The notes beneath the pieces were generated by a model, which was not told the DNA's origin, did no database searches, and saw only the letters and a program-made list of their open reading frames with translations. This document shows positions 1 through 64,000 of a DNA stretch of 64,000 bases, piece by piece (the first letter of the stretch is position 1; each line of letters begins with the position of its first letter). This stretch comes from Pseudomonas entomophila. GTDB lineage: Bacteria; Pseudomonadota; Gammaproteobacteria; Pseudomonadales; Pseudomonadaceae. The stretch covers positions 893,501-957,500 of the forward strand of contig NZ_CP070982.1 of assembly GCF_018417595.1 (NCBI RefSeq). The letters run 5' to 3'. Both the position numbers and the translations under genes were made by a program.

Positions 1-1
1 G

Positions 2-226
2 CTGATCGGGCAGCGTTTCAAGGGGCAGGACCTGGTCACGGCCAATGCCAGTGTCGGGTTGCTCTGGGGCGTGGGCAGCCTGGTCGGGCCGCTGGTCAGC
101 GGCGCGGCGATGGATGTGGCGCCCCATGGGTTGCCCATGGCGCTGGCGTTGATGGCGGGGTTGTTCGTGTGTTTTGCGCGGCAGGCGTATCGGCGGGCGG
201 GCAAGTTGCAGGCGGTGGCGGACTGA
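2..226 (+). CDS. MFS transporter, C-terminal fragment (cut by window edge)
   Basis: Open frame entering from the left edge and ending at TGA 224-226; about 74 residues are visible. It has two hydrophobic stretches with small-residue helix packing (GLLWGVGSLVGPLVSGAAMD, then PMALALMAGLFVCFA) and a short basic cytoplasmic tail. This is the pattern of the last two helices of a major facilitator superfamily carrier. Substrate cannot be judged from this fragment. The gene starts upstream of the window. Confidence 0.7.
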   Translation: MIGQRFKGQDLVTANASVGLLWGVGSLVGPLVSGAAMDVAPHGLPMALALMAGLFVCFARQAYRRAGKLQAVAD

Positions 227-251
227 GCGCTTTGTGTTGACTGAGCTGGTG

Positions 252-280
252 CATTCGCCGGCAAAGCCGGCTCCTACGGG
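252..280. repeat. REP element (single)
   Basis: Imperfect palindrome CGCCGGCAAAGCCGG followed by CTCCTAC, the head and tail of a Pseudomonas putida REP unit. It lies between the end of the MFS gene and the repair genes. Confidence 0.7.
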
Positions 281-291
281 TACGGTGTTGG

Positions 292-313
292 GCGCAAGAA
301 GGGGCGTTTCATC
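292..313 (+). promoter_or_regulatory. Putative Ada-binding site upstream of the glycosylase gene
   Basis: GCGCAAGAA followed by GGGGCGTTTCATC. Nearly the same arrangement occurs in front of ada (1019-1042). GCGCAA resembles the core of the Escherichia coli Ada box. The shared motif in front of two alkylation-repair genes, one of which encodes Ada itself, suggests a common operator. Inference only. Confidence 0.4.
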
Positions 314-363
314 GTAGAGCGGTTGGACTAGGATGGAGGTTCCACCGTTGTCGAGCCGTGCCG

Positions 364-990
364 ATGATCCTTGCCGACCTTTCGCCCCAGGCCTTTGATG
401 CAGCCAGCGAGCACCTGGCTGGCCAGGACCCGGACTGGGCGCGCCATATCGCCGTTACCGGCCCTTGCCTGCACCAGGCCACGCCCGGTCGCGAGCCCTA
501 CGAGACGCTGGTGAGGGCGATCGCCTACCAGCAATTGCATGCACGGGCGGCGGAGGCGATCCTCGGGCGCTTGCTGGCGCTGTTTCCCGAAACCGCATTC
601 CCGACGCCGGAACAGTTGCTGGCGGTCAGCCCCGAGATGATGCGGGCCTGCGGGTTTTCCGCGAGCAAGACCGCGACGCTCCATGGCATCGCCCAGGCGC
701 ATCTGGAGGGCGTTGTACCCAGTCGGGCAGAGGCCTTGCTGCTGCCGGACGATGCCCTGGTCGAACGCCTGGTGAGCCTGCGAGGGGTCGGGCGTTGGAC
801 GGTGGAAATGCTGCTGATCTACAGCCTGGAGCGTTCGGACATCCTGCCAGTGGATGATTTTGGCGTGCGCGAGGGTTATCGCCGGATGAAAGGGTTGGCA
901 AAGGCACCGACACCGGCGCGGATGCGCGCACTGGGGCAAGCCTGGAGTCCGTATCGCACCGTGGCGGCCTGGTATCTGTGGCGGGCGTGA
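364..990 (+). CDS. alkA: DNA-3-methyladenine glycosylase II (AlkA-type, HhH-GPD)
   Basis: About 208 residues. It is a base-excision repair glycosylase that removes alkylated bases such as 3-methyladenine. The helix-hairpin-helix is visible as LRGVGRWTVEMLLIYSL, followed by LPVDDFGVREG, where the second Asp aligns with the catalytic Asp of E. coli AlkA (LPDDYLIKQ). It lacks the longer N-terminal domain of E. coli AlkA, so it is the short form common in Pseudomonas. Start: ATG 364 is preferred; an in-frame GTG at 358 is possible, and neither has a well-spaced ribosome binding site (GGAGG at 335-339 is far upstream). It sits just before ada, fitting an alkylation-damage response cluster. Confidence 0.85.
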   Translation: MILADLSPQAFDAASEHLAGQDPDWARHIAVTGPCLHQATPGREPYETLVRAIAYQQLHARAAEAILGRLLALFPETAFPTPEQLLAVSPEMMRACGFSASKTATLHGIAQAHLEGVVPSRAEALLLPDDALVERLVSLRGVGRWTVEMLLIYSLERSDILPVDDFGVREGYRRMKGLAKAPTPARMRALGQAWSPYRTVAAWYLWRA

Positions 991-1018
991 TGGCGCTATC
1001 GCGGGGCCGGTGAAGACA

Positions 1019-1042
1019 GCGCAAGAATCGGGGTGTTTCATC
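1019..1042 (+). promoter_or_regulatory. Putative Ada-binding site upstream of ada
   Basis: GCGCAAGAA, then TCGGGGTGTTTCATC, a second copy of the motif at 292-313. It lies 48 bases before the ada start. Inferred autoregulatory operator. Confidence 0.4.
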
Positions 1043-1089
1043 TTCTGTGCCCTGCAAAGCTCATCGTATCGAACGAGAGGAGAGGCGCC

Positions 1090-2151
1090 ATGAGGTCTGC
1101 CCCGACGAGCTACATCACGGATGCTGAACGCTGGCACGCCGTACAGTCCCGCGACACTGCCGCCACCGGCCATTTCGTCTATGCCGTGCGCACCACCGGG
1201 GTGTATTGCCAGCCAGCGTGCAAGTCGCGCCTGGCCAAGCGCGAGAATGTCGAGTTCTTCACCGATGCCGCCCAGGCCGAAGCCGCCGGCTACCGGGCTT
1301 GCAAGCGCTGTGCGGGCGGCACTCAGGCCGTACGCCGCAGCGACCTGGTGGCCCGCGCCTGCCGCCTGATCGAAGCCGGCGATCCCGCGCCCAGCCTTGA
1401 CCAGCTGGGTGCGGCGCTGAACCTCAGCCCCTTCCATCTGCACCGTCTGTTCAAGGCCGAAACCGGCCTGACGCCCAAGGCCTACGCCTCGGCATTCCGC
1501 GCCCGGCGCCTGCGCGAGCGCCTGGACAATGCCCCCAGTGTCACCGAAGCCATCTACGATGCCGGCTACAACTCCAACAGCCGCTTCTACGAAAGTGCCG
1601 GTGAGCGCCTGGGCATGCGCCCGCGCGAGTACCGTGCGGGCGGAGAGGGCGCGACCATTCACTTTGCCTTGGGCCAGTGCTCGTTGGGCGCCATCCTGGT
1701 TGCCCAGAGCCAGCGAGGCATCTGCGCGATCCTGCTGGGCGACGAGCCCGAGCCATTGCTCGACGAGCTGCAGGACCAGTTCCCCAAGGCGCGATTGATC
1801 GGCGGCGATGCCGGGTTCGAGCGGCTGGTCGCCGAAGTGGTGGGCTTCGTCGAAGCCCCGGCGTTGGGCCTGGCACTGCCGCTGGACGTGCAGGGCACGG
1901 CTTTTCAGGAGCGTGTCTGGCAGGCGTTGCGCGAGGTGCCGGTGGGCACCCGGGTGAGCTACACCGACATCGCCGAGCGCATCGGCGCGCCCAAGGCGTT
2001 CAGGGCGGTGGCCCAGGCCTGCGCGGCCAACCACATCGCCGTGGCCATTCCCTGCCACCGGGTGGTGCGCCGCGACGGCGACCTCAGCGGCTACCGTTGG
2101 GGCGTTGAACGCAAACGGCAGTTGCTGGACCGAGAGACGGCACTCTCCTGA
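1090..2151 (+). CDS. ada: Ada: methylated-DNA methyltransferase and transcriptional activator
   Basis: 353 residues, almost the length of E. coli Ada (354). Three parts are visible. The N-terminal zinc domain has RTTGVYCQPAC and ACKRC (Cys40, 44, 71, 74, equivalent to E. coli 38, 42, 69, 72), where Cys40 would accept the methyl group from phosphotriesters. Next is an AraC-type helix-turn-helix around LNLSPFHLHRLFKAETG. The C-terminal O6-methylguanine methyltransferase has the acceptor motif IPCHRVV (Cys322). Methylated Ada activates repair genes in E. coli. Start: ATG 1090 is preceded by AGGAG at a good distance; an upstream GTG at 1033 lacks one. The neighbouring glycosylase is the natural regulatory partner. 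Confidence 0.97.
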   Translation: MRSAPTSYITDAERWHAVQSRDTAATGHFVYAVRTTGVYCQPACKSRLAKRENVEFFTDAAQAEAAGYRACKRCAGGTQAVRRSDLVARACRLIEAGDPAPSLDQLGAALNLSPFHLHRLFKAETGLTPKAYASAFRARRLRERLDNAPSVTEAIYDAGYNSNSRFYESAGERLGMRPREYRAGGEGATIHFALGQCSLGAILVAQSQRGICAILLGDEPEPLLDELQDQFPKARLIGGDAGFERLVAEVVGFVEAPALGLALPLDVQGTAFQERVWQALREVPVGTRVSYTDIAERIGAPKAFRAVAQACAANHIAVAIPCHRVVRRDGDLSGYRWGVERKRQLLDRETALS

Positions 2152-2205
2152 GCCTCTGGAACGCGTAGAATTCACGCCCTGTCGAGTTGTATAGAGGAAT
2201 ATTCG

Positions 2206-4608
2206 ATGAGGCGTGTCAGCCTTGACCGATTTTATGCAGGGCTTCTGGCCTTGCTGTTGTGCGTGGCCGTGCCCGCCTGGGCCCAACCGGCCACGCCGGT
2301 GTCGCGCCTGGCCGTGGCCGAACAGCAGGTACTGGACGAGAACGCTGGCCTGGAGGAGTTGAGCGAACGGCTCGACCAGATCCGCCAGGGCGTCACCAGC
2401 AATGCCAACGACGACCTGCTCGCGCAGTTGCGCCAGTCGGCCCTGCAGGTGCAGCGCCAGGCCGATGTGCTGGTCACCCAGCACACCGCCGATGTGCAAC
2501 GCCTGGACGACCAGCTCAACGTGCTCGGCCCGCAGATGCCGGAAGAGGCCCAGAGTCTGACCCGCCAGCGCAAGCAGCTCACCGACGAGAAAAACGGGGT
2601 ACTCGCCGAGCAGAAGGACGCCACCACGCTGGCCCAGTCGGCCCGTGACCTGTCCACCCAGATCGTCAACCTGCGCCGCAGCCTGTTCAACTCGCAGATC
2701 ACCAGCCGCGCCGCCAGCCCACTGAGCCCGGCGTTCTGGTCGAGCCTGATCCGCCCCACCGACGACGACGTGGCCCGCCTGCGCGACCTGCGCGGCGAGG
2801 CCTCGGACGCCATGGCCAGCGCCTTCAGCGCCGAGCACCGCTGGTGGTTCATCACCGCCCTGGTCGCCGCCGTGCTGGTCTGGACCCTGGTGCGCCGGGT
2901 ACTCGAACGGTTGCTGGCCGATGCGATGATCCGCTGGCTGCCCGAAGGCCGGCTGCGCCGCAGCGCCCTGGCGCTGAGTGTCAGCCTGGCGACCCTGGGC
3001 ACCATCTCCGGCTCGGTGTCGCTGCTGCGCTGGGGCCTGGAAAGCAGCGCCGACCTCGGCCCCGACCTCGCCAGCCTGACCAACCACATCCTCGCGTTGG
3101 TGGTGTTCAGTGCCTTCATTTCCGGCCTGGGCCGCGCCATGCTGATGCTGCAACGCCCGTCCTGGCGCCTGCCGCCGATCGCCGACGAAGTGGCCAGCGC
3201 CCTGGGCTGGTTCCCCAAGGTACTGGCCCTGGCGCTGATGGTGCTGCTCACCCAGGAGCGCATCAACAGTGTGATCGGCACCAGCCTGGCCCTGACCCTG
3301 GCCACCAACGGCGTGACCACGCTGGTGGTGTCGTTGCTGTTCGTCGTGGCCCTGCTGCGCTATCGCCGTGCCCATCGCCTGCATGACCTGGAGCGTCCGA
3401 AAGGGCTGGCCGGGCTGATCCCGTTCGTGATCGTGGTGTGGGTGGTGGCGATCCTGTTGACGCTGCTGGCCGGCTACCTGACGCTGGCGTACTTCCTCAC
3501 CGGCAAGTTGCTGTGGATCAGCGTTGTGGTGACCTGCGCCTACCTGCTGGTCACGGTGTTCGGCGACCTGTGCGAAACGTTGCTGTCCCCTCGCCAACCG
3601 GGTGGCCTGGCACTGGCATCGGCCCTGGGCCTGCAGCAACGCCACCAGGCCCAGGCCAGCACGGTGCTGGCGGGTATCGGCCGCACGCTGCTGCTGTTCG
3701 CCGCCGCATTGCTGGTGTTCATGCCTTCGGGCACCAGCCCGGGCGAGCTGCTGCAGAGCCTGGCGGACTGGGACGGCACCGGCGGCAAGGTGCTGGGTAA
3801 CCTGAACATCGTGCCCCAGGACATCTTCCTGGCGGTGGCGATCTTCCTCGGTGGCTGGTTCGCCATCCGCGTGGTCAAGCGCTGGCTGAGCGAGCGCCTG
3901 CTGCCGGAAACCGACATGGACGCCGGCATGCGCGCCTCGCTGGTGACCCTGGTGGGCTACCTCGGCTTCCTGTTCCTGGCCATGCTGGTGATGTCCACCC
4001 TGCACATCAACCTGACCAGCCTGACCTGGGTGGTCAGTGCGCTGTCGGTGGGTATCGGTTTCGGTCTGCAGCAGATCGTGCAGAACTTCATTTCCGGCCT
4101 GATCCTGCTCACCGAGCGCCCGGTGAAGGTGGGCGACTGGGTCAGCCTGGCCGGTGTCGAGGGTGATATTCGCCGGATCAACGTGCGCGCCACGGAAATC
4201 CAGATGTCCGACCGCTCGACGGTGATCGTGCCCAACTCGCAGTTCATCTCGCAGAACGTGCGCAACGTGACCATGGCCAACGCCCTCGGGGTGGTCAGTG
4301 TCACCCTGACGCTGCCGCTGGAGACCGACCCGGGGAAAGTGCGCGAGGTGCTGCTGGCGGCATACAAGGAGCACGAGTCGATCCTCGATGCGCCGGCCAC
4401 GTCGGTGACCTTCAAGGACCTGACCAGCAGTGGCATGGTGATCGGGGTGAGCGGCTACGTGGCGTCGCCTCGGCAGGTGTCGAGCACGCGCAGCGACCTG
4501 CTGTTCACCATTCTCGGGCGCTTGCGCGACGAGGGCATTGCCCTGTCTTCGCCGCAGAGCATGGTGTTGGTGCAGGAGAACGGGCGGGCGGCCGACGAGT
4601 CCGCTTGA
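2206..4608 (+). CDS. Large MscS-family mechanosensitive channel with DUF3772 domain
   Basis: 800 residues. A signal peptide (LLALLLCVAVPAWA) leads into a coiled-coil-rich periplasmic region (about 30-190) of the DUF3772 type. A bundle of membrane helices follows (about 210-600), then the MscS pore and beta domain, seen as SVGIGFGLQQIVQNFISGLI, ERPVKVGDWV and the VPNSQFISQNV stretch. This build resembles MscK/MscM-type inner-membrane channels that release solutes on osmotic downshift. RBS GAGGAA sits ahead of ATG 2206. The gene stands alone between ada and a REP pair, so it is probably monocistronic. Confidence 0.9.
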   Translation: MRRVSLDRFYAGLLALLLCVAVPAWAQPATPVSRLAVAEQQVLDENAGLEELSERLDQIRQGVTSNANDDLLAQLRQSALQVQRQADVLVTQHTADVQRLDDQLNVLGPQMPEEAQSLTRQRKQLTDEKNGVLAEQKDATTLAQSARDLSTQIVNLRRSLFNSQITSRAASPLSPAFWSSLIRPTDDDVARLRDLRGEASDAMASAFSAEHRWWFITALVAAVLVWTLVRRVLERLLADAMIRWLPEGRLRRSALALSVSLATLGTISGSVSLLRWGLESSADLGPDLASLTNHILALVVFSAFISGLGRAMLMLQRPSWRLPPIADEVASALGWFPKVLALALMVLLTQERINSVIGTSLALTLATNGVTTLVVSLLFVVALLRYRRAHRLHDLERPKGLAGLIPFVIVVWVVAILLTLLAGYLTLAYFLTGKLLWISVVVTCAYLLVTVFGDLCETLLSPRQPGGLALASALGLQQRHQAQASTVLAGIGRTLLLFAAALLVFMPSGTSPGELLQSLADWDGTGGKVLGNLNIVPQDIFLAVAIFLGGWFAIRVVKRWLSERLLPETDMDAGMRASLVTLVGYLGFLFLAMLVMSTLHINLTSLTWVVSALSVGIGFGLQQIVQNFISGLILLTERPVKVGDWVSLAGVEGDIRRINVRATEIQMSDRSTVIVPNSQFISQNVRNVTMANALGVVSVTLTLPLETDPGKVREVLLAAYKEHESILDAPATSVTFKDLTSSGMVIGVSGYVASPRQVSSTRSDLLFTILGRLRDEGIALSSPQSMVLVQENGRAADESA

Positions 4609-4631
4609 TGCCCCGTGGGGCTGCTTTGCAG

Positions 4632-4701
4632 CCCATCGCGGGTAAACCCGCTCCCACAGGCTCAACTCTGCCCCTGTAGGAGCGGGTTTACCCGCGATGG
4701 G
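4632..4701. repeat. REP pair (inverted)
   Basis: Two REP units in opposite orientation: CGCGGGTAAACCCGCTCC, then GGAGCGGGTTTACCCGCG, separated by about 15 bases. It lies in the gap between two convergent genes, where it may also help terminate transcription. Confidence 0.85.
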
Positions 4702-4722
4702 CGCCACGCGCCCCATTGGTAC

Positions 4723-5940
4723 TCAATGCTGCTTGGCCCTTCGAATCCTCAGCAGGATCACCAGCAGCAACAGCCCTGCCACTGGTGCCATCCCTAGCAG
4801 GGCCTCCCGCGCCGTCAACCCCGCTCCCAGCACATTCAACCCGCCATACAGCAGCTTGAACAGGTTCAGCAGGTAATAGGTGATCGCAATGATCGACAAG
4901 CCTTCCACTGCCCGCTGGATCTTCACCTGGGCATCGGCCCGGGCATTGAGGCTGCGCAGGATCTCGGCGTTCTGCTCTTCCATCTCCACCTGCACCCGCG
5001 CCTGCAGCAGGTCGCCCAGGTTGGCGACGTTCTTCGCCAGCTGTTCCAGCCGTTGCTCGGTGGCCACGCAGTAGCGCAGCGTCGGCTTGAAGCGCCGCTC
5101 GATGAACACCCCCAGGCGCTGGCAGTCGGCGACATGGCTTTCGCGCAGCTCGCCCAGGCGCTCGAACACCAGCTGCGCATAGGCCTGGCTGGCGCCGAAG
5201 CGGTGGCGGGTCTGCACCGTGCGATCCACCACCTGGCGCGACAGGTGGGCGATGGCTTCGAGCAAGGCTTTGGAGTCGTTGGGCGCGACGCTGGTGCTGC
5301 GTTCGGAGAGGCTGACCAGGGTCTTGTCGAAACCGTCCAGCTCCTGGCCCAGGGCCTTGGCCGTGTCCAGGGTCAGCGAGGCCATCATGCGGTAGGTCTC
5401 GATCTCCAGCAGGCGGCGGATCATGCGGCCCTGGCGGTAGGCGTTGAGCCGGCGGTTGATGAACAGCAGGCGGTTGGTGCCGTCCTCGGTCAGACGGAAA
5501 TCGCTCCACACCACCGCGTCGCCACCGCCGACGCTGGAGCCGCAGGGGTCCTTGAAACCGTAGCGGGCGAGGTCCAGATCCTGCTCGCCGCGTACCAGCA
5601 CCTGCACGGCGTTGATCACCTGCGCCGCTTGCGGGGCGATGGCCTCGGCGAGCGCGGCGGGCAGGGGCTGCCAGTCGCTGTCATGGCTGGCGCAGGGCAC
5701 CACCAGGGTCAGGGTGAAGAACTCGGCGTGACGCTCCCATTTGAACGGGTGGCCGTCGAGCCGGGTGATGCCCTGGGCGGCCAGGGTGTCGATGGCCTCG
5801 GGGCAGCAGCGTTGCAGCAGGGCCCGGCACTCGGTCTCGCCACCGAGCAGGGCGAGGTGGTGGACGTGGGCCGGGTCGTCGAAGTACAGCGACGGGCGGG
5901 CGTGCAGTTCGTTGTGCAGGGCGGTGCGAAGAGGGTGCAT
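4723..5940 (-). CDS. DUF3422 family membrane-anchored protein
   Basis: 405 residues. It begins MHPLRTALHNELHARP, the typical start of DUF3422 proteins. The body is soluble and mostly helical with coiled-coil character (for example QLAKNVANLGDLLQARVQVE). The last 90 residues hold two hydrophobic segments (LSIIAITYYLLNLFKLL and MAPVAGLLLLVILLRI) and end in RIRRAKQH. The layout resembles CorA-like or scaffold proteins, a large cytoplasmic part held by a C-terminal hairpin, but no biochemical role is known to me. Confidence 0.85.
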   Translation of the reverse strand: MHPLRTALHNELHARPSLYFDDPAHVHHLALLGGETECRALLQRCCPEAIDTLAAQGITRLDGHPFKWERHAEFFTLTLVVPCASHDSDWQPLPAALAEAIAPQAAQVINAVQVLVRGEQDLDLARYGFKDPCGSSVGGGDAVVWSDFRLTEDGTNRLLFINRRLNAYRQGRMIRRLLEIETYRMMASLTLDTAKALGQELDGFDKTLVSLSERSTSVAPNDSKALLEAIAHLSRQVVDRTVQTRHRFGASQAYAQLVFERLGELRESHVADCQRLGVFIERRFKPTLRYCVATEQRLEQLAKNVANLGDLLQARVQVEMEEQNAEILRSLNARADAQVKIQRAVEGLSIIAITYYLLNLFKLLYGGLNVLGAGLTAREALLGMAPVAGLLLLVILLRIRRAKQH

Positions 5941-6011
5941 GGGGCTGGCCTGGTGTTGTGATTGTGGGGCTACCAGGAGGTGGGACTTCGCGGCGGGGAG
6001 GAAAAGTCACG

Positions 6012-6086
6012 GCCCATTCGCCGGCAAGGCCGGCTCCTACAATAAACGTGGCAACTGTAGGAGCTGGCCTTGCCGGTGAATGGGCC
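6012..6086. repeat. REP pair (inverted, CGCCGGCAAGGCCGG head type)
   Basis: CCATTCGCCGGCAAGGCCGG with CTCCTAC, then TGTAGGAG with GGCCTTGCCGGTGAATGG, forming a long imperfect inverted repeat between the DUF3422 start and the aldehyde dehydrogenase stop. Confidence 0.85.
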
Positions 6087-6113
6087 GGAACGGGCGAAGA
6101 CAGGATTACGTCG

Positions 6114-7544
6114 TCAGCCCAGGCACCGCGTCACATGCTTTACCGACTGATACCCCGAAAGCCCCCAAGGTCCGAGCTCGCGGCCAATGCCGCTGCCTTT
6201 GGTGCCGCCCCACGAGGTCTCGACGAACACCGCCTGCACCGAGTTGATCCACACATGCCCGACCTCCAGCGCATCGGCCACGCGCTCGGCGCGTTCCAGG
6301 TCGGCGGAGCAGACGGTGGCCACCAGTCCGAAACGGCTGTCGTTGGCTTGGGTAATGGCCTCGGCTTCACTGTTGAAGCGCCGTGCGCACAGCACCGGCC
6401 CGAAGATCTCCTCGCCCCACAGGCGGCTGCTCTCGGGCACATCCACATACAGTGTCGGGCTGACGAACCAGCCGTCACGGTCCAGCGCCTTGCCGCCGGC
6501 CAGGCACTTCAGGCCCTCCTCGCGGGCGGTGGCGAAGTAGCCGGCCACCTTGAGCCACTGCGCCTGGCTGGTCAGCGGCCCCATGTCGACTTCTTCAGTG
6601 AGCGGGTTGCCCACGCGCAACGCCTCCAGCGCCGCCTGCAAGCGTGGCAGCAGCGCGCTGGCAATGCCGTCCTGCACCAGCAGCCGCGAGGTGGCCGAGC
6701 ACATCTGCCCGGCGTTCCAGGTGATGCCGGCGACGATCCATTCCACGGCCTGGTCGACATCGCAATCGTCGAACACCACGATGGCCGACTTGCCGCCCAG
6801 CTCCAGCGTCACCGGCCGGCATTGAGCCGCCGCGGCGCGCATCACCTGGCTGCCGACGCCGTTGCTGCCGGTGAACGACAGCTTGTCCAGGCCGTTGTGG
6901 CCGCTCAGGGCGGCGCCGGTCTCGGCCTTGCCGTTGACGATGTTCAGCACGCCGGCGGGCAGGCCCAACTGCTCGGCGATCTGGCCGTAGGCCTGCTCGA
7001 CCAGCGGGGTGACCTCGGAGGGTTTGAGCACCACGGTGCAACCTGCCGCGAGGGCCGGGGCGAGCTTCCAGGCGCTGGTCACCAGCGGGAAGTTCCACGG
7101 CACGATCAGGCCGACCACGCCCACCGGCTCCAGGCGGGTGCGGGCGGTAAAGCCTGGCACGGCCAGGGCTACGTCACGGTTTTTCGCCGGCAGCTGCTCG
7201 GCCAGGTCGGCGTAGTAGGCGAAGGTGGCGATGGCGTCGTCCAGGTCGATCTCGGCCTCGTGGCACGGTTTGCCGTTGTTGCGCATCTGCAGGGCGATCA
7301 GCTCGTCGCGGCGTTGGCCCAGCTGCTCGGCGAAGCCGCGCAGGTAGGTGGCACGCTCGGCGGCGCTGACCGTCTTCCAGGAGGCCAGGGCGCGGCGCGC
7401 AGCGGCCACGGCCTGGTCGACCTGGCTGGCGCTGGCGGCCATCAGTTCGGCGAACGGCTGGCCGTCGGACGGGTTGTGGACAACGAGGCAGTCGCTGCCC
7501 TGGCCTTCGACCCAGTGGCCGTCGATGTAGTGAGGTGTGGTCAT
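6114..7544 (-). CDS. Aldehyde dehydrogenase (betaine/amino-aldehyde type)
   Basis: 476 residues, normal length for an NAD(P)-dependent aldehyde dehydrogenase. Visible landmarks: VPWNFPL for cofactor and active-site geometry, FTGSNGVGSQV in the Rossmann fold, the general-base Glu in LELGGKS, and the nucleophile Cys in NAGQMCSATSRL. The CSATSRL form is typical of betaine-aldehyde and aminoaldehyde dehydrogenases, so a small amine-derived aldehyde is a reasonable substrate guess. It is last in a minus-strand row with an NCS1 permease (13-base gap) and an NTF2-like protein, suggesting uptake and oxidation of one nitrogenous compound. Confidence 0.9.
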   Translation of the reverse strand: MTTPHYIDGHWVEGQGSDCLVVHNPSDGQPFAELMAASASQVDQAVAAARRALASWKTVSAAERATYLRGFAEQLGQRRDELIALQMRNNGKPCHEAEIDLDDAIATFAYYADLAEQLPAKNRDVALAVPGFTARTRLEPVGVVGLIVPWNFPLVTSAWKLAPALAAGCTVVLKPSEVTPLVEQAYGQIAEQLGLPAGVLNIVNGKAETGAALSGHNGLDKLSFTGSNGVGSQVMRAAAAQCRPVTLELGGKSAIVVFDDCDVDQAVEWIVAGITWNAGQMCSATSRLLVQDGIASALLPRLQAALEALRVGNPLTEEVDMGPLTSQAQWLKVAGYFATAREEGLKCLAGGKALDRDGWFVSPTLYVDVPESSRLWGEEIFGPVLCARRFNSEAEAITQANDSRFGLVATVCSADLERAERVADALEVGHVWINSVQAVFVETSWGGTKGSGIGRELGPWGLSGYQSVKHVTRCLG

Positions 7545-7557
7545 GGTCGGATTCCAG

Positions 7558-9057
7558 TCAGGCCATTTCGGCGGTGGTCACGGGCTTTACGGGCGTGCTT
7601 TTGCAGCGCACCCAGCGCGGGCCTCGGGGGCCATACACGCCAGCGGGTTCGGGGAACAGGTTGAGCAGGATCAGGTACAGCACGGCGGCGATACCCAAGG
7701 TCACCGGCAGGCTCAGGTCGATGCCGCCGGCCAGCTCGCCCAGCGGGCCGACGAACTGCCCCGGCAGGTTGACGAAGCACAGGCCGACCGCCGCGCTGGG
7801 GATCCACGCGCCCATGCCGCGCCAGTTCCAGCCGTGGTCGAACCAGTAATGGCCGCCTTGCTGGCCACGGGTGAACACCTGCAGGTCGTCGGCATGGTAG
7901 AAGCCGCGGCGGGTGATCAGACCGAGGATCATGATCACCATCCAGGGGCTCGTGCAGGTGATGATCAGCACGGCGAAGGTCGACACGCTCTGCACCAGGT
8001 TGAAGGTGAAGCGGCCGACGAAGATGAAGCCGATGGCCAGCACGCCGATCAGCAGGGTGGCGGCGGCGCGGCTGAGCAGGCGCGGGAACACGCTGGACAT
8101 GTCCAGGCCGGTGCCGTACAGCGCGGTGGTGCCGGTGGACATGCCGCCGATCACCGCGATCAGGCACACCGGCAGGAAGAACCAGCCCGGCGAGATCGCC
8201 AGCAGCCCGCCGACATAGTTGTTGGCGGCGATATAGTCCGGCGCCTGGCTGGCCACCAGGGTGGCGGTGCACAGGCCGAACAGGAACGGGATCAGCGTGG
8301 CCGCCTGGGCGAGGATCACCGCCAGCATGATGCGCGACTTGGGCGTTTCGCGCGGGATGTAGCGCGACCAGTCGCCGAGGAAGGCGCCGAACGACACCGG
8401 GTTGCTCATGGCCAGGATCGCCGCGCCGACGAACGCTGCCCAGAAACCGGCCTGGCCGAGGTTGACGCTGCCGGCGTAGCCCGCGTCGAAGGGCCCGGCG
8501 AAGGCGAAGATGCCCAGCAGGAACAGCAGGCTCGAAGCCCACACCGCGATCTTGTTGACCCACAGCATGAAGCGGAAACCGAAGATGCACACCACCAGCA
8601 CCAGCACCGCGAACAGGCCATAAGCCAGGCCCAGGGTGAGGTCGGTTTCCGGCAGGCCGACCAGGCGCTTGGCGCCGCCGACCAGGGCATCGCCCGAGCT
8701 CCACACCGACAGCGAGAAGAACGCCACGGCGGTGAGCAACGACAGGAACGAACCGACGATACGCCCGTGCACGCCGAAGTGCGCGCCGGACGACACCGCA
8801 TTGTTGGTGCCGTTGAGCGCGCCGAACAGGCCCATGGGCGCGAGGATCAGCGCACCGATGCCGACACCGAGCAGGATCGCCCAGACCCCGGCCTGGAACG
8901 ACAGCCCGAACAGTACCGGGAAGCTGCCCAGCACAGCGGTGGCGAAGGTATTGGCGCCGCCGAAGATCAGGCGGAACAGGTCAAGCGGGGAGGCGTCGCG
9001 TTGATCATCGGGGATCTGTTCGACGCCATTGGTCTCGATACCGGTCGAGTGGCTCAT
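7558..9057 (-). CDS. NCS1-family purine/cytosine-type permease
   Basis: 499 residues with about 12 hydrophobic helices. The N-terminal part LFRLIFGGANTFATAVLGSF and the following Gly-rich helices match nucleobase:cation symporter-1 carriers of the cytosine/purine/allantoin group. Substrates in this family include cytosine, purines, hydantoins and thiamine precursors; the sequence alone does not choose between them. ATG 9057 lies 87 bases after the stop of the NTF2-fold gene and 13 bases ahead of the dehydrogenase, so the three genes likely form one transcript. Confidence 0.85.
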   Translation of the reverse strand: MSHSTGIETNGVEQIPDDQRDASPLDLFRLIFGGANTFATAVLGSFPVLFGLSFQAGVWAILLGVGIGALILAPMGLFGALNGTNNAVSSGAHFGVHGRIVGSFLSLLTAVAFFSLSVWSSGDALVGGAKRLVGLPETDLTLGLAYGLFAVLVLVVCIFGFRFMLWVNKIAVWASSLLFLLGIFAFAGPFDAGYAGSVNLGQAGFWAAFVGAAILAMSNPVSFGAFLGDWSRYIPRETPKSRIMLAVILAQAATLIPFLFGLCTATLVASQAPDYIAANNYVGGLLAISPGWFFLPVCLIAVIGGMSTGTTALYGTGLDMSSVFPRLLSRAAATLLIGVLAIGFIFVGRFTFNLVQSVSTFAVLIITCTSPWMVIMILGLITRRGFYHADDLQVFTRGQQGGHYWFDHGWNWRGMGAWIPSAAVGLCFVNLPGQFVGPLGELAGGIDLSLPVTLGIAAVLYLILLNLFPEPAGVYGPRGPRWVRCKSTPVKPVTTAEMA

Positions 9058-9144
9058 GGTGAGGCTCCAGCGCGAATGTTGTCGGCCGTCGGGCGGCCTT
9101 GTTGTGGGTGCGATGGCAGTGCGGCAGGGCCGCTTGAAAAATGA

Positions 9145-9534
9145 TCAGTTCGGCGAGACGACCGACAGGTGCTCGTGGCAGGCCAGCCAGCGTTCGCCGT
9201 GCAGGCGGAAGACGATGGTCTCGCGCTCGTTCAGGTCGAGTACTTCACCGGCGAGGTGCAGGCGCGTGGCCACGTCGTGCATGAAGATCGCCACGTCGCC
9301 TTGCAGGCTTACCTGCGCGTTGCTGGATTCACAGCCGAGCACGGCGAAGCCATCGGCCTGCCAGCTGGCCCAGAGGTCTTCATAGGCGCGACGCGACAGC
9401 AGCGGTTGCGGCACGGTGTGGAAGAGGAAGGTGGCGTCTTCGCTGAAGCAGGCGAAATAGCGGGCGGTGTCGTTGCTGGCGAAGGCGGCGACGAGGTCGG
9501 CGGCGGCCTGCCGTACCTGGAGTGTCTGGTCCAC
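9145..9534 (-). CDS. Nuclear transport factor 2 / SnoaL-like protein
   Basis: 129 residues. The pattern (helical N-terminus LQVRQAAADLVAAFASNDTA, FACFSEDATFLF, DLWASWQADGF, then beta strands ending ERWLACHEHLSVV) is that of the cone-shaped NTF2/SnoaL/DUF4440 fold, which binds or turns over small ligands. No catalytic residue can be assigned. As first gene of the permease-dehydrogenase transcript it may act on the same compound. A perfect palindrome at 9624-9641 lies upstream and could be the operator. Confidence 0.75.
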   Translation of the reverse strand: MDQTLQVRQAAADLVAAFASNDTARYFACFSEDATFLFHTVPQPLLSRRAYEDLWASWQADGFAVLGCESSNAQVSLQGDVAIFMHDVATRLHLAGEVLDLNERETIVFRLHGERWLACHEHLSVVSPN

Positions 9535-9623
9535 GGGAGTGGCCTCACGGTTTATTGTGATTGTTGGTGAAGCGATTCTGGTGGGGGCGGGCGAGGGGAA
9601 AAATCGCTGCGGGCAAATAATCA

Positions 9624-9641
9624 GTTCAGGAAATCCTGAAC
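9624..9641. promoter_or_regulatory. Palindrome, possible operator
   Basis: GTTCAGGA-AA-TCCTGAAC, 8-base arms with a 2-base centre, in the divergent gap 90 bases upstream of the NTF2-like gene and 229 bases upstream of ycaC. This is typical geometry for a dimeric repressor site; no regulator gene is adjacent. Confidence 0.35.
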
Positions 9642-9661
9642 CAATGGCTGGCGAGAATCCT

Positions 9662-9748
9662 CTGTAGGAGCGGCTTCAGCCGCGATGCGGACACCACGGA
9701 GCCTGGCATCCGCTTCGCGGATGATCGCGGCTGAAGCCGCTCCTACAG
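9662..9748. repeat. REP pair (inverted)
   Basis: CTGTAGGAGCGGCTTCAGCC and the mirrored GGCTGAAGCCGCTCCTACAG flank a structured linker containing GAGCCTGGCATCCGC. It occupies most of the gap between the divergent NTF2-like and ycaC genes. Confidence 0.85.
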
Positions 9749-9869
9749 CGGTCGTGCCAGCTCCATGGGGCACGTTTTGTTCCATGAAGGTCTACCGACT
9801 GACGGTCGGCCGTGCACGCCATGTTTGCCTACGCTGAAACTCCCAACCTTTGAAGCAAGGAGTTCAGCC

Positions 9870-10490
9870 ATGGCTTTCCACTACAACCGCCTGGACAAGA
9901 ACAACGCCGCGGTACTGCTGGTCGACCACCAGACCGGCCTGCTGTCGCTGGTGCGCGATATCGACCCCGACCGCTTCAAGAACAACGTGCTGGCGCTTTC
10001 CGACCTGGCCAGGTATTTCAAGCTGCCCACCATCCTCACCACCAGCTTCGAAACCGGCCCCAACGGCCCGCTAGTGCCCGAGCTCAAGGAACAATTCCCC
10101 GATGCGCCCTACATTGCCCGCCCCGGCAACATCAATGCCTGGGACAACGAAGACTTCGTCAAGGCGGTGAAGGCCACCGGCAAGAAGCAACTGATCATCG
10201 CCGGGGTGGTCACCGAGGTTTGCGTGGCCTTCCCGGCGCTGTCGGCGCTGGAGGAGGGCTTCGATGTGTTCGTCGTCACCGACGCCTCCGGCACCTTCAA
10301 CGAGTTGACCCGCGACTCGGCCTGGCGGCGCATGGAGGCTGCGGGCGCGCAACTGATGACCTGGTTCGGCGTGGCCTGCGAGCTGCACCGCGACTGGCGC
10401 AATGACATCGAGGGGCTGGGCACGCTGTTCTCCAACCACATCCCTGACTATCGCAACCTGATGACCAGCTACAGCAAGTTGGCCAAGTAG
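9870..10490 (+). CDS. ycaC: YcaC-type isochorismatase-family hydrolase
   Basis: 206 residues, very close to E. coli YcaC as I remember it. The catalytic Asp is in LLVDHQTGL and the nucleophile Cys in VVTEVCVAFPAL; the rest (NAWDNEDFVKAVKATGKKQ, WFGVACELHRDWRNDIEGL) also matches. The family forms ring-shaped octamers and its natural substrate is unsettled. Start: ATG 9870 follows AAGGAG, whereas an earlier in-frame start at 9765 has no support. It is transcribed away from the permease-dehydrogenase row. Confidence 0.92.
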   Translation: MAFHYNRLDKNNAAVLLVDHQTGLLSLVRDIDPDRFKNNVLALSDLARYFKLPTILTTSFETGPNGPLVPELKEQFPDAPYIARPGNINAWDNEDFVKAVKATGKKQLIIAGVVTEVCVAFPALSALEEGFDVFVVTDASGTFNELTRDSAWRRMEAAGAQLMTWFGVACELHRDWRNDIEGLGTLFSNHIPDYRNLMTSYSKLAK

Positions 10491-10514
10491 CGGTTTCACT
10501 GGTGCGGTGAGCGA

Positions 10515-11675
10515 TCACCGCGCCAGTTTCAATACGCCATTCGCAGGTGTCGCGGACCAGATCGCCAACCCCGCCGCCAGTGCGGTCAACAATGCCCCGG
10601 CCCAAGGCGTGGCTTCCAGTGCGGAGCCTGTGATCACCACGCCACCGATGGCCGAGCCCAATCCGACGCCCAGGTGCATGGCCGACATGTTCAGGCTCAT
10701 GCCCGCCGGGAAGGTATCCTCGCCGCGCCTGGCCAGGTAGCTCTGCACCACTGGCGAGGTGGTCCAGCTCAGCCCGCCCCAGAGCATCATCGCCGGCAGG
10801 AACAGCCACGGCGTGCCTGCACTCAGCGGCAGCACCAGCAGGCTGGCGAGGTACAGCAAGGGCGCCAGCAGGATGGCCCTGGCCACACCCAGCCGATCGG
10901 CCATCCAGCCACCGACATAGCCGCCCGAGACACCGGCGATGCCGAATGCCGCGAACACCGCTGCCAGCCATTGTGGTGGTACTTGGGCGACCTGTTGGGC
11001 GTAGGGTGCAAGGTAGGCGAACACGGTGAAGTGCCCGGCGATCATCAGCAGCGACACCCCCTGCGCGGCCGTCAGGCGGCTGTCGCGCAGGTGGCGTATG
11101 TAGCTGGCCAGGGCGATGCGTTCGTTGCTCTGCAGCGTCGGCAGCCCGCGCCAGGCCATCAGCAGCACCGCCACCGTCAAGGCACTAAGGCCGACGAACA
11201 CGCCGCGCCAGCCCAGGGCATCGCACAGCAGCATGCCGGCCGGCACACCCAGTATCAGCGAGCTGCAGATACCCATGAAGATCACCCCGATGGCGCGCCC
11301 GCGCAGGGCTTCGGGCGCCATGCGCGTGGCCATCAGTGTGCACGTCAGGCAGGTCAGTGCGCTGGTTGCGGCCATGCCGATACGGGCGATCAACAGCGCG
11401 GTGTAACCGGGCGCCCAGGCCGCGAGCAGGTTGCACAGGGCGAACAAAGCCAGCGTGGCGCACAGCAGGCCACGCAACGGCAAGCGTGTGGTGAGCAGGG
11501 GAGAGAAGGGCGCGGCGAGGGCGAAGCTCAGGGAGAAGACGGTGGTCAGCTGCCCGGCCACGCCGAGCGGAACGTCCAGCCCATCGGCCAGTGCCGGCAG
11601 GATGCCGACCGTGATGTTTTCCGCCATGCCCGTGACGAATGTCGCCAGGGCCAGCAGCCAGATACGCGGGCTCAT
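10515..11675 (-). CDS. MFS transporter (DHA1-type drug/sugar efflux)
   Basis: 386 residues with 12 predicted helices. The start MSPRIWLLALATFVTGMAEN and RIGMAATSALTCLTCTLMAT fit the DHA1 branch (arabinose-efflux and chloramphenicol-resistance-like exporters). Start: ATG 11675 is preceded by GGAGG; a longer frame to 11753 has no such site. The inverted pair TGACC/GGTCA at 11731-11746 lies just upstream. Substrate unknown. Confidence 0.88.
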   Translation of the reverse strand: MSPRIWLLALATFVTGMAENITVGILPALADGLDVPLGVAGQLTTVFSLSFALAAPFSPLLTTRLPLRGLLCATLALFALCNLLAAWAPGYTALLIARIGMAATSALTCLTCTLMATRMAPEALRGRAIGVIFMGICSSLILGVPAGMLLCDALGWRGVFVGLSALTVAVLLMAWRGLPTLQSNERIALASYIRHLRDSRLTAAQGVSLLMIAGHFTVFAYLAPYAQQVAQVPPQWLAAVFAAFGIAGVSGGYVGGWMADRLGVARAILLAPLLYLASLLVLPLSAGTPWLFLPAMMLWGGLSWTTSPVVQSYLARRGEDTFPAGMSLNMSAMHLGVGLGSAIGGVVITGSALEATPWAGALLTALAAGLAIWSATPANGVLKLAR

Positions 11676-11885
11676 GTGTTGCCTCCGATAAACGGGCCGG
11701 CCAAGGTCCGGACCCATTTGTCCCGACGGTTGACCGGCAGTGGTCAGGTCCATCGGGTTTCGAGGCAGTGCTTCGGTTATCCCGGTTCAAGCAGGGAAAA
11801 TTGTAGACGGTTGCGCAAGGTGGGTGAAGCACGTCGACATAAAGACACGGCGCCGACCCTGTAGAAGCCGGCCCCCACAGGTGAA

Positions 11886-12176
11886 CTACTTCAACTCGGT
11901 CTCGATGAACACGATCTCGTGGTCACTGGCATTGATCACATTGTGCTCGACCCCCGCCTTGCGAAAATAACTCTGCCCCGCTACCAGCGCCGCCTGCTTC
12001 TCACCTTCCGGGGTCTCCAGCAGCAAGGTGCCATCGGTCATCGGTACCACCACATAATCATGGCCATGCAGATGACGCCCGGTTTCGGCGCCAGGGGCGA
12101 AGCGCCATTCGGTGACGATCACTTCGTCGGTGTCCACCTGCACGGTGGGGATAGCCTGGGGGCGAGCGTGCTTCAT
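11886..12176 (-). CDS. Small cupin-domain protein
   Basis: 96 residues forming a single cupin barrel. The metal motif is visible as GRHLHGHDYVVVP with a later His in AGVEHNVIN. Single-domain cupins of this size serve as dioxygenase-like enzymes or sensors; no substrate can be assigned. It is a lone gene between the exporter and the ychF terminator, starting at ATG 12176. Confidence 0.8.
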   Translation of the reverse strand: MKHARPQAIPTVQVDTDEVIVTEWRFAPGAETGRHLHGHDYVVVPMTDGTLLLETPEGEKQAALVAGQSYFRKAGVEHNVINASDHEIVFIETELK

Positions 12177-12292
12177 GAGCGAGTCCTGTCTGCGCGAAAG
12201 TGTCTAGCCTGGACCGGGCCGTGGAGGGCGATAAATGCAAATCTGCTGGCAGTCAGTCAGCGAAAAGCTCACCTAAACCGCAGAAAAAAGAA

Positions 12293-12322
12293 AACCCCTT
12301 GAGCGCAAACGCTCAAGGGGTT
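12293..12322 (-). terminator. Rho-independent terminator of ychF
   Basis: AACCCCTTGAGCG, loop CAAA, CGCTCAAGGGGTT. Read on the minus strand it is followed by TTTTCTTTTTT. It lies 23 bases after the ychF stop. Confidence 0.9.
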
Positions 12323-12344
12323 TCTCTCATCGACGCCCGATGAC

Positions 12345-13445
12345 TCAGACGTTGAAGCGGAAGTGCATCACGTCACCGTCCTTGACGATGTAGTCCTTGC
12401 CTTCCAGGCGCCATTTGCCGGCTTCCTTGGCACCGCCTTCACCCTTGAACTGGATGAAGTCGTCATAGGCCACCACTTCGGCGCGGATGAAGCCTTTCTC
12501 GAAGTCGGTGTGGATCACGCCAGCGGCTTGCGGCGCGGTGGCGCCGACACGGACGGTCCAGGCACGCACTTCCTGCACGCCAGCAGTGAAGTACGTCTGC
12601 AGGTTCAGCAGCTCGTAGCCGGCGCGGATCACGCGGTTCAGGCCGGGCTCTTCCAGGCCCAGGGCCTCGAGGAACATGTCCTTCTCTTCGCCTTCGTCCA
12701 GCTCGGCGATCTCGGCTTCGATCTTGTTGCACACCGGCACCACGACCGCGCCTTCTTCCTCGGCGATGGCCTTGACCACGTCCAGGTGCGGGTTGTTGTC
12801 GAAACCGTCTTCGGCAACGTTGGCGATGTACATCACCGGCTTGCTGGTCAGCAGGTGGAAGCCACGAATCACGGCCTTCTCGTCGTCAGCCATGTTTTTC
12901 ATCAGGCTGCGTGCCGGCTTGCCTTCGGTGAAGTGCGGAATCAGTTTTTCCAGGATGGCCTTCTGTGCCAGGGCATCCTTGTCACCGCCCTTGGCGTTGC
13001 GCGCGACCTTCTGCAGTTGCTTCTCGCAGCTGTCGAGGTCGGCGAAGATCAGCTCGAGGTCGATGATCTCGATGTCGCGCTTGGGGTCGACGCTGTTGGA
13101 GACGTGGATCACGTTCTCGTCTTCGAAGCAGCGCACCACGTGGGCGATGGCGTCGGTTTCGCGGATGTTGGCGAGGAACTTGTTGCCCAGGCCTTCACCC
13201 TTCGAGGCACCGGCGACCAGGCCGGCGATGTCGACGAACTCCATGGTGGTGGGGAGGATGCGGTTCGGCTTGACGATCTCGGCCAGGGCGTTGAGGCGCG
13301 CGTCGGGCATCGGCACGATGCCGCTGTTCGGCTCGATGGTGCAGAAGGGGAAGTTCTCCGCCGCGATGCCAGACTTGGTCAGGGCGTTGAACAGGGTGGA
13401 CTTGCCGACGTTGGGCAGGCCGACGATGCCGCAATTGAAACCCAT
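12345..13445 (-). CDS. ychF: YchF, redox-regulated ribosome-associated ATPase/GTPase (Obg family)
   Basis: 366 residues, close to the usual 363. The N-terminal G1 motif is GLPNVGKST, and the next motifs have the YchF form ([18 protein letters not shown]); the C-terminal TGS domain ends [12 protein letters not shown]. The protein binds ribosomes and prefers ATP in E. coli. Start ATG 13445 gives the canonical [12 protein letters not shown]. It is last in the block prs-rplY-pth-ychF, 22 bases after pth, and followed by a strong terminator. Confidence 0.97.
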
Positions 13446-13467
13446 GGGTATTCCCCTTTCTAAAGTG

Positions 13468-14052
13468 TCAGGCCTTCTGGCTGTGCAGTTCGCGCATCGC
13501 CTTGGCGAAGTCGCCGGCAAGCACGTCGGGCATCACGCCGAGGGCAAAATCGATGCTGGCGTCGAGCTTCTCCTGCTCGGCGCGCGGCGCGCGACCCAGG
13601 ACGAAGTTGGAGACCAGTTTGGCGTCGCCCGGGTGGCCGATGCCAAGCCGCAGGCGGTGGAAGTCGTTCTGGTTGCCGAGCTGCGCGATGATGTCGCGCA
13701 GGCCGTTGTGCCCGCCATGGCCGCCGCCTCTCTTGAGCTTGGCGACGCCGGGGGGCAGGTCGAGTTCGTCGTGGGCCACCAGGATCGCTTCCGGCTTGAT
13801 GCGGAAGAAATTGGCCAGAGCCGCCACGGACTGGCCGCTACGGTTCATGTAGGTGGTGGGGATCAGCAAACGAACATCGTTGCCTTGATGGCTGAACTTA
13901 GCCGTCAGGCCGAAATACTTCTTGTCAGCGGTCAGCGACACGCGCTGGGCACTGGCAAGGCGTTCAACGAAAAGAGCCCCTGCGTTATGCCGGGTCTGTT
14001 CGTATTCGGGGCCGGGGTTACCCAGGCCGACGATCAACTGGATGGCGGTCAC
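13468..14052 (-). CDS. pth: Peptidyl-tRNA hydrolase
   Basis: 194 residues. It recycles tRNA from peptidyl-tRNAs that drop off the ribosome. Conserved elements: [17 protein letters not shown] with catalytic His22, [19 protein letters not shown] with the partner Asp, and [13 protein letters not shown] for tRNA binding. It lies between rplY and ychF, as is usual in Pseudomonas. Confidence 0.97.
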
Positions 14053-14078
14053 GTCAGGGGCTCTTCCTTGGAGTTGGT

Positions 14079-14106
14079 GGGTTACGGTGCGCGCGGCACT
14101 GTAACC
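14079..14106. terminator. Hairpin between rplY and pth
   Basis: GGGTTACGGTGC, loop about GCGCG, GCACTGTAACCC with one mismatch, in the 79-base gap after rplY. There is no U-run, so it may attenuate or protect the message rather than terminate. Confidence 0.35.
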
Positions 14107-14131
14107 CGATCAACGCCGGCGTGCGAGTGGA

Positions 14132-14728
14132 TTACTCGGCAGCGCCTTCAGCAGCTTCAGCGGCAACGCGCGGGGCGTGGACGTTGGCAACAGCTTTGTC
14201 ATCACCGTGGGCCAGAGCGACGAACTCTACGCCTTTCGGAGCTTTCAGGTCCGACAGGTGGATGATGGTGCCGACTTCGGCCTTGGACAGGTCGACTTCG
14301 ATGAACTCAGGCAGGTCCTTGGCTTCGCAGGACACTTCGATCTCGGAAACGACGTGCGAGATCTCGCCGCCTTTCTTGATCGGGGCTTCTTCGCCGACGA
14401 AGTGAACTGGAACCTTGGCGGTCAGCTTCTGGCCAGCAACGACGCGAACGAAGTCGGCGTGCATGATGAAGCCTTTGGCCGGGTGACGCTGCATGGCCTT
14501 GACCACGACGTTTTGTTTAGCGCCATCGACGTTCAGTTCGATCACGTGGCTGAAGGCAGCTTCGTTTTCGAACAGCTTGGCGATTTCCTTGGCCACGATG
14601 GTCAGGGATTGGGCTTCTTTATCGCCACCGTAGACAACGGCAGGGATGTTGGCGGAGTGACGCAGGCGGCGGCTCGCACCTTTCCCCAGGTCAGTACGCG
14701 CTTGGGCGTTCAGGATGAAGTCAGTCAT
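14132..14728 (-). CDS. rplY: 50S ribosomal protein L25 (long form, L25/CTC)
   Basis: 198 residues: the L25 5S-rRNA-binding domain ([26 protein letters not shown]) followed by the C-terminal beta extension of the CTC form, ending in an Ala/Glu-rich tail. Start: ATG 14728, in front of which lie the prs terminator and a short leader. It is about twice the length of E. coli L25 because of the extra domain, which is normal in Pseudomonas. Confidence 0.97.
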
Positions 14729-14788
14729 TTTGTTTCTCCAAAATAGCCTCCCGCAAGGCGTTTGCGACCAGCGCCAGACGGGGATGGC

Positions 14789-14827
14789 AAAAAAGCCCCG
14801 CCCCAACAACCAGTGTTGGGGCGGGGC
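14789..14827 (-). terminator. Terminator between prs and rplY
   Basis: Minus-strand hairpin GCCCCGCCCCAACA, short loop, TGTTGGGGCGGGGC, followed by TTTTTT. It separates prs from rplY, allowing independent control of the ribosomal protein gene. Confidence 0.9.
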
Positions 14828-14851
14828 GCTTTTCGTCAGCGAGTGTTCCGC

Positions 14852-15793
14852 TTAGCGGAACATCGCGCTGATCGATTCTTCGTTGCTGATGCGGCGTACC
14901 GCTTCAGCGACAACCGGTGCGATATCCAGCTGGCGGATACGGTCACAGGCTTGAGCAGCGGCGGACAGCGGCACGGTGTTGGTCACCACCAGCTCGTCCA
15001 GTACCGACTTCTCGATGTTCTCGATCGCGCGGCCCGACAGGACAGGGTGCGTGCAGTAGGCGTAGACCTTGGCGGCACCGTGTTCTTTCAGGGCCTTGGC
15101 CGCGTGGCACAGGGTGCCGGCGGTGTCGACCATGTCGTCTACCAGGATGCAGGTGCGTCCTTCGACGTCGCCGATGATGTGCATCACCTCGGAGTGGTTA
15201 GCCTTCTCGCGGCGCTTGTCGATGATACCGAGATCGACACCCAGGGACTTGGCGACGGCACGAGCACGCACCACACCACCGATGTCCGGGGAAACGATCA
15301 TCAGGTTCTCAAAACGCTGGTCTTCGATGTCGTCGACCAGTACGGGCGAGCCGTAGATGTTGTCGACGGGGATATCGAAGAAACCCTGGATCTGGTCAGC
15401 GTGCAGGTCGACGGTGAGTACACGGTCGATACCCACGACAGTGAGCATGTCAGCGACGACTTTGGCGCTGATGGCTACACGTGCCGAACGCGGACGGCGG
15501 TCCTGGCGGGCGTATCCGAAGTAGGGAATCACGGCGGTGATTCGCGACGCTGAGGAGCGGCGGAAGGCATCGGCCATCACTACCAGTTCCATCAGATTGT
15601 CGTTGGTTGGGGCACAGGTGGGCTGAATGATGAAGACGTCTTTACCGCGGACATTTTCGTTGATTTCAGCACTGATTTCGCCGTCGGAGAATTTACCGAC
15701 AGAAACGTCACCCAGTGGAATATGCAGCTGACGTACGACACGCCGAGCCAGATCGGGGTTTGCATTCCCCGTGAAGACCATCATCTTGGACAC
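14852..15793 (-). CDS. prs: Ribose-phosphate pyrophosphokinase
   Basis: 313 residues. It makes PRPP from ribose 5-phosphate and ATP for nucleotide, His and Trp synthesis. The PRPP loop is [14 protein letters not shown]; the N-terminal [13 protein letters not shown] and [12 protein letters not shown] are typical. Start: GTG at 15793 (VSKMMVFTG) gives the length I recall for P. aeruginosa Prs; ATG 15784 is the alternative. The gene follows tRNA-Gln by 45 bases and likely shares its transcript with ispE-lolB. Confidence 0.95.
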
Positions 15794-15838
15794 GCGCAGT
15801 ACCTGAAGGCTGAGGGTAACCTGGATGAGTATAAGAAA

Positions 15839-15913
15839 TGGCAGGGGCGGCTGGATTCGAACCAACGCATGGCAGGATCAAAACCTGCTGCCTTACCGCT
15901 TGGCGACGCCCCT
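15839..15913 (-). tRNA. tRNA-Gln (anticodon TTG)
   Basis: 75 bases including an encoded CCA. The minus strand starts AGGGGCGTCGCCAAGCGG, has anticodon TTG within GGTTTTGATCC, T-loop GGTTCGAATCC and the 3' end CGCCCCTGCCA. The acceptor stem AGGGGCG/CGCCCCT pairs fully. It lies between ispE and prs, the usual place in Pseudomonas. Confidence 0.97.
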
Positions 15914-15933
15914 GTATCTGTTGCTGCGAATTC

Positions 15934-16794
15934 TTATGAACTCGACTTCTTGATCAGACTTTGCAGCTTGCGATGCAACATCGAAACATTGCTTCCTTTC
16001 GCCACAAACCCTGTTTGGGTCTCTGAAAGAAGGGCCAGAACTCTATCAGCTTCGGCTTTGCTTGGGAAGGCCCCAAACACACAACTTCCAGTGCCGGTCA
16101 TTCGAGCTTCCGTGAATTTACCCAGTGAAATCAGCGCATTGCGAACTTCGGGGTAACGTTGCTCTACTACCGGTTGGCAGTCATTTCGACTGTTTCCCTC
16201 GGGAACGGGGCGCATCTTAAGGGGGAGAGAATCACGTGTCAACTCCGGATGCGAAAAAATTTCCGCTGTGCTGACAGACACTTGCGGCACCAGCACGACG
16301 TACCAGGGTTCGGCGGGGTCGACCGGGGTCAGTTGCTCGCCGACACCCTGGGCGAACGCGGCGTGGCCACGCACGAACACCGGCACGTCGGCACCGAGGG
16401 TGAGGCCCAGCGCGGCCAGGCGATCCGCGTCCCAGTCCAGTTGCCACAGGTGGGCGAGCGCCAGCAGCGTGGTCGCCGCGTCGGAGCTGCCACCACCGAT
16501 GCCGCCGCCCATGGGCAGTACCTTGTGCAGCCAGATGTCAGCGCCGAGTTTGGTGCCGGACTGCTCCTGGAGCTTGCGTGCGGCGCGCACGATCAGGTTG
16601 CTGTCGTGGGGCACGTCGGCGATTTCGCTGTGGAGATGGATCACGCCATCCTCGCGAAGCGAGAAGCTCAGTTCATCGCCGTGGTCGAGAAACTGGAACA
16701 CGGTTTCCAGCTCGTGATAGCCATCGGCGCGGCGGCCGGTGATATGCAGCCACAGGTTGAGCTTGGCCGGGGCCGGCAGGGTGAGCTTTTCCAT
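15934..16794 (-). CDS. ispE: 4-diphosphocytidyl-2-C-methyl-D-erythritol kinase
   Basis: 286 residues, GHMP kinase fold. It phosphorylates CDP-methylerythritol in the MEP isoprenoid route. The ATP loop is [18 protein letters not shown], and the N-terminal [20 protein letters not shown] contains the conserved substrate-site Lys. It starts 4 bases after lolB; tRNA-Gln follows 20 bases after its stop. Confidence 0.97.
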
Positions 16795-16798
16795 CGCC

Positions 16799-17416
16799 TC
16801 AGTGCCCCAGCTGGCGTGGTTGCCAGTCCTTGACCACCAGGGTGACGTCGATGTTCTCGCCGTGCAGCTTCAGGCGCTCGGGCAGCCAGTAGCCGTTCTG
16901 CTCTATATAGCTGAGGTACTCGACCTGCCAGCCATCCTGTGTCAGGCGGGCCAGGCGGCTGTCGCCGTCGAGGGTGAGCTGGCTCTTGCTGTCCGGGGCG
17001 GGCAGGCCGCGCACCCACCAGACCAGGTGCGAGACCGGCAGGCGCCAGCCGAGCTGTTCTTCCAGCAAGGCCTCGGGGCTGTCGGCTTCGAAGCGGCCCT
17101 GGTTGGCCACCTCCAGCATCACCCCGCCGGGGCGGCCGGTCAGGCGTGCGGCGCCACGGCCGAGCGGGCCGGCCAGGCGGATGTCGTAGTAGTCCTGGCG
17201 CTGCAGCCAGAACAGCGTGCCGCTGCCCGAGTCGCGGGGCGCGCGGATGCCGACCTTGCCGTTGATCTGCCAGCCGTCGAGGCTGCTCAGCTGTTGCTTG
17301 TGCTGGCGCCACAGTTGCGGGTTGCCCTGGCCTTGCACGGCTTCCTTGCTGCCGAAGCCGGCGCAGCCGGCGAGCAGGGCGATGAGGGTGAAGGTGATGC
17401 AATGACGCAGGAACAT
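16799..17416 (-). CDS. lolB: Outer-membrane lipoprotein receptor LolB
   Basis: 205 residues with a lipoprotein signal ending in LLAGC (Cys18). LolB accepts lipoproteins from periplasmic LolA and inserts them in the outer membrane. The body shows the expected [12 protein letters not shown] and [10 protein letters not shown] strands. It is tightly placed between the TPR lipoprotein gene (3-base gap) and ispE. Confidence 0.95.
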
Positions 17417-17419
17417 GGC

Positions 17420-19144
17420 TTACAGGCTCTCGGATCCGGTCAGGCGCAGGAGGGTCTTGCGCAGGATGGGGCTGTCGGGTTGGGCCTCGAAGCCCTTGCC
17501 CCAGACCTGGCGGGCTTCGCGGCGCTTGCCGTTGGCCCACAGCACTTCGCCCAGGTGGGCGGCGACTTCATGGTCGGGGAAGCGTTCGAAGGCCTGGCGC
17601 AGTTGGCGTTCGGCTTCGTCGAGGTTGCCCATGCGGTAGGCGACCCAGCCCAGGCTGTCGAGCACCGCCGGGTCGTCCGGGGTCAGCTGGTGGGCCTTGT
17701 CGATCAGGGCTTTGGCCTCGGTGTAGCGGGTGGTGCGGTCGGCCAGGGTGTAGCCCAGGGCGTTGAGGGCCATGGCGTTTTCCGGCTCGCGGGCGATGAT
17801 GGCGCGCAGGTCTTTTTCCATCTGCCCCAGGTCGTTGCGCTTCTCGGCGAGCATGGCGCGGGTGTAGAGCAGGTTGAGGTCGTCCGGGTAGCGCTTGATC
17901 GCCTGCTCCAGCACCTGCGCTGCCTGGGCCTCCTTGCCGTTGTTGCCCAGGCTTTCGGCTTCGATCAGGTACAGCTGGATCGCGTAGTCGGGCTGCGCCT
18001 CGCGAGCTTCGGCGAGCAGGCGCGAGGCCTCCGCGCTGCGGCCATTGGCGATGAGGATGTCGGCCTGGCGCAGTTGCGCCGGCAGGTAGTCCGGGCCCGC
18101 GCCGACCAGGGCGTACTCGCGCAGGGCGGCAGCCGGCTGGTGGCGTTCCTCGCGGATGCGACCGAGGTTCAGGTGGGCGGCATCGGGGTTGGCGTCGCGC
18201 TCGACCATTTCCTGCAGGTAGCCTTCGGCTTCATCCCACTGCTTGGTTTCCAGGCACACCAGGGCCAGGGAGTAGCGGATCTCGTCGTCTTCCGGGTATT
18301 GCTGCAGCAGGCTTTCGAATTCGGCCTTGGCATCGTTGATGCGGTCCTGCTCGACCAGGGTGCGCGCATACGTGAGGTGCAGGCGCTTGTCGTCAGGGTT
18401 GTCGCGGATCGCCCCGCGCAGCAGCGGCAGCGCTTCCGGGCCACGGTCCAGCCCTTGCAGCAGGCGGGCGCGCAACAGAATCGGGGCGATTTCGCCGTTC
18501 TGCGCCGGGTGGCTTTCCAGCAGTTCAAGGGCCTGTTCGGGCTTGTCGTCCTGGTTCAGCAGCAGTGCCTTGCCGAACACCAGCTGGCCGTTGTCGGGAT
18601 ACTTCACCAGCAGGCGGTCGAAGCTCTGCATCAGGCCGTCACGGGTGGCCTGGTCGGTTTCGGCGGCGGACAGCGCGAGGAAGTCGAAGTGGGTGTCGCC
18701 CTTGCCCTGCAGCACTTTCTCCATGTACGCCATGGAGTCGTCGTAGCGCCCGGCGCGGGCCAGCTGGATGGCTGCGGCGCGCTGGGCGTCGAGGTTCTGC
18801 GGGTCGTTGCGCGCCCAGATCAGCGCGCTGTCCAGGGCCGGCTCGTCGGCACCGAGGTATTCGGCGATGCGGTAGGCGCGCTCGGAGACGCCTGGGTCTT
18901 GAGTCTTCTGCGCCTGGTCGGCGTAGTTGGCCAGGGCGATGTCGAAGCGGTTGCGCTGGCCGGCCAGCTCGGCCACCAGCAGGCTGTACAGCGTGTCTTG
19001 GGTGAACGACCCATACACCACGGGCTTTTCCGCGCTCTTGCCGGCGTTGGCGGCGGGCGGTTGGTCGTCCGTCTTCTGCGGGGCCAGGCTCTGGCAGCCC
19101 TGGAGCAGGGCGAAGGCAAGCAGCAATGCGTAGGGTCTGTTCAT
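17420..19144 (-). CDS. TPR-repeat lipoprotein
   Basis: 574 residues. It has a lipoprotein signal MNRPYALLLAFALLQGC (Cys17) followed by many tetratricopeptide helices (for example LNALGYTLADRTTRYTEAKA and DSLGWVAYRMGNLDEAERQL). The equivalent gene sits before lolB in other Pseudomonas. The role is probably a scaffold at the outer membrane; no enzyme motif is seen. Start: ATG 19144 gives a clean lipoprotein signal although its ribosome binding site is weak; a longer frame to 19264 does not. Confidence 0.88.
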   Translation of the reverse strand: MNRPYALLLAFALLQGCQSLAPQKTDDQPPAANAGKSAEKPVVYGSFTQDTLYSLLVAELAGQRNRFDIALANYADQAQKTQDPGVSERAYRIAEYLGADEPALDSALIWARNDPQNLDAQRAAAIQLARAGRYDDSMAYMEKVLQGKGDTHFDFLALSAAETDQATRDGLMQSFDRLLVKYPDNGQLVFGKALLLNQDDKPEQALELLESHPAQNGEIAPILLRARLLQGLDRGPEALPLLRGAIRDNPDDKRLHLTYARTLVEQDRINDAKAEFESLLQQYPEDDEIRYSLALVCLETKQWDEAEGYLQEMVERDANPDAAHLNLGRIREERHQPAAALREYALVGAGPDYLPAQLRQADILIANGRSAEASRLLAEAREAQPDYAIQLYLIEAESLGNNGKEAQAAQVLEQAIKRYPDDLNLLYTRAMLAEKRNDLGQMEKDLRAIIAREPENAMALNALGYTLADRTTRYTEAKALIDKAHQLTPDDPAVLDSLGWVAYRMGNLDEAERQLRQAFERFPDHEVAAHLGEVLWANGKRREARQVWGKGFEAQPDSPILRKTLLRLTGSESL

Positions 19145-19348
19145 AGAAGGCTTAAGAAGGGCTAACCGGCGGTCGGAGCATGATGACACAAGCGCGATGG
19201 CAAACCCACCTGCGAAGGTCGTGGTGTGAAGCGTGGCTTCGGTCATAGGGACAATGCCTGGCATGGGAGGTTCGCCGGCCAGTCGGACAGCACCATCGAT
19301 ACAACGCTATCGTGTCCACTGTTTTTGGGTTTTGACTTTTTGGTCAAC

Positions 19349-19366
19349 TGCGCAAGAAGTTGCGCA
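19349..19366. promoter_or_regulatory. Inverted repeat, copy 1 (possible activator/repressor site)
   Basis: TGCGCAA-GAAG-TTGCGCA: perfect 7-base arms and a 4-base centre. An identical copy lies 104 bases downstream. Its position about 190-210 bases ahead of a sigma-54-like element fits an enhancer-binding protein site. Confidence 0.5.
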
Positions 19367-19452
19367 CTTAAATGTGGATAAGTGTGTGGGTAGTTTGATG
19401 CAGGCCTTGGTACTCGTCATGTACAGACGACTGCGCAACTTTTTGCCACCAC

Positions 19453-19470
19453 TGCGCAAGAAGTTGCGCA
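19453..19470. promoter_or_regulatory. Inverted repeat, copy 2
   Basis: Identical to the repeat at 19349-19366. The half site TGCGCAACT at 19432-19440 lies just before it. Centre-to-centre spacing of 104 bases is close to ten helical turns. Confidence 0.5.
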
Positions 19471-19555
19471 ACTTTTGAATGGTTCAAGTTGAAAAGAACA
19501 CTCAAATGGATGTTCGTTATTTGTAACTATATGATTTTAATTGATAAATAAAAAC

Positions 19556-19571
19556 TGGCACGCCATTTGTA
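19556..19571 (+). promoter_or_regulatory. Sigma-54-like promoter of hcp
   Basis: TGGCAC-GCCAT-TTGTA compared with the consensus TGGCAC-N5-TTGCA: the -24 box is perfect, the spacing is right, and the -12 box has one mismatch. RpoN control of hcp/vgrG genes is known in other Pseudomonas. Predicted transcript start about 19582. Confidence 0.5.
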
Positions 19572-19577
19572 TTAACT

Positions 19578-19616
19578 AGTCGCCCCGAGGTGGCAAATTC
19601 CTGCCACCCGGCGACT
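19578..19616 (+). promoter_or_regulatory. Two-part stem-loop in the hcp leader
   Basis: Outer stem AGTCGCC/GGCGACT and inner stem GGTGGCA/TGCCACC around the loop AATTCC, followed by ATTTTCC, then the RBS AAGGAG and hcp ATG. It could be a 5' mRNA-stabilising hairpin or an attenuator. Confidence 0.5.
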
Positions 19617-19641
19617 ATTTTCCAAGCAAGGAGAGCGACAC

Positions 19642-20160
19642 ATGGCAACTCCCGCCTACATGGCCGTCACCGGCGAAAAACAAGGTCTGATCACCGCTGG
19701 CGCCTTCACCGCCGACTCGGTGGGCAACACCTACCAGGAAGGCCACGAAGACCAGGTCATGGTCCAGGGCTTCGAGCACGAAGTGATCATCCCGCGTGAC
19801 CCGCAGTCCGGCCAGCCGACCGGCCAGCGCGTGCACAAGCCGGTGAAGATCACCAAGGTCTTCGACAAGGCCTCGCCGCTGCTGCTGGCCGCCCTGACCT
19901 CGGGCGAGCGCATGACCAAGGTCGAGATCAAGTGGTACCGCACCTCGGCCCAGGGCACTCAAGAGCACTACTACACCACCGTCCTGGAAGACGCGATCAT
20001 CGTCGACATCAAGGACTACATGCACAACTGCCAGGACCCGGCCAACGCCCACTTCACCCACCTGGAAGACGTGTACTTCACCTACCGCAAGATCACCTGG
20101 ACCCACGAAGTGTCCGGTACTTCCGGTTCCGACGACTGGCGCGCGCCGGTCGCGGGCTAA
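19642..20160 (+). CDS. hcp: Type VI secretion tube protein Hcp
   Basis: 172 residues, Hcp family. It forms the hexameric rings that stack into the T6SS inner tube and can carry effectors. Typical segments are MATPAYMAVTGEKQGLITAG, HKPVKITKVFDKASPLLLAAL and YFTYRKITWTHEVSGTSGSDDW. The RBS AAGGAG is well placed. No other tss gene is nearby, so this is an orphan hcp in front of its vgrG-rhs partners. The leader has a sigma-54-like promoter. A REP pair separates it from vgrG, which may give hcp a higher transcript level. Confidence 0.95.
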   Translation: MATPAYMAVTGEKQGLITAGAFTADSVGNTYQEGHEDQVMVQGFEHEVIIPRDPQSGQPTGQRVHKPVKITKVFDKASPLLLAALTSGERMTKVEIKWYRTSAQGTQEHYYTTVLEDAIIVDIKDYMHNCQDPANAHFTHLEDVYFTYRKITWTHEVSGTSGSDDWRAPVAG

Positions 20161-20207
20161 GGCTCGGGGTCTCTGGGTGATCGACGCTAGCGTTGCATCG
20201 CCCATGA

Positions 20208-20335
20208 GATCGAGCGCCGCCCGCGCGGCGCATCGCGGATGAATCCGCTCCTACAGCGGTTGGTTGCCCGACACGGCACTGCCTGCCTGTAGGAGCGGAT
20301 TTATCCGCGATGCGCCGCGTGAGCGGCGCTCGATC
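20208..20335. repeat. Long REP pair between hcp and vgrG
   Basis: Two extended REP units: GATCGAGCGCCGC plus GCATCGCGGATGAATCCGCT, then AGCGGATTTATCCGCGATGC plus GCGGCGCTCGATC. They can fold into one large cruciform. The outer GATCGAGCGCCGC part recurs at 30746-30775. Confidence 0.85.
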
Positions 20336-20372
20336 CCGAGGACGTTCCACCACCCAGTAAAGAGGAACAAGG

Positions 20373-23300
20373 ATGTTTGCCGCCGCCGACCAGACCCATT
20401 TCAGCTTGCACATCGACGGCCTGGAGCACGACTTCCAGGTACTCGCCTTCGACGGCAGCGAAGCCATCAGCCAGGTGTACGCCATCGACCTGGAACTGGT
20501 CAGCGAGCACCCCTCGCGGGACCTGGAAAGCCTGCTGCACAAGCCCGCGTTCCTCCAGCTCGGTGACGACGGCCGCGGCCTGCACGGCCTGATCTATCGC
20601 GCCGCGCAAGGCGAGGCGGGCAAGCGCCTGACCCGTTACCAGGTCACCCTGCGCCCGCAACTGGCCTACCTGGCCCACCGCATCAACCAACGCATGTTCC
20701 AGCAGCTGAGCGTGCCGAAGATCATCGCCCAGGTACTGGAAGAGCACGGCATCCTCGCCAATGCCTACCAGTTCCAGCTGGGCGCCGTGTACCCGGAGCG
20801 TGAGTACTGCGTGCAGTACGACGAGTCCAACCTGCAGTTCGTCCAGCGCCTGTGCGAAGAAGAGGGCATCCACTACCACTTCCGTCACAGCGCCGAGGGC
20901 CACCAACTGGTGTTCGGCGACGACCAGACGGTGTTCCGCAAGCTGGCCCCGGTGGCCTACCAGCAGGACGCCGGGCTGGTGGCCGACACGCCGATGATCA
21001 AGCGCTTCGGCCTGCGCGTGGAAACCCGCACCAGCAGCGTCACCCGCCGCGACTACGACTTCAAGAAACCGCTGATCCAGCTCGAAGGCGAGTCAGTCAG
21101 CCACGCCGAGCCGGAGCTCGAAGACTACGACTACCCCGGGCGCTTCCTCGACCGCGCCCGCGGCAAGCACCTGGCCACCCGCGCCCTGGAGCGCCACCGC
21201 AGCGACTTCCGCCTGGCCGAAGGGCGCAGCGACCAGCCGTTGCTGGCCAGCGGGCACTTCCTGACCCTGAGCGCGCACCCCAACGCCGCCTGGAACGACC
21301 TCTGGCTGCTCACCGAGGTGCACCACCAGGGCCGCCAGCCCCAGGTGCTGGAAGAAGCCATCACCAGCGACGTCGACGCCAAGTACGACGGCTTCCAGCA
21401 GGGCTACCGCAATTTCTTCAGCGCCACCCCGTGGGACGCCACCTACCGCCCGCCGCTCGAACACCCCAAGCCGCGCATCCTCGGCACCCAGCGCGCGGTG
21501 GTCAGCGGCCCGGCCGGCGAGGAGATCTACTGCGACGAATACGGCCGTATCAAGGTGCAGTTCTTCTGGGACCGCGAAGGCCGCTCGGACGACAAGTCCA
21601 GCGTGTGGATGCGCGTGGCCTCCGGCTGGGCCGGGCAGGGCATCGCCAGCCTGCAGCTGCCCCGGGTCGGTATGGAAGTGCTGGTCAGCTTCCTCGAAGG
21701 CGACCCCGACCAGCCCCTGGTGACCGGCTGCCTGTACCACGGCGTGAACATGCCGCACTACAAGCTGCCCGACCTGAAAACCCTCGCTACGATCAAGAGC
21801 AAGGAATACAAGGGCAGCCGCAACAACGAACTGCGCATCGACGACACCACCAGCGAAATCAGCATCGCCCTGCGCAGCGACCACGGCGCCAGTGCGCTGA
21901 ACCTCGGCTACCTGACGCACCCACGCCCGAGCGGCGGCGCCCCCCGTGGCGAAGGCTTCGAGCTGCGCACCGATCGCCACGGCGCCGTGCGCGCAGCCGG
22001 TGGCCTGCTGATCACCACCGAACCCCGCGCCAACGAAGCCAAGCACCACAAGGACCTGCCCGAAACCGCCGAACGCCTGGCCACCGCCAGCGAGCAGCAG
22101 GACAGCCTGGCGGAACTGGCCAAGCAGATGCAGGCCCAGGAGCCCGGCGACCAGGACGCCGTGGCCAAGCGCCTGCACGAACAGCACCAGGGCATCCTCG
22201 GCAGCGGCCCGGTCAACCAGAGCGCCAACGAGTTCCCCGAATTCGCCCAGCCGCACCTGGTGCTGTCGAGCCCGGCCGGCATCGCCCTGACCACCCCCGG
22301 CCCCAACCACATCACCACCGGCGAGCACCTGGCGCTGAGCAGCACCGGCCACACCAGCATGTCCGTCGGCAAGCGCCTGCTGGCCAGCGCCAGCCAGGGC
22401 ATGCGCCTGTTCGTGCAGAGCCTGGGCTGGAAACTGGTGTCGGCCTCCGGCGACATCGACATCCGCGCCCTGAAGGACAACATCAACCTGCTGGCCAAGC
22501 TGGACATCACCGCCAACGCCGACCGCATCGTGCTCACCGCCAAGACCGAGCTGGTGATCCAGGGCGGCGGCAGCGCCACCACCTACAACGCCGGTGGCAT
22601 CACCCACGTCACCAGCGCCAACTACACCGCCCACGCCGCGCAGTTCGCCCATATCGGCGCCGCCAGCAAGGCCGGCACCTTCCCCGAACCGCCGAAACCC
22701 GGCAAGGGCGACCTGGAGCTGCTGTACCAGTACGCCAACAGCAAGGGCGTGAAGACCGGCGACTACGACGTGATCGACGCCCTGGGCAAGTCGATCAAGG
22801 GCAAGCTCGACGGCAACGGTTTCAACCAGGCCAGCGGCGCCGCCGCCGGCCCGCTGTGGGTCGACTTCGGCCTGGACCCGGCCGACACCTGGGCCGAGGG
22901 CAGCCACTTCGGTGCTGGCGACTGGCCACCGAAGGCCAGCTTCGCCGACATCGCCCCCGGCCAGCAGGCCGTGGTCGGCGAGGTACTCAGCGGCGGCAAG
23001 GGCGCAGAGGGGGTGCTGGGCAAGGGCCTGGCACTGGCACAGCAAGGCATGGACAAGGGCAAGGGACTGATGCAGAACGCGATGGCACAAGGAAAATCGA
23101 TGGCCCAGGGCCTGATGGGCCCCGGCGGCAACGGCCTGCTGGAACAGGGCAAGGCCCTGGCCGGCACGGGCCTGCAACTGGCGAAAAGCGGCCAGGCCGC
23201 GCTGCAGAAGGCGCAACAGGTCAAGGCCGCCGTCGGTGGCGACACCGGCGCCATGGCCCAGCTGGCCAGCAACGTGGTGCCCGGTGCGGCGCCCACGCTC

Positions 23301-23393
23301 AAGGCCGCCAGCGCGCTCAAGCAACTGCCGAGCCTGCCCAAGCTCAGCGCCCCGGTGAACCCGGCCAAGCTGAACCATGAGGTGCTGGCATGA
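20373..23393 (+). CDS. vgrG: Type VI secretion spike protein VgrG with long C-terminal tail
   Basis: 1006 residues. The gp27-like base occupies about 1-340 (YCVQYDESNLQFVQRLCEEE). The gp5-like OB fold follows (EEIYCDEYGRIKVQFFWDRE, RVGMEVLVSFLEGDPDQPL). The beta-helix and DUF2345 domain cover about 480-770. The last 230 residues are unusual: a short segment ending about GQQAVVGEV, then a Gly/Ala/Lys/Gln-rich tail with repeated motifs (QQGMDKGKGLMQNAMAQGK, LLEQGKALAGTGLQLAKSG). No metallopeptidase or other enzyme motif is seen there. The tail probably holds the Rhs protein encoded by the next gene, whose ATG overlaps the vgrG stop (ATGA, 23390-23393). A decayed second vgrG piece lies at about 29080-29340. 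Confidence 0.95.
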   Translation: MFAAADQTHFSLHIDGLEHDFQVLAFDGSEAISQVYAIDLELVSEHPSRDLESLLHKPAFLQLGDDGRGLHGLIYRAAQGEAGKRLTRYQVTLRPQLAYLAHRINQRMFQQLSVPKIIAQVLEEHGILANAYQFQLGAVYPEREYCVQYDESNLQFVQRLCEEEGIHYHFRHSAEGHQLVFGDDQTVFRKLAPVAYQQDAGLVADTPMIKRFGLRVETRTSSVTRRDYDFKKPLIQLEGESVSHAEPELEDYDYPGRFLDRARGKHLATRALERHRSDFRLAEGRSDQPLLASGHFLTLSAHPNAAWNDLWLLTEVHHQGRQPQVLEEAITSDVDAKYDGFQQGYRNFFSATPWDATYRPPLEHPKPRILGTQRAVVSGPAGEEIYCDEYGRIKVQFFWDREGRSDDKSSVWMRVASGWAGQGIASLQLPRVGMEVLVSFLEGDPDQPLVTGCLYHGVNMPHYKLPDLKTLATIKSKEYKGSRNNELRIDDTTSEISIALRSDHGASALNLGYLTHPRPSGGAPRGEGFELRTDRHGAVRAAGGLLITTEPRANEAKHHKDLPETAERLATASEQQDSLAELAKQMQAQEPGDQDAVAKRLHEQHQGILGSGPVNQSANEFPEFAQPHLVLSSPAGIALTTPGPNHITTGEHLALSSTGHTSMSVGKRLLASASQGMRLFVQSLGWKLVSASGDIDIRALKDNINLLAKLDITANADRIVLTAKTELVIQGGGSATTYNAGGITHVTSANYTAHAAQFAHIGAASKAGTFPEPPKPGKGDLELLYQYANSKGVKTGDYDVIDALGKSIKGKLDGNGFNQASGAAAGPLWVDFGLDPADTWAEGSHFGAGDWPPKASFADIAPGQQAVVGEVLSGGKGAEGVLGKGLALAQQGMDKGKGLMQNAMAQGKSMAQGLMGPGGNGLLEQGKALAGTGLQLAKSGQAALQKAQQVKAAVGGDTGAMAQLASNVVPGAAPTLKAASALKQLPSLPKLSAPVNPAKLNHEVLA

Positions 23394-26300
23394 CCGACGC
23401 CAAGAAACGCGAAGCCCAGGTCGCCGTTGCTCCGCTGAACACCATCGACGCCAAGGACGTCGGCCGTGGCGCCGCCGCCTTCGACGCCTGGCTGCAATCG
23501 GTCAGCGGCGGCTACGTCACCCTCGAACGGATCAAGACCGTGGCCGGCGCGCTGCCGGTGGTGGGCAACATCATGGCCCTGGTCGACGCCCTGGGCGACG
23601 TGGTCACCCTGGTCAAGAGCAAGAACCGCCAACTGCTCGACTGGGTGAGCCTGGGCATCAACCTGATCGGCGTGCTGCCAGCGCCGCCAACCATGGCCGC
23701 GGCACGCATGAGCCTGCGCCCGACCCTGTTCCTGGTGCGCCAGGAGCTGCGCAACAGCGCCAAGATGCTGCTGGGCGATTCGCTGATCCAGGTGCTGATC
23801 GGTCACCTCAACGCGACCATCGCCGGGACCATCGACGATTTCGTGGCCAAGGCCCAACCGAAGATCGCCAGCATCCTGGCCGACGCTGGCGCGCTGGGCA
23901 CCAAGATGACCAGCGAGATCGCCACCGGGCTGGAGAAAGTCACCCTCGGGCAACTGGACGCCAAGGGTGACCGCGACAAGGCGGGCAAGCAGATGTCCGC
24001 CGCCGCCGACAAGCTGATGAACGACCCCAAGGCGGCCTTCAGCAACTTCTTCGGTGCCGTGCACAGCGCTTACAAGGCCGCTGGCAAGGGGTTGGCCAAC
24101 AGCGCGACGAGCAAGCTGCTGCCGGACGAGATCAAGAGCAAGGTGCTGGCCAACACCGGGCAACTGCGCGCCTTGGGGCCGGAGATGGCCCGGCAGTTGA
24201 ACAAGCTGGCGGACCCGGCGACGCAGATGAGCATCGGCTGGATGCTGACGGTGCTGGGCGGGGCGGTGAAGGGCTTCCGTAAGCGCAACAAGAACGGGCA
24301 GCCGGGGGTGAGCAAGCCGGGGACGACCACACAAGTGGAGCGGGAGAAGGGCAAAGGCGAGTTGGCGGTCAGTGGTTCGCAGGCCAATGCCACCCAGACG
24401 CCGAGCCCGATCGAACCCAGTTGCCCGATCCCGAGGCCGACACCGAAGTCCACGACGGGGCGCAGCATCAGCTTTGCCCTGGGCTCGGAATTCATCATTC
24501 ACACGGATTTCAGCCTGCCCGGTGCATTTCCAATTGATTGGCAACGGATCTACCACTCGCGCTTGGCCCAGTACGACAAGGGCTGTCTAGGCGCGCGTTG
24601 GATCACCGAATTCACCACGCGTATCGATGTGGTCGACAAGGGTTTGTTGTTTCATGACTTCGATGGTCGCAGCCATGAATTTGAACTGCCCAAGGTCGGC
24701 AAATCGTTGTTCAACGCCATCGAGGACTTGCTGCTGGTACGCAGCAGCGACGATGAGCTGGTGATCTGCCGTGGCTTCGTGCGCAAGGAGTATTACCTGC
24801 GCGTGGGCGACCGTTACTACCTGCGCAAGATCCTGCTGCAGAACGACGCGGGCTGCATGCTGCACTACGAGCATCACCACGAAGGGCGTCCGGTGCTGTC
24901 GGACATCATCACCTTCCAGGGCGATGTGAAGGACGTCCTGCGCCACCTGGGCACGCTAATCGATGAACAGGGCCATATCACCGGCCTGTGGGAAATGCGC
25001 GATGGCCAGCCACTGCGTCAGTTGTGCGCCTACCACTACGATGATCAGGGGGATCTGGTCGCCGCCCAGGATGAACAGGGTGCCGCCTGGCACTACCAGT
25101 ACCAGAATCACTTGGTCACCCGTTACACCGACCGCACCGGCCGAGGTATGAACCTGCAGTGGGACGGCAGCGCTTTCGACGCCAAGGCCACTCGTGAATG
25201 GGCCGACGACGGCAGTTACGACACGCGCCTGGAATGGGACGAGAACATTCGGCTGACCTACGTCACCGACGCCCACGGCCAGGAGACCTGGTACTACTAC
25301 GACATCCTTGGCCACCTGTACCGTGTGCGCTATCCGGATGAAAGCTCGGAGTGGATTTTCAGGGATGAGCGCAAGAACGTGGTACGCCACGTTCATACCG
25401 ATGGCACTGAAGACCGCTACGACTATGACGAACAAGGCAGTGTCATTCGCCATATCCGCGCCGATCACAGCCAGGTCCATATTGCTTATGACGACCGTCG
25501 TCATCCGATCAAGATCCGCGACGCCGAAGGCGGCTTGTGGCTGCGGGACTACGACCAGAAGGGCAACCTCGTCGAGACCGTCGACCCATTGGGCAACAAG
25601 ACTGAGTTCGCCTATACGCCCTCCGGTCTGGTCAAGGCGATCAAGGACGCCAACGGCAACGAGAAGAAGCTGGCGTACAACGCGGCGGATCAGTTGGTCG
25701 AATTCACTGACTGCTCGGGCAAGACCAGCCAGTGGGCGTACGACGACTTCGGTCAATTGGTGTTGTTCACCGATGCAGTCGGCAGCACGACCACCTATGA
25801 GTACAAGGCTGGTCAACTGACGAAAGTCACCCACCCGGACAACTCCGAAGAGCGCTTCGAGCGCGATGCTGAAGGTCGTCTGCTGGCTCACGTCGATGCA
25901 CTAGACCGTTGCACTACTTGGGCCTACAACGCCGTGGGCCTGCTGGCCGAGCGGGTGGATGCCAACGAGCACACTCTACGTTATCGCTGGGACAAGCTGG
26001 GCCGCCTGATCGGCCTGGAAAACGAGAACGAGAGCAAGGCCAACTTCCTTTACGACCCGGTCGGGCGCTTGCTGCAAGAGCAAGGCTTCGATGGCTTGGT
26101 GACGCGTTACCAGTACGATCCTGAAACGGGCCGGCTGGCCAGCACCCAGGTCGGTCAGCGCCGTATCGACATCACCTTCGATCCGGTGGGCCGGCTCGCT
26201 TCTCGCGTGGCCAGCCTGGGGGACCAGCGCCAGGAAGAATCCTTCGCCTACGACGGCAACGGCAACCTGATCCAGGCGACCAACGCGGCCAGCAAGCTGC

Positions 26301-28072
26301 AATGGTTCCATGACGAGGCGGGCAACCTGACCCGCGAGCACCAGTACTACCTCGGCACCGAGGTGCCGATGGTCGCGGTGTGGCAGCATGAATACGACGC
26401 GCTGAACCTGCGCACGGCGACCATTCGCCCGGATGGCCACAAAGTCAGCACGCTCACCTACGGCAGCGGTCACGTGCTGGGCATAACCCTCGACCAGCAT
26501 GAGTTGCTGGCTTACGAGCGCGATGACCTGCACCGTGAAGTGGTGCGGCATCAGGGCAACCAGTTGATGCAAACCCAGGCGTGGGATCCGGCGGGGCGGC
26601 TTCAGGAGCAACTGTTGGGCAGCCACGATGGCCAGTCGACCCTGCTCAAACGCCAGTATCAATACGATGCCGTCGGCCAGCTGACCGATATCCACGACAC
26701 CCGCCGTGGCCACCTGGCCTATCAGTACGATCCCGTTGGCCGCTTGCTGCAAGCCACCAGCCGCCTTGGCGTGGAGACCTTTGCTTTCGACCCGGCCGGC
26801 AACCTGCTGGACGACAAGACCCAGGAACTCAATCGTCCGCTGGAAAGCGATCCGCGGCGTAACAAGCTGATGGACAACCTGCTGCGTGAATACGCCGGGA
26901 CCCACTGCCAATACGACGAACGCGGCAACCTGATCCATCGCCTGCACAATGGCGAGCAGGCTCGCCTGAGCTGGGACCTGTTCGACCGCCTGACGTGTTT
27001 TGACGATGACAAGCTCACGGTGGTGTACAGCTACGATGCCTTGGGCCGCCGTCTGCACAAGCACTCCACCGCGCACCATCAGGATGATCCGCGGGCCGGC
27101 AGTGGCTGGAACCAGATGCAGCGGGCCAAGCGCCAGCGTGAACTGGGTTGCGGTTACACCTTGTATGGTTGGGATGGCGACAACCTGGCCTGGGAAAGCT
27201 CGCCGCCGCAGGACGAAGGTGAAACCGGGCGCACCGTGCATTACCTGTACGAGCCGGGCAGTTTCGTGCCTGTTGCCCAGGCTATACGCAAGAACCCGAT
27301 CCGCTTGCTACGCCAGCCGGACTGGAGCGACCGGGAGTACGATTTCGATCAGGACCCGCTGTGGCAGCACGAGGTCAAACCGCAGCCAATCGACGCAATT
27401 GCCTGGTACCAGTGCGACCACCTCGGTACGCCGATGGAACTCACCGACCACCACGGTGACGTGGCGTGGACGGCGCAGTACAAGGCATGGGGTGAGGTCA
27501 AGGAGGCCCGCTCGGAATGGGCGAAGCAGAATGGCCTGAACAACCCTATCCGCTTCCAGGGGCAGTACCACGACCATGAGACCGGGCTGCATTACAACCG
27601 CTATCGGTACTATGATCCTAGGGCTGGGCGCTTTATCAGTCAGGATCCAATAAGCTACCTGGGTGGGGTCAACCTCTATCAGTATGTGCCGAGCCCGATT
27701 GATTGGGTGGATCCGTGGGGGCTGAAGCGGATCAAGAATGCGGTTGAAGGAGATCGTCGTCACCAGGAATTTAATGCTGAGATTAAAACGAAGCATCCGA
27801 ATGCGACGATACAAAGTGAGTGTTACCTGCGAGATGCAAGCGGGAAGTCAGTCAAAGACCCTCGTACTGGAGAACGCCGTCGGGTAGACACGGCTGTGAT
27901 TGAGAACGGACAGGCGAAAACCTACGAGGTTACGAGTATGACGGCTGATAAAACGGACCAAATTCTCAAAGAACGTCGAATATTAGCGACGGGTGGTACA
28001 TTTGTTAAAGATCGCTCTACTGGGAAGCTAGTACCTGTGGTGGGCGTTTCAGAGGTGGTTAGGAGAGATTGA
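23390..28072 (+). CDS. Rhs-family T6SS effector with variable C-terminal toxin
   Basis: 1560 residues. N-terminal region (1-355): a polar start, two hydrophobic segments (about 50-75 TVAGALPVVGNIMALVDALG; about 84-106 DWVSLGINLIGVLP), then a helical stretch. No PAAR motif is seen. The Rhs shell (about 357-1440) is built from many YD-type repeats (for example YDELGRL-like WDKLGRLIGL, YDPVGRLLQ) and ends with GRFISQDPI, VNLYQYVPSPIDWV and the DPWGL motif at 1441-1445, where Rhs proteins cut themselves. The toxin is residues 1446-1560. Translation is coupled to vgrG (4-base overlap), so VgrG is its delivery partner. Base use becomes AT-rich right after the DPWGL codons, a sign of tip exchange. 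Confidence 0.93.
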   Translation: MTDAKKREAQVAVAPLNTIDAKDVGRGAAAFDAWLQSVSGGYVTLERIKTVAGALPVVGNIMALVDALGDVVTLVKSKNRQLLDWVSLGINLIGVLPAPPTMAAARMSLRPTLFLVRQELRNSAKMLLGDSLIQVLIGHLNATIAGTIDDFVAKAQPKIASILADAGALGTKMTSEIATGLEKVTLGQLDAKGDRDKAGKQMSAAADKLMNDPKAAFSNFFGAVHSAYKAAGKGLANSATSKLLPDEIKSKVLANTGQLRALGPEMARQLNKLADPATQMSIGWMLTVLGGAVKGFRKRNKNGQPGVSKPGTTTQVEREKGKGELAVSGSQANATQTPSPIEPSCPIPRPTPKSTTGRSISFALGSEFIIHTDFSLPGAFPIDWQRIYHSRLAQYDKGCLGARWITEFTTRIDVVDKGLLFHDFDGRSHEFELPKVGKSLFNAIEDLLLVRSSDDELVICRGFVRKEYYLRVGDRYYLRKILLQNDAGCMLHYEHHHEGRPVLSDIITFQGDVKDVLRHLGTLIDEQGHITGLWEMRDGQPLRQLCAYHYDDQGDLVAAQDEQGAAWHYQYQNHLVTRYTDRTGRGMNLQWDGSAFDAKATREWADDGSYDTRLEWDENIRLTYVTDAHGQETWYYYDILGHLYRVRYPDESSEWIFRDERKNVVRHVHTDGTEDRYDYDEQGSVIRHIRADHSQVHIAYDDRRHPIKIRDAEGGLWLRDYDQKGNLVETVDPLGNKTEFAYTPSGLVKAIKDANGNEKKLAYNAADQLVEFTDCSGKTSQWAYDDFGQLVLFTDAVGSTTTYEYKAGQLTKVTHPDNSEERFERDAEGRLLAHVDALDRCTTWAYNAVGLLAERVDANEHTLRYRWDKLGRLIGLENENESKANFLYDPVGRLLQEQGFDGLVTRYQYDPETGRLASTQVGQRRIDITFDPVGRLASRVASLGDQRQEESFAYDGNGNLIQATNAASKLQWFHDEAGNLTREHQYYLGTEVPMVAVWQHEYDALNLRTATIRPDGHKVSTLTYGSGHVLGITLDQHELLAYERDDLHREVVRHQGNQLMQTQAWDPAGRLQEQLLGSHDGQSTLLKRQYQYDAVGQLTDIHDTRRGHLAYQYDPVGRLLQATSRLGVETFAFDPAGNLLDDKTQELNRPLESDPRRNKLMDNLLREYAGTHCQYDERGNLIHRLHNGEQARLSWDLFDRLTCFDDDKLTVVYSYDALGRRLHKHSTAHHQDDPRAGSGWNQMQRAKRQRELGCGYTLYGWDGDNLAWESSPPQDEGETGRTVHYLYEPGSFVPVAQAIRKNPIRLLRQPDWSDREYDFDQDPLWQHEVKPQPIDAIAWYQCDHLGTPMELTDHHGDVAWTAQYKAWGEVKEARSEWAKQNGLNNPIRFQGQYHDHETGLHYNRYRYYDPRAGRFISQDPISYLGGVNLYQYVPSPIDWVDPWGLKRIKNAVEGDRRHQEFNAEIKTKHPNATIQSECYLRDASGKSVKDPRTGERRRVDTAVIENGQAKTYEVTSMTADKTDQILKERRILATGGTFVKDRSTGKLVPVVGVSEVVRRD
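27725..28069 (+). other. Rhs C-terminal toxin domain, nuclease-like (residues 1446-1560)
   Basis: 115 residues after the DPWGL cut site. Visible pattern: Glu1453, RRRVDTAVI (Asp1500), TYEVTSMTADKTDQ (Glu1513, Lys1521), KERRI and GGTFVKDRSTG. The spacing D-(12)-ExT-(6)-K, followed by Gln and basic residues, looks like a PD-(D/E)xK-type nuclease core with the Lys displaced. This is fold inference from pattern, not a database match. DNase is more likely than RNase, but neither is shown. Confidence 0.5.
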
Positions 28073-28405
28073 ATGAGCGACTATCCGGTATGGGATATAG
28101 ATGGTGTGCTTGAAGCATATATTGACATTCCAGAGTGGCATGCAAGTATTGGTAGAGCCCTTGAAAATCTATTTCTGTTCATGGAGAGTAATGGTCTGTT
28201 GACTTGTCGAGTAAGTGATGAAAATGGAAGAATAGTAAAGCGTGTGATTATGAGTAGCGAAATTACTGCGGAGGGCGATCTGCTATCAAGTGGCCGTAAT
28301 AATGCAGTCGATAAGTGGTTGCGCTCAAAGGCAAGATTCAAAGACCCAGATGACTTAAGGTCTCTTGAGAAGGCCTTGGCGGATGTTCGCACTAAGAAGT
28401 ACTAG
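28073..28405 (+). CDS. Putative immunity protein for the Rhs toxin
   Basis: 110 residues, acidic, no signal peptide or membrane segment, so cytoplasmic, as needed against a nuclease. The ATG follows the rhs TGA directly (TGAATG) with TTAGGAGA as ribosome binding site, so it is co-translated with the toxin tip. Base composition is AT-rich like the toxin-coding segment and unlike the Rhs shell. I do not recognise a family. The immunity role is inferred from position, size and charge. Confidence 0.7.
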   Translation: MSDYPVWDIDGVLEAYIDIPEWHASIGRALENLFLFMESNGLLTCRVSDENGRIVKRVIMSSEITAEGDLLSSGRNNAVDKWLRSKARFKDPDDLRSLEKALADVRTKKY

Positions 28406-29079
28406 TTGCGCTACTTTCTGAACTGGCTAACCAATAGGTGTTAAAGCCTAGGTTGGCTGGTTCGGACAAAGGGGCGCGGCTAAAAGAGGACGATTTTATT
28501 CCCCGCTCGAAAACCTGCTCGCATTGGGATCAAGGTGGACGTAAGACTAAGGTTGTTTCGGCTGAAAAGCTAACATTGACAAGATGGGGCTTCCAACGGA
28601 GGGAGCTGATGGGCAACTGTCGCTCATGGCGAGTCGCTGGAAAATTAATCGTGCAGGCGAAGTAGGGTGAAAAAGTTTAAGTAGGCAAATAAATCTGCCC
28701 CGTTTTCTTGGTCCGCTATATAGGATGTTGCCGCGATCATGGAGCGGGGAGACGTGCTGGATTTTATTTCTCTTGCGATGGCTGATGCCGTGTCGATCGT
28801 TTTTGGTACGTTGGATGGTACTCACTTCCCTGACGGACTTTCCGGAGATTTTGCTGTCAGTTGTGATGGCGAGAAAATTAGTGGGGACTTACAGGGCTAT
28901 TTTTTGGAGAGAGCTGAAGAAAAGGGGATCTACTAAACCTCAGGTGGAAACTCCAAGATTGTGTGACGGCCATACAATTGGCTCTGCCCGCTATTGGCGC
29001 TAGGCTCGGTAGGCCTGCGCCGTGTCGGCTGAGTTTGATTGGTTGGAGCCTCGGGCTCGACATGCGGCTAATTTTGACG
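28406..29079. other. AT-rich debris downstream of the immunity gene
   Basis: About 670 bases with no convincing intact gene. Frames are short and interrupted. One 75-codon frame from GTG 28438 includes RSKTCSHW, weakly like the zinc ribbon of TnpB-type proteins, without the second Cys pair. Another frame is listed separately (28739-28936). The region looks like remains of displaced toxin/immunity cassettes or mobile DNA. Confidence 0.5.
28739..28936 (+). CDS. Small hypothetical protein or remnant of an orphan immunity gene
   Basis: 65 residues beginning MERGDVLDFISLAMADAVSI and ending YFLERAEEKGIY. It is acidic, with protein-like composition (FGTLDGTHFPDGLSGDFAVS). A stop codon (TAG 28721) lies six codons upstream in the same frame and no clear ribosome binding site is seen, so it may be the surviving end of a longer gene. 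Its place behind an Rhs cassette suggests a former immunity protein. Confidence 0.3.
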   Translation: MERGDVLDFISLAMADAVSIVFGTLDGTHFPDGLSGDFAVSCDGEKISGDLQGYFLERAEEKGIY

Positions 29080-29340
29080 AGTGGAACTCAATAACGAGCG
29101 GTCATGAACAGTACAGCCCAGATCTTCGAGCACGGTGCCTGAACGCTGAACCTTCGCTATCACAAGCCCCCTAGACCGTCCTGCGGCGCCAGTGTGATGA
29201 TGGCGACCGCCACGACTGACGACCTGCTGATCATCACCGAACTGTGCTCGAACGAAGCCAAGCACCACAAAGTCCTGCCCAAAACTACCTCTGACCGTCG
29301 CTAGCTACTAACAGGATTACCTAGGCTCTGTACGAAAAGA
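29080..29340 (+). pseudogene. Decayed vgrG fragment
   Basis: DNA here aligns with the middle of the intact vgrG (about 21820-22130). Best block: 29221-29286 against 22002-22067, about 55 of 66 bases identical by hand count, reading LLIITELCSNEAKHHKVLP against LLITTEPRANEAKHHKDLP. Upstream, GAGCACGGTGCC and CGCTGAACCT match GACCACGGCGCC and CGCTGAACCT; downstream, AACAGGATTACCTAGGCTCTG resembles AGCAGGACAGCCTGGCGGAAC. Several in-frame stops and small indels show it is dead. It differs enough from the upstream copy to be a separate old vgrG rather than a fresh duplication. Confidence 0.75.
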
Positions 29341-29569
29341 GATGTCGTTAACACCGCATGGAATAGTCGCGTTGGCATGACGCAATGCTGACTGCGTCCA
29401 GGCAGAGGCTGGGCACAGAGGATGTCACTGGCTTGACCGCCAGAAAGGAGGACGCGCAAGCGTGTCCCGTTGGCATCGAAAGGTAGACAAGGACACGAGA
29501 TTCTGGCGATTGGCCAGCTTTTTCAGTTATCCTGCGCGCCCAAATTATTTCAAATTGTAAGGGACTACG

Positions 29570-30478
29570 ATGAAACACCTGCGCCAGCTGTTGGCGGCAG
29601 TGTTGCTCTGCGCAACTATTTTGCCCGCCATTGCCGCCAGCACTCCCGCGTCTGCGCCAACCGCCAGCGAACAACCGCACCAGACCGCCGAACAGTGGCT
29701 GGCCACGCTCAAGCAACAGCACGGCAACATCACCCTGCCCGGCGGTATCGCCAGCCTCCAACTCAACAACGAGTTCTACTACCTGTCGCCGGGCGACACC
29801 GAGCGCCTGCTGACCGAAGGCTGGGGCAACCCACCGGGCTTCAAGACCCTTGGCATGATCATCCCGACCGCCGTCAATCCACTGGCGGACAACGGCTGGG
29901 GCGTGATCATCAGCTACAAGAACGACGGCCACATTTCCGACGATGACGCAGCCAAGATCGACTACGCCGACCTGCTCGAGCAGATGAAGGCCGATGACGA
30001 GGAAGACAACAAGGAGCGTCGCAAGCAAGGCTATGCCGGCCTGACACTGTTGGGCTGGGCCGAACCACCGAGCTACGATCAGGCTACCCACAAGATGTAC
30101 TGGGCGCGAGAGTTGAAGGCCGAAGACGCCGACCAGACCACCCTGAACTACAGCATCCGCGTGCTGGGCCGCGAAGGCGTGCTGGAGCTCAATGCCGTGG
30201 CGGCGATGGCCGACCTGCAGACCATCAAGCAGGAAACGCCAAAGATTCTCGCCTTCACCAACTTCACCGACGGTAACCGCTACGCCGATTACGACGCCAA
30301 GACCGACAAGCTGGCGCCATACGGACTGGCCGCCCTGGTCGCCGGTGGCATCGCCGCCAAGGCGGGCCTGTTCGCCAAGATCGGTGTTGCCTTGCTGGCG
30401 TTCAAGAAGTTCATCATCCTGGGCTTGGTGGCCATCGCCGGCTTCTTCGGCAAGCTGTTCAAGCGCAAGCGATCCTGA
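29570..30478 (+). CDS. DUF2167 family membrane protein
   Basis: 302 residues. A signal peptide (LLAAVLLCATILPAIA) precedes a large soluble domain with DUF2167 hallmarks (YYLSPGDTERLLTEGWGNPP, GMIIPTAVNPLADNGWGVII, YDQATHKMYWARELKA). A C-terminal hydrophobic hairpin (GLAALVAGGIAAKAGLFAKI, FIILGLVAIAGFFGKLF) ends in RKRS. It is exported and anchored in the inner membrane. Function unknown. Codon use is normal for the genome, so it is probably core DNA bordering the T6SS module. Confidence 0.88.
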   Translation: MKHLRQLLAAVLLCATILPAIAASTPASAPTASEQPHQTAEQWLATLKQQHGNITLPGGIASLQLNNEFYYLSPGDTERLLTEGWGNPPGFKTLGMIIPTAVNPLADNGWGVIISYKNDGHISDDDAAKIDYADLLEQMKADDEEDNKERRKQGYAGLTLLGWAEPPSYDQATHKMYWARELKAEDADQTTLNYSIRVLGREGVLELNAVAAMADLQTIKQETPKILAFTNFTDGNRYADYDAKTDKLAPYGLAALVAGGIAAKAGLFAKIGVALLAFKKFIILGLVAIAGFFGKLFKRKRS

Positions 30479-30486
30479 TTCAGGCC

Positions 30487-30511
30487 TGGCTCACCCTTGC
30501 TGGGTGAGCCA
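30487..30511 (+). terminator. Hairpin after the DUF2167 gene
   Basis: TGGCTCACCC, loop TTGCT, GGGTGAGCCA, nine bases after the stop codon. No U-run follows, so termination may be weak. Confidence 0.5.
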
Positions 30512-31023
30512 CCTCCTTAAAACGAACGTGCCTGCTGAATGCTTCCAGGCATTAATGCCGTTCAGGGCACAATGTGGTGGGGCTATCATCCATGACCGTC
30601 CGCCATCGACCCAACGCAGCCCTCGGACCTTTCGATTTATAGTCAGCCTTGCTGCTTTCAGGACGAACCCTAGAGAAAATAACCTGGGTTTGCCGAACTT
30701 TGCGAAGCTTCGAGGTGTACGACGGGAGAGGTGCAGCGCCTATCAGATCGAGCGCCGCCCGCGCGGCGCTCGATCTTGAGCGCGCTGCAAGGCGGACGGC
30801 GAGCACCTAGTCGCCAGCACGCGGTCAAAAGTCCTGCACCCAAAGACCTCGAATGGGGGAAAAGGGGACAGATTCGAATGGCACTTACTTTGGACTGCCC
30901 CCGGTAGGAGCCGGCCAGACCCCGTGATAGCGCTTGACCATCACGACAATAGCGAACGGTGGTTGTTCAAAAACCTGCGAAGTAGGACAATTATCGGCTT
31001 CACGTCCCAACCAGCGATCTTGC
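30512..31023. other. Gap ahead of hemA
   Basis: About 510 bases without a gene. It holds the large palindrome at 30745-30776 and, nearer hemA, the hemA promoter region. The ribosome binding site of hemA is weak (CAGCGATCTTGC before ATG). Otherwise I see nothing that reads as coding on either strand. Confidence 0.5.
30745..30776. repeat. Large palindrome related to the hcp-vgrG REP
   Basis: AGATCGAGCGCCGC, centre CCGC, GCGGCGCTCGATCT: 14-base perfect arms. Its first 24 bases from 30746 are identical to those at 20208-20231, so copies lie on both sides of the vgrG-rhs segment. Confidence 0.75.
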
Positions 31024-32301
31024 ATGGCCTTTCTTGCACTTGGTATCAACCATAAGACTGCCTCGGTAGACGTACGCGAGCGCGTGGCGTTTACCCCGGA
31101 GCAGCTGGTGGACGCCCTGCAGCAGCTGTGCCGACTGACCGCCAGCCGCGAGGCGGCGATCCTGTCGACCTGCAACCGCAGCGAGCTCTACATCGAGCAG
31201 GACCACCTGGCCGCCGACGCCGTGCTGCAGTGGCTGGCCGACTATCACCAGCTGAGCCTCGACGAGCTGCGCGCCAGCGCCTACATCCACGAAGAGCACG
31301 ACGCGGTCCGGCACATGATGCGCGTGGCCTCGGGCCTCGACTCGCTGGTGCTCGGCGAGCCGCAGATCCTCGGCCAGATGAAGTCGGCCTACGCCGTGGC
31401 CCGCGAGGCCGGCACCGTCGGCCCGCTGCTGGGGCGCCTGTTCCAGGCCACCTTCAGCGCCGCCAAGCAGGTGCGCACCGACACCGCCATCGGCGAGAAC
31501 CCGGTGTCGGTGGCGTTCGCCGCGGTGAGCCTGGCCAAGCAGATCTTCTCCGACCTGGGCCGCAGCCAGGCGCTGCTGATCGGCGCCGGCGAGACCATCA
31601 CCCTGGTCGCCCGCCACCTGCACGAGCAGGGCGTGCGCCGTATCGTGGTCGCCAACCGCACGTTGGAGCGCGCGAGCATCCTGGCTGAGCAGTTCGGCGC
31701 CCATGCGGTGCTGCTGGCGGACATTCCGCAAGAGCTGGCCAACAGCGACATCGTCATCAGTTCCACCGCCAGCCAGCTGCCGATCCTCGGCAAGGGCGCG
31801 GTGGAAAGCGCGCTGAAGCAGCGCCGGCACAAGCCGATCTTCATGGTCGACATCGCCGTGCCACGGGATATCGAGCCGCAGGTCGGCGAGCTGGACGACG
31901 TCTACCTCTATACCGTCGACGACCTCCACGAAGTGGTGGCGGAAAACCTCAAGAGCCGCCAGGGCGCGGCCCAGGCCGCCGAAGAGCTGGTCTCGGCCGG
32001 CGCCGACGACTTCATGGTGCGCCTGCGCGAGCTGGCGGCGGTGGATGTGCTCAAGGCCTATCGCCAGCAAAGCGAGCGCCTGCGCGACGAAGAACTGCAA
32101 AAGGCCCTGCGCCTGCTGGGCAACGGCGGCAACCCCGAGGACGTGCTGATGCAGCTGGCCCGGGGCCTGACCAACAAACTCCTGCACGCCCCCAGCGTGC
32201 AACTGAAAAAGCTCTCTGCCGAAGGCCGCCTAGATGCGCTGGCCATGGCCCAGGAACTCTTCGCCCTTCACGAGGGCTCGACGGACAAAACCCCGCAATG
32301 A
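31024..32301 (+). CDS. hemA: Glutamyl-tRNA reductase
   Basis: 425 residues. First step of tetrapyrrole synthesis by the C5 route: glutamyl-tRNA to glutamate-1-semialdehyde with NADPH. Landmarks: [20 protein letters not shown], the nucleophile Cys in [27 protein letters not shown], and the NADPH domain [16 protein letters not shown]. Start: ATG 31024 gives the canonical N-terminus. It overlaps prfA by 4 bases (ATGA), as in many gamma-proteobacteria. The ribosome binding site is weak. Confidence 0.97.
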
Positions 32302-33380
32302 AAGCGTCGCTGCTGAACAAACTGGACACGCTCCAGGACCGTTTCGAGGAACTCACCGCGCTGCTGGGTGATGCCGAAGTCATTTCCGACCAGACGCGCT
32401 TTCGCGCCTACTCCCGCGAGTACGCCGAAGTCGAGCCGGTGATCGCCTGCTATGTAGGCTGGCGCAAGGTCCAGGACGACCTCGAGGGCGCCCAGGCGCT
32501 GCTCAAGGACGCCGACCCCGACCTGCGCGAGATGGCCGTGGAGGAAGTGCGCGAAGCCAAGGAGCAGCTGGTGGGCCTGGAGTCGCAGCTGCAGCGCATG
32601 CTGCTGCCCAAGGACCCCAACGACGGGCGCAACGTGTTCCTGGAAATCCGCGCCGGCACCGGCGGCGACGAGGCGGCGATCTTCTCCGGCGACCTGTTCC
32701 GCATGTACTCGCGCTATGCCGAGAAACGCGGCTGGCGCCTGGAGATCCTCTCTGAAAACGAGGGTGAGCACGGCGGCTACAAGGAGATCATCGCCCGGGT
32801 CGAGGGTGACAGCGTCTACGGCAAGCTGAAATTCGAGTCCGGCGCCCACCGCGTGCAGCGCGTGCCCGAGACCGAATCCCAGGGCCGTATCCACACCTCG
32901 GCGTGCACCGTGGCGGTACTGCCCGAGCCCGACGAGCAGGTGGCCATCGAGATCAACCCCGCCGACCTGCGGGTGGACACCTACCGCGCCTCCGGCGCCG
33001 GTGGCCAGCACGTCAACAAGACCGATTCGGCCATCCGCATCACCCACTTGCCCACCGGCATTGTGGTCGAGTGCCAGGAAGAACGTTCGCAGCACAAGAA
33101 CCGCGCCCGGGCCATGTCCTGGCTGTCGGCCAAGCTCAACGACATGCAGACCAGCGCCGCGCAGAACGCCATCGCCAGCGAGCGCAAGCTGCTGGTGGGG
33201 TCGGGCGACCGCTCCGAGCGCATCCGCACCTACAACTATCCACAGGGCCGGGTCACCGACCACCGCATCAACCTGACGCTCTACTCGCTCGACGATATCC
33301 TCGCCGGTGGCGTGGACGCCGTGATCGAGCCGTTGCTGGCCGAATACCAGGCCGATCAACTGGCCGCCCTGGGGGACTGA
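32298..33380 (+). CDS. prfA: Peptide chain release factor 1
   Basis: 360 residues. It reads UAA/UAG stop codons. The codon-reading tripeptide is PET (in [12 protein letters not shown] in E. coli), and the GGQ motif is in [15 protein letters not shown]. PrmC, encoded next, methylates the Gln of GGQ. The start overlaps the hemA stop, indicating coupled translation; the prmC ATG follows the stop directly. Confidence 0.97.
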
Positions 33381-34211
33381 ATGACCATCATCGCCAGCCT
33401 GCTGCGCAACGCGCAGCTGCCGGATTCGCCGACCGAGCGGCTGGACGCCGAGCTGCTCCTGGCCGCCGCCCTGGGCAAGTCGCGCAGCTACCTGCACACC
33501 TGGCCCGAGCGCATCGTCAGCAGCGAGGCGGCCGAGCTGTTCGCCGGCTATCTCGAGCGCCGTCGTGCCGGTGAGCCGGTGGCCTACATCCTGGGCCAGC
33601 AGGGCTTCTGGAAGCTCGACCTGGAAGTGGCGCCGCATACGCTGATCCCGCGTCCGGACACCGAGCTGCTGGTGGAAACCGCGCTGGAGTTGGTGCCGGC
33701 CAAGCCGGCCCGTGTGCTGGACCTTGGCACCGGCACCGGGGCCATCGCCCTGGCGCTGGCCAGCGAGTGCCCGGCCTGGCAGGTGACCGCGGTGGACCGC
33801 ATCGAAGAAGCCGTGGCCCTGGCTGAGCGCAACCGCCAGCGTCTTGGCCTGGGCAACGTCCAGGTGCGTGCCAGCCACTGGTACGACGCCCTCGAAGGCG
33901 AGCGCTTCGACCTGATTCTCAGCAACCCCCCTTACATTCGCTCCGCCGACCCACACCTGGTGGCCGGTGACGTGCGCTTCGAACCCAGCAGCGCCCTGGT
34001 GGCCGGTGAAGACGGGCTGGACGACCTGCGTGTGATCGTCGCCCAGGCGCCGCAATACCTGCTGCCGGGCGGCTGGTTGCTGCTCGAGCATGGTTACGAC
34101 CAGGCGCCCGCAGTGCGCGAGCTGCTGACCACCGGCGGCTTCGTCGACGTGGCCAGCCGCGTCGACCTGGGCGGCCATGAGCGCATCAGCCTGGGGCGCC
34201 TGCCATGCTGA
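33381..34211 (+). CDS. prmC: Release factor glutamine methyltransferase
   Basis: 276 residues. SAM-dependent N5-glutamine methyltransferase acting on release factors. The substrate-Gln motif NPPY is in LSNPPYIRSADP, SAM motif I is LDLGTGTGAIALAL, and the N-terminal domain has YILGQQGFW. It directly follows prfA with no gap and overlaps moeB by 7 bases. Confidence 0.96.
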   Translation: MTIIASLLRNAQLPDSPTERLDAELLLAAALGKSRSYLHTWPERIVSSEAAELFAGYLERRRAGEPVAYILGQQGFWKLDLEVAPHTLIPRPDTELLVETALELVPAKPARVLDLGTGTGAIALALASECPAWQVTAVDRIEEAVALAERNRQRLGLGNVQVRASHWYDALEGERFDLILSNPPYIRSADPHLVAGDVRFEPSSALVAGEDGLDDLRVIVAQAPQYLLPGGWLLLEHGYDQAPAVRELLTTGGFVDVASRVDLGGHERISLGRLPC

Positions 34212-34960
34212 GCGACCAGGAGCTGCTGCGCTACAGCCGCCAGATCCTGCTGCCGCAGGTGGACATCGACGGCCAGCTGCGCCTGAAGCTCGGCAAGGCC
34301 CTGGTGATCGGCCTGGGCGGCCTGGGCTCGCCGGTGGCGCTGTACCTGGCCGCGGCCGGTGTCGGCGAGCTGCACCTGGCCGACTTCGACACGGTCGACC
34401 TGACCAACCTGCAGCGCCAGGTCATCCATGACAGCGACAGCGTCGGCATGAGCAAGGTCGACTCGGCGATCAAGCGCTTGCAAGCGATCAACCCAGAGAT
34501 TGCGCTGGTCGCCCATCGCCAGGCGCTGGACGAGGATTCGTTGTCCGCCGCAGTGGCTGCCGTCGACGTGGTGCTGGACTGCTCCGACAACTTCGCCACC
34601 CGCGAGGCGGTCAACGCCGCCTGCGTGGCATCCGGCAAGCCCCTGGTCAGCGGCGCGGCGATCCGCCTCGAAGGCCAGCTGTCGGTGTTCGACACCCGTC
34701 GCGACAACAGCCCTTGCTACCACTGCCTGTACGGCCATGGCAGCGAGGCCGAGCTGACCTGCAGCGAAGCCGGCGTGCTTGGCCCGCTGGTTGGCCTGGT
34801 GGGCAGCCTGCAGGCGCTCGAAGCGCTGAAGCTGCTGGTGGGCTTCGGCGAGCCGTTGGTGGGGCGGCTGTTGCTGATCGACGCGCTGGGCACGCGCATG
34901 CGCGAGCTGCGGGTCAAGCGCGACCCGGCCTGCGCCGTGTGTGGCAACCGTCATGAGTGA
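34205..34960 (+). CDS. moeB: MoeB/ThiF-type adenylyltransferase (molybdopterin-synthase activation)
   Basis: 251 residues, E1-like fold. It adenylates the C-terminus of MoaD (or ThiS-like) carriers. The ATP loop is [27 protein letters not shown] and the Asp in [11 protein letters not shown] are typical; zinc ligands are CYHC and CAVC. The first ligand spacing and 251-residue length fit MoeB rather than the longer sulfurtransferase fusions. It overlaps prmC at the front and murI at the back. Confidence 0.93.
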
Positions 34961-35750
34961 GCGTTCGGCGCCGATCGGCGTAATGGATTCGGGCGTCGGC
35001 GGCCTTTCCGTGTTGGCCGAGATCCAGCGCCTGCTGCCCAACGAGACGTTGCTGTATGTGGCCGATAGTGGGCATGTGCCGTATGGCGAGAAGACGCCGG
35101 ACTATATTCGCCAGCGCTTGCGGCACATCGCCAACTTCCTGCGCGAGCAGGGCGCCAAGGCCATGGTGCTGGCCTGCAACACGGCCACCGTGGCCACCGT
35201 CGCCGACCTGCGGGCGCTGTATCCGGACTGGCCGTTGGTGGGCATGGAGCCGGCGGTCAAGCCAGCGGCGGCGGCGACCCGTTCCGGGGTGGTAGGGGTG
35301 CTGGCCACCACGGGTACCTTGCAGAGCGCCAAGTTCGCCGCCTTGCTCGACCGTTTCGCCAGTGATGTGCGGGTGATCACCCAGCCGTGCCCCGGCCTGG
35401 TCGAGTGCATCGAGGCCGGCGATCTCACCAGTCCGGCGCTGCGCCAGCTGCTGGCGGGCTATGTGCAGCCTTTGTTGGCGCAGGGGTGCGACACCTTGAT
35501 CCTCGGCTGCACCCACTACCCCTTCTTGCGCCCGATGCTTGCGGACATGGTCCCGGCGGATGTGGCGATCATCGATACCGGCGCCGCTGTGGCGCGGCAG
35601 TTGCAACGCTTGCTGGGCGAGCGTGGCCTGCTGGCCGAGGGGGCGGCGCGGGAAACCGCGTTCTGGACCAGCGCCGATCCGGACAGCCTGATAAAAATCC
35701 TGCCTATGCTGTGGAAGCAGTCCGATCGCGTGCAAAGCCTCCCGCTCTGA
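34953..35750 (+). CDS. murI: Glutamate racemase
   Basis: 265 residues. It makes D-glutamate for peptidoglycan. The two catalytic Cys are in LACNTATVA and LGCTHYPFL; the N-terminal [14 protein letters not shown] and PYGEKT are conserved. Start: ATG 34953 overlaps the moeB stop by 8 bases; an earlier in-frame ATG at 34941 lies inside moeB and is less likely. Last gene of the hemA operon, followed by a REP pair. Confidence 0.96.
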
Positions 35751-35782
35751 AAGCTTGCGTTGATGCCCTGGCCCGTGCGGCC

Positions 35783-35857
35783 CCTGTAGGCGCGGCTTCA
35801 GCCGCGATCAACCAGGCACCGCGTCGCTTGCATCGCGGCTGAAGCCGCTCCTACAGA
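35783..35857. repeat. REP pair (inverted)
   Basis: CTGTAGGCGCGGCTTCAGCC and GGCTGAAGCCGCTCCTACAG around the linker CAACCAGGCACCGCG. It lies between the convergent murI and SDR genes. Confidence 0.85.
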
Positions 35858-35878
35858 GGGCTCCTCGCCGCCCACAGG

Positions 35879-36565
35879 TTAGCGTGGCAGCGGCCACAGA
35901 TGGCTCACGCTCATGGCTTCGAGCACCAGTTCCGGTTGGCGTTGCTCCAGGCGGGCCACCAGTTCCAACGCCGCACTCTGTGCTGTCCATTCCTCCGGCA
36001 CCACCTGGGCGAGGGTCGCGGATTGCGGTGCCACCACGGTCAGGTCGATACCCAGGGCTTTCAAGGGGGCGCGTTGGTCACGCAACCATTGCGGCAGGCT
36101 GTTGCGTCCATCCGGAGGCTGTCGGGGGTCGAACAGTTGCTGGGCCGAGTAACGGCTGAGGATTGCCATCACTTGGGGTTTGTCACCCTTGGCCAGCAAT
36201 GGCCGGGCACCGGCAAGGGCATGCTCGGTGGCGCGCAGGTTGCTGCTGACGATCATCTCGAACAGCTCGGTGTCCGGCGTGTCGTCGGCGAGGTAGTCAC
36301 TGACCCCGGCGTTGACGATCAAGCCGTCGAGCGTACCCCATTGGCGCTGTAGCTGCTGGCTGGCGGTTTCAGCCTGAGCCCAGTCCTGAATCTGGCCAGG
36401 CACGCGCAGCAGGAGATCGCCATGGCGCTGCGCAAGTGCGTCGAGTTCCTGGCTATCCCTGCCACTGGCGGCTACCCGGTGCCCCTGTTCGATCAATCGT
36501 TCCACCAGCGCCAGCCCGAGTCCTTGGCTGGCCCCTGTCACCCAGAAACTGCGGGTAATGCTCAA
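35879..36565 (-). CDS. SDR-fold protein lacking the catalytic Tyr-x3-Lys
   Basis: 228 residues from TTG 36565, which overlaps the phrB stop (TTGA) and has AGAGGG upstream. The Rossmann start VTGASQGLGLALVERL and the LIVNAGVSDYL motif are those of short-chain dehydrogenases. Where the active site should be, the sequence reads AILSRYSAQQLFDP (Ser137) and then NSLPQWLRDQ; no Tyr-x3-Lys is present. It may bind NAD(P) without normal oxidoreductase activity, or use another residue. It is last in the light-response operon with phrB. Confidence 0.8.
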   Translation of the reverse strand: MSITRSFWVTGASQGLGLALVERLIEQGHRVAASGRDSQELDALAQRHGDLLLRVPGQIQDWAQAETASQQLQRQWGTLDGLIVNAGVSDYLADDTPDTELFEMIVSSNLRATEHALAGARPLLAKGDKPQVMAILSRYSAQQLFDPRQPPDGRNSLPQWLRDQRAPLKALGIDLTVVAPQSATLAQVVPEEWTAQSAALELVARLEQRQPELVLEAMSVSHLWPLPR

Positions 36566-38022
36566 GATGTTTCCCTCTGGTTCTGCCAGGTGGACAGCCC
36601 TTTGAAGGCCTCCAGTGCACGCTGGCGACTGCGGTCGAGATCGACGATCGGAATTGTGTAGTTGTTTGAGCAATTATTAGTAGCAAATATATCAGCAGAT
36701 TTCACGGGTCGATGAATCGTTTTATCGTCCATTTGCTGTAGTTCGGGCAGCCATCGGCGAATGAAGGTTCCCTTCGGATCGAAGCGTTGTGACTGGGTGG
36801 TCGGATTGAAGATCCGGAAATAGGGCACCGCGTCCGTTCCGGTGGAGGCGCTCCACTGCCAGCCGCCGTTGTTGGCGGCCAGGTCGCCGTCGATCAGGTG
36901 GCGCATGAAGTGGCGCTCGCCCTCGCGCCAGTCGATCAGCAGGTTCTTGCTGAGGAACATGGCGACGATCATGCGCAGGCGGTTGTGCATCCAGCCGGTC
37001 TCCAGCAACTGACGCATGGCGGCGTCGATGATCGGAAAGCCGGTACGCCCCTGTTTCCAGGCCTCCAGGTCGTCAGGCGCATTGCGCCAGGGCAGGGCCT
37101 CGGTGTGCAAACGGAATGCACGGTGCCGCGAGACGTGTGGATAACCTACCAGGATGTGTTTGTAGAACTCTCGCCACAGCAGTTCGTTCACCCAGGTCTG
37201 CACGCCGGCGTTGCCGCTGTCGAACTCGCCAAGGTTGCTGGCCAGTGCCGCGTGCAGGCACTGGCGCGGCGAGATGACGCCGGCCGCCAGGTAGGGCGAG
37301 AGCTGGCTGGTGCCTGCCTTGGCGGGCAGGTCGCGCAGTTGCGGGTAGTCTTCGACGGTTTCGTCGATAAAGCGCGAAAGCCGCCGCTGGGCTTCTTCTT
37401 CGCCGGCCGGCCAATGGTCGCGCAGGGACTGTGGGGGGACGGCGAAGCCATCGATCTGTTCCGGGATGGGATCGCTGGCGATGTCGAGAGGGGCCTGGCG
37501 TCCCGGTCGTTGTGCCCGCGCGGGCAGGCTGCGGTGCAGGTGTTCGAGGCAGACGCGCTTGAACTGGCTGAACACCTGGAAGTACTGGCCGCCACGGGTC
37601 AGCACGCTGCCCGGCTTGAACAGCAACTGGTCGAGATGCCTGTGGGTGGCGATTGCGGACTGCTCCAGCAGGGCGCGAGCCGCGCTGTCGCGCAGGGTTT
37701 CATTGACGCCGTACTCTTCGTTCCAGTGCACGGTGTCGACCTGGTGCTGGCGGCAGACTTCGAGCAGTACCTGGGGTACCTCGCGCCAGGTGTCGGTGGT
37801 GCGCACCAGCAGGGGTATGTTCAAGGCTGCCAGGGCCTGGCTCAGCAGGCGCAGATTGCGCAGCCAGAAGTCCACCTTGCAGGCGGCGTCGTCATGGCAT
37901 TGCCATTGGCCAGGGCTGGCAATCCACAGCGCCACGGTCGGGCCGCCCTGGCTGGCGGCCGAGAGTGCGGTGTTGTCGTCGATGCGCAGGTCGCTGCGCA
38001 GCCAGATCAGTTGCATGGTCAT
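36562..38022 (-). CDS. phrB: Deoxyribodipyrimidine photolyase (CPD class I)
   Basis: 486 residues. It repairs UV-made cyclobutane dimers with blue light and FADH-. The N-terminal antenna domain starts MQLIWLRSDLRIDDNTAL; the FAD domain has WVNELLWREFYKHIL, the FPIIDAAMRQL stretch and the C-terminal ASTGTDAVPYFRIFNP, matching class I photolyases. ATG 38022 has a weak ribosome binding site and ATG 38016 is an alternative. It is in the operon DUF523/DUF1722-merR-phrB-SDR, controlled by the regulator encoded just upstream. In E. coli, phr is also preceded by a DUF1722 gene (ybgA). Confidence 0.96.
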   Translation of the reverse strand: MTMQLIWLRSDLRIDDNTALSAASQGGPTVALWIASPGQWQCHDDAACKVDFWLRNLRLLSQALAALNIPLLVRTTDTWREVPQVLLEVCRQHQVDTVHWNEEYGVNETLRDSAARALLEQSAIATHRHLDQLLFKPGSVLTRGGQYFQVFSQFKRVCLEHLHRSLPARAQRPGRQAPLDIASDPIPEQIDGFAVPPQSLRDHWPAGEEEAQRRLSRFIDETVEDYPQLRDLPAKAGTSQLSPYLAAGVISPRQCLHAALASNLGEFDSGNAGVQTWVNELLWREFYKHILVGYPHVSRHRAFRLHTEALPWRNAPDDLEAWKQGRTGFPIIDAAMRQLLETGWMHNRLRMIVAMFLSKNLLIDWREGERHFMRHLIDGDLAANNGGWQWSASTGTDAVPYFRIFNPTTQSQRFDPKGTFIRRWLPELQQMDDKTIHRPVKSADIFATNNCSNNYTIPIVDLDRSRQRALEAFKGLSTWQNQRETS

Positions 38023-38041
38023 TCGGGCCTGTGGTGGTCGA

Positions 38042-38911
38042 TCAGGGTTGCTGAAGCAGGCGCAGGGCTGCCTGAGGGCTGTCGAACAGTTGCAGGTGGG
38101 GCAATGCCAGCGCCTGCAATTGCGTCTCGAACAGGCCGATGGTGCTGCCGCCTGCCAGTGTGTTCACACTGATTTCCCGCAAGGCTCGCGACAGCGCGGG
38201 CAATTCCGGGCGGCACCCAAGGTGCAGCAGCAAGGCGCGGGGTTGCAGCAGCTCCACGGCCTGGCGCAGTTGCCGAGGTTCGACCGGCCATTCGAGAATC
38301 TCCAACGGCTGGCCACTGCTGCTCAGCAGCCAGGCACAGAGCCAGAATTCGGCGTCGAAGGGGGTGTCGTCGGTGCGGGCCAGCAGCACGCAGGGGCCGG
38401 CCAGCGAGTGGCTGTCGTGGTAGACCCGCGCGCCCAGTTTGCTGCGCAGCCAGGTGTGAAAGAACACCTGCTCCAGGCGCGCGTCGAAATGCGCTTGCCA
38501 GCGCAGGGCGAGGGCGTCCAGCAGGGGCAGGAGCAGGCGTTCGCAGACGGTCACGGCGGGGTACAGCGCCATTGCCTGGTTCAGTAACTGGTCCAGCTGG
38601 CGCTGGGCGAGGCGGGAGATGGCGCCGATCATCTGTTCGATGCGCTCGCCCCATTCGCCCTGCACAGTGGTCGTGGGATCGGCGGCCTTGTCCAGCAGCT
38701 CGCGTACCTGGCTCACCGCCGCGCCTCGTTCGAGCCAGCGCAGCACGGCTTGCACCCGTTGCACCTGGTCCTGTGGATAAAGCCGATGCCCCTTGGGCGT
38801 GCGCTGGGGTTTGATCAGGCCGTAGCGACGCTCCCAGGCGCGCAGGGTGACCGGGTTGACGCCGGTCAGCCGCGCCACTTCGCCGATGGGCAGCAGGTCT
38901 TCAGATAGCAT
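38042..38911 (-). CDS. MerR-family light-response regulator (class II LitR/CarH-like)
   Basis: 289 residues. The N-terminal MerR winged helix is clear (LPIGEVARLTGVNPVTLRAW, KGHRLYPQDQVQRV). The C-terminal half has the helical and Rossmann-like layout of CarH/LitR sensors, but the adenosyl-B12 residues are missing: no DxHxxG His and no Trp-x9-Glu-His (here RWQAHFDARLEQVF). That is the class II LitR type; in P. putida KT2440 such proteins (PplR) derepress photolyase and neighbours in light with the help of a LOV photoreceptor (from memory). It overlaps the preceding gene by 11 bases. Three matching operators lie in this cluster. Confidence 0.88.
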   Translation of the reverse strand: MLSEDLLPIGEVARLTGVNPVTLRAWERRYGLIKPQRTPKGHRLYPQDQVQRVQAVLRWLERGAAVSQVRELLDKAADPTTTVQGEWGERIEQMIGAISRLAQRQLDQLLNQAMALYPAVTVCERLLLPLLDALALRWQAHFDARLEQVFFHTWLRSKLGARVYHDSHSLAGPCVLLARTDDTPFDAEFWLCAWLLSSSGQPLEILEWPVEPRQLRQAVELLQPRALLLHLGCRPELPALSRALREISVNTLAGGSTIGLFETQLQALALPHLQLFDSPQAALRLLQQP

Positions 38912-39869
38912 TGCGTAGTCCGAGGGTTTCCGGGTGGGGCTGCAGGTAGGCCTGCTGCATCAGGTAAGGGGTCGGGTGGTTGCGCAGGTGGTGCTTGAGC
39001 AGGGTCAGGGGCACCACCAGCGGCACCACGCCCTTCTGGTACTGGCCGATGACCTGCTGCAACTCGAGCTTGTCCGCTTGCTTGAGGTCATCGCGCAGGT
39101 AGCCGCTCAGGTGCTGCAATACGTTGCCGTGGGTGCCGCGGCTGGCGCAACGGCGCAGGGCCTGCATCAATTGGCTGAAGTAATGTGGGCCGAGCTGTTC
39201 GGGCGTATCGTCGCGGGTCATGCTACCCAGCAAGCGGCCCAGGCTGCGATAGGCCTGGGGGTTGTGGGCCATCAGCAGGTACTTGTAGCGCGCGTGGAAG
39301 CGGATCAGTGCGCCACGGCTCAGGCCCTCACGCAGCAGGGCCTGCCAGTCGGCGTAGGCGTAGACGCGAGTAATGAAGTTTTCCCGCAGCACCGGGTCGT
39401 GCAGGCGCCCTTCTTCTTCGACGGGCAGGTCGGGGCGCCGGGCACAGAACGCCGACGCAAAGGCACCGCGCCCGCCCAGGTGGGGAGGACGGCCATTGTC
39501 CTGGTACACCTTGACCCGCTCCAGGCCGCATGAAGGCGATTTTTGCATGAACACGTATCCGCAGATGTCATCGAGTTCGCCTGCCATCTGTTCGCCGTAT
39601 GCACGCAGCGGCCCGGCAAGATCAGTGGTGTTGTCGCGGCTGCCGGTGACGGCGGGATGATCCGGGTCGCCCACCAGGCGAATGGGTTCGCGGGGCACAC
39701 CGAGCCCGATGGCGACTTCCGGGCATACCGGCACCCACTCGAAATGCTCGTCGAGCAGGTCGCGACACAGCTCGGAACGCTTGTGCCCGGCGTTGTAGCG
39801 CACGTTCTGCCCGATCAGGCAGGCGCTGATGGCCAGGCGTGGTTTTTGGCTGGGAGCGGAAGGGTTCAT
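38901..39869 (-). CDS. DUF523-DUF1722 fusion protein (YbbK/YbgA-like)
   Basis: 322 residues. The N-terminal DUF523 part has conserved Cys in ISACLIGQNVRYNAGHK, VCPEVAIGLG and KSPSCGLERV. The C-terminal DUF1722 part (about 170-320, RFHARYKYLLMAHNPQAYRS) is homologous to E. coli YbgA, which is encoded next to phr there. Role unknown; recurrent linkage to photolyase suggests light or UV stress. Start: ATG 39869 with GGAG upstream; a longer frame to 39935 would run across both operators. First gene of the light operon. Confidence 0.9.
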   Translation of the reverse strand: MNPSAPSQKPRLAISACLIGQNVRYNAGHKRSELCRDLLDEHFEWVPVCPEVAIGLGVPREPIRLVGDPDHPAVTGSRDNTTDLAGPLRAYGEQMAGELDDICGYVFMQKSPSCGLERVKVYQDNGRPPHLGGRGAFASAFCARRPDLPVEEEGRLHDPVLRENFITRVYAYADWQALLREGLSRGALIRFHARYKYLLMAHNPQAYRSLGRLLGSMTRDDTPEQLGPHYFSQLMQALRRCASRGTHGNVLQHLSGYLRDDLKQADKLELQQVIGQYQKGVVPLVVPLTLLKHHLRNHPTPYLMQQAYLQPHPETLGLRNAI

Positions 39870-39888
39870 TACGGACTCCGGAATAACC

Positions 39889-39912
39889 TGTACAGGAAGA
39901 TCGTTTTGTACA
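39889..39912. promoter_or_regulatory. LitR-type operator 1
   Basis: TGTACA-N12-TGTACA, matching the T(G/A)TACA-N12-TGTA(C/T)A pattern remembered for P. putida class II LitR. It lies 20 bases ahead of the DUF523/DUF1722 start. Confidence 0.7.
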
Positions 39913-39938
39913 GGTTTATTCCAGCACATTTGCAAACT

Positions 39939-39962
39939 TATACAAGTACTACTTTTTGTATA
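39939..39962. promoter_or_regulatory. LitR-type operator 2
   Basis: TATACA-N12-TGTATA. The wider inverted repeat AAACTTATACAA/TTGTATAAGTTT has perfect 12-base arms. It is 26 bases from operator 1 in the same promoter. Confidence 0.7.
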
Positions 39963-39977
39963 AGTTTGCCGTTCCCG

Positions 39978-41111
<1,134 letters not shown>

Positions 41112-41151
41112 TTAAAAATAGACCACGGCCGCCAACTGTGAGGACACAGCC

Positions 41152-42057
41152 ATGCATATATTGCTGACCGGCGGTACTGGCCTGATCGGCCAGCACCTGT
41201 GCCAGCTCTGGCGCGGCCAGGGCCATCGCCTGACCGTGTGGAGCCGAAACCCCGAACAGGTACCGAAACGCTGTGGCACGGGTGTACGAGGTGTCGCCCG
41301 CCTGGACGATATCGCCCAGGACGATCCGGTGGATGCGGTGATCAACCTGGCAGGTGCCCCGATCGCCGATCGCCCCTGGACGGCGGCACGTAGAACCTTG
41401 CTGTGGGCCAGCCGCGTGACCCTCACCGAACAGTTGCTGGCCTGGCTGGAAAGCCGCGAGCAGCGCCCTGGCGTGCTGATCTCGGGCTCCGCAGTGGGCT
41501 GGTACGGCGATGGCGGCGAGCGTGAGCTGACCGAGGCCTCGCCACCTGTGAAGGAAGACTTCGCCAGCCAGCTGTGCATTGCCTGGGAAGAGACCGCTTC
41601 CCGCGCGCAGGCGCTCGGGATTCGCGTGGTGCTGGTGCGCACCGGGCTGGTGCTGGCCAGTGACGGCGGCTTTTTGTCGCGCCTGCGCCTGCCGTTCAAA
41701 CTGGGGCTGGGCGGGCCGTTGGGCGATGGCCGGCAATGGATGCCCTGGGTCCATATAGAAGACCAGATCGCCCTGATTGATTTTCTCTTGCGGCACAACG
41801 AGGCGAGCGGTCCTTATAATGCCTGCGCGCCAGAGCCTGTGCGCAATCGCGAGTTCGCCAGGCGCCTGGGCCGTGCCCTGCACCGCCCGGCGTTCATGCC
41901 GATGCCGGCGTTGCTGCTCAAGGCCGGGCTGGGCGAACTGTCGACGCTGCTGCTCGGTGGCCAGCGCGCGCGCCCCGTGCGCCTGCTGGCGGCAGGCTTC
42001 ACGTTCCGCTTCAACGATCTGCAATCGGCCCTGGACGACCTGTCCAGGCGCCTCTGA
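41152..42057 (+). CDS. yfcH: TIGR01777 family NAD-dependent epimerase-like protein (YfcH)
   Basis: 301 residues, extended SDR fold. The nucleotide-binding loop is [24 protein letters not shown] carries the family's Tyr, and the C-terminal DUF1731 part ends [12 protein letters not shown]. Function not known; relatives are linked to cell division or light stress in some bacteria. GAGGACACAGCC precedes ATG 41152. It is divergent from the light-regulated FAD gene and followed 13 bases later by hemH. Confidence 0.9.
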
Positions 42058-42070
42058 CATAGGACGCTGC

Positions 42071-43084
42071 ATGACCGATCACGCCCTGCTGCTGGTCAAC
42101 CTGGGTTCGCCGGCCTCCACCTCGGTGGCTGATGTGCGCCGTTACCTCAACCAGTTCCTCATGGACCCGTACGTGATCGACCTGCCCTGGCCGGTGCGGC
42201 GGTTGCTGGTGTCGCTGATCCTGATCAAGCGCCCGGAACAGTCGGCCCATGCCTACGCCTCGATCTGGTGGGACGAAGGCTCGCCACTGGTGGTGCTGAC
42301 CCGCCGTCTGCAAGCGGCGATGGTCGAGCACTGGCCCCATGGGCCGGTGGAAATCGCCATGCGCTACGGTGAGCCGGCCCTGCCGGACGTGCTCGAGCGC
42401 CTGGCGGCCCAGGGCGTACGCAAGGTGACGCTGGCGCCACTGTATCCACAGTTCGCCGACAGCACGGTGACCACGGTGGTGGAACTGGCGAAGCAGACCA
42501 TCGCCGAGCGCAAACTGCCGCTGCAGACGCGCATCCTGCAACCGTTCTACGACCACCCCGATTACATCGAGGCGTTGGCCGCCAGCGCCCGGCCGTACCT
42601 GGCGCAAGACTACGATCACTTGCTGCTCAGTTTCCACGGCTTGCCTGAGCGCCATCTCAAGAAGCTCGACCCTACCGGCAACCACGACTTCCAGGCCGCC
42701 GATTGCTGCAAGGATGCCAGCGCCGAGATGCGTGCGGTGTGCTATCGCGGCCAGTGCCTGGCCACGGCCAAGGCGTTCGCGCAGAAGATGGGCATCCCCG
42801 ACGGCAAGTGGTCGGTGTCGTTCCAGTCGCGGCTGGGGCGCGCCAAATGGATTGAGCCCTACACCGAGACGCGCCTGGACGAACTGGGCAAGGCAGGGGT
42901 GAAGAAGTTGCTGGTGATGTGCCCGGCGTTCGTCGCCGATTGCATCGAGACGCTGGAGGAGATCGGCGATCGGGGCAAGGAGCAGTTCATCGAGGCGGGC
43001 GGGAAAGAGCTGGTGCTGGTGCCGTGCCTGAATGATCACCCGGAGTGGGTGAGGGTGTTGGCGGGGATGTGCGAGAGGGCCTGA
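42071..43084 (+). CDS. hemH: Ferrochelatase
   Basis: 337 residues. It inserts Fe2+ into protoporphyrin IX, the last step of haem synthesis. Landmarks: [30 protein letters not shown] with the metal-site His, and the C-terminal [15 protein letters not shown]. Start ATG 42071; an earlier frame opens inside yfcH and is not used. Its link to a light cluster makes sense because free porphyrins are photosensitisers. Confidence 0.96.
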
Positions 43085-43107
43085 GAAACGCGCCTGGCTT
43101 GAATCGA

Positions 43108-43126
43108 GGGGCCGCAAGGCGGCCCC
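43108..43126. terminator. Hairpin between convergent hemH and uraA
   Basis: GGGGCCGC, loop AAG, GCGGCCCC. No long U-run on either side, so a weak or bidirectional terminator. Confidence 0.5.
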
Positions 43127-43143
43127 AGGATTTCAATGAAGGC

Positions 43144-44418
43144 TCAAGGCAGCTGATCATCCAGCTTCTTGTTCTTCCAGCCATCGTTGCCCGGCAGGAT
43201 CAGGTTCAGGGCAATGGCGACGATGGCGCACAGGGCGATACCCTTCAGGCCCCAGTCGTCCGGGCCGTCGCCACTGCCGATCAGCACGCCGCCGATACCG
43301 AACACCAGGGTCACCGAGACGATCACCAGGTTGCGCGCTTCGGCCAGGTCGATCTTGTGGCGGATCATGGTGTTCATGCCCACCGCCGCGATCGAGCCGA
43401 ACAGCAGGCAGAGAATGCCGCCCATCACCGGTACCGGAATGCTCTGCAGCAGCGCGCCGAACTTGCCGATGAAGGCCAGGGTGATGGCGAACACCGCCGC
43501 CCAGGTCATGATCTTCGGGTTGTAGTTCTTGGTCAGCATCACCGCGCCGGTCACTTCGGCGTAGGTGGTGTTGGGCGGGCCACCGAACAGGCCGGCCGCG
43601 GTGGTGGCCAGGCCATCACCCAGCAGGGTGCGGTGCAGGCCGGGTTTCTTCAGGTAGTCGCGGCCGGTCACGCTGCCGACCGCGATCACGCCGCCGATAT
43701 GTTCGATCGCCGGAGCCAGGGCCACCGGAACGATGAACAGGATCGCCTGCCAGTTGAACTCCGGTGCGGTGAACTTGGGCAGTTCCAGCCACGGTGCGGC
43801 GGCGATCCTGGCGGTGTCGACCACGCCAAAGGCGAACGACAGGGCAAAGCCCACCAGCACGCCCGAAATGATCGGCACCAGGCGGAAGATGCCCTTGCCG
43901 AATACCGCCACAACCAGCGTGGTCAGCAGCGCCGGCATCGAGATCATCATCGCGGTCTTGTACGGCATCAGCACGCTGCCGTCTCCCGCCTTGCCCATGG
44001 CCATGTTGGCGGCGATCGGCGCCATGGCCAGGCCGATCGAGATGATCACCGGGCCGATCACGACAGGCGGCAGCATGCGGTCGATGAAACCGGTGCCCTT
44101 GATCTTCACCATCAGGCCCATGAAGGTGTAGACGAAGCCGGCGGCCATCACCCCGCCCATGGTCGCGGCCAGGCCGAACTGGCCCTTGGCGAGGATGATC
44201 GGGGTGATGAAGGCGAAGCTCGAAGCGAGGAACACCGGGACCTGGCGGCCGGTCACCAGCTGGAACAGCAAGGTGCCGAGGCCGGCGGTGAACAGCGCCA
44301 CGTTGGGGTCGAGGCCGGTGATCAGCGGCATCAGCACCAGCGCGCCAAATGCCACGAAGAGCATCTGCGCGCCCGAGACGACCTGGCGCCAAAGCGGGTC
44401 GTTGAAGCCGTCCTGCAT
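43144..44418 (-). CDS. uraA: Uracil permease (NCS2/NAT family)
   Basis: 424 residues with about 14 hydrophobic segments. Family motifs: the conserved Glu in APAIEHIGGVIAVGSVTGRDY and GGPPNTTYAEVTGAVMLTKN. It imports uracil with protons. ATG 44418 begins 2 bases after the upp stop, so uptake and salvage are made from one message. Confidence 0.95.
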   Translation of the reverse strand: MQDGFNDPLWRQVVSGAQMLFVAFGALVLMPLITGLDPNVALFTAGLGTLLFQLVTGRQVPVFLASSFAFITPIILAKGQFGLAATMGGVMAAGFVYTFMGLMVKIKGTGFIDRMLPPVVIGPVIISIGLAMAPIAANMAMGKAGDGSVLMPYKTAMMISMPALLTTLVVAVFGKGIFRLVPIISGVLVGFALSFAFGVVDTARIAAAPWLELPKFTAPEFNWQAILFIVPVALAPAIEHIGGVIAVGSVTGRDYLKKPGLHRTLLGDGLATTAAGLFGGPPNTTYAEVTGAVMLTKNYNPKIMTWAAVFAITLAFIGKFGALLQSIPVPVMGGILCLLFGSIAAVGMNTMIRHKIDLAEARNLVIVSVTLVFGIGGVLIGSGDGPDDWGLKGIALCAIVAIALNLILPGNDGWKNKKLDDQLP

Positions 44419-44420
44419 GA

Positions 44421-45059
44421 TCAGGCGTCCTTCTGCTTGGTGCCGAAGATCTTGTCGCCGGCATCGCCCAGGCCGGGGACGATGTAGCCGTGCTCATTCA
44501 GGCGCTGGTCGATCGACGCGGTGTAGATCTGCACGTCCGGGTGGGCTTTTTCCACCACTTCGATGCCTTCGGGGGCGGCTACCAGCACCATGGCGCGGAT
44601 TTCCTTGCAGCCGGCCTTTTTCAGCAGGTCGATGGTGGCGACCATCGAGCCGCCGGTGGCCAGCATCGGGTCGATGATCAGGGCCAGGCGCTGGTTGATG
44701 TCCGGCGCGAGCTTTTCCAGGTAGGTGTGGGCTTCCAGGGTTTCTTCGTTGCGGGCAACGCCCACGGCGCTGACCTTGGCGCCTGGGATCAGGCTGAGCA
44801 CGCCGTCGAGCATGCCGATGCCGGCACGCAGGATCGGTACCACGGTGATCTTCTTGCCGGCGATTTTCTCGACCTGTACCTTGCCGCACCAGCCGTCGAT
44901 CTCGTAGGTTTCGAGGGGCAGGTCCTGGGTGGCTTCGTAGGTCAGGAGGGCGCCGACTTCCTGGGCGAGTTCGCGAAAATTCTTGGTGCTGATATCGGCA
45001 CGGCGCATCAGGCCGAGCTTATGGCGGATCAGCGGATGGCGGATCTCACGAGTAGGCAT
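44421..45059 (-). CDS. upp: Uracil phosphoribosyltransferase
   Basis: 212 residues. Converts uracil and PRPP to UMP. The PRPP loop is [15 protein letters not shown] and the uracil-site region is the C-terminal [16 protein letters not shown]. Start: ATG 45059 ([16 protein letters not shown]) is canonical; a frame reaching 45086 lacks support. Divergent from hpt, with 165 bases between that must hold both promoters. Confidence 0.97.
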
Positions 45060-45224
45060 GGGGGGAGGGCTCCGGGAGGCGGGCAAAAAAACCGCGCTAG
45101 GTTAATCTATTCAGTCCCTGATGTCGTGCAGTCATTGTGCACGTTAGTCCATAAAGGCTTGATCTGGGACGAGCGGATGCGTACCTTTGCCCGCTTTTCC
45201 AAAACGCACCCCCTGGAGAGCGCC

Positions 45225-45782
45225 ATGTCCGCCGATCTCGAGCATATCCGTCAAGTGATGCGCGAGGCTGATTGCCTGTACAACGAAGCCGAGGTCGAGG
45301 CCGCCATCGCCGAGGTCGGCAAACAGATCTGCAAGGACCTGCACGACAAGAACCCGGTGGTCTTCTGCGTGATGAACGGCGGCCTGATCTTCTCCGGCAA
45401 GCTGCTCACCCACCTGCAGTTCCCGCTGGAAGCCTCCTACCTGCACGCCACCCGCTACCGCAACACCACCAGTGGTGGCGAGCTGTTCTGGAAGGCCAAG
45501 CCGGAAGTGTCGTTCATCGACCGCGACGTGCTGATCGTCGACGACATCCTCGACGAAGGCCACACCCTCAGCGCCATCATCGAGTTCTGCAAGCACGCCG
45601 GCGCCCGCGCGGTGCACACTGCCGTGCTGATCGACAAGGACCACGATCGCAAGGCCAGCCCCGACCTCAAGGCCACCTACACCGGCTTGTCGTGCGTTGA
45701 CCGCTACGTCTTCGGTTACGGCATGGACTACAAGGGTTATTGGCGTAACGCTAATGGCCTTTTCGCGGTCAAGGGGTTGTGA
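45225..45782 (+). CDS. hpt: Hypoxanthine-guanine phosphoribosyltransferase
   Basis: 185 residues. Salvages hypoxanthine and guanine with PRPP. The PRPP loop is VLIVDDILDEGHTL; the N-terminal SADLEHIRQVMREADCLYN is the Pseudomonas form. ATG 45225 follows GGAG. It lies back-to-back with upp-uraA and directly precedes the WbuC-like gene. Confidence 0.96.
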   Translation: MSADLEHIRQVMREADCLYNEAEVEAAIAEVGKQICKDLHDKNPVVFCVMNGGLIFSGKLLTHLQFPLEASYLHATRYRNTTSGGELFWKAKPEVSFIDRDVLIVDDILDEGHTLSAIIEFCKHAGARAVHTAVLIDKDHDRKASPDLKATYTGLSCVDRYVFGYGMDYKGYWRNANGLFAVKGL

Positions 45783-45784
45783 TC

Positions 45785-46258
45785 ATGCGCCAGCCGCGGT
45801 TCCTCGATCAGTCGTTGTTCACCGCGTTGGCGCTCAAGGCCACCGACAGCCCGCGTGGGCGTCAGCACCATAACTTCCATGAAATGGAAGAGCCATGCCA
45901 CCGCATGGCTGTCGGGCTGCAGCCCAACACCTATATTCCGCCGCACCGTCACTTGGGCGATGACAAGGCCGAGGCACTTATCGTGCTCAAGGGGCGGTTG
46001 GGGCTGCTGATCTTCGACGAGCAAGGGGCGGTGACCGACAAGCGCGTCCTGCAGGCTGGCGGAGATTGCCTGGGGGTCGACCTGGCACCTGGCACTTATC
46101 ATGGCCTGGTGGTACTGGAAGCGGACAGCGTCATGTTCGAATGCAAGGCTGGCCCGTATCGGCCGCTGGGCGAGGGCGAGCATGCCCACTGGGCGCCGCG
46201 TGAAGGCGAAGCGGGCGTTGCCGAATACCACGCCTGGATGCGCGCGCAGTTCGATTGA
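45785..46258 (+). CDS. WbuC-family cupin metalloprotein
   Basis: 157 residues. The cupin motifs are YIPPHRHLGDDKAEALIVLKG and LAPGTYHGLVVLE; the length and CHRMAVGLQPNTYIPPHRH pattern fit the WbuC group. Relatives occur in O-antigen clusters and as stand-alone proteins with unclear role. Start: ATG 45785, 2 bases after the hpt stop; an in-frame GTG 45779 overlapping that stop is possible. Likely cotranscribed with hpt. Confidence 0.82.
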   Translation: MRQPRFLDQSLFTALALKATDSPRGRQHHNFHEMEEPCHRMAVGLQPNTYIPPHRHLGDDKAEALIVLKGRLGLLIFDEQGAVTDKRVLQAGGDCLGVDLAPGTYHGLVVLEADSVMFECKAGPYRPLGEGEHAHWAPREGEAGVAEYHAWMRAQFD

Positions 46259-46266
46259 GCTTGCGA

Positions 46267-46319
46267 CCCATCGCGGGGCAAGCCTGCTTCCTCATCGTGG
46301 GAGCGGGCTTGCCCCGCGG
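46267..46319. repeat. REP pair (short)
   Basis: CATCGCGGGGCAAGCCTGC and GGAGCGGGCTTGCCCCGCGG, a compact REP pair with little linker, just after the WbuC-like gene. Confidence 0.75.
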
Positions 46320-46363
46320 CAGGGGCCGTGCGTAGAGTGCCTGCTCATACCAAGGAGCCTCAC

Positions 46364-46834
46364 ATGCGTGCAATCGTCCCCCTCCTGCTGGCGGTGAGCC
46401 TCCCGCTCGCGGCCGCCCCGCTGCACAGCCAGTTCCTCCCCCCCGACGACCTTTCCCTGCGCCAGGAAGCACCGTCCAGTCAGCAGTTGCTGCAGGTCAC
46501 CGACTACAGCGTGGTGGTAGGTACCCAGCGCCAGTCCGATCAGCAACCCATCCCGATCACGTCCTCCCTGCAGATGCGCCTCAAGGGCAAACCCTTGAGC
46601 AAAGGCTCGACCATCGGCCAGGTGCTGATCAATTTCGACGCAGAAGGTGGCAAGAGCCTGAAGAAGCCGGTTTATGACGACAACAGCCGCACTCTGACCC
46701 TCAACTACCCGATGGCGGACTACCGGGTGATCATGGACCTGCTGCGCAACGAAACCCTGTATGTGCAGTTCCTCACCTACGCCAACGGCCACATCTGGGC
46801 CGACTTGCACACCGGTACCGTACGTACGCGTTGA
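46364..46834 (+). CDS. Exported hypothetical protein
   Basis: 156 residues with a signal peptide (MRAIVPLLLAVSLPLAAA). The mature part is short, polar and beta-rich (TDYSVVVGTQRQ, TLTLNYPMADYRVIMDLLRN). No domain recognised. CAAGGAG sits well ahead of ATG 46364. An equivalent seems to sit in this stretch in P. aeruginosa (PA4642-PA4645 area). Probably a periplasmic protein. Confidence 0.75.
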   Translation: MRAIVPLLLAVSLPLAAAPLHSQFLPPDDLSLRQEAPSSQQLLQVTDYSVVVGTQRQSDQQPIPITSSLQMRLKGKPLSKGSTIGQVLINFDAEGGKSLKKPVYDDNSRTLTLNYPMADYRVIMDLLRNETLYVQFLTYANGHIWADLHTGTVRTR

Positions 46835-46902
46835 GGCTCGCAGGTTTCGGGGGGTAAACTGCCGGCCTTCGAATTACCGTGATGGTCCAGTTGGAGTCGG
46901 CG

Positions 46903-47193
46903 ATGCGCAAAGACAAGAAACAAGTGATTGGTGACGAGATCAGCGACGAGTACATCAAGTCGTTCCTGCAGTTCGAGCCGGCCGATGGCCTGACCTCGCC
47001 ATCGCATCACAAGCTGATCAAGGGCTATCGCGGCCTGCGTATCGATGATTTCGAGCGCTATGTGGGGTTCTTCGTCGCGGCCGGCTACGACCTGGATGGC
47101 AAGGACGAGCACGGCAAGACCTTCGTCGAGGTGATCGGCGACCAGCGCAATGCGCCGGAGTACATCGAGATCATCGACAACGCCCGCGGTTGA
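46903..47193 (+). CDS. PA4642-family small protein
   Basis: 96 residues, acidic, cytoplasmic: MRKDKKQVIGDEISDEYIKS, then YRGLRIDDFERYVGFFVAAG and EVIGDQRNAPEYIEII. It matches the small conserved protein next to mqo in Pseudomonas. Start: ATG 46903 follows TTGGAG with good spacing; an upstream start at 46879 is weaker. Function unknown. Confidence 0.82.
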   Translation: MRKDKKQVIGDEISDEYIKSFLQFEPADGLTSPSHHKLIKGYRGLRIDDFERYVGFFVAAGYDLDGKDEHGKTFVEVIGDQRNAPEYIEIIDNARG

Positions 47194-47221
47194 TTGGTTG
47201 TCTGTACCGGCCCGCCGCCCC

Positions 47222-47254
47222 CCCCTGTGGGAGCGGGTTCACCCGCGAAGAGGC
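47222..47254. repeat. REP element (single)
   Basis: CTGTGGGAGCGGGTTCACCC followed by GCGAAGAGG. Same type as the unit at 50529-50560. Confidence 0.7.
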
Positions 47255-47282
47255 CAGTGCAGGCTGACAAAGATCCAGGTAC

Positions 47283-47312
47283 AAAAAAAACGCCCCGAGG
47301 GGCGTTTTTTTC
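47283..47312. terminator. Bidirectional terminator between PA4642-family gene and mqo
   Basis: AAAAAAAACGCCCC-GA-GGGGCGTTTTTTT: strong stem with A-run and T-run, so it can stop transcription from both sides. It lies 13 bases after the mqo stop. Confidence 0.9.
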
Positions 47313-47324
47313 GTTTCAGCCGGT

Positions 47325-48833
47325 TCAGGCGTAATGCTGCTTGGCCGGGCTGCTGTCCACCAGCTCCAGCGCCACGTCGTTGTCGGCGCTGATCTTGTGG
47401 TACAGGGCGGCGTCGGTGGCCAGGACCTTCTCGCGAGCCGGGAAGATCTCCTTGAGCTTGGCGGCCCAGGCGCCCTTGGCCTGCTCGGGGAAGCAGCGCT
47501 CGATCAGCTCGAGCATGATCGACACGGTCACCGAGGCGCCAGGCGAAGCGCCGAGCAATGCGGCCAGGCTGCCGTCTTCGGCCGCCACCAGCTCGGTACC
47601 GAACTGCAGGATGCCGCCTTTCTTCGGGTCCTTCTTGATGATCTGCACGCGTTGGCCGGCCACTTCCAGGCGCCAGTCCTCGGCTTTCGCTTGCGGGTAG
47701 AAGCGGCGCAGCGATTCCAGGCGCTGTTCCATCGATTGCATCACTTCGCTGACCAGGTATTTGGTCAGGTCCATGTTGTCGCGGGCCACGGCCAGCATCG
47801 GGCCGATGTTGCCCATGCGCACCGACAGCGGCAGGTCCATGAGCGAGCCGTGCTTGAGGAACTTGGTGGTGAAGCCGGCGTAAGGGCCGAACAGCAGCGA
47901 CGTGTTGCCATCGACCACGCGGGTATCCAAGTGCGGCACCGACATCGGTGGCGCGCCGACCGCAGCCTGGCTGTAGACCTTGGCCTGGTGCTGCTTGACG
48001 ATTTCCGGGTTGTCGCAACGCAGCCACTGGCCGCTGACCGGGAAGCCACCGAAGCCCTTGCTCTCCGGGATGCCGGACAGTTGCAGCAGGGGCAGGGCGG
48101 CACCGCCGGCACCGAGGAAGACGAAGCGGGCGTCGACTTCACGGCTGCCGCCGCTGTTGACGTCCTTGATGCTCACGGTCCAGCCGCTGCCGTTGCGGCG
48201 CAGGCCGACGACTTTCTTGCTGTACTTGACCTGGGCATCCGGGCTGTTGCCCAGTTGCTTGAGCAACTTGTTGGTCAGGGCGCCGAAGTTGACGTCGGTG
48301 CCTTTCATCACGCGGGTGGCGGCGATGCGCTGGTCGGCCGGGCGGCCGGGCATCATCAGCGGCATCCACTCGTTCATCACGGCCTTGTCTTCGGTGTATT
48401 CCATGTCCGCGAAGGCGTGGTGCTGCTTGAGCAGCTCGAAGCGCTTCTTGAGGAAGGCAATACCCTTGTCACCCTCGACGTAGCTCAGGTGCGGCACCGG
48501 GTTGATGAAGGCGCGCGGCGAACCGAAGCCGCCCTTTTTGCTGAGGTACGCCCAGAACTGGCGCGACACCTCGAACTGGGTGTTGATGTGCACGGCCTTC
48601 TTGATGTCGATGCTGCCATCGGCGGCCTGCGGGGTATAGTTCAGCTCGCACAGGCCGGCATGGCCGGTACCGGCGTTGTTCCAGGGGTTGGAACTCTCCG
48701 CGGCCCCGGAGTCCATCGCCTCGACGACCTCCAGCTTGATCGACGGGTCGAGCTCCTTGAGCAGTACGGCCAGGGTGGCACTCATGATGCCCGCGCCTAC
48801 CAGTACCACATCAACCGATTCGTTCTGCGCCAT
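47325..48833 (-). CDS. mqo: Malate:quinone oxidoreductase
   Basis: 502 residues. FAD-linked, membrane-associated malate oxidation feeding the quinone pool. The FAD start is [40 protein letters not shown] and the C-terminal [17 protein letters not shown] are family traits. ATG 48833 starts the canonical [13 protein letters not shown]. Single gene with its own terminator. Confidence 0.97.
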
Positions 48834-49440
48834 TTAACGCGTCTCCACAATCTACAGCACCTAATTGACAGCATAGGAACCCTGGGGTCGCCAGGATCGC
48901 CATGTCCGACTCTTCGCAGTTCTTGCAACTCCAGCGGACACCGCCAATCAGTCTTGGGTGTTCAGGTATTGAACGCCGTTTGCCACGGGTGCGGCAATTC
49001 GACTTATGGTCAAGGGGCCCGTCGTGCGTTATGGATCGGCCTCAGGCTCCTATCCTGCAGGAGCACTTGCGCCGTCTGCTCAGGGCTGTTTGTGAATCAT
49101 CTGCCGCTTTTACACATGCCAGACTGTTCATTTGCTCGCCACACTCTCGTGAAGTTGTGAAAAACCGTTTTTTTCACGCTCTTTTGGAGTCGTGAACCTC
49201 AAAAGTGGACTGCGCGATGGCAACCCGCAGGTTCATGCGAAGCAGAAGGCCGGAAACAGCAGGCACGACAGCCAATGCAAGACCTGAGTGGAAGGCTCTC
49301 TGTGGGCGAAGCGTCGAGGGTGCCGGGGTCAATCGGCGAATGCGGGGCCCGATCAGGAGACGTCCTTATAATCGGGGGGAGATTATAACGAGGTCGCGGG
49401 CAGAAAGGTCATGCTTCTTGGGTTTTTATTGCAGCGTTTG
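48834..49440. other. 607-base gap upstream of mqo
   Basis: No gene can be supported. The 70 bases next to mqo contain likely promoter parts (minus strand CTATGCTGTCAATTAGG). An inverted repeat with TATAAT in both directions lies at 49366-49388. The rest may be a long mqo leader or hold a small RNA. Confidence 0.45.
49366..49388. promoter_or_regulatory. Inverted repeat with TATAAT on both strands
   Basis: TTATAATC-GGGGGGA-GATTATAA: perfect 8-base arms. Each arm contains TATAAT in its own direction, so it could be a pair of facing -10 boxes or an operator. No gene start is close on either side. Confidence 0.35.
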
Positions 49441-49674
49441 TCAGGCAGACAGGGTGCGTTGCTGCCAACGACGCCTTGCAGGGGTGCAAAGGCGGGCGCT
49501 GGCCGGCAGCGGTTGGCCCAGCCAGCCCAGGTGCGCCTCGTTGACCTGAACCCAGCCGCTGCCCGTGGGTGGCAGGCTGCACTGCTTGAAACCCAGGCAG
49601 ATGCCGTCGCTGTCGAGGCGGGCGTAGGTGGCGTGGCGCGGGCGTTGCAGGAGCAGGTTCCAGAACGCGTTCAT
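49441..49674 (-). CDS. Small hypothetical protein
   Basis: 77 residues: MNAFWNLLLQRPRHATYARL, then DGICLGFKQC and GSGWVQVNEAHLGWLGQPLP. Basic, no membrane segment, no known domain. AGGA precedes ATG 49674. I recall similar small proteins in other Pseudomonas but no function. Opposed to the YajG gene, so the two promoters share the 145-base gap. Confidence 0.65.
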   Translation of the reverse strand: MNAFWNLLLQRPRHATYARLDSDGICLGFKQCSLPPTGSGWVQVNEAHLGWLGQPLPASARLCTPARRRWQQRTLSA

Positions 49675-49818
49675 GGCGGATGGTCCTGTGTGTTCGGGCT
49701 GACGCCAGCATAGCGCGCAGGTCATGAAACCATTGTGACAGGCGGGAAAGCCCGATGGCTGGCCTGTGGCGTGCTGGGTATACTGTGGGCCTTTGCCGCT
49801 TTTTCTGGAGAAACGCGC

Positions 49819-50403
49819 ATGTTGCAACGTCTGTTGGTCGGTTTGTTCGCGGTAGCCAGCCTGAGCCTGGCCGGTTGTGCCCACAGCCCGCAACAACTCA
49901 GCCCGCAACCCAAGCTAACGCAACAGTTGGCCCCGGTCGGCCACGGCCAGCCGGTGGTGGTCAAGGTGGTCGACGGGCGTGCCTCGCAATCGCTGGGCAC
50001 CCGGGGTGGCATGTACCCCGAGACCAGCACCATTACCGTCAATGGCAATGATGTCGTGCCCAAGCTGCAGGCCCAGGCCGAGGCGGCGGTGCGCCTGCTC
50101 GGCTTCACCCCGACCCCCAACGCCTACAACGCGCCGCAGCTGACCGTCACGCTGGCTGAACTGAAGTACCAGTCGCCCAAGGACAAGATGTACGTGACCG
50201 AGGCGACCATCGGCGCCACCTTCCGCGCCGACGTGTCGAACGCCAACCGCCGCTACAGCGGCCGTTACGGTGCCTCGCTGGACCAGCGCTTCGGCATGGC
50301 GCCGAACCAGGAAACCAACACCAAGCTGGTCAGCGACGTGCTCAGCGATGCCCTGACCCGCCTGTTCAAGGACCCGACCGTCGGTCAGGTGCTGGGCGAG
50401 TAA
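49819..50403 (+). CDS. yajG: YajG family lipoprotein
   Basis: 194 residues with a lipoprotein signal ending LAGC (Cys20). The mature part (VVVKVVDGRASQSLGTRGG, LTVTLAELKYQSPKD, RRYSGRYGASLDQRFG) matches YajG-type lipoproteins. Role unknown; outer-membrane location is inferred. Start: ATG 49819 gives a proper lipoprotein signal; earlier in-frame starts do not. Confidence 0.88.
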   Translation: MLQRLLVGLFAVASLSLAGCAHSPQQLSPQPKLTQQLAPVGHGQPVVVKVVDGRASQSLGTRGGMYPETSTITVNGNDVVPKLQAQAEAAVRLLGFTPTPNAYNAPQLTVTLAELKYQSPKDKMYVTEATIGATFRADVSNANRRYSGRYGASLDQRFGMAPNQETNTKLVSDVLSDALTRLFKDPTVGQVLGE

Positions 50404-50423
50404 GGCTGTTGCAATGAAGAAAA

Positions 50424-50455
50424 CCCGCCGCCTGTGATCAGGCGGCGGGTTTTTT
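50424..50455 (+). terminator. Terminator of yajG
   Basis: CCCGCCGCCTG, loop TGAT, CAGGCGGCGGG followed by TTTTTTG, 21 bases after the stop. An A-run precedes it, so it may also work for the opposite strand. Confidence 0.92.
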
Positions 50456-50469
50456 GTTGCCTGTAGCGG

Positions 50470-50560
50470 ACTATTCGCCGGCACGCCGGCTCCTGCGGGT
50501 GTGGCGTTAGCCTTGAGGCTGGCGCGAGCCCTGTGGGAGCGGGTTTACCCGCGAAGAGGT
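50470..50560. repeat. Two REP units of different type
   Basis: ATTCGCCGGCACGCCGGCTC and, 31 bases on, CTGTGGGAGCGGGTTTACCC. The two heads are not complementary, so this is not a normal inverted pair. Confidence 0.7.
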
Positions 50561-50569
50561 CCATGCAGG

Positions 50570-50776
50570 TCAGGCGGCCAGTACATTGAAATCCAGCAGG
50601 CTGATGCCGGTCTGTGCATCGACCTCTGGCAGGTCGTGGTGGGCATGGCCGCCCAGCGCGCAGTAGACCAGCCACTGGCGGTCCTGGACATTGATGGCGA
50701 AGCCGTCGATCAGCGCCTGCTGTTCGTCGCTCTGGGCCACGAGGTAGAGGCGGTCCTGGTTTTCGGCGTGCAGCAT
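50570..50776 (-). CDS. Small hypothetical protein
   Basis: 68 residues: MLHAENQDRLYLVAQSDEQQ, then RQWLVYCALGGHAHHDLPEV and ISLLDFNVL. Acidic and soluble; no domain recognised. GGAG before ATG 50776 supports the start. Lies opposite the small membrane protein gene, with a shared 157-base promoter gap. Confidence 0.65.
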   Translation of the reverse strand: MLHAENQDRLYLVAQSDEQQALIDGFAINVQDRQWLVYCALGGHAHHDLPEVDAQTGISLLDFNVLAA

Positions 50777-50933
50777 GACAAGCTCCGGTTCGGTTGAAGG
50801 CCGACAGGGTGGCCTGTCCTGATGACGAGCGTGTGACAGATGAAATTTACCGCAGTTGGTCGCAAAGTCGGGGCGGTACTCGTGGGCTTGGGTAGAATGC
50901 CGGGCTTTGCCGTCGTGATACCGAGGTCGCGCA

Positions 50934-51194
50934 ATGTCGTTGCAAGTGCTCTGGGGCTTCCTGGCCGCCCATCCCGCCAAGCTGATCAACCTGCTGGCCC
51001 TGCTGGTCACCTGCCCGGGCGGCCTGTTGCTGCACAGTGCCCGGCGCCGGGCGAGCATGGCCCGCGAAAGCCTGGCGGTGGATGAAGGCGTGGTGGATGC
51101 GCTGGAGCAGCGGATACCGCGCTATTACTACATCCTGGGCTTCTGCTGCCTGGCGATGGCCTTGCTGCTGTCCTGGTTCAGTACCTGGGTCTGA
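50934..51194 (+). CDS. Small two-helix membrane protein
   Basis: 86 residues. Two hydrophobic segments (LINLLALLVTCPGGLLL and YYILGFCCLAMALLLSWFST) flank a short charged loop (RRRASMARESLAVDEGVVDA). ATG 50934 has GAGG upstream. No family recognised; inner-membrane protein by inference. Confidence 0.7.
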   Translation: MSLQVLWGFLAAHPAKLINLLALLVTCPGGLLLHSARRRASMARESLAVDEGVVDALEQRIPRYYYILGFCCLAMALLLSWFSTWV

Positions 51195-51210
51195 ACCGCT
51201 GACGCCTACC

Positions 51211-51298
51211 CTGTAGGAGCGGCTTCAGCCGCGATGCAGGCAACTCGGTGCCTGGCACCCGCTTCGCGGGTGATCGCGGCTAAAGCCGCTCCTACAGG
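51211..51298. repeat. REP pair (inverted)
   Basis: CTGTAGGAGCGGCTTCAGCC and GGCTAAAGCCGCTCCTACAG around a linker with CGGTGCCTGGCACCCGC. The linker closely resembles those at 9662 and 53685. Confidence 0.85.
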
Positions 51299-51305
51299 TG
51301 CGCTG

Positions 51306-52472
51306 TCAGGCTGAAGCCGGCTGACGCTTCACCTGATACTGGTTACGCACCGGCGTCGCGTACTGCTGCACCAGATACGGTTGATGCTCCGCCGGGCAGG
51401 CATCCAGCCGGCGTTGCCACTCTTCCTTCGCCTTGGCCAGCTCATCGGCCGGGAACAGCGTCTCGGCGCCCGGCACTTCCAGCGCCGCGTCCTTCTCCGC
51501 CCACATTGCATAGGCCAGGTAGTGCACCGGGAACAACCGGTAGCCGCCGAGAATCTGCCGATCGATGGCCTGCGCCAGTTGCTTGGTGTCCTCGTGGTAC
51601 TCGGTCACCGGGGGCGCGAAGTTGATGTGCACCCGCCCTTTGTAGCCGGTGATGCCCTGGGCGATGCTGTTGTCATCCTCGCCCGGTGCCTTCTTGTAGG
51701 TGCCGGTGGTCGCGCGGATGTACAGCTCGCGGGCCTTGGCTTGGTCGCAGGGGTCGTATTCGTAGCTGATCGACACCGGAATCAGGTTCAGGCTCTGGAT
51801 CACCGCGCCGAACGGCTCGTCCTTGCGGCTCATGTGGAACATTTTGAGAATGGCCGAGTCGGTACGGTCGTCACCGTCCTTGGCGCGGCCCTCGGCCTGG
51901 GCGATCCAGATCGACGCGCCGTCATTGCGGATCGAGTGGTTGATGTAGGCCGACAGCAGCTGGTAGGCCGCCAGCTTCTCGCGGCGGCCGCTGATCGAGC
52001 GGTGCACGATGAAGCTCTTGTTCAGGCGCATCATGTCGCTGACGAACGGCTTCTGCAGCAGGTTGTCGCCGATGGCGATGCGCGGCGTGGGAAGGCCGGC
52101 GTGGTACACCGCGTAGTTGACGAAGGCCGGGTCCATGACGATGTCGCGGTGGTTGGCCAGGAACAGGTAGGCGGTGCCGGACTTGAGCTGTTCGACGCCG
52201 GTGTAGGTTACACCGTCGGTGGCGCGGTCGATGGTCCGGTCGACGTAGTACTCGACTTTATCCTGCAGCGTGGCGACGCATTGCACGCCCGCGAACTCCT
52301 GGCGCAGGCGCCGGGCGATCAGCGGTTTGAGCAGCCAGCCGAAGGCGCCCGCAGCGCGCGGGAAGCGGAAGTGGGTGAGGATATCGAGGAATGCCGGGTC
52401 GCTGAGCAGGCGCGCCAGAACGGTGGGCACTTCAGCGTCGTCGTACGGTCGGATGGCATCGAATTCGCCCAT
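51306..52472 (-). CDS. PlsC-like acyltransferase
   Basis: 388 residues. The acyltransferase motif NH-x4-D is in LFLANHRDIVMDPAF; EGRAKDGDDRTDSAILKM is the expected second block. It likely acylates glycerophosphate or a related lipid at the inner membrane. Longer than plain PlsC (about 245), with N- and C-terminal extensions. Start: two adjacent ATGs (52475, 52472); the second has better spacing from AAGAGAG. Confidence 0.85.
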   Translation of the reverse strand: MGEFDAIRPYDDAEVPTVLARLLSDPAFLDILTHFRFPRAAGAFGWLLKPLIARRLRQEFAGVQCVATLQDKVEYYVDRTIDRATDGVTYTGVEQLKSGTAYLFLANHRDIVMDPAFVNYAVYHAGLPTPRIAIGDNLLQKPFVSDMMRLNKSFIVHRSISGRREKLAAYQLLSAYINHSIRNDGASIWIAQAEGRAKDGDDRTDSAILKMFHMSRKDEPFGAVIQSLNLIPVSISYEYDPCDQAKARELYIRATTGTYKKAPGEDDNSIAQGITGYKGRVHINFAPPVTEYHEDTKQLAQAIDRQILGGYRLFPVHYLAYAMWAEKDAALEVPGAETLFPADELAKAKEEWQRRLDACPAEHQPYLVQQYATPVRNQYQVKRQPASA

Positions 52473-52597
52473 CATGCTCTCTTGTTGGAAACGGCTAGGG
52501 TAATAAGGTAGGGGTGGGGCCCGAAAAACGGCTCGGACACACGCAGGCCCTGTAAACAGACCGGCAATTATACGCACAAGTCACTCGGGAGGCCGCG

Positions 52598-52780
52598 ATG
52601 CTGGAAACTGCGATCTACGATTGTCCCTATTGCGGTGAAGAAGTCGAGACGACCGTGGACTTGTCCGGCGGCGATCAGGAGTACATCGAGGACTGCCAGG
52701 TCTGCTGCAAGCCCATCCGTTTCGTGCTGCAGGTGCATGGCGAGGAATGGATGCTGGACGTTTATGGCGAGAACGACTGA
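52598..52780 (+). CDS. CPXCG-motif small zinc-ribbon protein
   Basis: 60 residues. Four Cys in two pairs (CPYCG and CQVCC) form a zinc ribbon; the rest is ETAIYDCPYCGEEVETTVDL. Matches the family named for its CPxCG motif, function unknown. Its stop overlaps the ATG of the DUF2007 gene by one base, so the two are translationally coupled. Confidence 0.88.
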   Translation: MLETAIYDCPYCGEEVETTVDLSGGDQEYIEDCQVCCKPIRFVLQVHGEEWMLDVYGEND

Positions 52781-53040
52781 TGCAACGAATCTATGACCCG
52801 GAAAACCTGCTGGAGGCGCAGATGCTGGTGGGCATGCTGGCCAGCGAGGGTGTCGAAGTGCACCTGGTCGGGCGCGACCTGATGGGCGCCGTGGGCGAGC
52901 TGCCGATGCAGGGGCTGCTGGGCCTGGCGGTGCCCGATGAGCAAGCCGGTTACGCGCGGCAGTTGATCGATGCGTACAATGCTGCCCAGCCGCTTGTCGG
53001 CGAAGCGCCGGAGAGTTGTCCCGGTACCCTGATCTGCTAG
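52780..53040 (+). CDS. DUF2007 family protein (putative signal transducer)
   Basis: 86 residues: MQRIYDPENLLEAQMLVGML, then EGVEVHLVGRDLMGAVGELP and GLAVPDEQAGYARQLI. This is the small alpha/beta DUF2007 fold related to P-II-like proteins. ATG 52780 overlaps the previous stop (TGATG). Function unknown. Confidence 0.87.
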   Translation: MQRIYDPENLLEAQMLVGMLASEGVEVHLVGRDLMGAVGELPMQGLLGLAVPDEQAGYARQLIDAYNAAQPLVGEAPESCPGTLIC

Positions 53041-53055
53041 GTTCTGAAATCGCCC

Positions 53056-53676
53056 ATGTGTGGACGCTACGCCCTGTTTCGCTGGACCCAGGCCTTCGCC
53101 GGCCTGCCCGGTTTCCCTTCGAGCCAGCAGGCCCAATGGAACATCTCGCCCGGCGCCACGGTGCTGATCCAGCGCCAGCTCGATGGCCAGATGCAACTGG
53201 CCAGCGCCCGCTGGGGGCTTACCCCGGCCTGGTTGACCGACCTGTCGCGCACGCCGGCCCAGGCCCGCGCCGAAACCCTCGCCGAGCAACCCATGTTTCG
53301 TGACGCGCTGCGCCAGCGGCGCTGCCTGATGCCGGCCAACGGTTTCTACGAATGGCGCGGCACGGCGCGCAAACGCCCTTACTGGGTGACGCCGGGGGAG
53401 GGGGCTTCGCTGTTCTTCGCGGCGGTGTGGGAAGTCTATCCGGTGCAGGAGCAGGCGTGGCTGAGCTGTGCCGTGGTGACGCAAGCGGCGATGAACCAGC
53501 GTCGGCCGTTGATCCTGGATGAGGCCGAGCAGGCGATCTGGCTGGATCCGCAGACGCCGCTGGCGCGGCTGCACGAGTTGCTGGCCAAGCCGCCGACCGC
53601 CTTGCGCGAAAGGGCGTTGGCGTATTTCGTCAACGATCCGAAGCTCAATGGGCCGGAGTGCCTGACGCCGGCTTGA
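53056..53676 (+). CDS. SRAP-domain protein (YedK/HMCES-like) with altered active site
   Basis: 206 residues. SRAP proteins crosslink to abasic sites in single-stranded DNA through Cys2 to shield them. Cys2 (MCGRYAL) and the Glu of PANGFYEW (Glu99) are present. The Asn of the INARVET motif is Gln69 (AQARAET), and the His of IHDRRPL is Asn147 (MNQRRPL). YedK uses that Asn and His in binding and release, so crosslinking may be slower or less reversible here. The gene follows the DUF2007 gene by 15 bases. Confidence 0.88.
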   Translation: MCGRYALFRWTQAFAGLPGFPSSQQAQWNISPGATVLIQRQLDGQMQLASARWGLTPAWLTDLSRTPAQARAETLAEQPMFRDALRQRRCLMPANGFYEWRGTARKRPYWVTPGEGASLFFAAVWEVYPVQEQAWLSCAVVTQAAMNQRRPLILDEAEQAIWLDPQTPLARLHELLAKPPTALRERALAYFVNDPKLNGPECLTPA

Positions 53677-53684
53677 GCAGCGCA

Positions 53685-53772
53685 CTGTAGGAGCGGCTTT
53701 AGCCGCGATACAAACGACGCGGTGCCTGGCACCGGCATTGCCGGTGCTCGCGGCTGAAGCCGCTCCTACAGG
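53685..53772. repeat. REP pair (inverted)
   Basis: CTGTAGGAGCGGCTTTAGCC and GGCTGAAGCCGCTCCTACAG with a linker holding GGTGCCTGGCACCGGC. Between the convergent SRAP and chemoreceptor genes. Confidence 0.85.
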
Positions 53773-53783
53773 TTTGCTGCATT

Positions 53784-55925
53784 TCAGACCCTGAACTGAT
53801 TGATCAGGCGCCGTTGCTGCTCTGCCAGCTTGGTCAGCTCGGCGCTCGCCTGGCTCGACTCGTCGGCGCCACCGGCCACCTCGCCGGCCACCTGGCCGAT
53901 GTTGATCACGTTGCGGTTGATATCCTCGGCCACTGCACTTTGCTCTTCGGCGGCGCTGGCGATCTGGGTGTTCATGTCGTTGATCACCGACACGGCCTGG
54001 GTGATGCTCTCCAGCGATTCTGCGGCGCGGCTGGCCTGCTGCACGCTGACATCGGTCTTGCCCTGGCTTTCCTCCATCACCCGCACCACTTCCCGCGTGC
54101 CTTGCTGCAACTGCTGGATCATCTGCTGGATTTCTTCGGTGGCCTGCTGGGTTTTCTGCGCCAGGTTGCGCACCTCGTCGGCGACCACGGCGAAGCCACG
54201 GCCTTGCTCGCCGGCCCGGGCGGCCTCGATGGCTGCGTTGAGTGCCAGCAGGTTGGTCTGCTCGGCGATCGCGCGGATGGCCACCAGGATGGCGTTGATG
54301 TTCTCGCTGTCGCGGGCCAGGTCCTGGACCACGGTGACGGCGCGGCCGATTTCGGTGGCCAGGGCACTGATCGAGTGCGAGGTGCCGCGCACGATATCCA
54401 GGCCTTCGTTGGCGGCGCGGTCGGCGTCGCTGGCGGCCTGGGCCGCCTGGGTGGCGTTGCGCGCCACATCCTGGGCCGTGGCGGTCATTTCGTGCACGGC
54501 GGTGGCCACCTGGTCGATCTCGGCCATCTGCTTGTGCACGCCCTGGTTGGTACGGATGGCGATGTCGGCGGTATGCTCCGACGAGTCGCTGACCTTCTGC
54601 ACCGAACTGACCACCTGGCTGATCATCGTCTGCAACTTGGCCAGGAAGGTGTTGAAGCCCTTGGCGATGGCGCCCAGCTCGTCGGCGCGGTCGCTTTGCA
54701 GGCGGCGGGTCAGGTCACCCTCGCCCTGGGCGATGTCGTCGAGCATGGCGACCATCTGCCTGAGCGGTCGGGCAATGCCGTGCGCCAGCAGCCAGATCAC
54801 CAGCAGGCCCAGGGCGGCGATGCCCAGGCCGACCACGGTCATGCCGGCGATATCGGTGCGGCGTTGTTCGGCCAGGTCTTTCTGCAACTGGTTGACGTTG
54901 GCCATGACGGTACTGAGCGGCAGTTCCAGCAGCAGGGTCCAGCGGGCGTCGGTGCTGGCCACTTTGAACGGCAGGTACAGCTCGATGCGGTCCTTGGCGG
55001 TCTGGACCTTGTAGTGCAGGTCTTCGCCGACGAGGTTCTTGAGGGTGCTCGCTTCGTCGGCGTCCAGCACGTCGCTGGCCTTTTCGCCGAACTTGGCCGG
55101 GTCACGGGTGTAGGCCACCAGGCGACCGTTGCCCGACACCAGGGCCAGTTCGCCGGCGCCATTGTAGAGCTGGCGATCGGCGGCGTTGAGCAGGTCCTGG
55201 ATGAAGTTCACCGACAGGTCGGCACCGGCCATGCCCTTGAACTGGCCGTCGACCATGATCGGCTCGACGAAGGACGCGAGCATGACCATCTTGTCGCCCA
55301 CTTTATAAGGGGCCGGGTCGATCACGCAGGCTTTCTTCGACTCTTTCGGGCACAGGTAGTACTCGCTGGCGCGCACGCCGGTGGCCAGTACGGTGCGGTC
55401 GTCGACGTCGGCCAGCTTGTCCTGGCCAAGGCTGCCATCGCCGTTGCGGAACCACCAGGGCAGGAAGCGGCCGCTGGCGCTGTCGATGCCGACCATGCTG
55501 CTGCCGACATAGCGGGCATCGTCGTGGTCGAGGGCGTTCGGCTCCCAGCCCAGATAGGCGCCGAGCACGCTCGGGTTGGCCTCGACGGTGCGCTTGAGCT
55601 GGTTGATCAGGTGTTCGCGCTCGACCCGCATCAGTGGCCGGCCGTCGGCGCCTTGCATGCCGATCATTGCGTTGCCGGTGGCCAGGCCACGGGCGATCGA
55701 CAGCGGTGCCTCCAGGCCGCGCTGGATCTCGCTGACCTGGGTGCGGGCCAGCGCCGACAGGCGCTGTTCGATCACGCTTTCGAACTGTTGCTGGGTGCGT
55801 TGCTGTACCAGCGCCTGGGTGCGTTCGCCGGAGTACACGGCATAGAGCACCAGGGCGGCGACAATGCTCAGCACGATGGCACCGGCCAGGGCGGCCACGG
55901 AAAACTGGATCGACTTGAACTTCAT
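53784..55925 (-). CDS. Methyl-accepting chemotaxis protein (dCache sensor)
   Basis: 713 residues. TM1 is about 10-32; a double-Cache periplasmic domain covers about 40-345 ([38 protein letters not shown]); TM2 is [18 protein letters not shown]; then HAMP and the signalling hairpin with the conserved [20 protein letters not shown]. There is no C-terminal CheR-docking pentapeptide. The ligand cannot be deduced. Start: ATG 55925 with GGAG; the frame to 55943 is less likely. Confidence 0.93.
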
Positions 55926-56076
55926 GGAAGGCTCCGCGCGCAAGGAGGTCGTGTCCCCGGGTTATCGGCGGGCTAATACAAAAGCATGAGGGGTGGAGAG
56001 AAATCTTACCTGCGGCTCTGGCAGGGCCAGACGACTAGGCCTAGGATACGCGGCACGTAAAAAGGGAGTGTTTCAA

Positions 56077-56892
56077 ATGCGTAAGTCATTCGTTGTCAGT
56101 ATGTTGAGCGCCAGCGTCCTGCTGGGCGGCTGCCAGGCGGTCAATACCACCAGCGGTGGCGCCGTAGGCGTCGAGCGCAAGCAGTACATGTTCAGCATGC
56201 TCTCGACCGATGAGGTCAACCAGATGTACGCCCAGTCCTATCAGCAGACCCTCGGTGAGGCGTCGAGCAAGGGCGTCCTGGATAAAAGCAGCGCCGACGC
56301 CAAGCGCGTGCAGGCCATCGCCGATCGTCTGATCGCCCAGGCGCCACAGTTCCGGCCGGATGCCGCGCAGTGGAAATGGGAAGTCAACGTCATCAAGAGC
56401 GACGAACTGAACGCCAACTGCGGCCCGGGCGGCAAGATCATCGTCTATACCGGCCTGATCGATCAGCTCAAGCTTACTGACGCCGAGATCGCCGCGGTCA
56501 TGGGCCACGAGATTGCCCACGCCCTGCGCGAGCATGGCCGTGAAGCGATGTCCAAGGCCTATGGCGTGGAAATGGCCCGCCAGGGCGCCGGTGCGATCCT
56601 GGGCCTGGGCCAGGACAGCATGGCGCTGGCCGACACCGTGGTGAACTACGCCATGACCTTGCCCAACAGCCGCGCCAATGAAAACGAAGCCGACCTGATC
56701 GGCCTGGAACTGTCGGCCCGCGCCGGCTACGACCCGAACGCCGCGATCACCCTCTGGAACAAGATGAGCAAGGCGTCCGAAGGCGCGCCGCCTGAGTTCA
56801 TGAGCACGCACCCGGCTTCCAGCAGCCGTATCGCTTCGCTGCAGGCAGCCATTCCGAAGGTGATGCCGCTGTATCAGGCTGCCAAGAAGTAA
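56077..56892 (+). CDS. M48-family metalloprotease lipoprotein
   Basis: 271 residues. A lipoprotein signal ends LLGGC (Cys19). The zinc site is HEIAH (His144, Glu145, His148), with third ligand Glu204 in NENEADLIGLE. Related to E. coli LoiP/YcaL, outer-membrane quality-control proteases. Start: ATG 56077 with AAGGGAG; an earlier start at 55993 would spoil the lipoprotein signal. Confidence 0.93.
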   Translation: MRKSFVVSMLSASVLLGGCQAVNTTSGGAVGVERKQYMFSMLSTDEVNQMYAQSYQQTLGEASSKGVLDKSSADAKRVQAIADRLIAQAPQFRPDAAQWKWEVNVIKSDELNANCGPGGKIIVYTGLIDQLKLTDAEIAAVMGHEIAHALREHGREAMSKAYGVEMARQGAGAILGLGQDSMALADTVVNYAMTLPNSRANENEADLIGLELSARAGYDPNAAITLWNKMSKASEGAPPEFMSTHPASSSRIASLQAAIPKVMPLYQAAKK

Positions 56893-56902
56893 GTCGCCGG
56901 GC

Positions 56903-56994
56903 CCCTGTAGGAGCCGGCTTTACCGGCGAACACCGGCAAAGCCGGTGCCATGCACCGCGGTGTCTGGTTCGCCAGCAAGGCTGGCTCCTACAGG
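56903..56994. repeat. REP pair (inverted)
   Basis: CTGTAGGAGCCGGCTTTACC and CAGCAAGGCTGGCTCCTACA with a linker CACCGGCAAAGCCGGTGCC. Between the convergent protease and exporter genes. Confidence 0.85.
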
Positions 56995-56998
56995 GTCT

Positions 56999-57586
56999 TC
57001 AGCCTATCCAGCCGCTGGTCTTCATCGCCGAATACACCGCGACGACGGCCAGCACGAAGAACGCCGCCGCCGCCAGGCGACGGATCAGCGTCAACGGCAG
57101 TTTCTCCGCGGCGAAATTGCCCGCCAGCACCACCGGCACGTTGGCAATCAGCATGCCCAGGGTGGTACCGATGATCACCATGATCAGGTGCGGGTACTGG
57201 GCCGCCAGCATCACCGTGGCGACCTGGGTCTTGTCGCCGATCTCGGCCAGGAAGAAGGCGATCAACGTGGTCAGGAACGGCCCGAAGCGTCGCGCGTTGC
57301 TGGTTTCGTCATCGTCCATCTTGTCTGGCACCAGGGTCCACAGCGCGGTGGCGGTGAAGCTCGCGGCGAGGATCCAGTGCAGCACGGATTCGGTGAAGAA
57401 GCTGCTGACCCAGGCACCCACGGCGCCCGCGGCGGCGTGGTTGGCCAGGGTGGCGGCGATGATGCCGGCGATGATCGGCCAGGGTTTGCGGAAGCGCGCC
57501 GCGAGGATGAGCGCGAGCAGCTGCGTCTTGTCGCCGATTTCGGCGAGGGCAACGATGGCGGTGGGGACGAGCAGAGATTCCAGCAT
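56999..57586 (-). CDS. TMEM165/Gdt1-family manganese exporter (MneA-type)
   Basis: 195 residues, six hydrophobic helices. The family signature E-x-G-D-K-T occurs twice (AEIGDKTQLLALIL and AEIGDKTQVATVML), one per half. Bacterial relatives export Mn2+. A yybP-ykoY Mn2+ riboswitch directly upstream supports this. AGGA is well spaced before ATG 57586, and a GC-rich stem in the leader ends next to it. Confidence 0.93.
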   Translation of the reverse strand: MLESLLVPTAIVALAEIGDKTQLLALILAARFRKPWPIIAGIIAATLANHAAAGAVGAWVSSFFTESVLHWILAASFTATALWTLVPDKMDDDETSNARRFGPFLTTLIAFFLAEIGDKTQVATVMLAAQYPHLIMVIIGTTLGMLIANVPVVLAGNFAAEKLPLTLIRRLAAAAFFVLAVVAVYSAMKTSGWIG

Positions 57587-57659
57587 CAGGATTCCTACGG
57601 GGGCGGGTCGACACGGCTATGACACGTACGACCTCCCCGCCCCGGGTAAGGTGTGCGTG

Positions 57660-57787
57660 TCATAGGTCTTGTCAAACCCTGGACCTGTCTGCGCAGATCG
57701 TGGGTCGCACGCGCCATGGCCTGTGGGCCAAGTGTGTTGACGCGTACCGGGCGAGCGGAGGGCTCGCGGGAGACTACTCCCCTAGGA
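57660..57787 (-). promoter_or_regulatory. yybP-ykoY manganese riboswitch
   Basis: Minus-strand leader of the exporter gene. It contains GGGGAGTAG (57774-57782), then CGCGTCAACACACTTGG, the two conserved loop regions of this riboswitch class. P1 is closed by TCCTAGG with CCTATGA, one mismatch. Downstream, GGGGCGGG (57636-57643 complement) can pair with CCCGCCCC (57600-57607 complement), ending 2-3 bases from the ribosome binding site, so the likely output is control of translation start: Mn2+ opens it. Confidence 0.88.
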
Positions 57788-57833
57788 CGGAGCGGATTCT
57801 GCCTACGCCGGGCGGTTTCGGCAAGCCCTGTTT

Positions 57834-58832
57834 TTACCCGCGTGTCGCCCGGTAGATGCGAAAGCCCTGTGCTTCGGCGCGGATCTCGCAGTTGCCAAGG
57901 GCGCCTTCGATGAGCGGTTGGTAGCGCAGGAAACTGTTGGCTACCAAGCGAATTTCGCCACCTTTTCGCAGATGTTCGCCGGATTTTTTTAGCAGATTTT
58001 CCGAGGCTTGGTAATCGGTGTGCACCCCGGTGTGGAAGGGCGGATTGCTCAGGATCAGGTCCAGCTCACCCGGTGCGGCGTCGATACCGTCACCGCTGAT
58101 CACTTGCCCTTCCAGACCATTGGCCGCCAGGGTCAGGCGGCTGGCGGCGACGGCAAAGGCATCGACATCCAGCAGGGTGACCTGGCTCTGTGGGTAGCGG
58201 CGCTTGATCGTCGCGCCCAGCACGCCGGCACCACAGCCGAAGTCGAGGACATGCCCACTGGGCAACCCGTCAAGGTGTTCCAGCAGCAGGGCGGTGCCCT
58301 TGTCCAGGCGACCGTGGCTGAATACACCCGGCAGGCTGACCACTTGCAACGGGCCGTCCTCGAGCGGCAGCTCGAAGCGCTCGGCCAGGCTTTCCAGCGG
58401 CTTGGCCTCGGGGGCGTGGTCGACGGTCACCTGCCACAGCTGGCAGTGGCGCGCGCTGTCGAGCTTGCGGGGCTTGCCGAACGCTTGCAGCTGTTTCGCC
58501 GCGCCCTCGATGCCGCCGCGTTTCTCACCGACCAGGTACAGCTCGCGCCCGGCCAGGCGCGCGGCCAGGGCATTGAGCAGGTAGGCGGCCAGTTCACGGG
58601 ACTTGGGCAGGAACAGGATAGCGCTGTCGAAAGCCACTTCAGGCACGCTCACACCATGGTGGCAGCGGCCGCCGAAACGGCTTTCAAGCAGTGCCTGGTC
58701 GCCTGCGTGCCAAGTCCAGCCGTGGGCCTTGGGCAATTGGCCGAGCAGGCCATCGGCGGGGGCGCCGGCGATCAGCAACGGGCCCTGAAACAGCTCCGCC
58801 TGGCGGAGCACTACTTCACTGCGCGGGTCCAT
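57834..58832 (-). CDS. rsmC: 16S rRNA (guanine1207-N2)-methyltransferase
   Basis: 332 residues in two tandem methyltransferase-like halves; the C-terminal one is active, with SAM motif [18 protein letters not shown] and catalytic NPPF in [16 protein letters not shown]. It modifies G1207 of 16S rRNA. ATG 58832; the stop lies about 45 bases ahead of the riboswitch. Confidence 0.93.
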
Positions 58833-58883
58833 AAACGGCGCCTCCTGGAAAAAGTGGCGCAGTGTAGCAGAGCCTGCGCCGCC

Positions 58884-59849
58884 TCAGCCCACCACACGCC
58901 GCGGCTGCCCGGCAAAGAACGCCTGGGCGTTTTCGGCGAGTTGGCCGACGATGCGCTGGCGCGACTCTACCGCGCCCCAGGCGCTGTGCGGGGTCACGAT
59001 CAGGCGGGGAATATCCGCTGCCAGCAAGGGGTTGCCATTGACCGGAGGCTCGACACTGAGCACATCGGTTGCCGCGCCGCCCAGGTGACCGTTGCGCAGG
59101 GCTTCGGCCAGGGCCTGTTCGTCGATCAGCCCGCCACGGGCGGTGTTGACCACCAGCGCGCCGGGCTTGAGCAGGGCCAGCTCACGGGCACCGATCATGT
59201 GTCGGGTGCGATCGTTGAGCGGGCAGTGCAGGGTCAGGGCGTCGACCTGAGGCAACAGTTCATCGAGTGGCAGCCGATCATCGCGTGCCGGGCGCCCAGG
59301 GATCTGCCCGCTGAGCACGCGCATGCCGAACGCCTCGGCCAGCCGCGCCACCGCGCCACCCAGCTCGCCATGGCCGAGCAGGCCAAGGGTCTTGCCTTCG
59401 AGTTCGACGATGGGGAAATCCAGCAGGCAGAACTGGCTGGCCTTGGCCCACTGGCCCTTGGCCACGGCCTGGTGGTAGTCGCACAGGCGCGTGGCCAGGG
59501 CCAGCAGCAGGGCCAGGGTGTGCTGGGCCACTGACGGCGTGCCGTAGCCCTGGCAGTTGCACACGGTGATGCCTTGGGCGCGGGCGGCGGCCAGGTCGAC
59601 GTTGTTGGTGCCGGTGGCGGCGACCAGGATCAGCTTGAGCTGAGTGTTGGCGGCCAGGCTGGCGGCGTCGAGCACCACCTTGTTGCTGATCACCGCCACG
59701 GCGCCCCGCAGGCGTTCGGCCACTTGCTCGGGGCGGGTAGTGGCGAACAACTGAAGTTCATCGAACTGACCTTGCAGTGGGGAAAGGTCGAGGTCACCGA
59801 GGTCGAGGGATGGGTGGTCGAGAAACACGGCGCGACGTGGATTGGGCAT
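58884..59849 (-). CDS. D-2-hydroxyacid dehydrogenase
   Basis: 321 residues. NAD-binding loop GLLGHGELGGAVA; catalytic Arg in NTARGGLID, Glu in DVLSVEPP, His in TPHSAWG: the full D-isomer-specific triad. It resembles glycerate/hydroxypyruvate reductases. Start: ATG 59849 with GGAGACC; the frame to 59951 crosses a REP unit. Single gene, divergent from the acyl-CoA ligase. Confidence 0.92.
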   Translation of the reverse strand: MPNPRRAVFLDHPSLDLGDLDLSPLQGQFDELQLFATTRPEQVAERLRGAVAVISNKVVLDAASLAANTQLKLILVAATGTNNVDLAAARAQGITVCNCQGYGTPSVAQHTLALLLALATRLCDYHQAVAKGQWAKASQFCLLDFPIVELEGKTLGLLGHGELGGAVARLAEAFGMRVLSGQIPGRPARDDRLPLDELLPQVDALTLHCPLNDRTRHMIGARELALLKPGALVVNTARGGLIDEQALAEALRNGHLGGAATDVLSVEPPVNGNPLLAADIPRLIVTPHSAWGAVESRQRIVGQLAENAQAFFAGQPRRVVG

Positions 59850-59904
59850 GGGGTCTCCGATTTGGGAGTGGTTCGGTCGCCGCGGTGGGTTTGGTCGGCG
59901 GGAC

Positions 59905-59990
59905 TCTGTAGGAGCGGGTTTACCCGCGAACACGGGCGAAGCCCGTGCCATGCACCGCGTTGCCTGATTCGCGGGTAAACCCGCGAATCA
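59905..59990. repeat. REP pair (inverted)
   Basis: CTGTAGGAGCGGGTTTACCC and CGCGGGTAAACCCGCG with a linker CACGGGCGAAGCCCGTGCC, in the divergent gap 59850-60166. The second unit lacks the usual CTCCTAC tail, so it is truncated. Confidence 0.8.
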
Positions 59991-60166
59991 GGGGGGCGCG
60001 ATCCAACCTGGGCAGTGTCTGGCCCACCGGTGCCGTTCGTCAACGCCGGCATCGCCGCTCATACCTTTGCGCGGCAAATCATTCCTTCGGCTGATTTGAC
60101 CGGCGCGTCACCGATCTAGAGTGGATCCCAGAGCTGTCCGGCCCGCATCACAGAAAAGGGATACCC

Positions 60167-61849
60167 ATGTTGCAGACGCGTATCATCAAGCCCGCCGAGG
60201 GCGCCTACGAATTTCCGCTGCTGATCAAGCGCCTGCTGATGTCCGGCAGCCGCTATGAAAAGACCCGCGAGATCGTCTACCGCGACCAGATCCGCCTCAC
60301 CTATCCGCAACTGGGCGAGCGCATCGCTAGGCTGGCCAACGTACTGACCGCAGCTGGCGTCAAGGCCGGTGACACGGTGGCGGTGATGGACTGGGACAGC
60401 CACCGCTATCTCGAATGCATGTTCGCCATCCCGATGATCGGCGCGGTGGTGCACACCATCAACGTGCGCCTGTCGCCGGAGCAGATTCTCTACACCATGA
60501 ACCACGCCGAAGACCGCTTCGTGCTGGTCAACAGTGATTTCATCGGCCTCTATCAAACCATCGCCGGGCAACTGACCACGGTGCAAGGGACCGTGTTGCT
60601 GACCGACGGGCCGGACAAGGCCGCCGACCTGCCGGGCCTGCGCGGTGAATACGAGCAACTGCTGGCAGCGGCCAGCCCGCACTACGACTTCCCCGACTTC
60701 GACGAGAACTCGGTGGCCACCACGTTCTACACCACCGGCACCACCGGCAACCCCAAGGGTGTGTATTTCACCCATCGCCAGCTGGTGCTGCACACTCTGG
60801 CCGAAACCTCCGTGCTCGGCAGCCTGGACAGCGTGCGGTTGCTGAGCAGCAACGACGTCTACATGCCGATCACTCCCATGTTCCACGTGCACGCCTGGGG
60901 CATTCCCTATGCGGCGACGATGATGGGGATCAAGCAGGTCTACCCCGGGCGCTACGAGCCAGACATGCTGATCAAGCTGTGGCGTGAAGAGAAGGTGACC
61001 TTCTCCCATTGCGTACCCACCATCCTGCAGATGCTGCTCAATTGCCCGTCGGCCGCCGGCCAGGACTTCGGCGGCTGGAAGATCATCATCGGCGGCAGCG
61101 CGCTCAACCGTGCGCTGTATGAAGCTGCGCTGGCCCGGGGTATCCAGCTCACCGCCGCCTACGGCATGTCCGAGACCTGCCCGCTGATCAGCGCCGCGCA
61201 CCTGAACGACGAGCTGCAGGCCGGCAGCGAGGATGAGCGCACCAGCTACCGGATCAAGGCTGGTGTGCCGGTGCCGCTGGTCGAAGCTGCCATCGTCGAT
61301 GGCAATGGCAACTTCCTGCCCGCTGATGGTGAAACCCAAGGCGAGCTGGTGTTGCGCGCACCCTGGCTGACCATGGGTTATTTCCGCGAGCCGGAGAAGA
61401 GCGAAGAGCTCTGGCAGGGTGGCTGGCTGCACACAGGCGATGTCGCCACCCTCGACGGCATGGGGTTCATCGATATCCGCGACCGTATCAAGGATGTGAT
61501 CAAGACCGGTGGCGAATGGATCTCGTCGCTCGACCTCGAGGACCTGGTCAGCCGCCACCCTGCGGTGCGCGAGGTGGCGGTGGTCGGCGTGCCTGATCCG
61601 CAGTGGGGCGAGCGGCCGTTCGCACTGCTGGTGGTGCGCGAGGGGCAGAACATCGATGCACGCAGCCTGAAGGAACACCTCAAGCCTTTCGTCGAGCAGG
61701 GGCATATCAACAAGTGGGCGATTCCTAGCCAGATCGCCATTGTTACTGAAATTCCCAAGACCAGTGTCGGCAAGCTCGACAAGAAGCGCATCCGCGTGGA
61801 CATCAGCCAATGGCAGGCCAGTAACAGCGCATTCCTCTCCACGCTGTAA
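60167..61849 (+). CDS. Medium-chain acyl-CoA ligase (AlkK-like)
   Basis: 560 residues. ATP/AMP signature FYTTGTTGNPKGVYFTH; adenylate motif YGMSETCPLIS; HTGDVATLDGMGFIDIRDRI and the C-terminal catalytic Lys in PKTSVGKLDKKRIRVD. Length and sequence style fit the AlkK/FadD-like ligases of P. putida, which activate medium-chain acids for beta-oxidation or polyester synthesis. ATG 60167. The DUF1302 gene follows after a hairpin. Confidence 0.92.
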   Translation: MLQTRIIKPAEGAYEFPLLIKRLLMSGSRYEKTREIVYRDQIRLTYPQLGERIARLANVLTAAGVKAGDTVAVMDWDSHRYLECMFAIPMIGAVVHTINVRLSPEQILYTMNHAEDRFVLVNSDFIGLYQTIAGQLTTVQGTVLLTDGPDKAADLPGLRGEYEQLLAAASPHYDFPDFDENSVATTFYTTGTTGNPKGVYFTHRQLVLHTLAETSVLGSLDSVRLLSSNDVYMPITPMFHVHAWGIPYAATMMGIKQVYPGRYEPDMLIKLWREEKVTFSHCVPTILQMLLNCPSAAGQDFGGWKIIIGGSALNRALYEAALARGIQLTAAYGMSETCPLISAAHLNDELQAGSEDERTSYRIKAGVPVPLVEAAIVDGNGNFLPADGETQGELVLRAPWLTMGYFREPEKSEELWQGGWLHTGDVATLDGMGFIDIRDRIKDVIKTGGEWISSLDLEDLVSRHPAVREVAVVGVPDPQWGERPFALLVVREGQNIDARSLKEHLKPFVEQGHINKWAIPSQIAIVTEIPKTSVGKLDKKRIRVDISQWQASNSAFLSTL

Positions 61850-61903
61850 CCACCCTCGTGTGTCGCGTTCGCAAGATCGCGACCCGCACGCTAGAGAGGG
61901 TGG
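61850..61903 (+). terminator. Hairpin after the acyl-CoA ligase gene
   Basis: Outer stem CCACCCTC/GAGGGTGG, inner stem GTCGCG/CGCGAC, beginning at the base after the stop codon. Followed by TGTCTTG, no clean U-run; may be a terminator or a processing/stability element. Confidence 0.5.
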
Positions 61904-62177
61904 TGTCTTGTCAAACGGCAAAATTGAGCCATGCTTCACCACTGCCAGCGCACAGGCCGGTCTTTTGGGGCGGGCCAACAGCAGGGAGCGCAAATCACAC
62001 TTTAGAGGGATCTAGCACCTGTGACCGCTGGCTATAGTCGGGCCAGGGGAATTTCAGGAATGGGGGAGGGCGCCGCGCATTGTCGTGGCGCCTCGGGCAG
62101 GAGCCGGCTTCACCAGGCGCTCGGCCGTTTCTGAAAGGACTCACTGCCATAACAAAAAAGTACATGGAGTAGCGTCG
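61904..62177 (+). other. Leader region of the DUF1302 gene
   Basis: About 270 bases without a gene. It has a GGCGCC...GGCGCC hairpin near 62070-62094 and a possible -10 box TATAGT near 62033. GGAG before ATG 62178 is the ribosome binding site. Confidence 0.45.
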
Positions 62178-64000
62178 ATGACATCTGCAAACCCGTTCTG
62201 GCGCCGGGCACGTCTGCCCTTGGCCGTCAGCCTCGCTTCCACGCTTGCAAGTCCTGCTTTCGCGGTCAGCTTCAACATCGGTGAAATCGAAGGCCAGTTC
62301 GACTCGTCGCTCTCCATCGGCGCCAGCTGGTCGACAGCCAATCCGAACAAGAACCTCATCGGGGTCAACAACGGCGGCAAGGGGTTGTCGCAGACCTCCG
62401 ACGACGGCCATCTCAACTTCAAGAAGGGCGAGACCTTCTCGAAGATCTTCAAGGGTATCCACGACCTCGAGCTCAAGTACGGTGACACCGGCGTGTTCGT
62501 CCGTGGCAAGTACTGGTACGACTTCGAGCTCAAGGACGAACACCGCGAGTTCAAGGATATCAGCGACTCCAACCGCAAGGAGGGCGCCAAGTCCTCGGGT
62601 GCGGAGCTGCTCGACGCCTTCGTCTACCACAACTACTCCATCGCCGACCTGCCGGGCTCGGTGCGCCTGGGCAAGCAGGTGGTCAGCTGGGGTGAGAGCA
62701 CCTTCATCGGGGGCGGCATCAACTCGATCAACCCGATCGACGTGTCCGCCTTCCGCCGCCCGGGCGCCGAGGTGAAGGAAGGCCTGATCCCGGTCAACAT
62801 GTTCTACATCTCCCAGAGCCTCACCGACAACCTGTCGGCCGAAGCCTTCTACCAGCTCGAATGGGACCAGACCGTCGTCGACAACTGCGGTACCTTCTTC
62901 TCGCAACCGGACATCATCGCCGACGGTTGCAACAACAACCTGCGGGTGCTCAACAGCAGCCGCACGGTGCCGGTGGCCGCCCAGCAGTTCCTCGCCACCC
63001 GTGGCGTGAACATCAACGAGGAAGGCGTGATGGTCGGCCGCGGCCCGGACCGTGACGCCCGCGACAGCGGCCAGTTCGGCGTCGCCATGCGCTACATGTT
63101 CGAGCCGCTGGACACCGAGTTCGGTGCCTACTTCATGAACTACCACAGCCGCGCGCCGATCTTCAGCGCCACCGGTGCTCCGCAGTCGGTGTACGCCGGC
63201 CTGGCGGGCCTGCCGGCCCAGCTGAGGTCGCTGGCGCCGATTATCGTCGCGGGCAACTCGAAGTACTTCGTCGAGTACCCGGAAGACATCCGCCTCTACG
63301 GCCTGAGCTTCTCCACCACGCTACCCACCGGCACGGCCTGGAGCGGCGAGTTGAGCTACCGCCCCAATGCCCCGGTGCAGTTGAACACCACCGATATCCT
63401 GTTCGCCGGCGTGCGTCCGATCGGTGGCGCGCTGGCCAACGCCTCGCTGCTCAACGGCGTTCCCGGCCAGGACCTGCATGGTTATCGCCGCAAGGAGATC
63501 ACCCAGTTCCAGACCACCCTGACGCACTTCTTCGACCAGGTGATGGGCGCCAGCCGCATGACCGTTGTCGGCGAGGTGGGTGTCACTCACGTCGGCGGCC
63601 TGGAAAACGCCCACGAAGTTCGCTACGGCCGCGACCCGGTCTATGGCCCTGGCCCGCTGCCCGCCACCGGCGGTGCCAACACCTGCCAGGCACTCAATGC
63701 CAGCACCATCGCCGGTGCCGGTGCTGGCGCCTCCACCGCCAACCTCAACCGCAAGTGCGAGAACGACGGCTACACCACCAGCACCTCCTGGGGCTACCGC
63801 GCCCGGGTGATCTGGGACTACAACGATGTCTTCGCCGGGGTCAACCTCAAGCCCAACGTGGCCTGGTCCCACGACGTCTCCGGCTACTCGCCGGGCCCTG
63901 GCGGCAACTTCGAGGAAGGCCGCAAGGCGGTCAGCCTGGGCCTGGACGCCGAGTACCAGAACACCTACACGGCCAGCCTGTCGTACACCAACTTCTTCGA
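62178..64000 (+). CDS. DUF1302 family protein, N-terminal part (cut by window edge)
   Basis: About 607 codons visible; no stop before the window ends. A signal peptide (LAVSLASTLASPAFA) leads into SFNIGEIEGQFDSSLSIGAS, the standard DUF1302 start; later strands such as GELSYRPNAPVQLNTTD and the porin-like alternation fit an outer-membrane beta barrel. In Pseudomonas these proteins are usually encoded with a DUF1329 protein and lipid-uptake genes, which fits the neighbouring acyl-CoA ligase. Confidence 0.92.
   Translation, partial: MTSANPFWRRARLPLAVSLASTLASPAFAVSFNIGEIEGQFDSSLSIGASWSTANPNKNLIGVNNGGKGLSQTSDDGHLNFKKGETFSKIFKGIHDLELKYGDTGVFVRGKYWYDFELKDEHREFKDISDSNRKEGAKSSGAELLDAFVYHNYSIADLPGSVRLGKQVVSWGESTFIGGGINSINPIDVSAFRRPGAEVKEGLIPVNMFYISQSLTDNLSAEAFYQLEWDQTVVDNCGTFFSQPDIIADGCNNNLRVLNSSRTVPVAAQQFLATRGVNINEEGVMVGRGPDRDARDSGQFGVAMRYMFEPLDTEFGAYFMNYHSRAPIFSATGAPQSVYAGLAGLPAQLRSLAPIIVAGNSKYFVEYPEDIRLYGLSFSTTLPTGTAWSGELSYRPNAPVQLNTTDILFAGVRPIGGALANASLLNGVPGQDLHGYRRKEITQFQTTLTHFFDQVMGASRMTVVGEVGVTHVGGLENAHEVRYGRDPVYGPGPLPATGGANTCQALNASTIAGAGAGASTANLNRKCENDGYTTSTSWGYRARVIWDYNDVFAGVNLKPNVAWSHDVSGYSPGPGGNFEEGRKAVSLGLDAEYQNTYTASLSYTNFF

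What the first reader, a model, noticed from the sequence alone, without database searches (positions are those of the whole stretch)
27725..28405. Rhs toxin tip with nuclease-like pattern and its immunity gene
After the DPWGL cut site the rhs gene switches to AT-rich codons and encodes 115 residues with RRRVD...YEVTS...DKxxQ, reminiscent of a PD-(D/E)xK core but with Thr in place of the usual Lys and a Lys eight residues on. The 110-residue acidic ORF right after it (TGAATG junction) matches no family I know. Toxin and immunity may both be undescribed variants.
Basis: partly seen in the sequence, partly recalled or inferred. Interest (0 to 1): 0.7.

Follow-up and report, generated by a model that had tools for sequence, protein, structure and literature searches.

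The report
Unusual nuclease toxin with its antidote
A Pseudomonas carries, at the tip of a weapon protein of the kind that bacteria inject into rivals, a small domain predicted to cut nucleic acid, followed by the gene for its likely antidote; neither matched the reference catalogues searched, and the nuclease has a rearranged active site.

Summary
Confirmed: after DPWGL the rhs gene (23390-28072) switches to low-GC3 sequence and encodes a 115-residue tip, followed by a 110-residue ORF (28073-28405) at a TGAATG junction. Neither matches Pfam, NCBIfam, PADLOC or PHROGs. The tip is predicted (pLDDT 93) to fold as a restriction-endonuclease-like core. In 21 related tips D1500, E1513, T1515, K1521, Q1524, K1527 and E1528 never vary, and residue 1458 is only His or Glu. 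The usual motif lysine is thus always Thr; a lysine on the next loop or helix (K1521 or, by spacing, K1527) probably replaces it, as published for DUF1626 and some viral cap-snatching endonucleases. The ten Tox-REase clades described in 2012 conform to [EQ]xK, so this is a variant outside them. The downstream gene is a conserved partner: a relative follows the tip in 10 of 10 testable named loci, one in Bacteroidota, and in 11 of 11 toxin-bearing genomes among 398 of the genus. Its fold is uncertain; weak signals suggest a MarR-like winged helix. The island hcp-vgrG-rhs-immunity marks it as T6SS cargo. Toxicity, substrate (DNA or RNA), delivery and binding are inferred, not shown.

The parts
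19642..20160 (+). hcp (T6SS tube protein), first gene of the cargo island
   Evidence: PF05638 E=1.8e-36
20373..23393 (+). vgrG (T6SS spike), overlaps rhs start by 4 bases
   Evidence: TIGR03361 E=2.8e-178, PF05954, PF10106, PF13296
23390..28072 (+). rhs gene, 1560 aa, with RHS/YD repeats and Rhs-associated core 1364-1445
   Evidence: PF05593, PF03527, TIGR01643, TIGR03696
27710..27724 (+). DPWGL, presumed self-cleavage motif at the core/toxin border
   Evidence: sequence; cleavage itself not tested, inferred from Rhs biology
27725..28069 (+). toxin tip, 115 aa, predicted non-canonical PD-(D/E)xK nuclease; candidate active site H1458, D1500, E1513, T1515, K1521/K1527
   Evidence: AlphaFold2 pLDDT 93.3 pTM 0.83; Foldseek/VIA rows; 21-sequence conservation
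28061..28065 (+). AGGAG, likely ribosome-binding site of the immunity gene, inside the toxin's 3' end
   Evidence: sequence
28073..28405 (+). putative immunity gene, 110 aa
   Evidence: relatives directly downstream of the same toxin family; no curated family

Best explanation
The tip is the toxin domain of a T6SS-delivered Rhs effector. It is probably released from the Rhs shell by self-cleavage after DPWGL, and acts in the rival's cytosol as a metal-dependent endonuclease of the PD-(D/E)xK superfamily. Its non-canonical active site is: motif I His/Glu (H1458), motif II D1500, motif III E-x-T (E1513, T1515), and a catalytic lysine supplied by the following loop or helix (K1527 or K1521, with Q1524 and E1528). 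The downstream 110-residue protein is its cognate immunity protein, which binds and blocks it. Shown here: gene order, fold prediction, conservation, co-occurrence. Inferred: cleavage, delivery, nuclease activity, neutralisation. DNA is the likelier substrate (about 0.6), RNA second.
For: Fold: pLDDT 93.3, pTM 0.83, order H4-23, E28-34, E53-60, E63-70, H77-88, E93-95, E102-105, E110-113. Leading Foldseek and VIA rows are R2 retrotransposon protein, McrBC, Cas4, Hjc, TnsA, Bax1, arenavirus endonuclease (superfamily membership of most of these is recalled). The two-residue turn at 61-62 puts D55 opposite E68 (inference). 21/21 conservation of D55, E68, T70, K76, Q79, K82, E83, and H (8) or E (13) at position 13. 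D-to-E spacing 13 equals Hantaan D97/E110 and Lassa D89/E102 (passages) and Hjc D33/E46 (passages); E-to-K82 spacing 14 equals Hantaan K124, 'deployed from helix'. DUF1626: motif III Lys often Thr, Lys probably moved to the helix. Partner gene. hcp-vgrG-rhs island and a T6SS IcmF gene elsewhere in the genome.
Confidence: 0.82

Rival explanations
1. The tip has the PD-(D/E)xK fold but lost catalysis; it kills by binding a nucleic acid or protein in the target cell.
For: The canonical motif III lysine is absent in 21 of 21.
Against: D55, E68, K76, Q79, K82 and E83 stay invariant across tips down to 28% pairwise identity and across two phyla, which a mere binding domain would hardly need. Hantaan virus endonuclease works with a lysine on the helix, and the same is proposed for DUF1626.
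Confidence: 0.08
2. The toxin is specifically an RNase (for example of tRNA or mRNA), not a DNase.
For: Its active-site spacing and the His/Glu alternation at motif I are closest to viral cap-snatching RNA endonucleases, and arenavirus polymerases with this domain are among the top VIA rows.
Against: The same D-to-E spacing is found in the DNA enzyme Hjc. Experimentally studied PD-(D/E)xK T6SS toxins PoNe, TseV and RhsB are reported as DNases (passages).
Confidence: 0.3
3. It is a member of a known Tox-REase clade (Tox-REase-7 is nearest by motif order: GxxxE, IxD, ExK, Q).
For: Same order GxxxH/E, D, ExT, Q.
Against: No Tox-REase hit at E<=1 in 16 members nor in 5 of the second subfamily; hhalign 6.7%, though against only 2 sequences; ExK is not met in 21 of 21.
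Confidence: 0.06
4. The 110-residue ORF is not the immunity protein but an unrelated cargo gene.
For: Protection was not tested; the model is only of middling confidence (pLDDT 81.4).
Against: A relative directly follows the tip in 10 of 10 testable named loci and lies 5-139 bases downstream of 12 of 12 tip matches in the genus draw, and copies without a recognised tip persist, as immunity genes do.
Confidence: 0.05

Closest known systems
Tox-REase-1 to -10 (Zhang et al. 2012, PMC3482391; passages and section 22 read)
   Same: REase-fold toxin tips of polymorphic toxins, many on RHS proteins, most with an immunity gene listed; Tox-REase-7 motif order GxxxE, IxD, ExK, Q resembles GxxxH/E, D, ExT, Q here
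   Different: The paper states that all ten clades closely conform to D-[EQ]xK; here ExT in 21 of 21, and no Tox-REase match in Pfam
PoNe/PoNi (PMC6688995, abstract and passages)
   Same: PD-(D/E)xK antibacterial toxin with adjacent immunity gene in T5SS/T6SS/T7SS
   Different: PoNe motif Kx3GExnGIDx2YxnYx3ExK and DUF1911/DUF1910 immunity; not seen here
TseV, Aave_0499/RhsB, IdrD ('Plu1493-like', PMC9635880 passages; RhsB in PMC10989746, passages and section 9)
   Same: T6SS PD-(D/E)xK DNases; RhsB is an Rhs tip with two small immunity proteins, and KE-AA and KD-AA mutants lose activity
   Different: PMC9635880 reports D, E, K as conserved in the alignment of each clade; but the RhsB authors saw 'no obvious catalytic sites'. 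I did not compare these sequences with our family, so kinship is not excluded
DUF1626 and DUF506 (PMC1913061, passages)
   Same: Motif III lysine replaced (Thr in DUF1626), with a Lys/Arg on the following helix
   Different: Not described as toxins in the passages read; no sequence match seen in Pfam scans
Hantaan and Lassa/LCMV cap-snatching endonucleases (PMC4909276, PMC2940758, passages)
   Same: His or Glu at motif I, D-x12-E, lysine from the helix 13-14 residues after E

Membership tests
T6SS-associated Rhs effector | RHS repeats and Rhs-associated core followed by DPxGL and a variable tip | tested here: met
T6SS-associated Rhs effector | linked to vgrG/hcp in a genome with a T6SS | tested here: met
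   IcmF only was sought as T6SS core gene
T6SS-associated Rhs effector | T6SS-dependent delivery and self-cleavage | not testable with these tools
   needs experiment
[quoted passage not shown]
   AlphaFold2 model; nuclease matches, though none at E<=0.001
PD-(D/E)xK (restriction endonuclease-like) superfamily | acid in motif II and acid in motif III | tested here: met
   D55 and E68 in 21 of 21
PD-(D/E)xK (restriction endonuclease-like) superfamily | lysine two residues after the motif III acid (PMC1913061 says that several variations to the motif exist) | tested here: not met
   Thr in 21 of 21; moved Lys is a described variation
Tox-REase-7 (PF15649) | match to the family profile | tested here: not met
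   no hit at E<=1; hhalign 6.7% against only 2 sequences
Tox-REase-7 (PF15649) | ExK | tested here: not met
   ExT
PoNe | Kx3GExnGIDx2YxnYx3ExK and DUF1911 partner | tested here: not met
   motif absent by eye from the tip; no DUF1911 in the partner
VRR-Nuc / Plu1493-like T6SS nucleases | sequence kinship with TseV, RhsB, IdrD | not tested
   only Pfam profiles were scanned
MarR-like winged helix (immunity protein) | profile match to MarR | tested here: inconclusive
   hhalign 77% with two self-selected MarR rows, 6.0% without; score 22.0 against a maximum of 15.6 in 100 column shuffles, but HxlR also scored 18.0

The most novel reading that the evidence does not exclude
The family is a bacterial antibacterial toxin that uses the same active-site plan as viral cap-snatching endonucleases (His/Glu at motif I, D-x12-E-x-T, lysine on the next helix), probably Mn2+-dependent and aimed at RNA, and it is neutralised by an immunity protein built from half of a MarR-type winged helix that has been turned from binding DNA to binding the nuclease.
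Probability: 0.12. Interest if true: 0.78.

Novelty: new variant of a known kind. Interest (0 to 1): 0.52.

Why it matters
It adds a toxin family and an immunity family that none of the four libraries searched names, found on Rhs tips in at least two phyla. The invariant Thr in the lysine position, plus two invariant lysines nearby, gives a clean test of how PD-(D/E)xK enzymes work without the canonical lysine. In the window's subfamily the toxins stay similar while their immunity proteins split into lineages, which makes it a tractable system for studying how immunity specificity diverges.

Tried and rejected
Family libraries gave nothing usable: Pfam, NCBIfam, PADLOC and PHROGs. The weak hits among 16 tips (for example DUF6602 E=0.0026 and HSDR_N E=0.042, each 1 of 16; SNase 2 of 16, best 0.0095) were not used. 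PDB sequence searches gave nothing useful.

Viral contigs, phage and plasmid records gave no relative at the sensitivity used. Tip matches: 11 of 398 genomes of the genus (profile A3); with profile A5, 1 of 369 in the class draw (the own genome) and 3 of 398 in the phylum draw (the own genome, one strong, one at E=1.8e-4 over 37 positions that I did not follow).

Toxin columns that separate the two immunity lineages: 2 found, mean 1.37 over all 126 splits, 47 of 126 splits as good, so no claim.

Other nuclease effectors looked at in passages and set aside because they are HNH/His-Me types: P. plecoglossicida Txe1, Txe2 and Txe4 (PMC9020831), a Salmonella effector (PMC13224477), Tde5 (PMC13392607).

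Literature: of seven searches answered, five concerned toxins or immunity; I saw listings and the starts of abstracts and noticed no description of this tip. Subscription papers are not held, so this is no proof of absence.

Full report
Observation. The window lies in a single-contig genome of 5,960,991 bases. The rhs gene at 23390-28072 encodes 1560 residues, with RHS and YD repeats and an Rhs-associated core ending at residue 1445. DPWGL is residues 1441-1445. The tip, 1446-1560, has GC3 0.435 against 0.808 for the rest of the gene, and the next ORF has 0.400, the usual mark of an exchanged toxin-immunity cassette. The junction is TGA-ATG at 28070-28075 with AGGAG seven bases upstream of the ATG.

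Surroundings. Upstream are hcp (19642-20160, PF05638) and vgrG (20373-23393, overlapping rhs by 4 bases). Downstream, past about 1.1 kb of debris, come a DUF2167 gene and housekeeping genes (glutamyl-tRNA reductase, release factor, PrmC-type methyltransferase by Pfam). A T6SS IcmF gene lies elsewhere in the genome (other core genes were not sought), so the island is probably cargo for that apparatus. One tip match and one immunity match were found in this genome.

Relatives. Neither protein matches a curated family. A protein search limited to the tip found 5 other Rhs proteins among 133 candidates (the database is clustered at 90%, so tips on common Rhs cores can be hidden). A pattern scan of the GTDB species genomes found 11 loci, 57-86% identical at the best segment for ten and 52% for the eleventh, in Pseudomonas, a record labelled Pantoea, Iodobacter, Paraburkholderia (3 loci), Cupriavidus and the Bacteroidota species Flavisolibacter nicotianae. 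A draw of 398 genomes of the genus gave 12 matches in 11 genomes, some the same as the named loci, and among them a second subfamily (L017-L021; 33-46% identical to the window's tip). No relative was found in the phage, plasmid or viral collections.

Partner. In the 11 named loci an immunity relative directly follows the tip in 10; the eleventh (L009) ends at the contig edge. In one of the ten (L010) it is broken into two ORFs. In the 398-genome draw all 11 toxin-bearing genomes have a match to the immunity profile A7, and all 12 tip matches have one 5 to 139 bases downstream on the same strand. This is partly circular: 8 of the 11 genomes supplied a row of A7. In three of the 12 cases (G363, the second copy in G366, and G285) tip or partner is decayed. 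Of the 16 genomes with an immunity-profile match, two (G100, G224) are MarR regulators by Pfam and three (G078, G335, G384) carry copies without a recognised tip: in G335 the copy follows a different Rhs tip and its neighbour ORF, in G078 only a 16-residue trace resembling the tip's end lies upstream (E 0.007), and in G384 the copy has a stop and lies downstream of an Rhs fragment. Orphan immunity genes are known from other Rhs systems (PMC10539506, abstract read).

Active site. Over 21 distinct tips (rows of A3 and A5) 39 positions were tabulated. Invariant are G9, L35, R36, G40, R52, D55, G62, E68, T70, S71, A74, K76, Q79, K82, E83 and G90 (tip numbering; add 1445). Position 13 is His in 8 and Glu in 13. 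Left out of the count were the duplicates L013-L016, the later matches L028 and L029, and two decayed copies (L022, L023); both decayed copies read EVAS instead of EVTS. Strands 53-60 and 63-70 with a two-residue turn put D55 opposite E68 (inference; no coordinates are returned). D55 to E68 is 13 residues, as in Hantaan D97/E110, Lassa D89/E102 and Hjc D33/E46. The motif III lysine is Thr in 21 of 21. K76 precedes the helix; K82 is on it, 14 residues after E68, like the helix-deployed K124 in Hantaan (14 after E110) and near K115 in Lassa (13 after E102). LCMV has two candidate lysines, K115 and K122, which its authors could not rank by enzyme assay. The His/Glu alternation at position 13 recalls the His+ and His- classes of those enzymes, but equivalence at motif I is my inference. 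Thr at motif III with a Lys probably moved to the helix was described for DUF1626. Section 22 of PMC3482391 states that all ten Tox-REase clades closely conform to D-[EQ]xK; this family does not.

Evolution. Across 15 pairs, toxin and immunity identities correlate (Mantel r 0.79, P 0.0002), as they do in the five pairs of subfamily 2 (r 0.88, P 0.019), but within the nine pairs of the window's subfamily they barely do (r 0.23, P 0.066). The window's tip is 77% identical to that of L002 although the partners share 33%; it is 65% identical to L008 with partners at 55%. One Paraburkholderia genome holds two tips 79% identical with partners 40% identical. So in this subfamily immunity proteins appear to have diverged or been exchanged faster than the toxins. 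Toxin positions that explain this were not found above chance.

Judgement. What it works like: a T6SS-delivered nuclease toxin with a dedicated immunity protein. What it is: a member of the PD-(D/E)xK fold class by predicted topology and motif II/III acids, but outside the toxin families tested (Tox-REase Pfam models, PoNe motif); kinship with TseV, RhsB and IdrD was not tested by sequence. Novelty is that of a new family with a rearranged active site, not a new kind of system. Toxin activity, substrate, delivery and neutralisation remain to be shown.

Noticed in passing
window 28406-29560: Debris downstream of the immunity gene: 29223-29285 resembles three other places in the genome (84-86%), one inside the window's vgrG (22004-22066), and parts of 29319-29478 resemble short elements present in several copies in some other genomes of the genus (30 of 99 genomes match some part). 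Probably scars of earlier cassette exchange.
   Followed up: partly
window 28438-28665 and 28725-29003: Two small ORFs without family match above cut-off; whether they are genes is unknown.
   Followed up: no
L003 5823-6285 (same as in L015 and L023): A second, decayed copy of the toxin-immunity pair follows the first. The record is titled Pantoea sp. Cy-639, but a contig of the same length (393,289) appears in a genome listed as the window's own genus (G366), so the label may be wrong.
   Followed up: partly
L003 5001-5339: The tip's end departs from the family after position 102, just before its immunity gene.
   Followed up: no
L005, L006, L009 (Paraburkholderia antibiotica): One genome holds three tips of this family; the two with a readable partner have partners only 40% identical.
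   Followed up: partly
L048, L049: Orphan immunity relatives: L048 after an unrelated Rhs tip and its neighbour gene, L049 with only a trace of the toxin's end upstream.
   Followed up: partly
L008 1584-2105: A displaced Rhs end with a different tip lies downstream of the immunity gene, as in rhs arrays.
   Followed up: no
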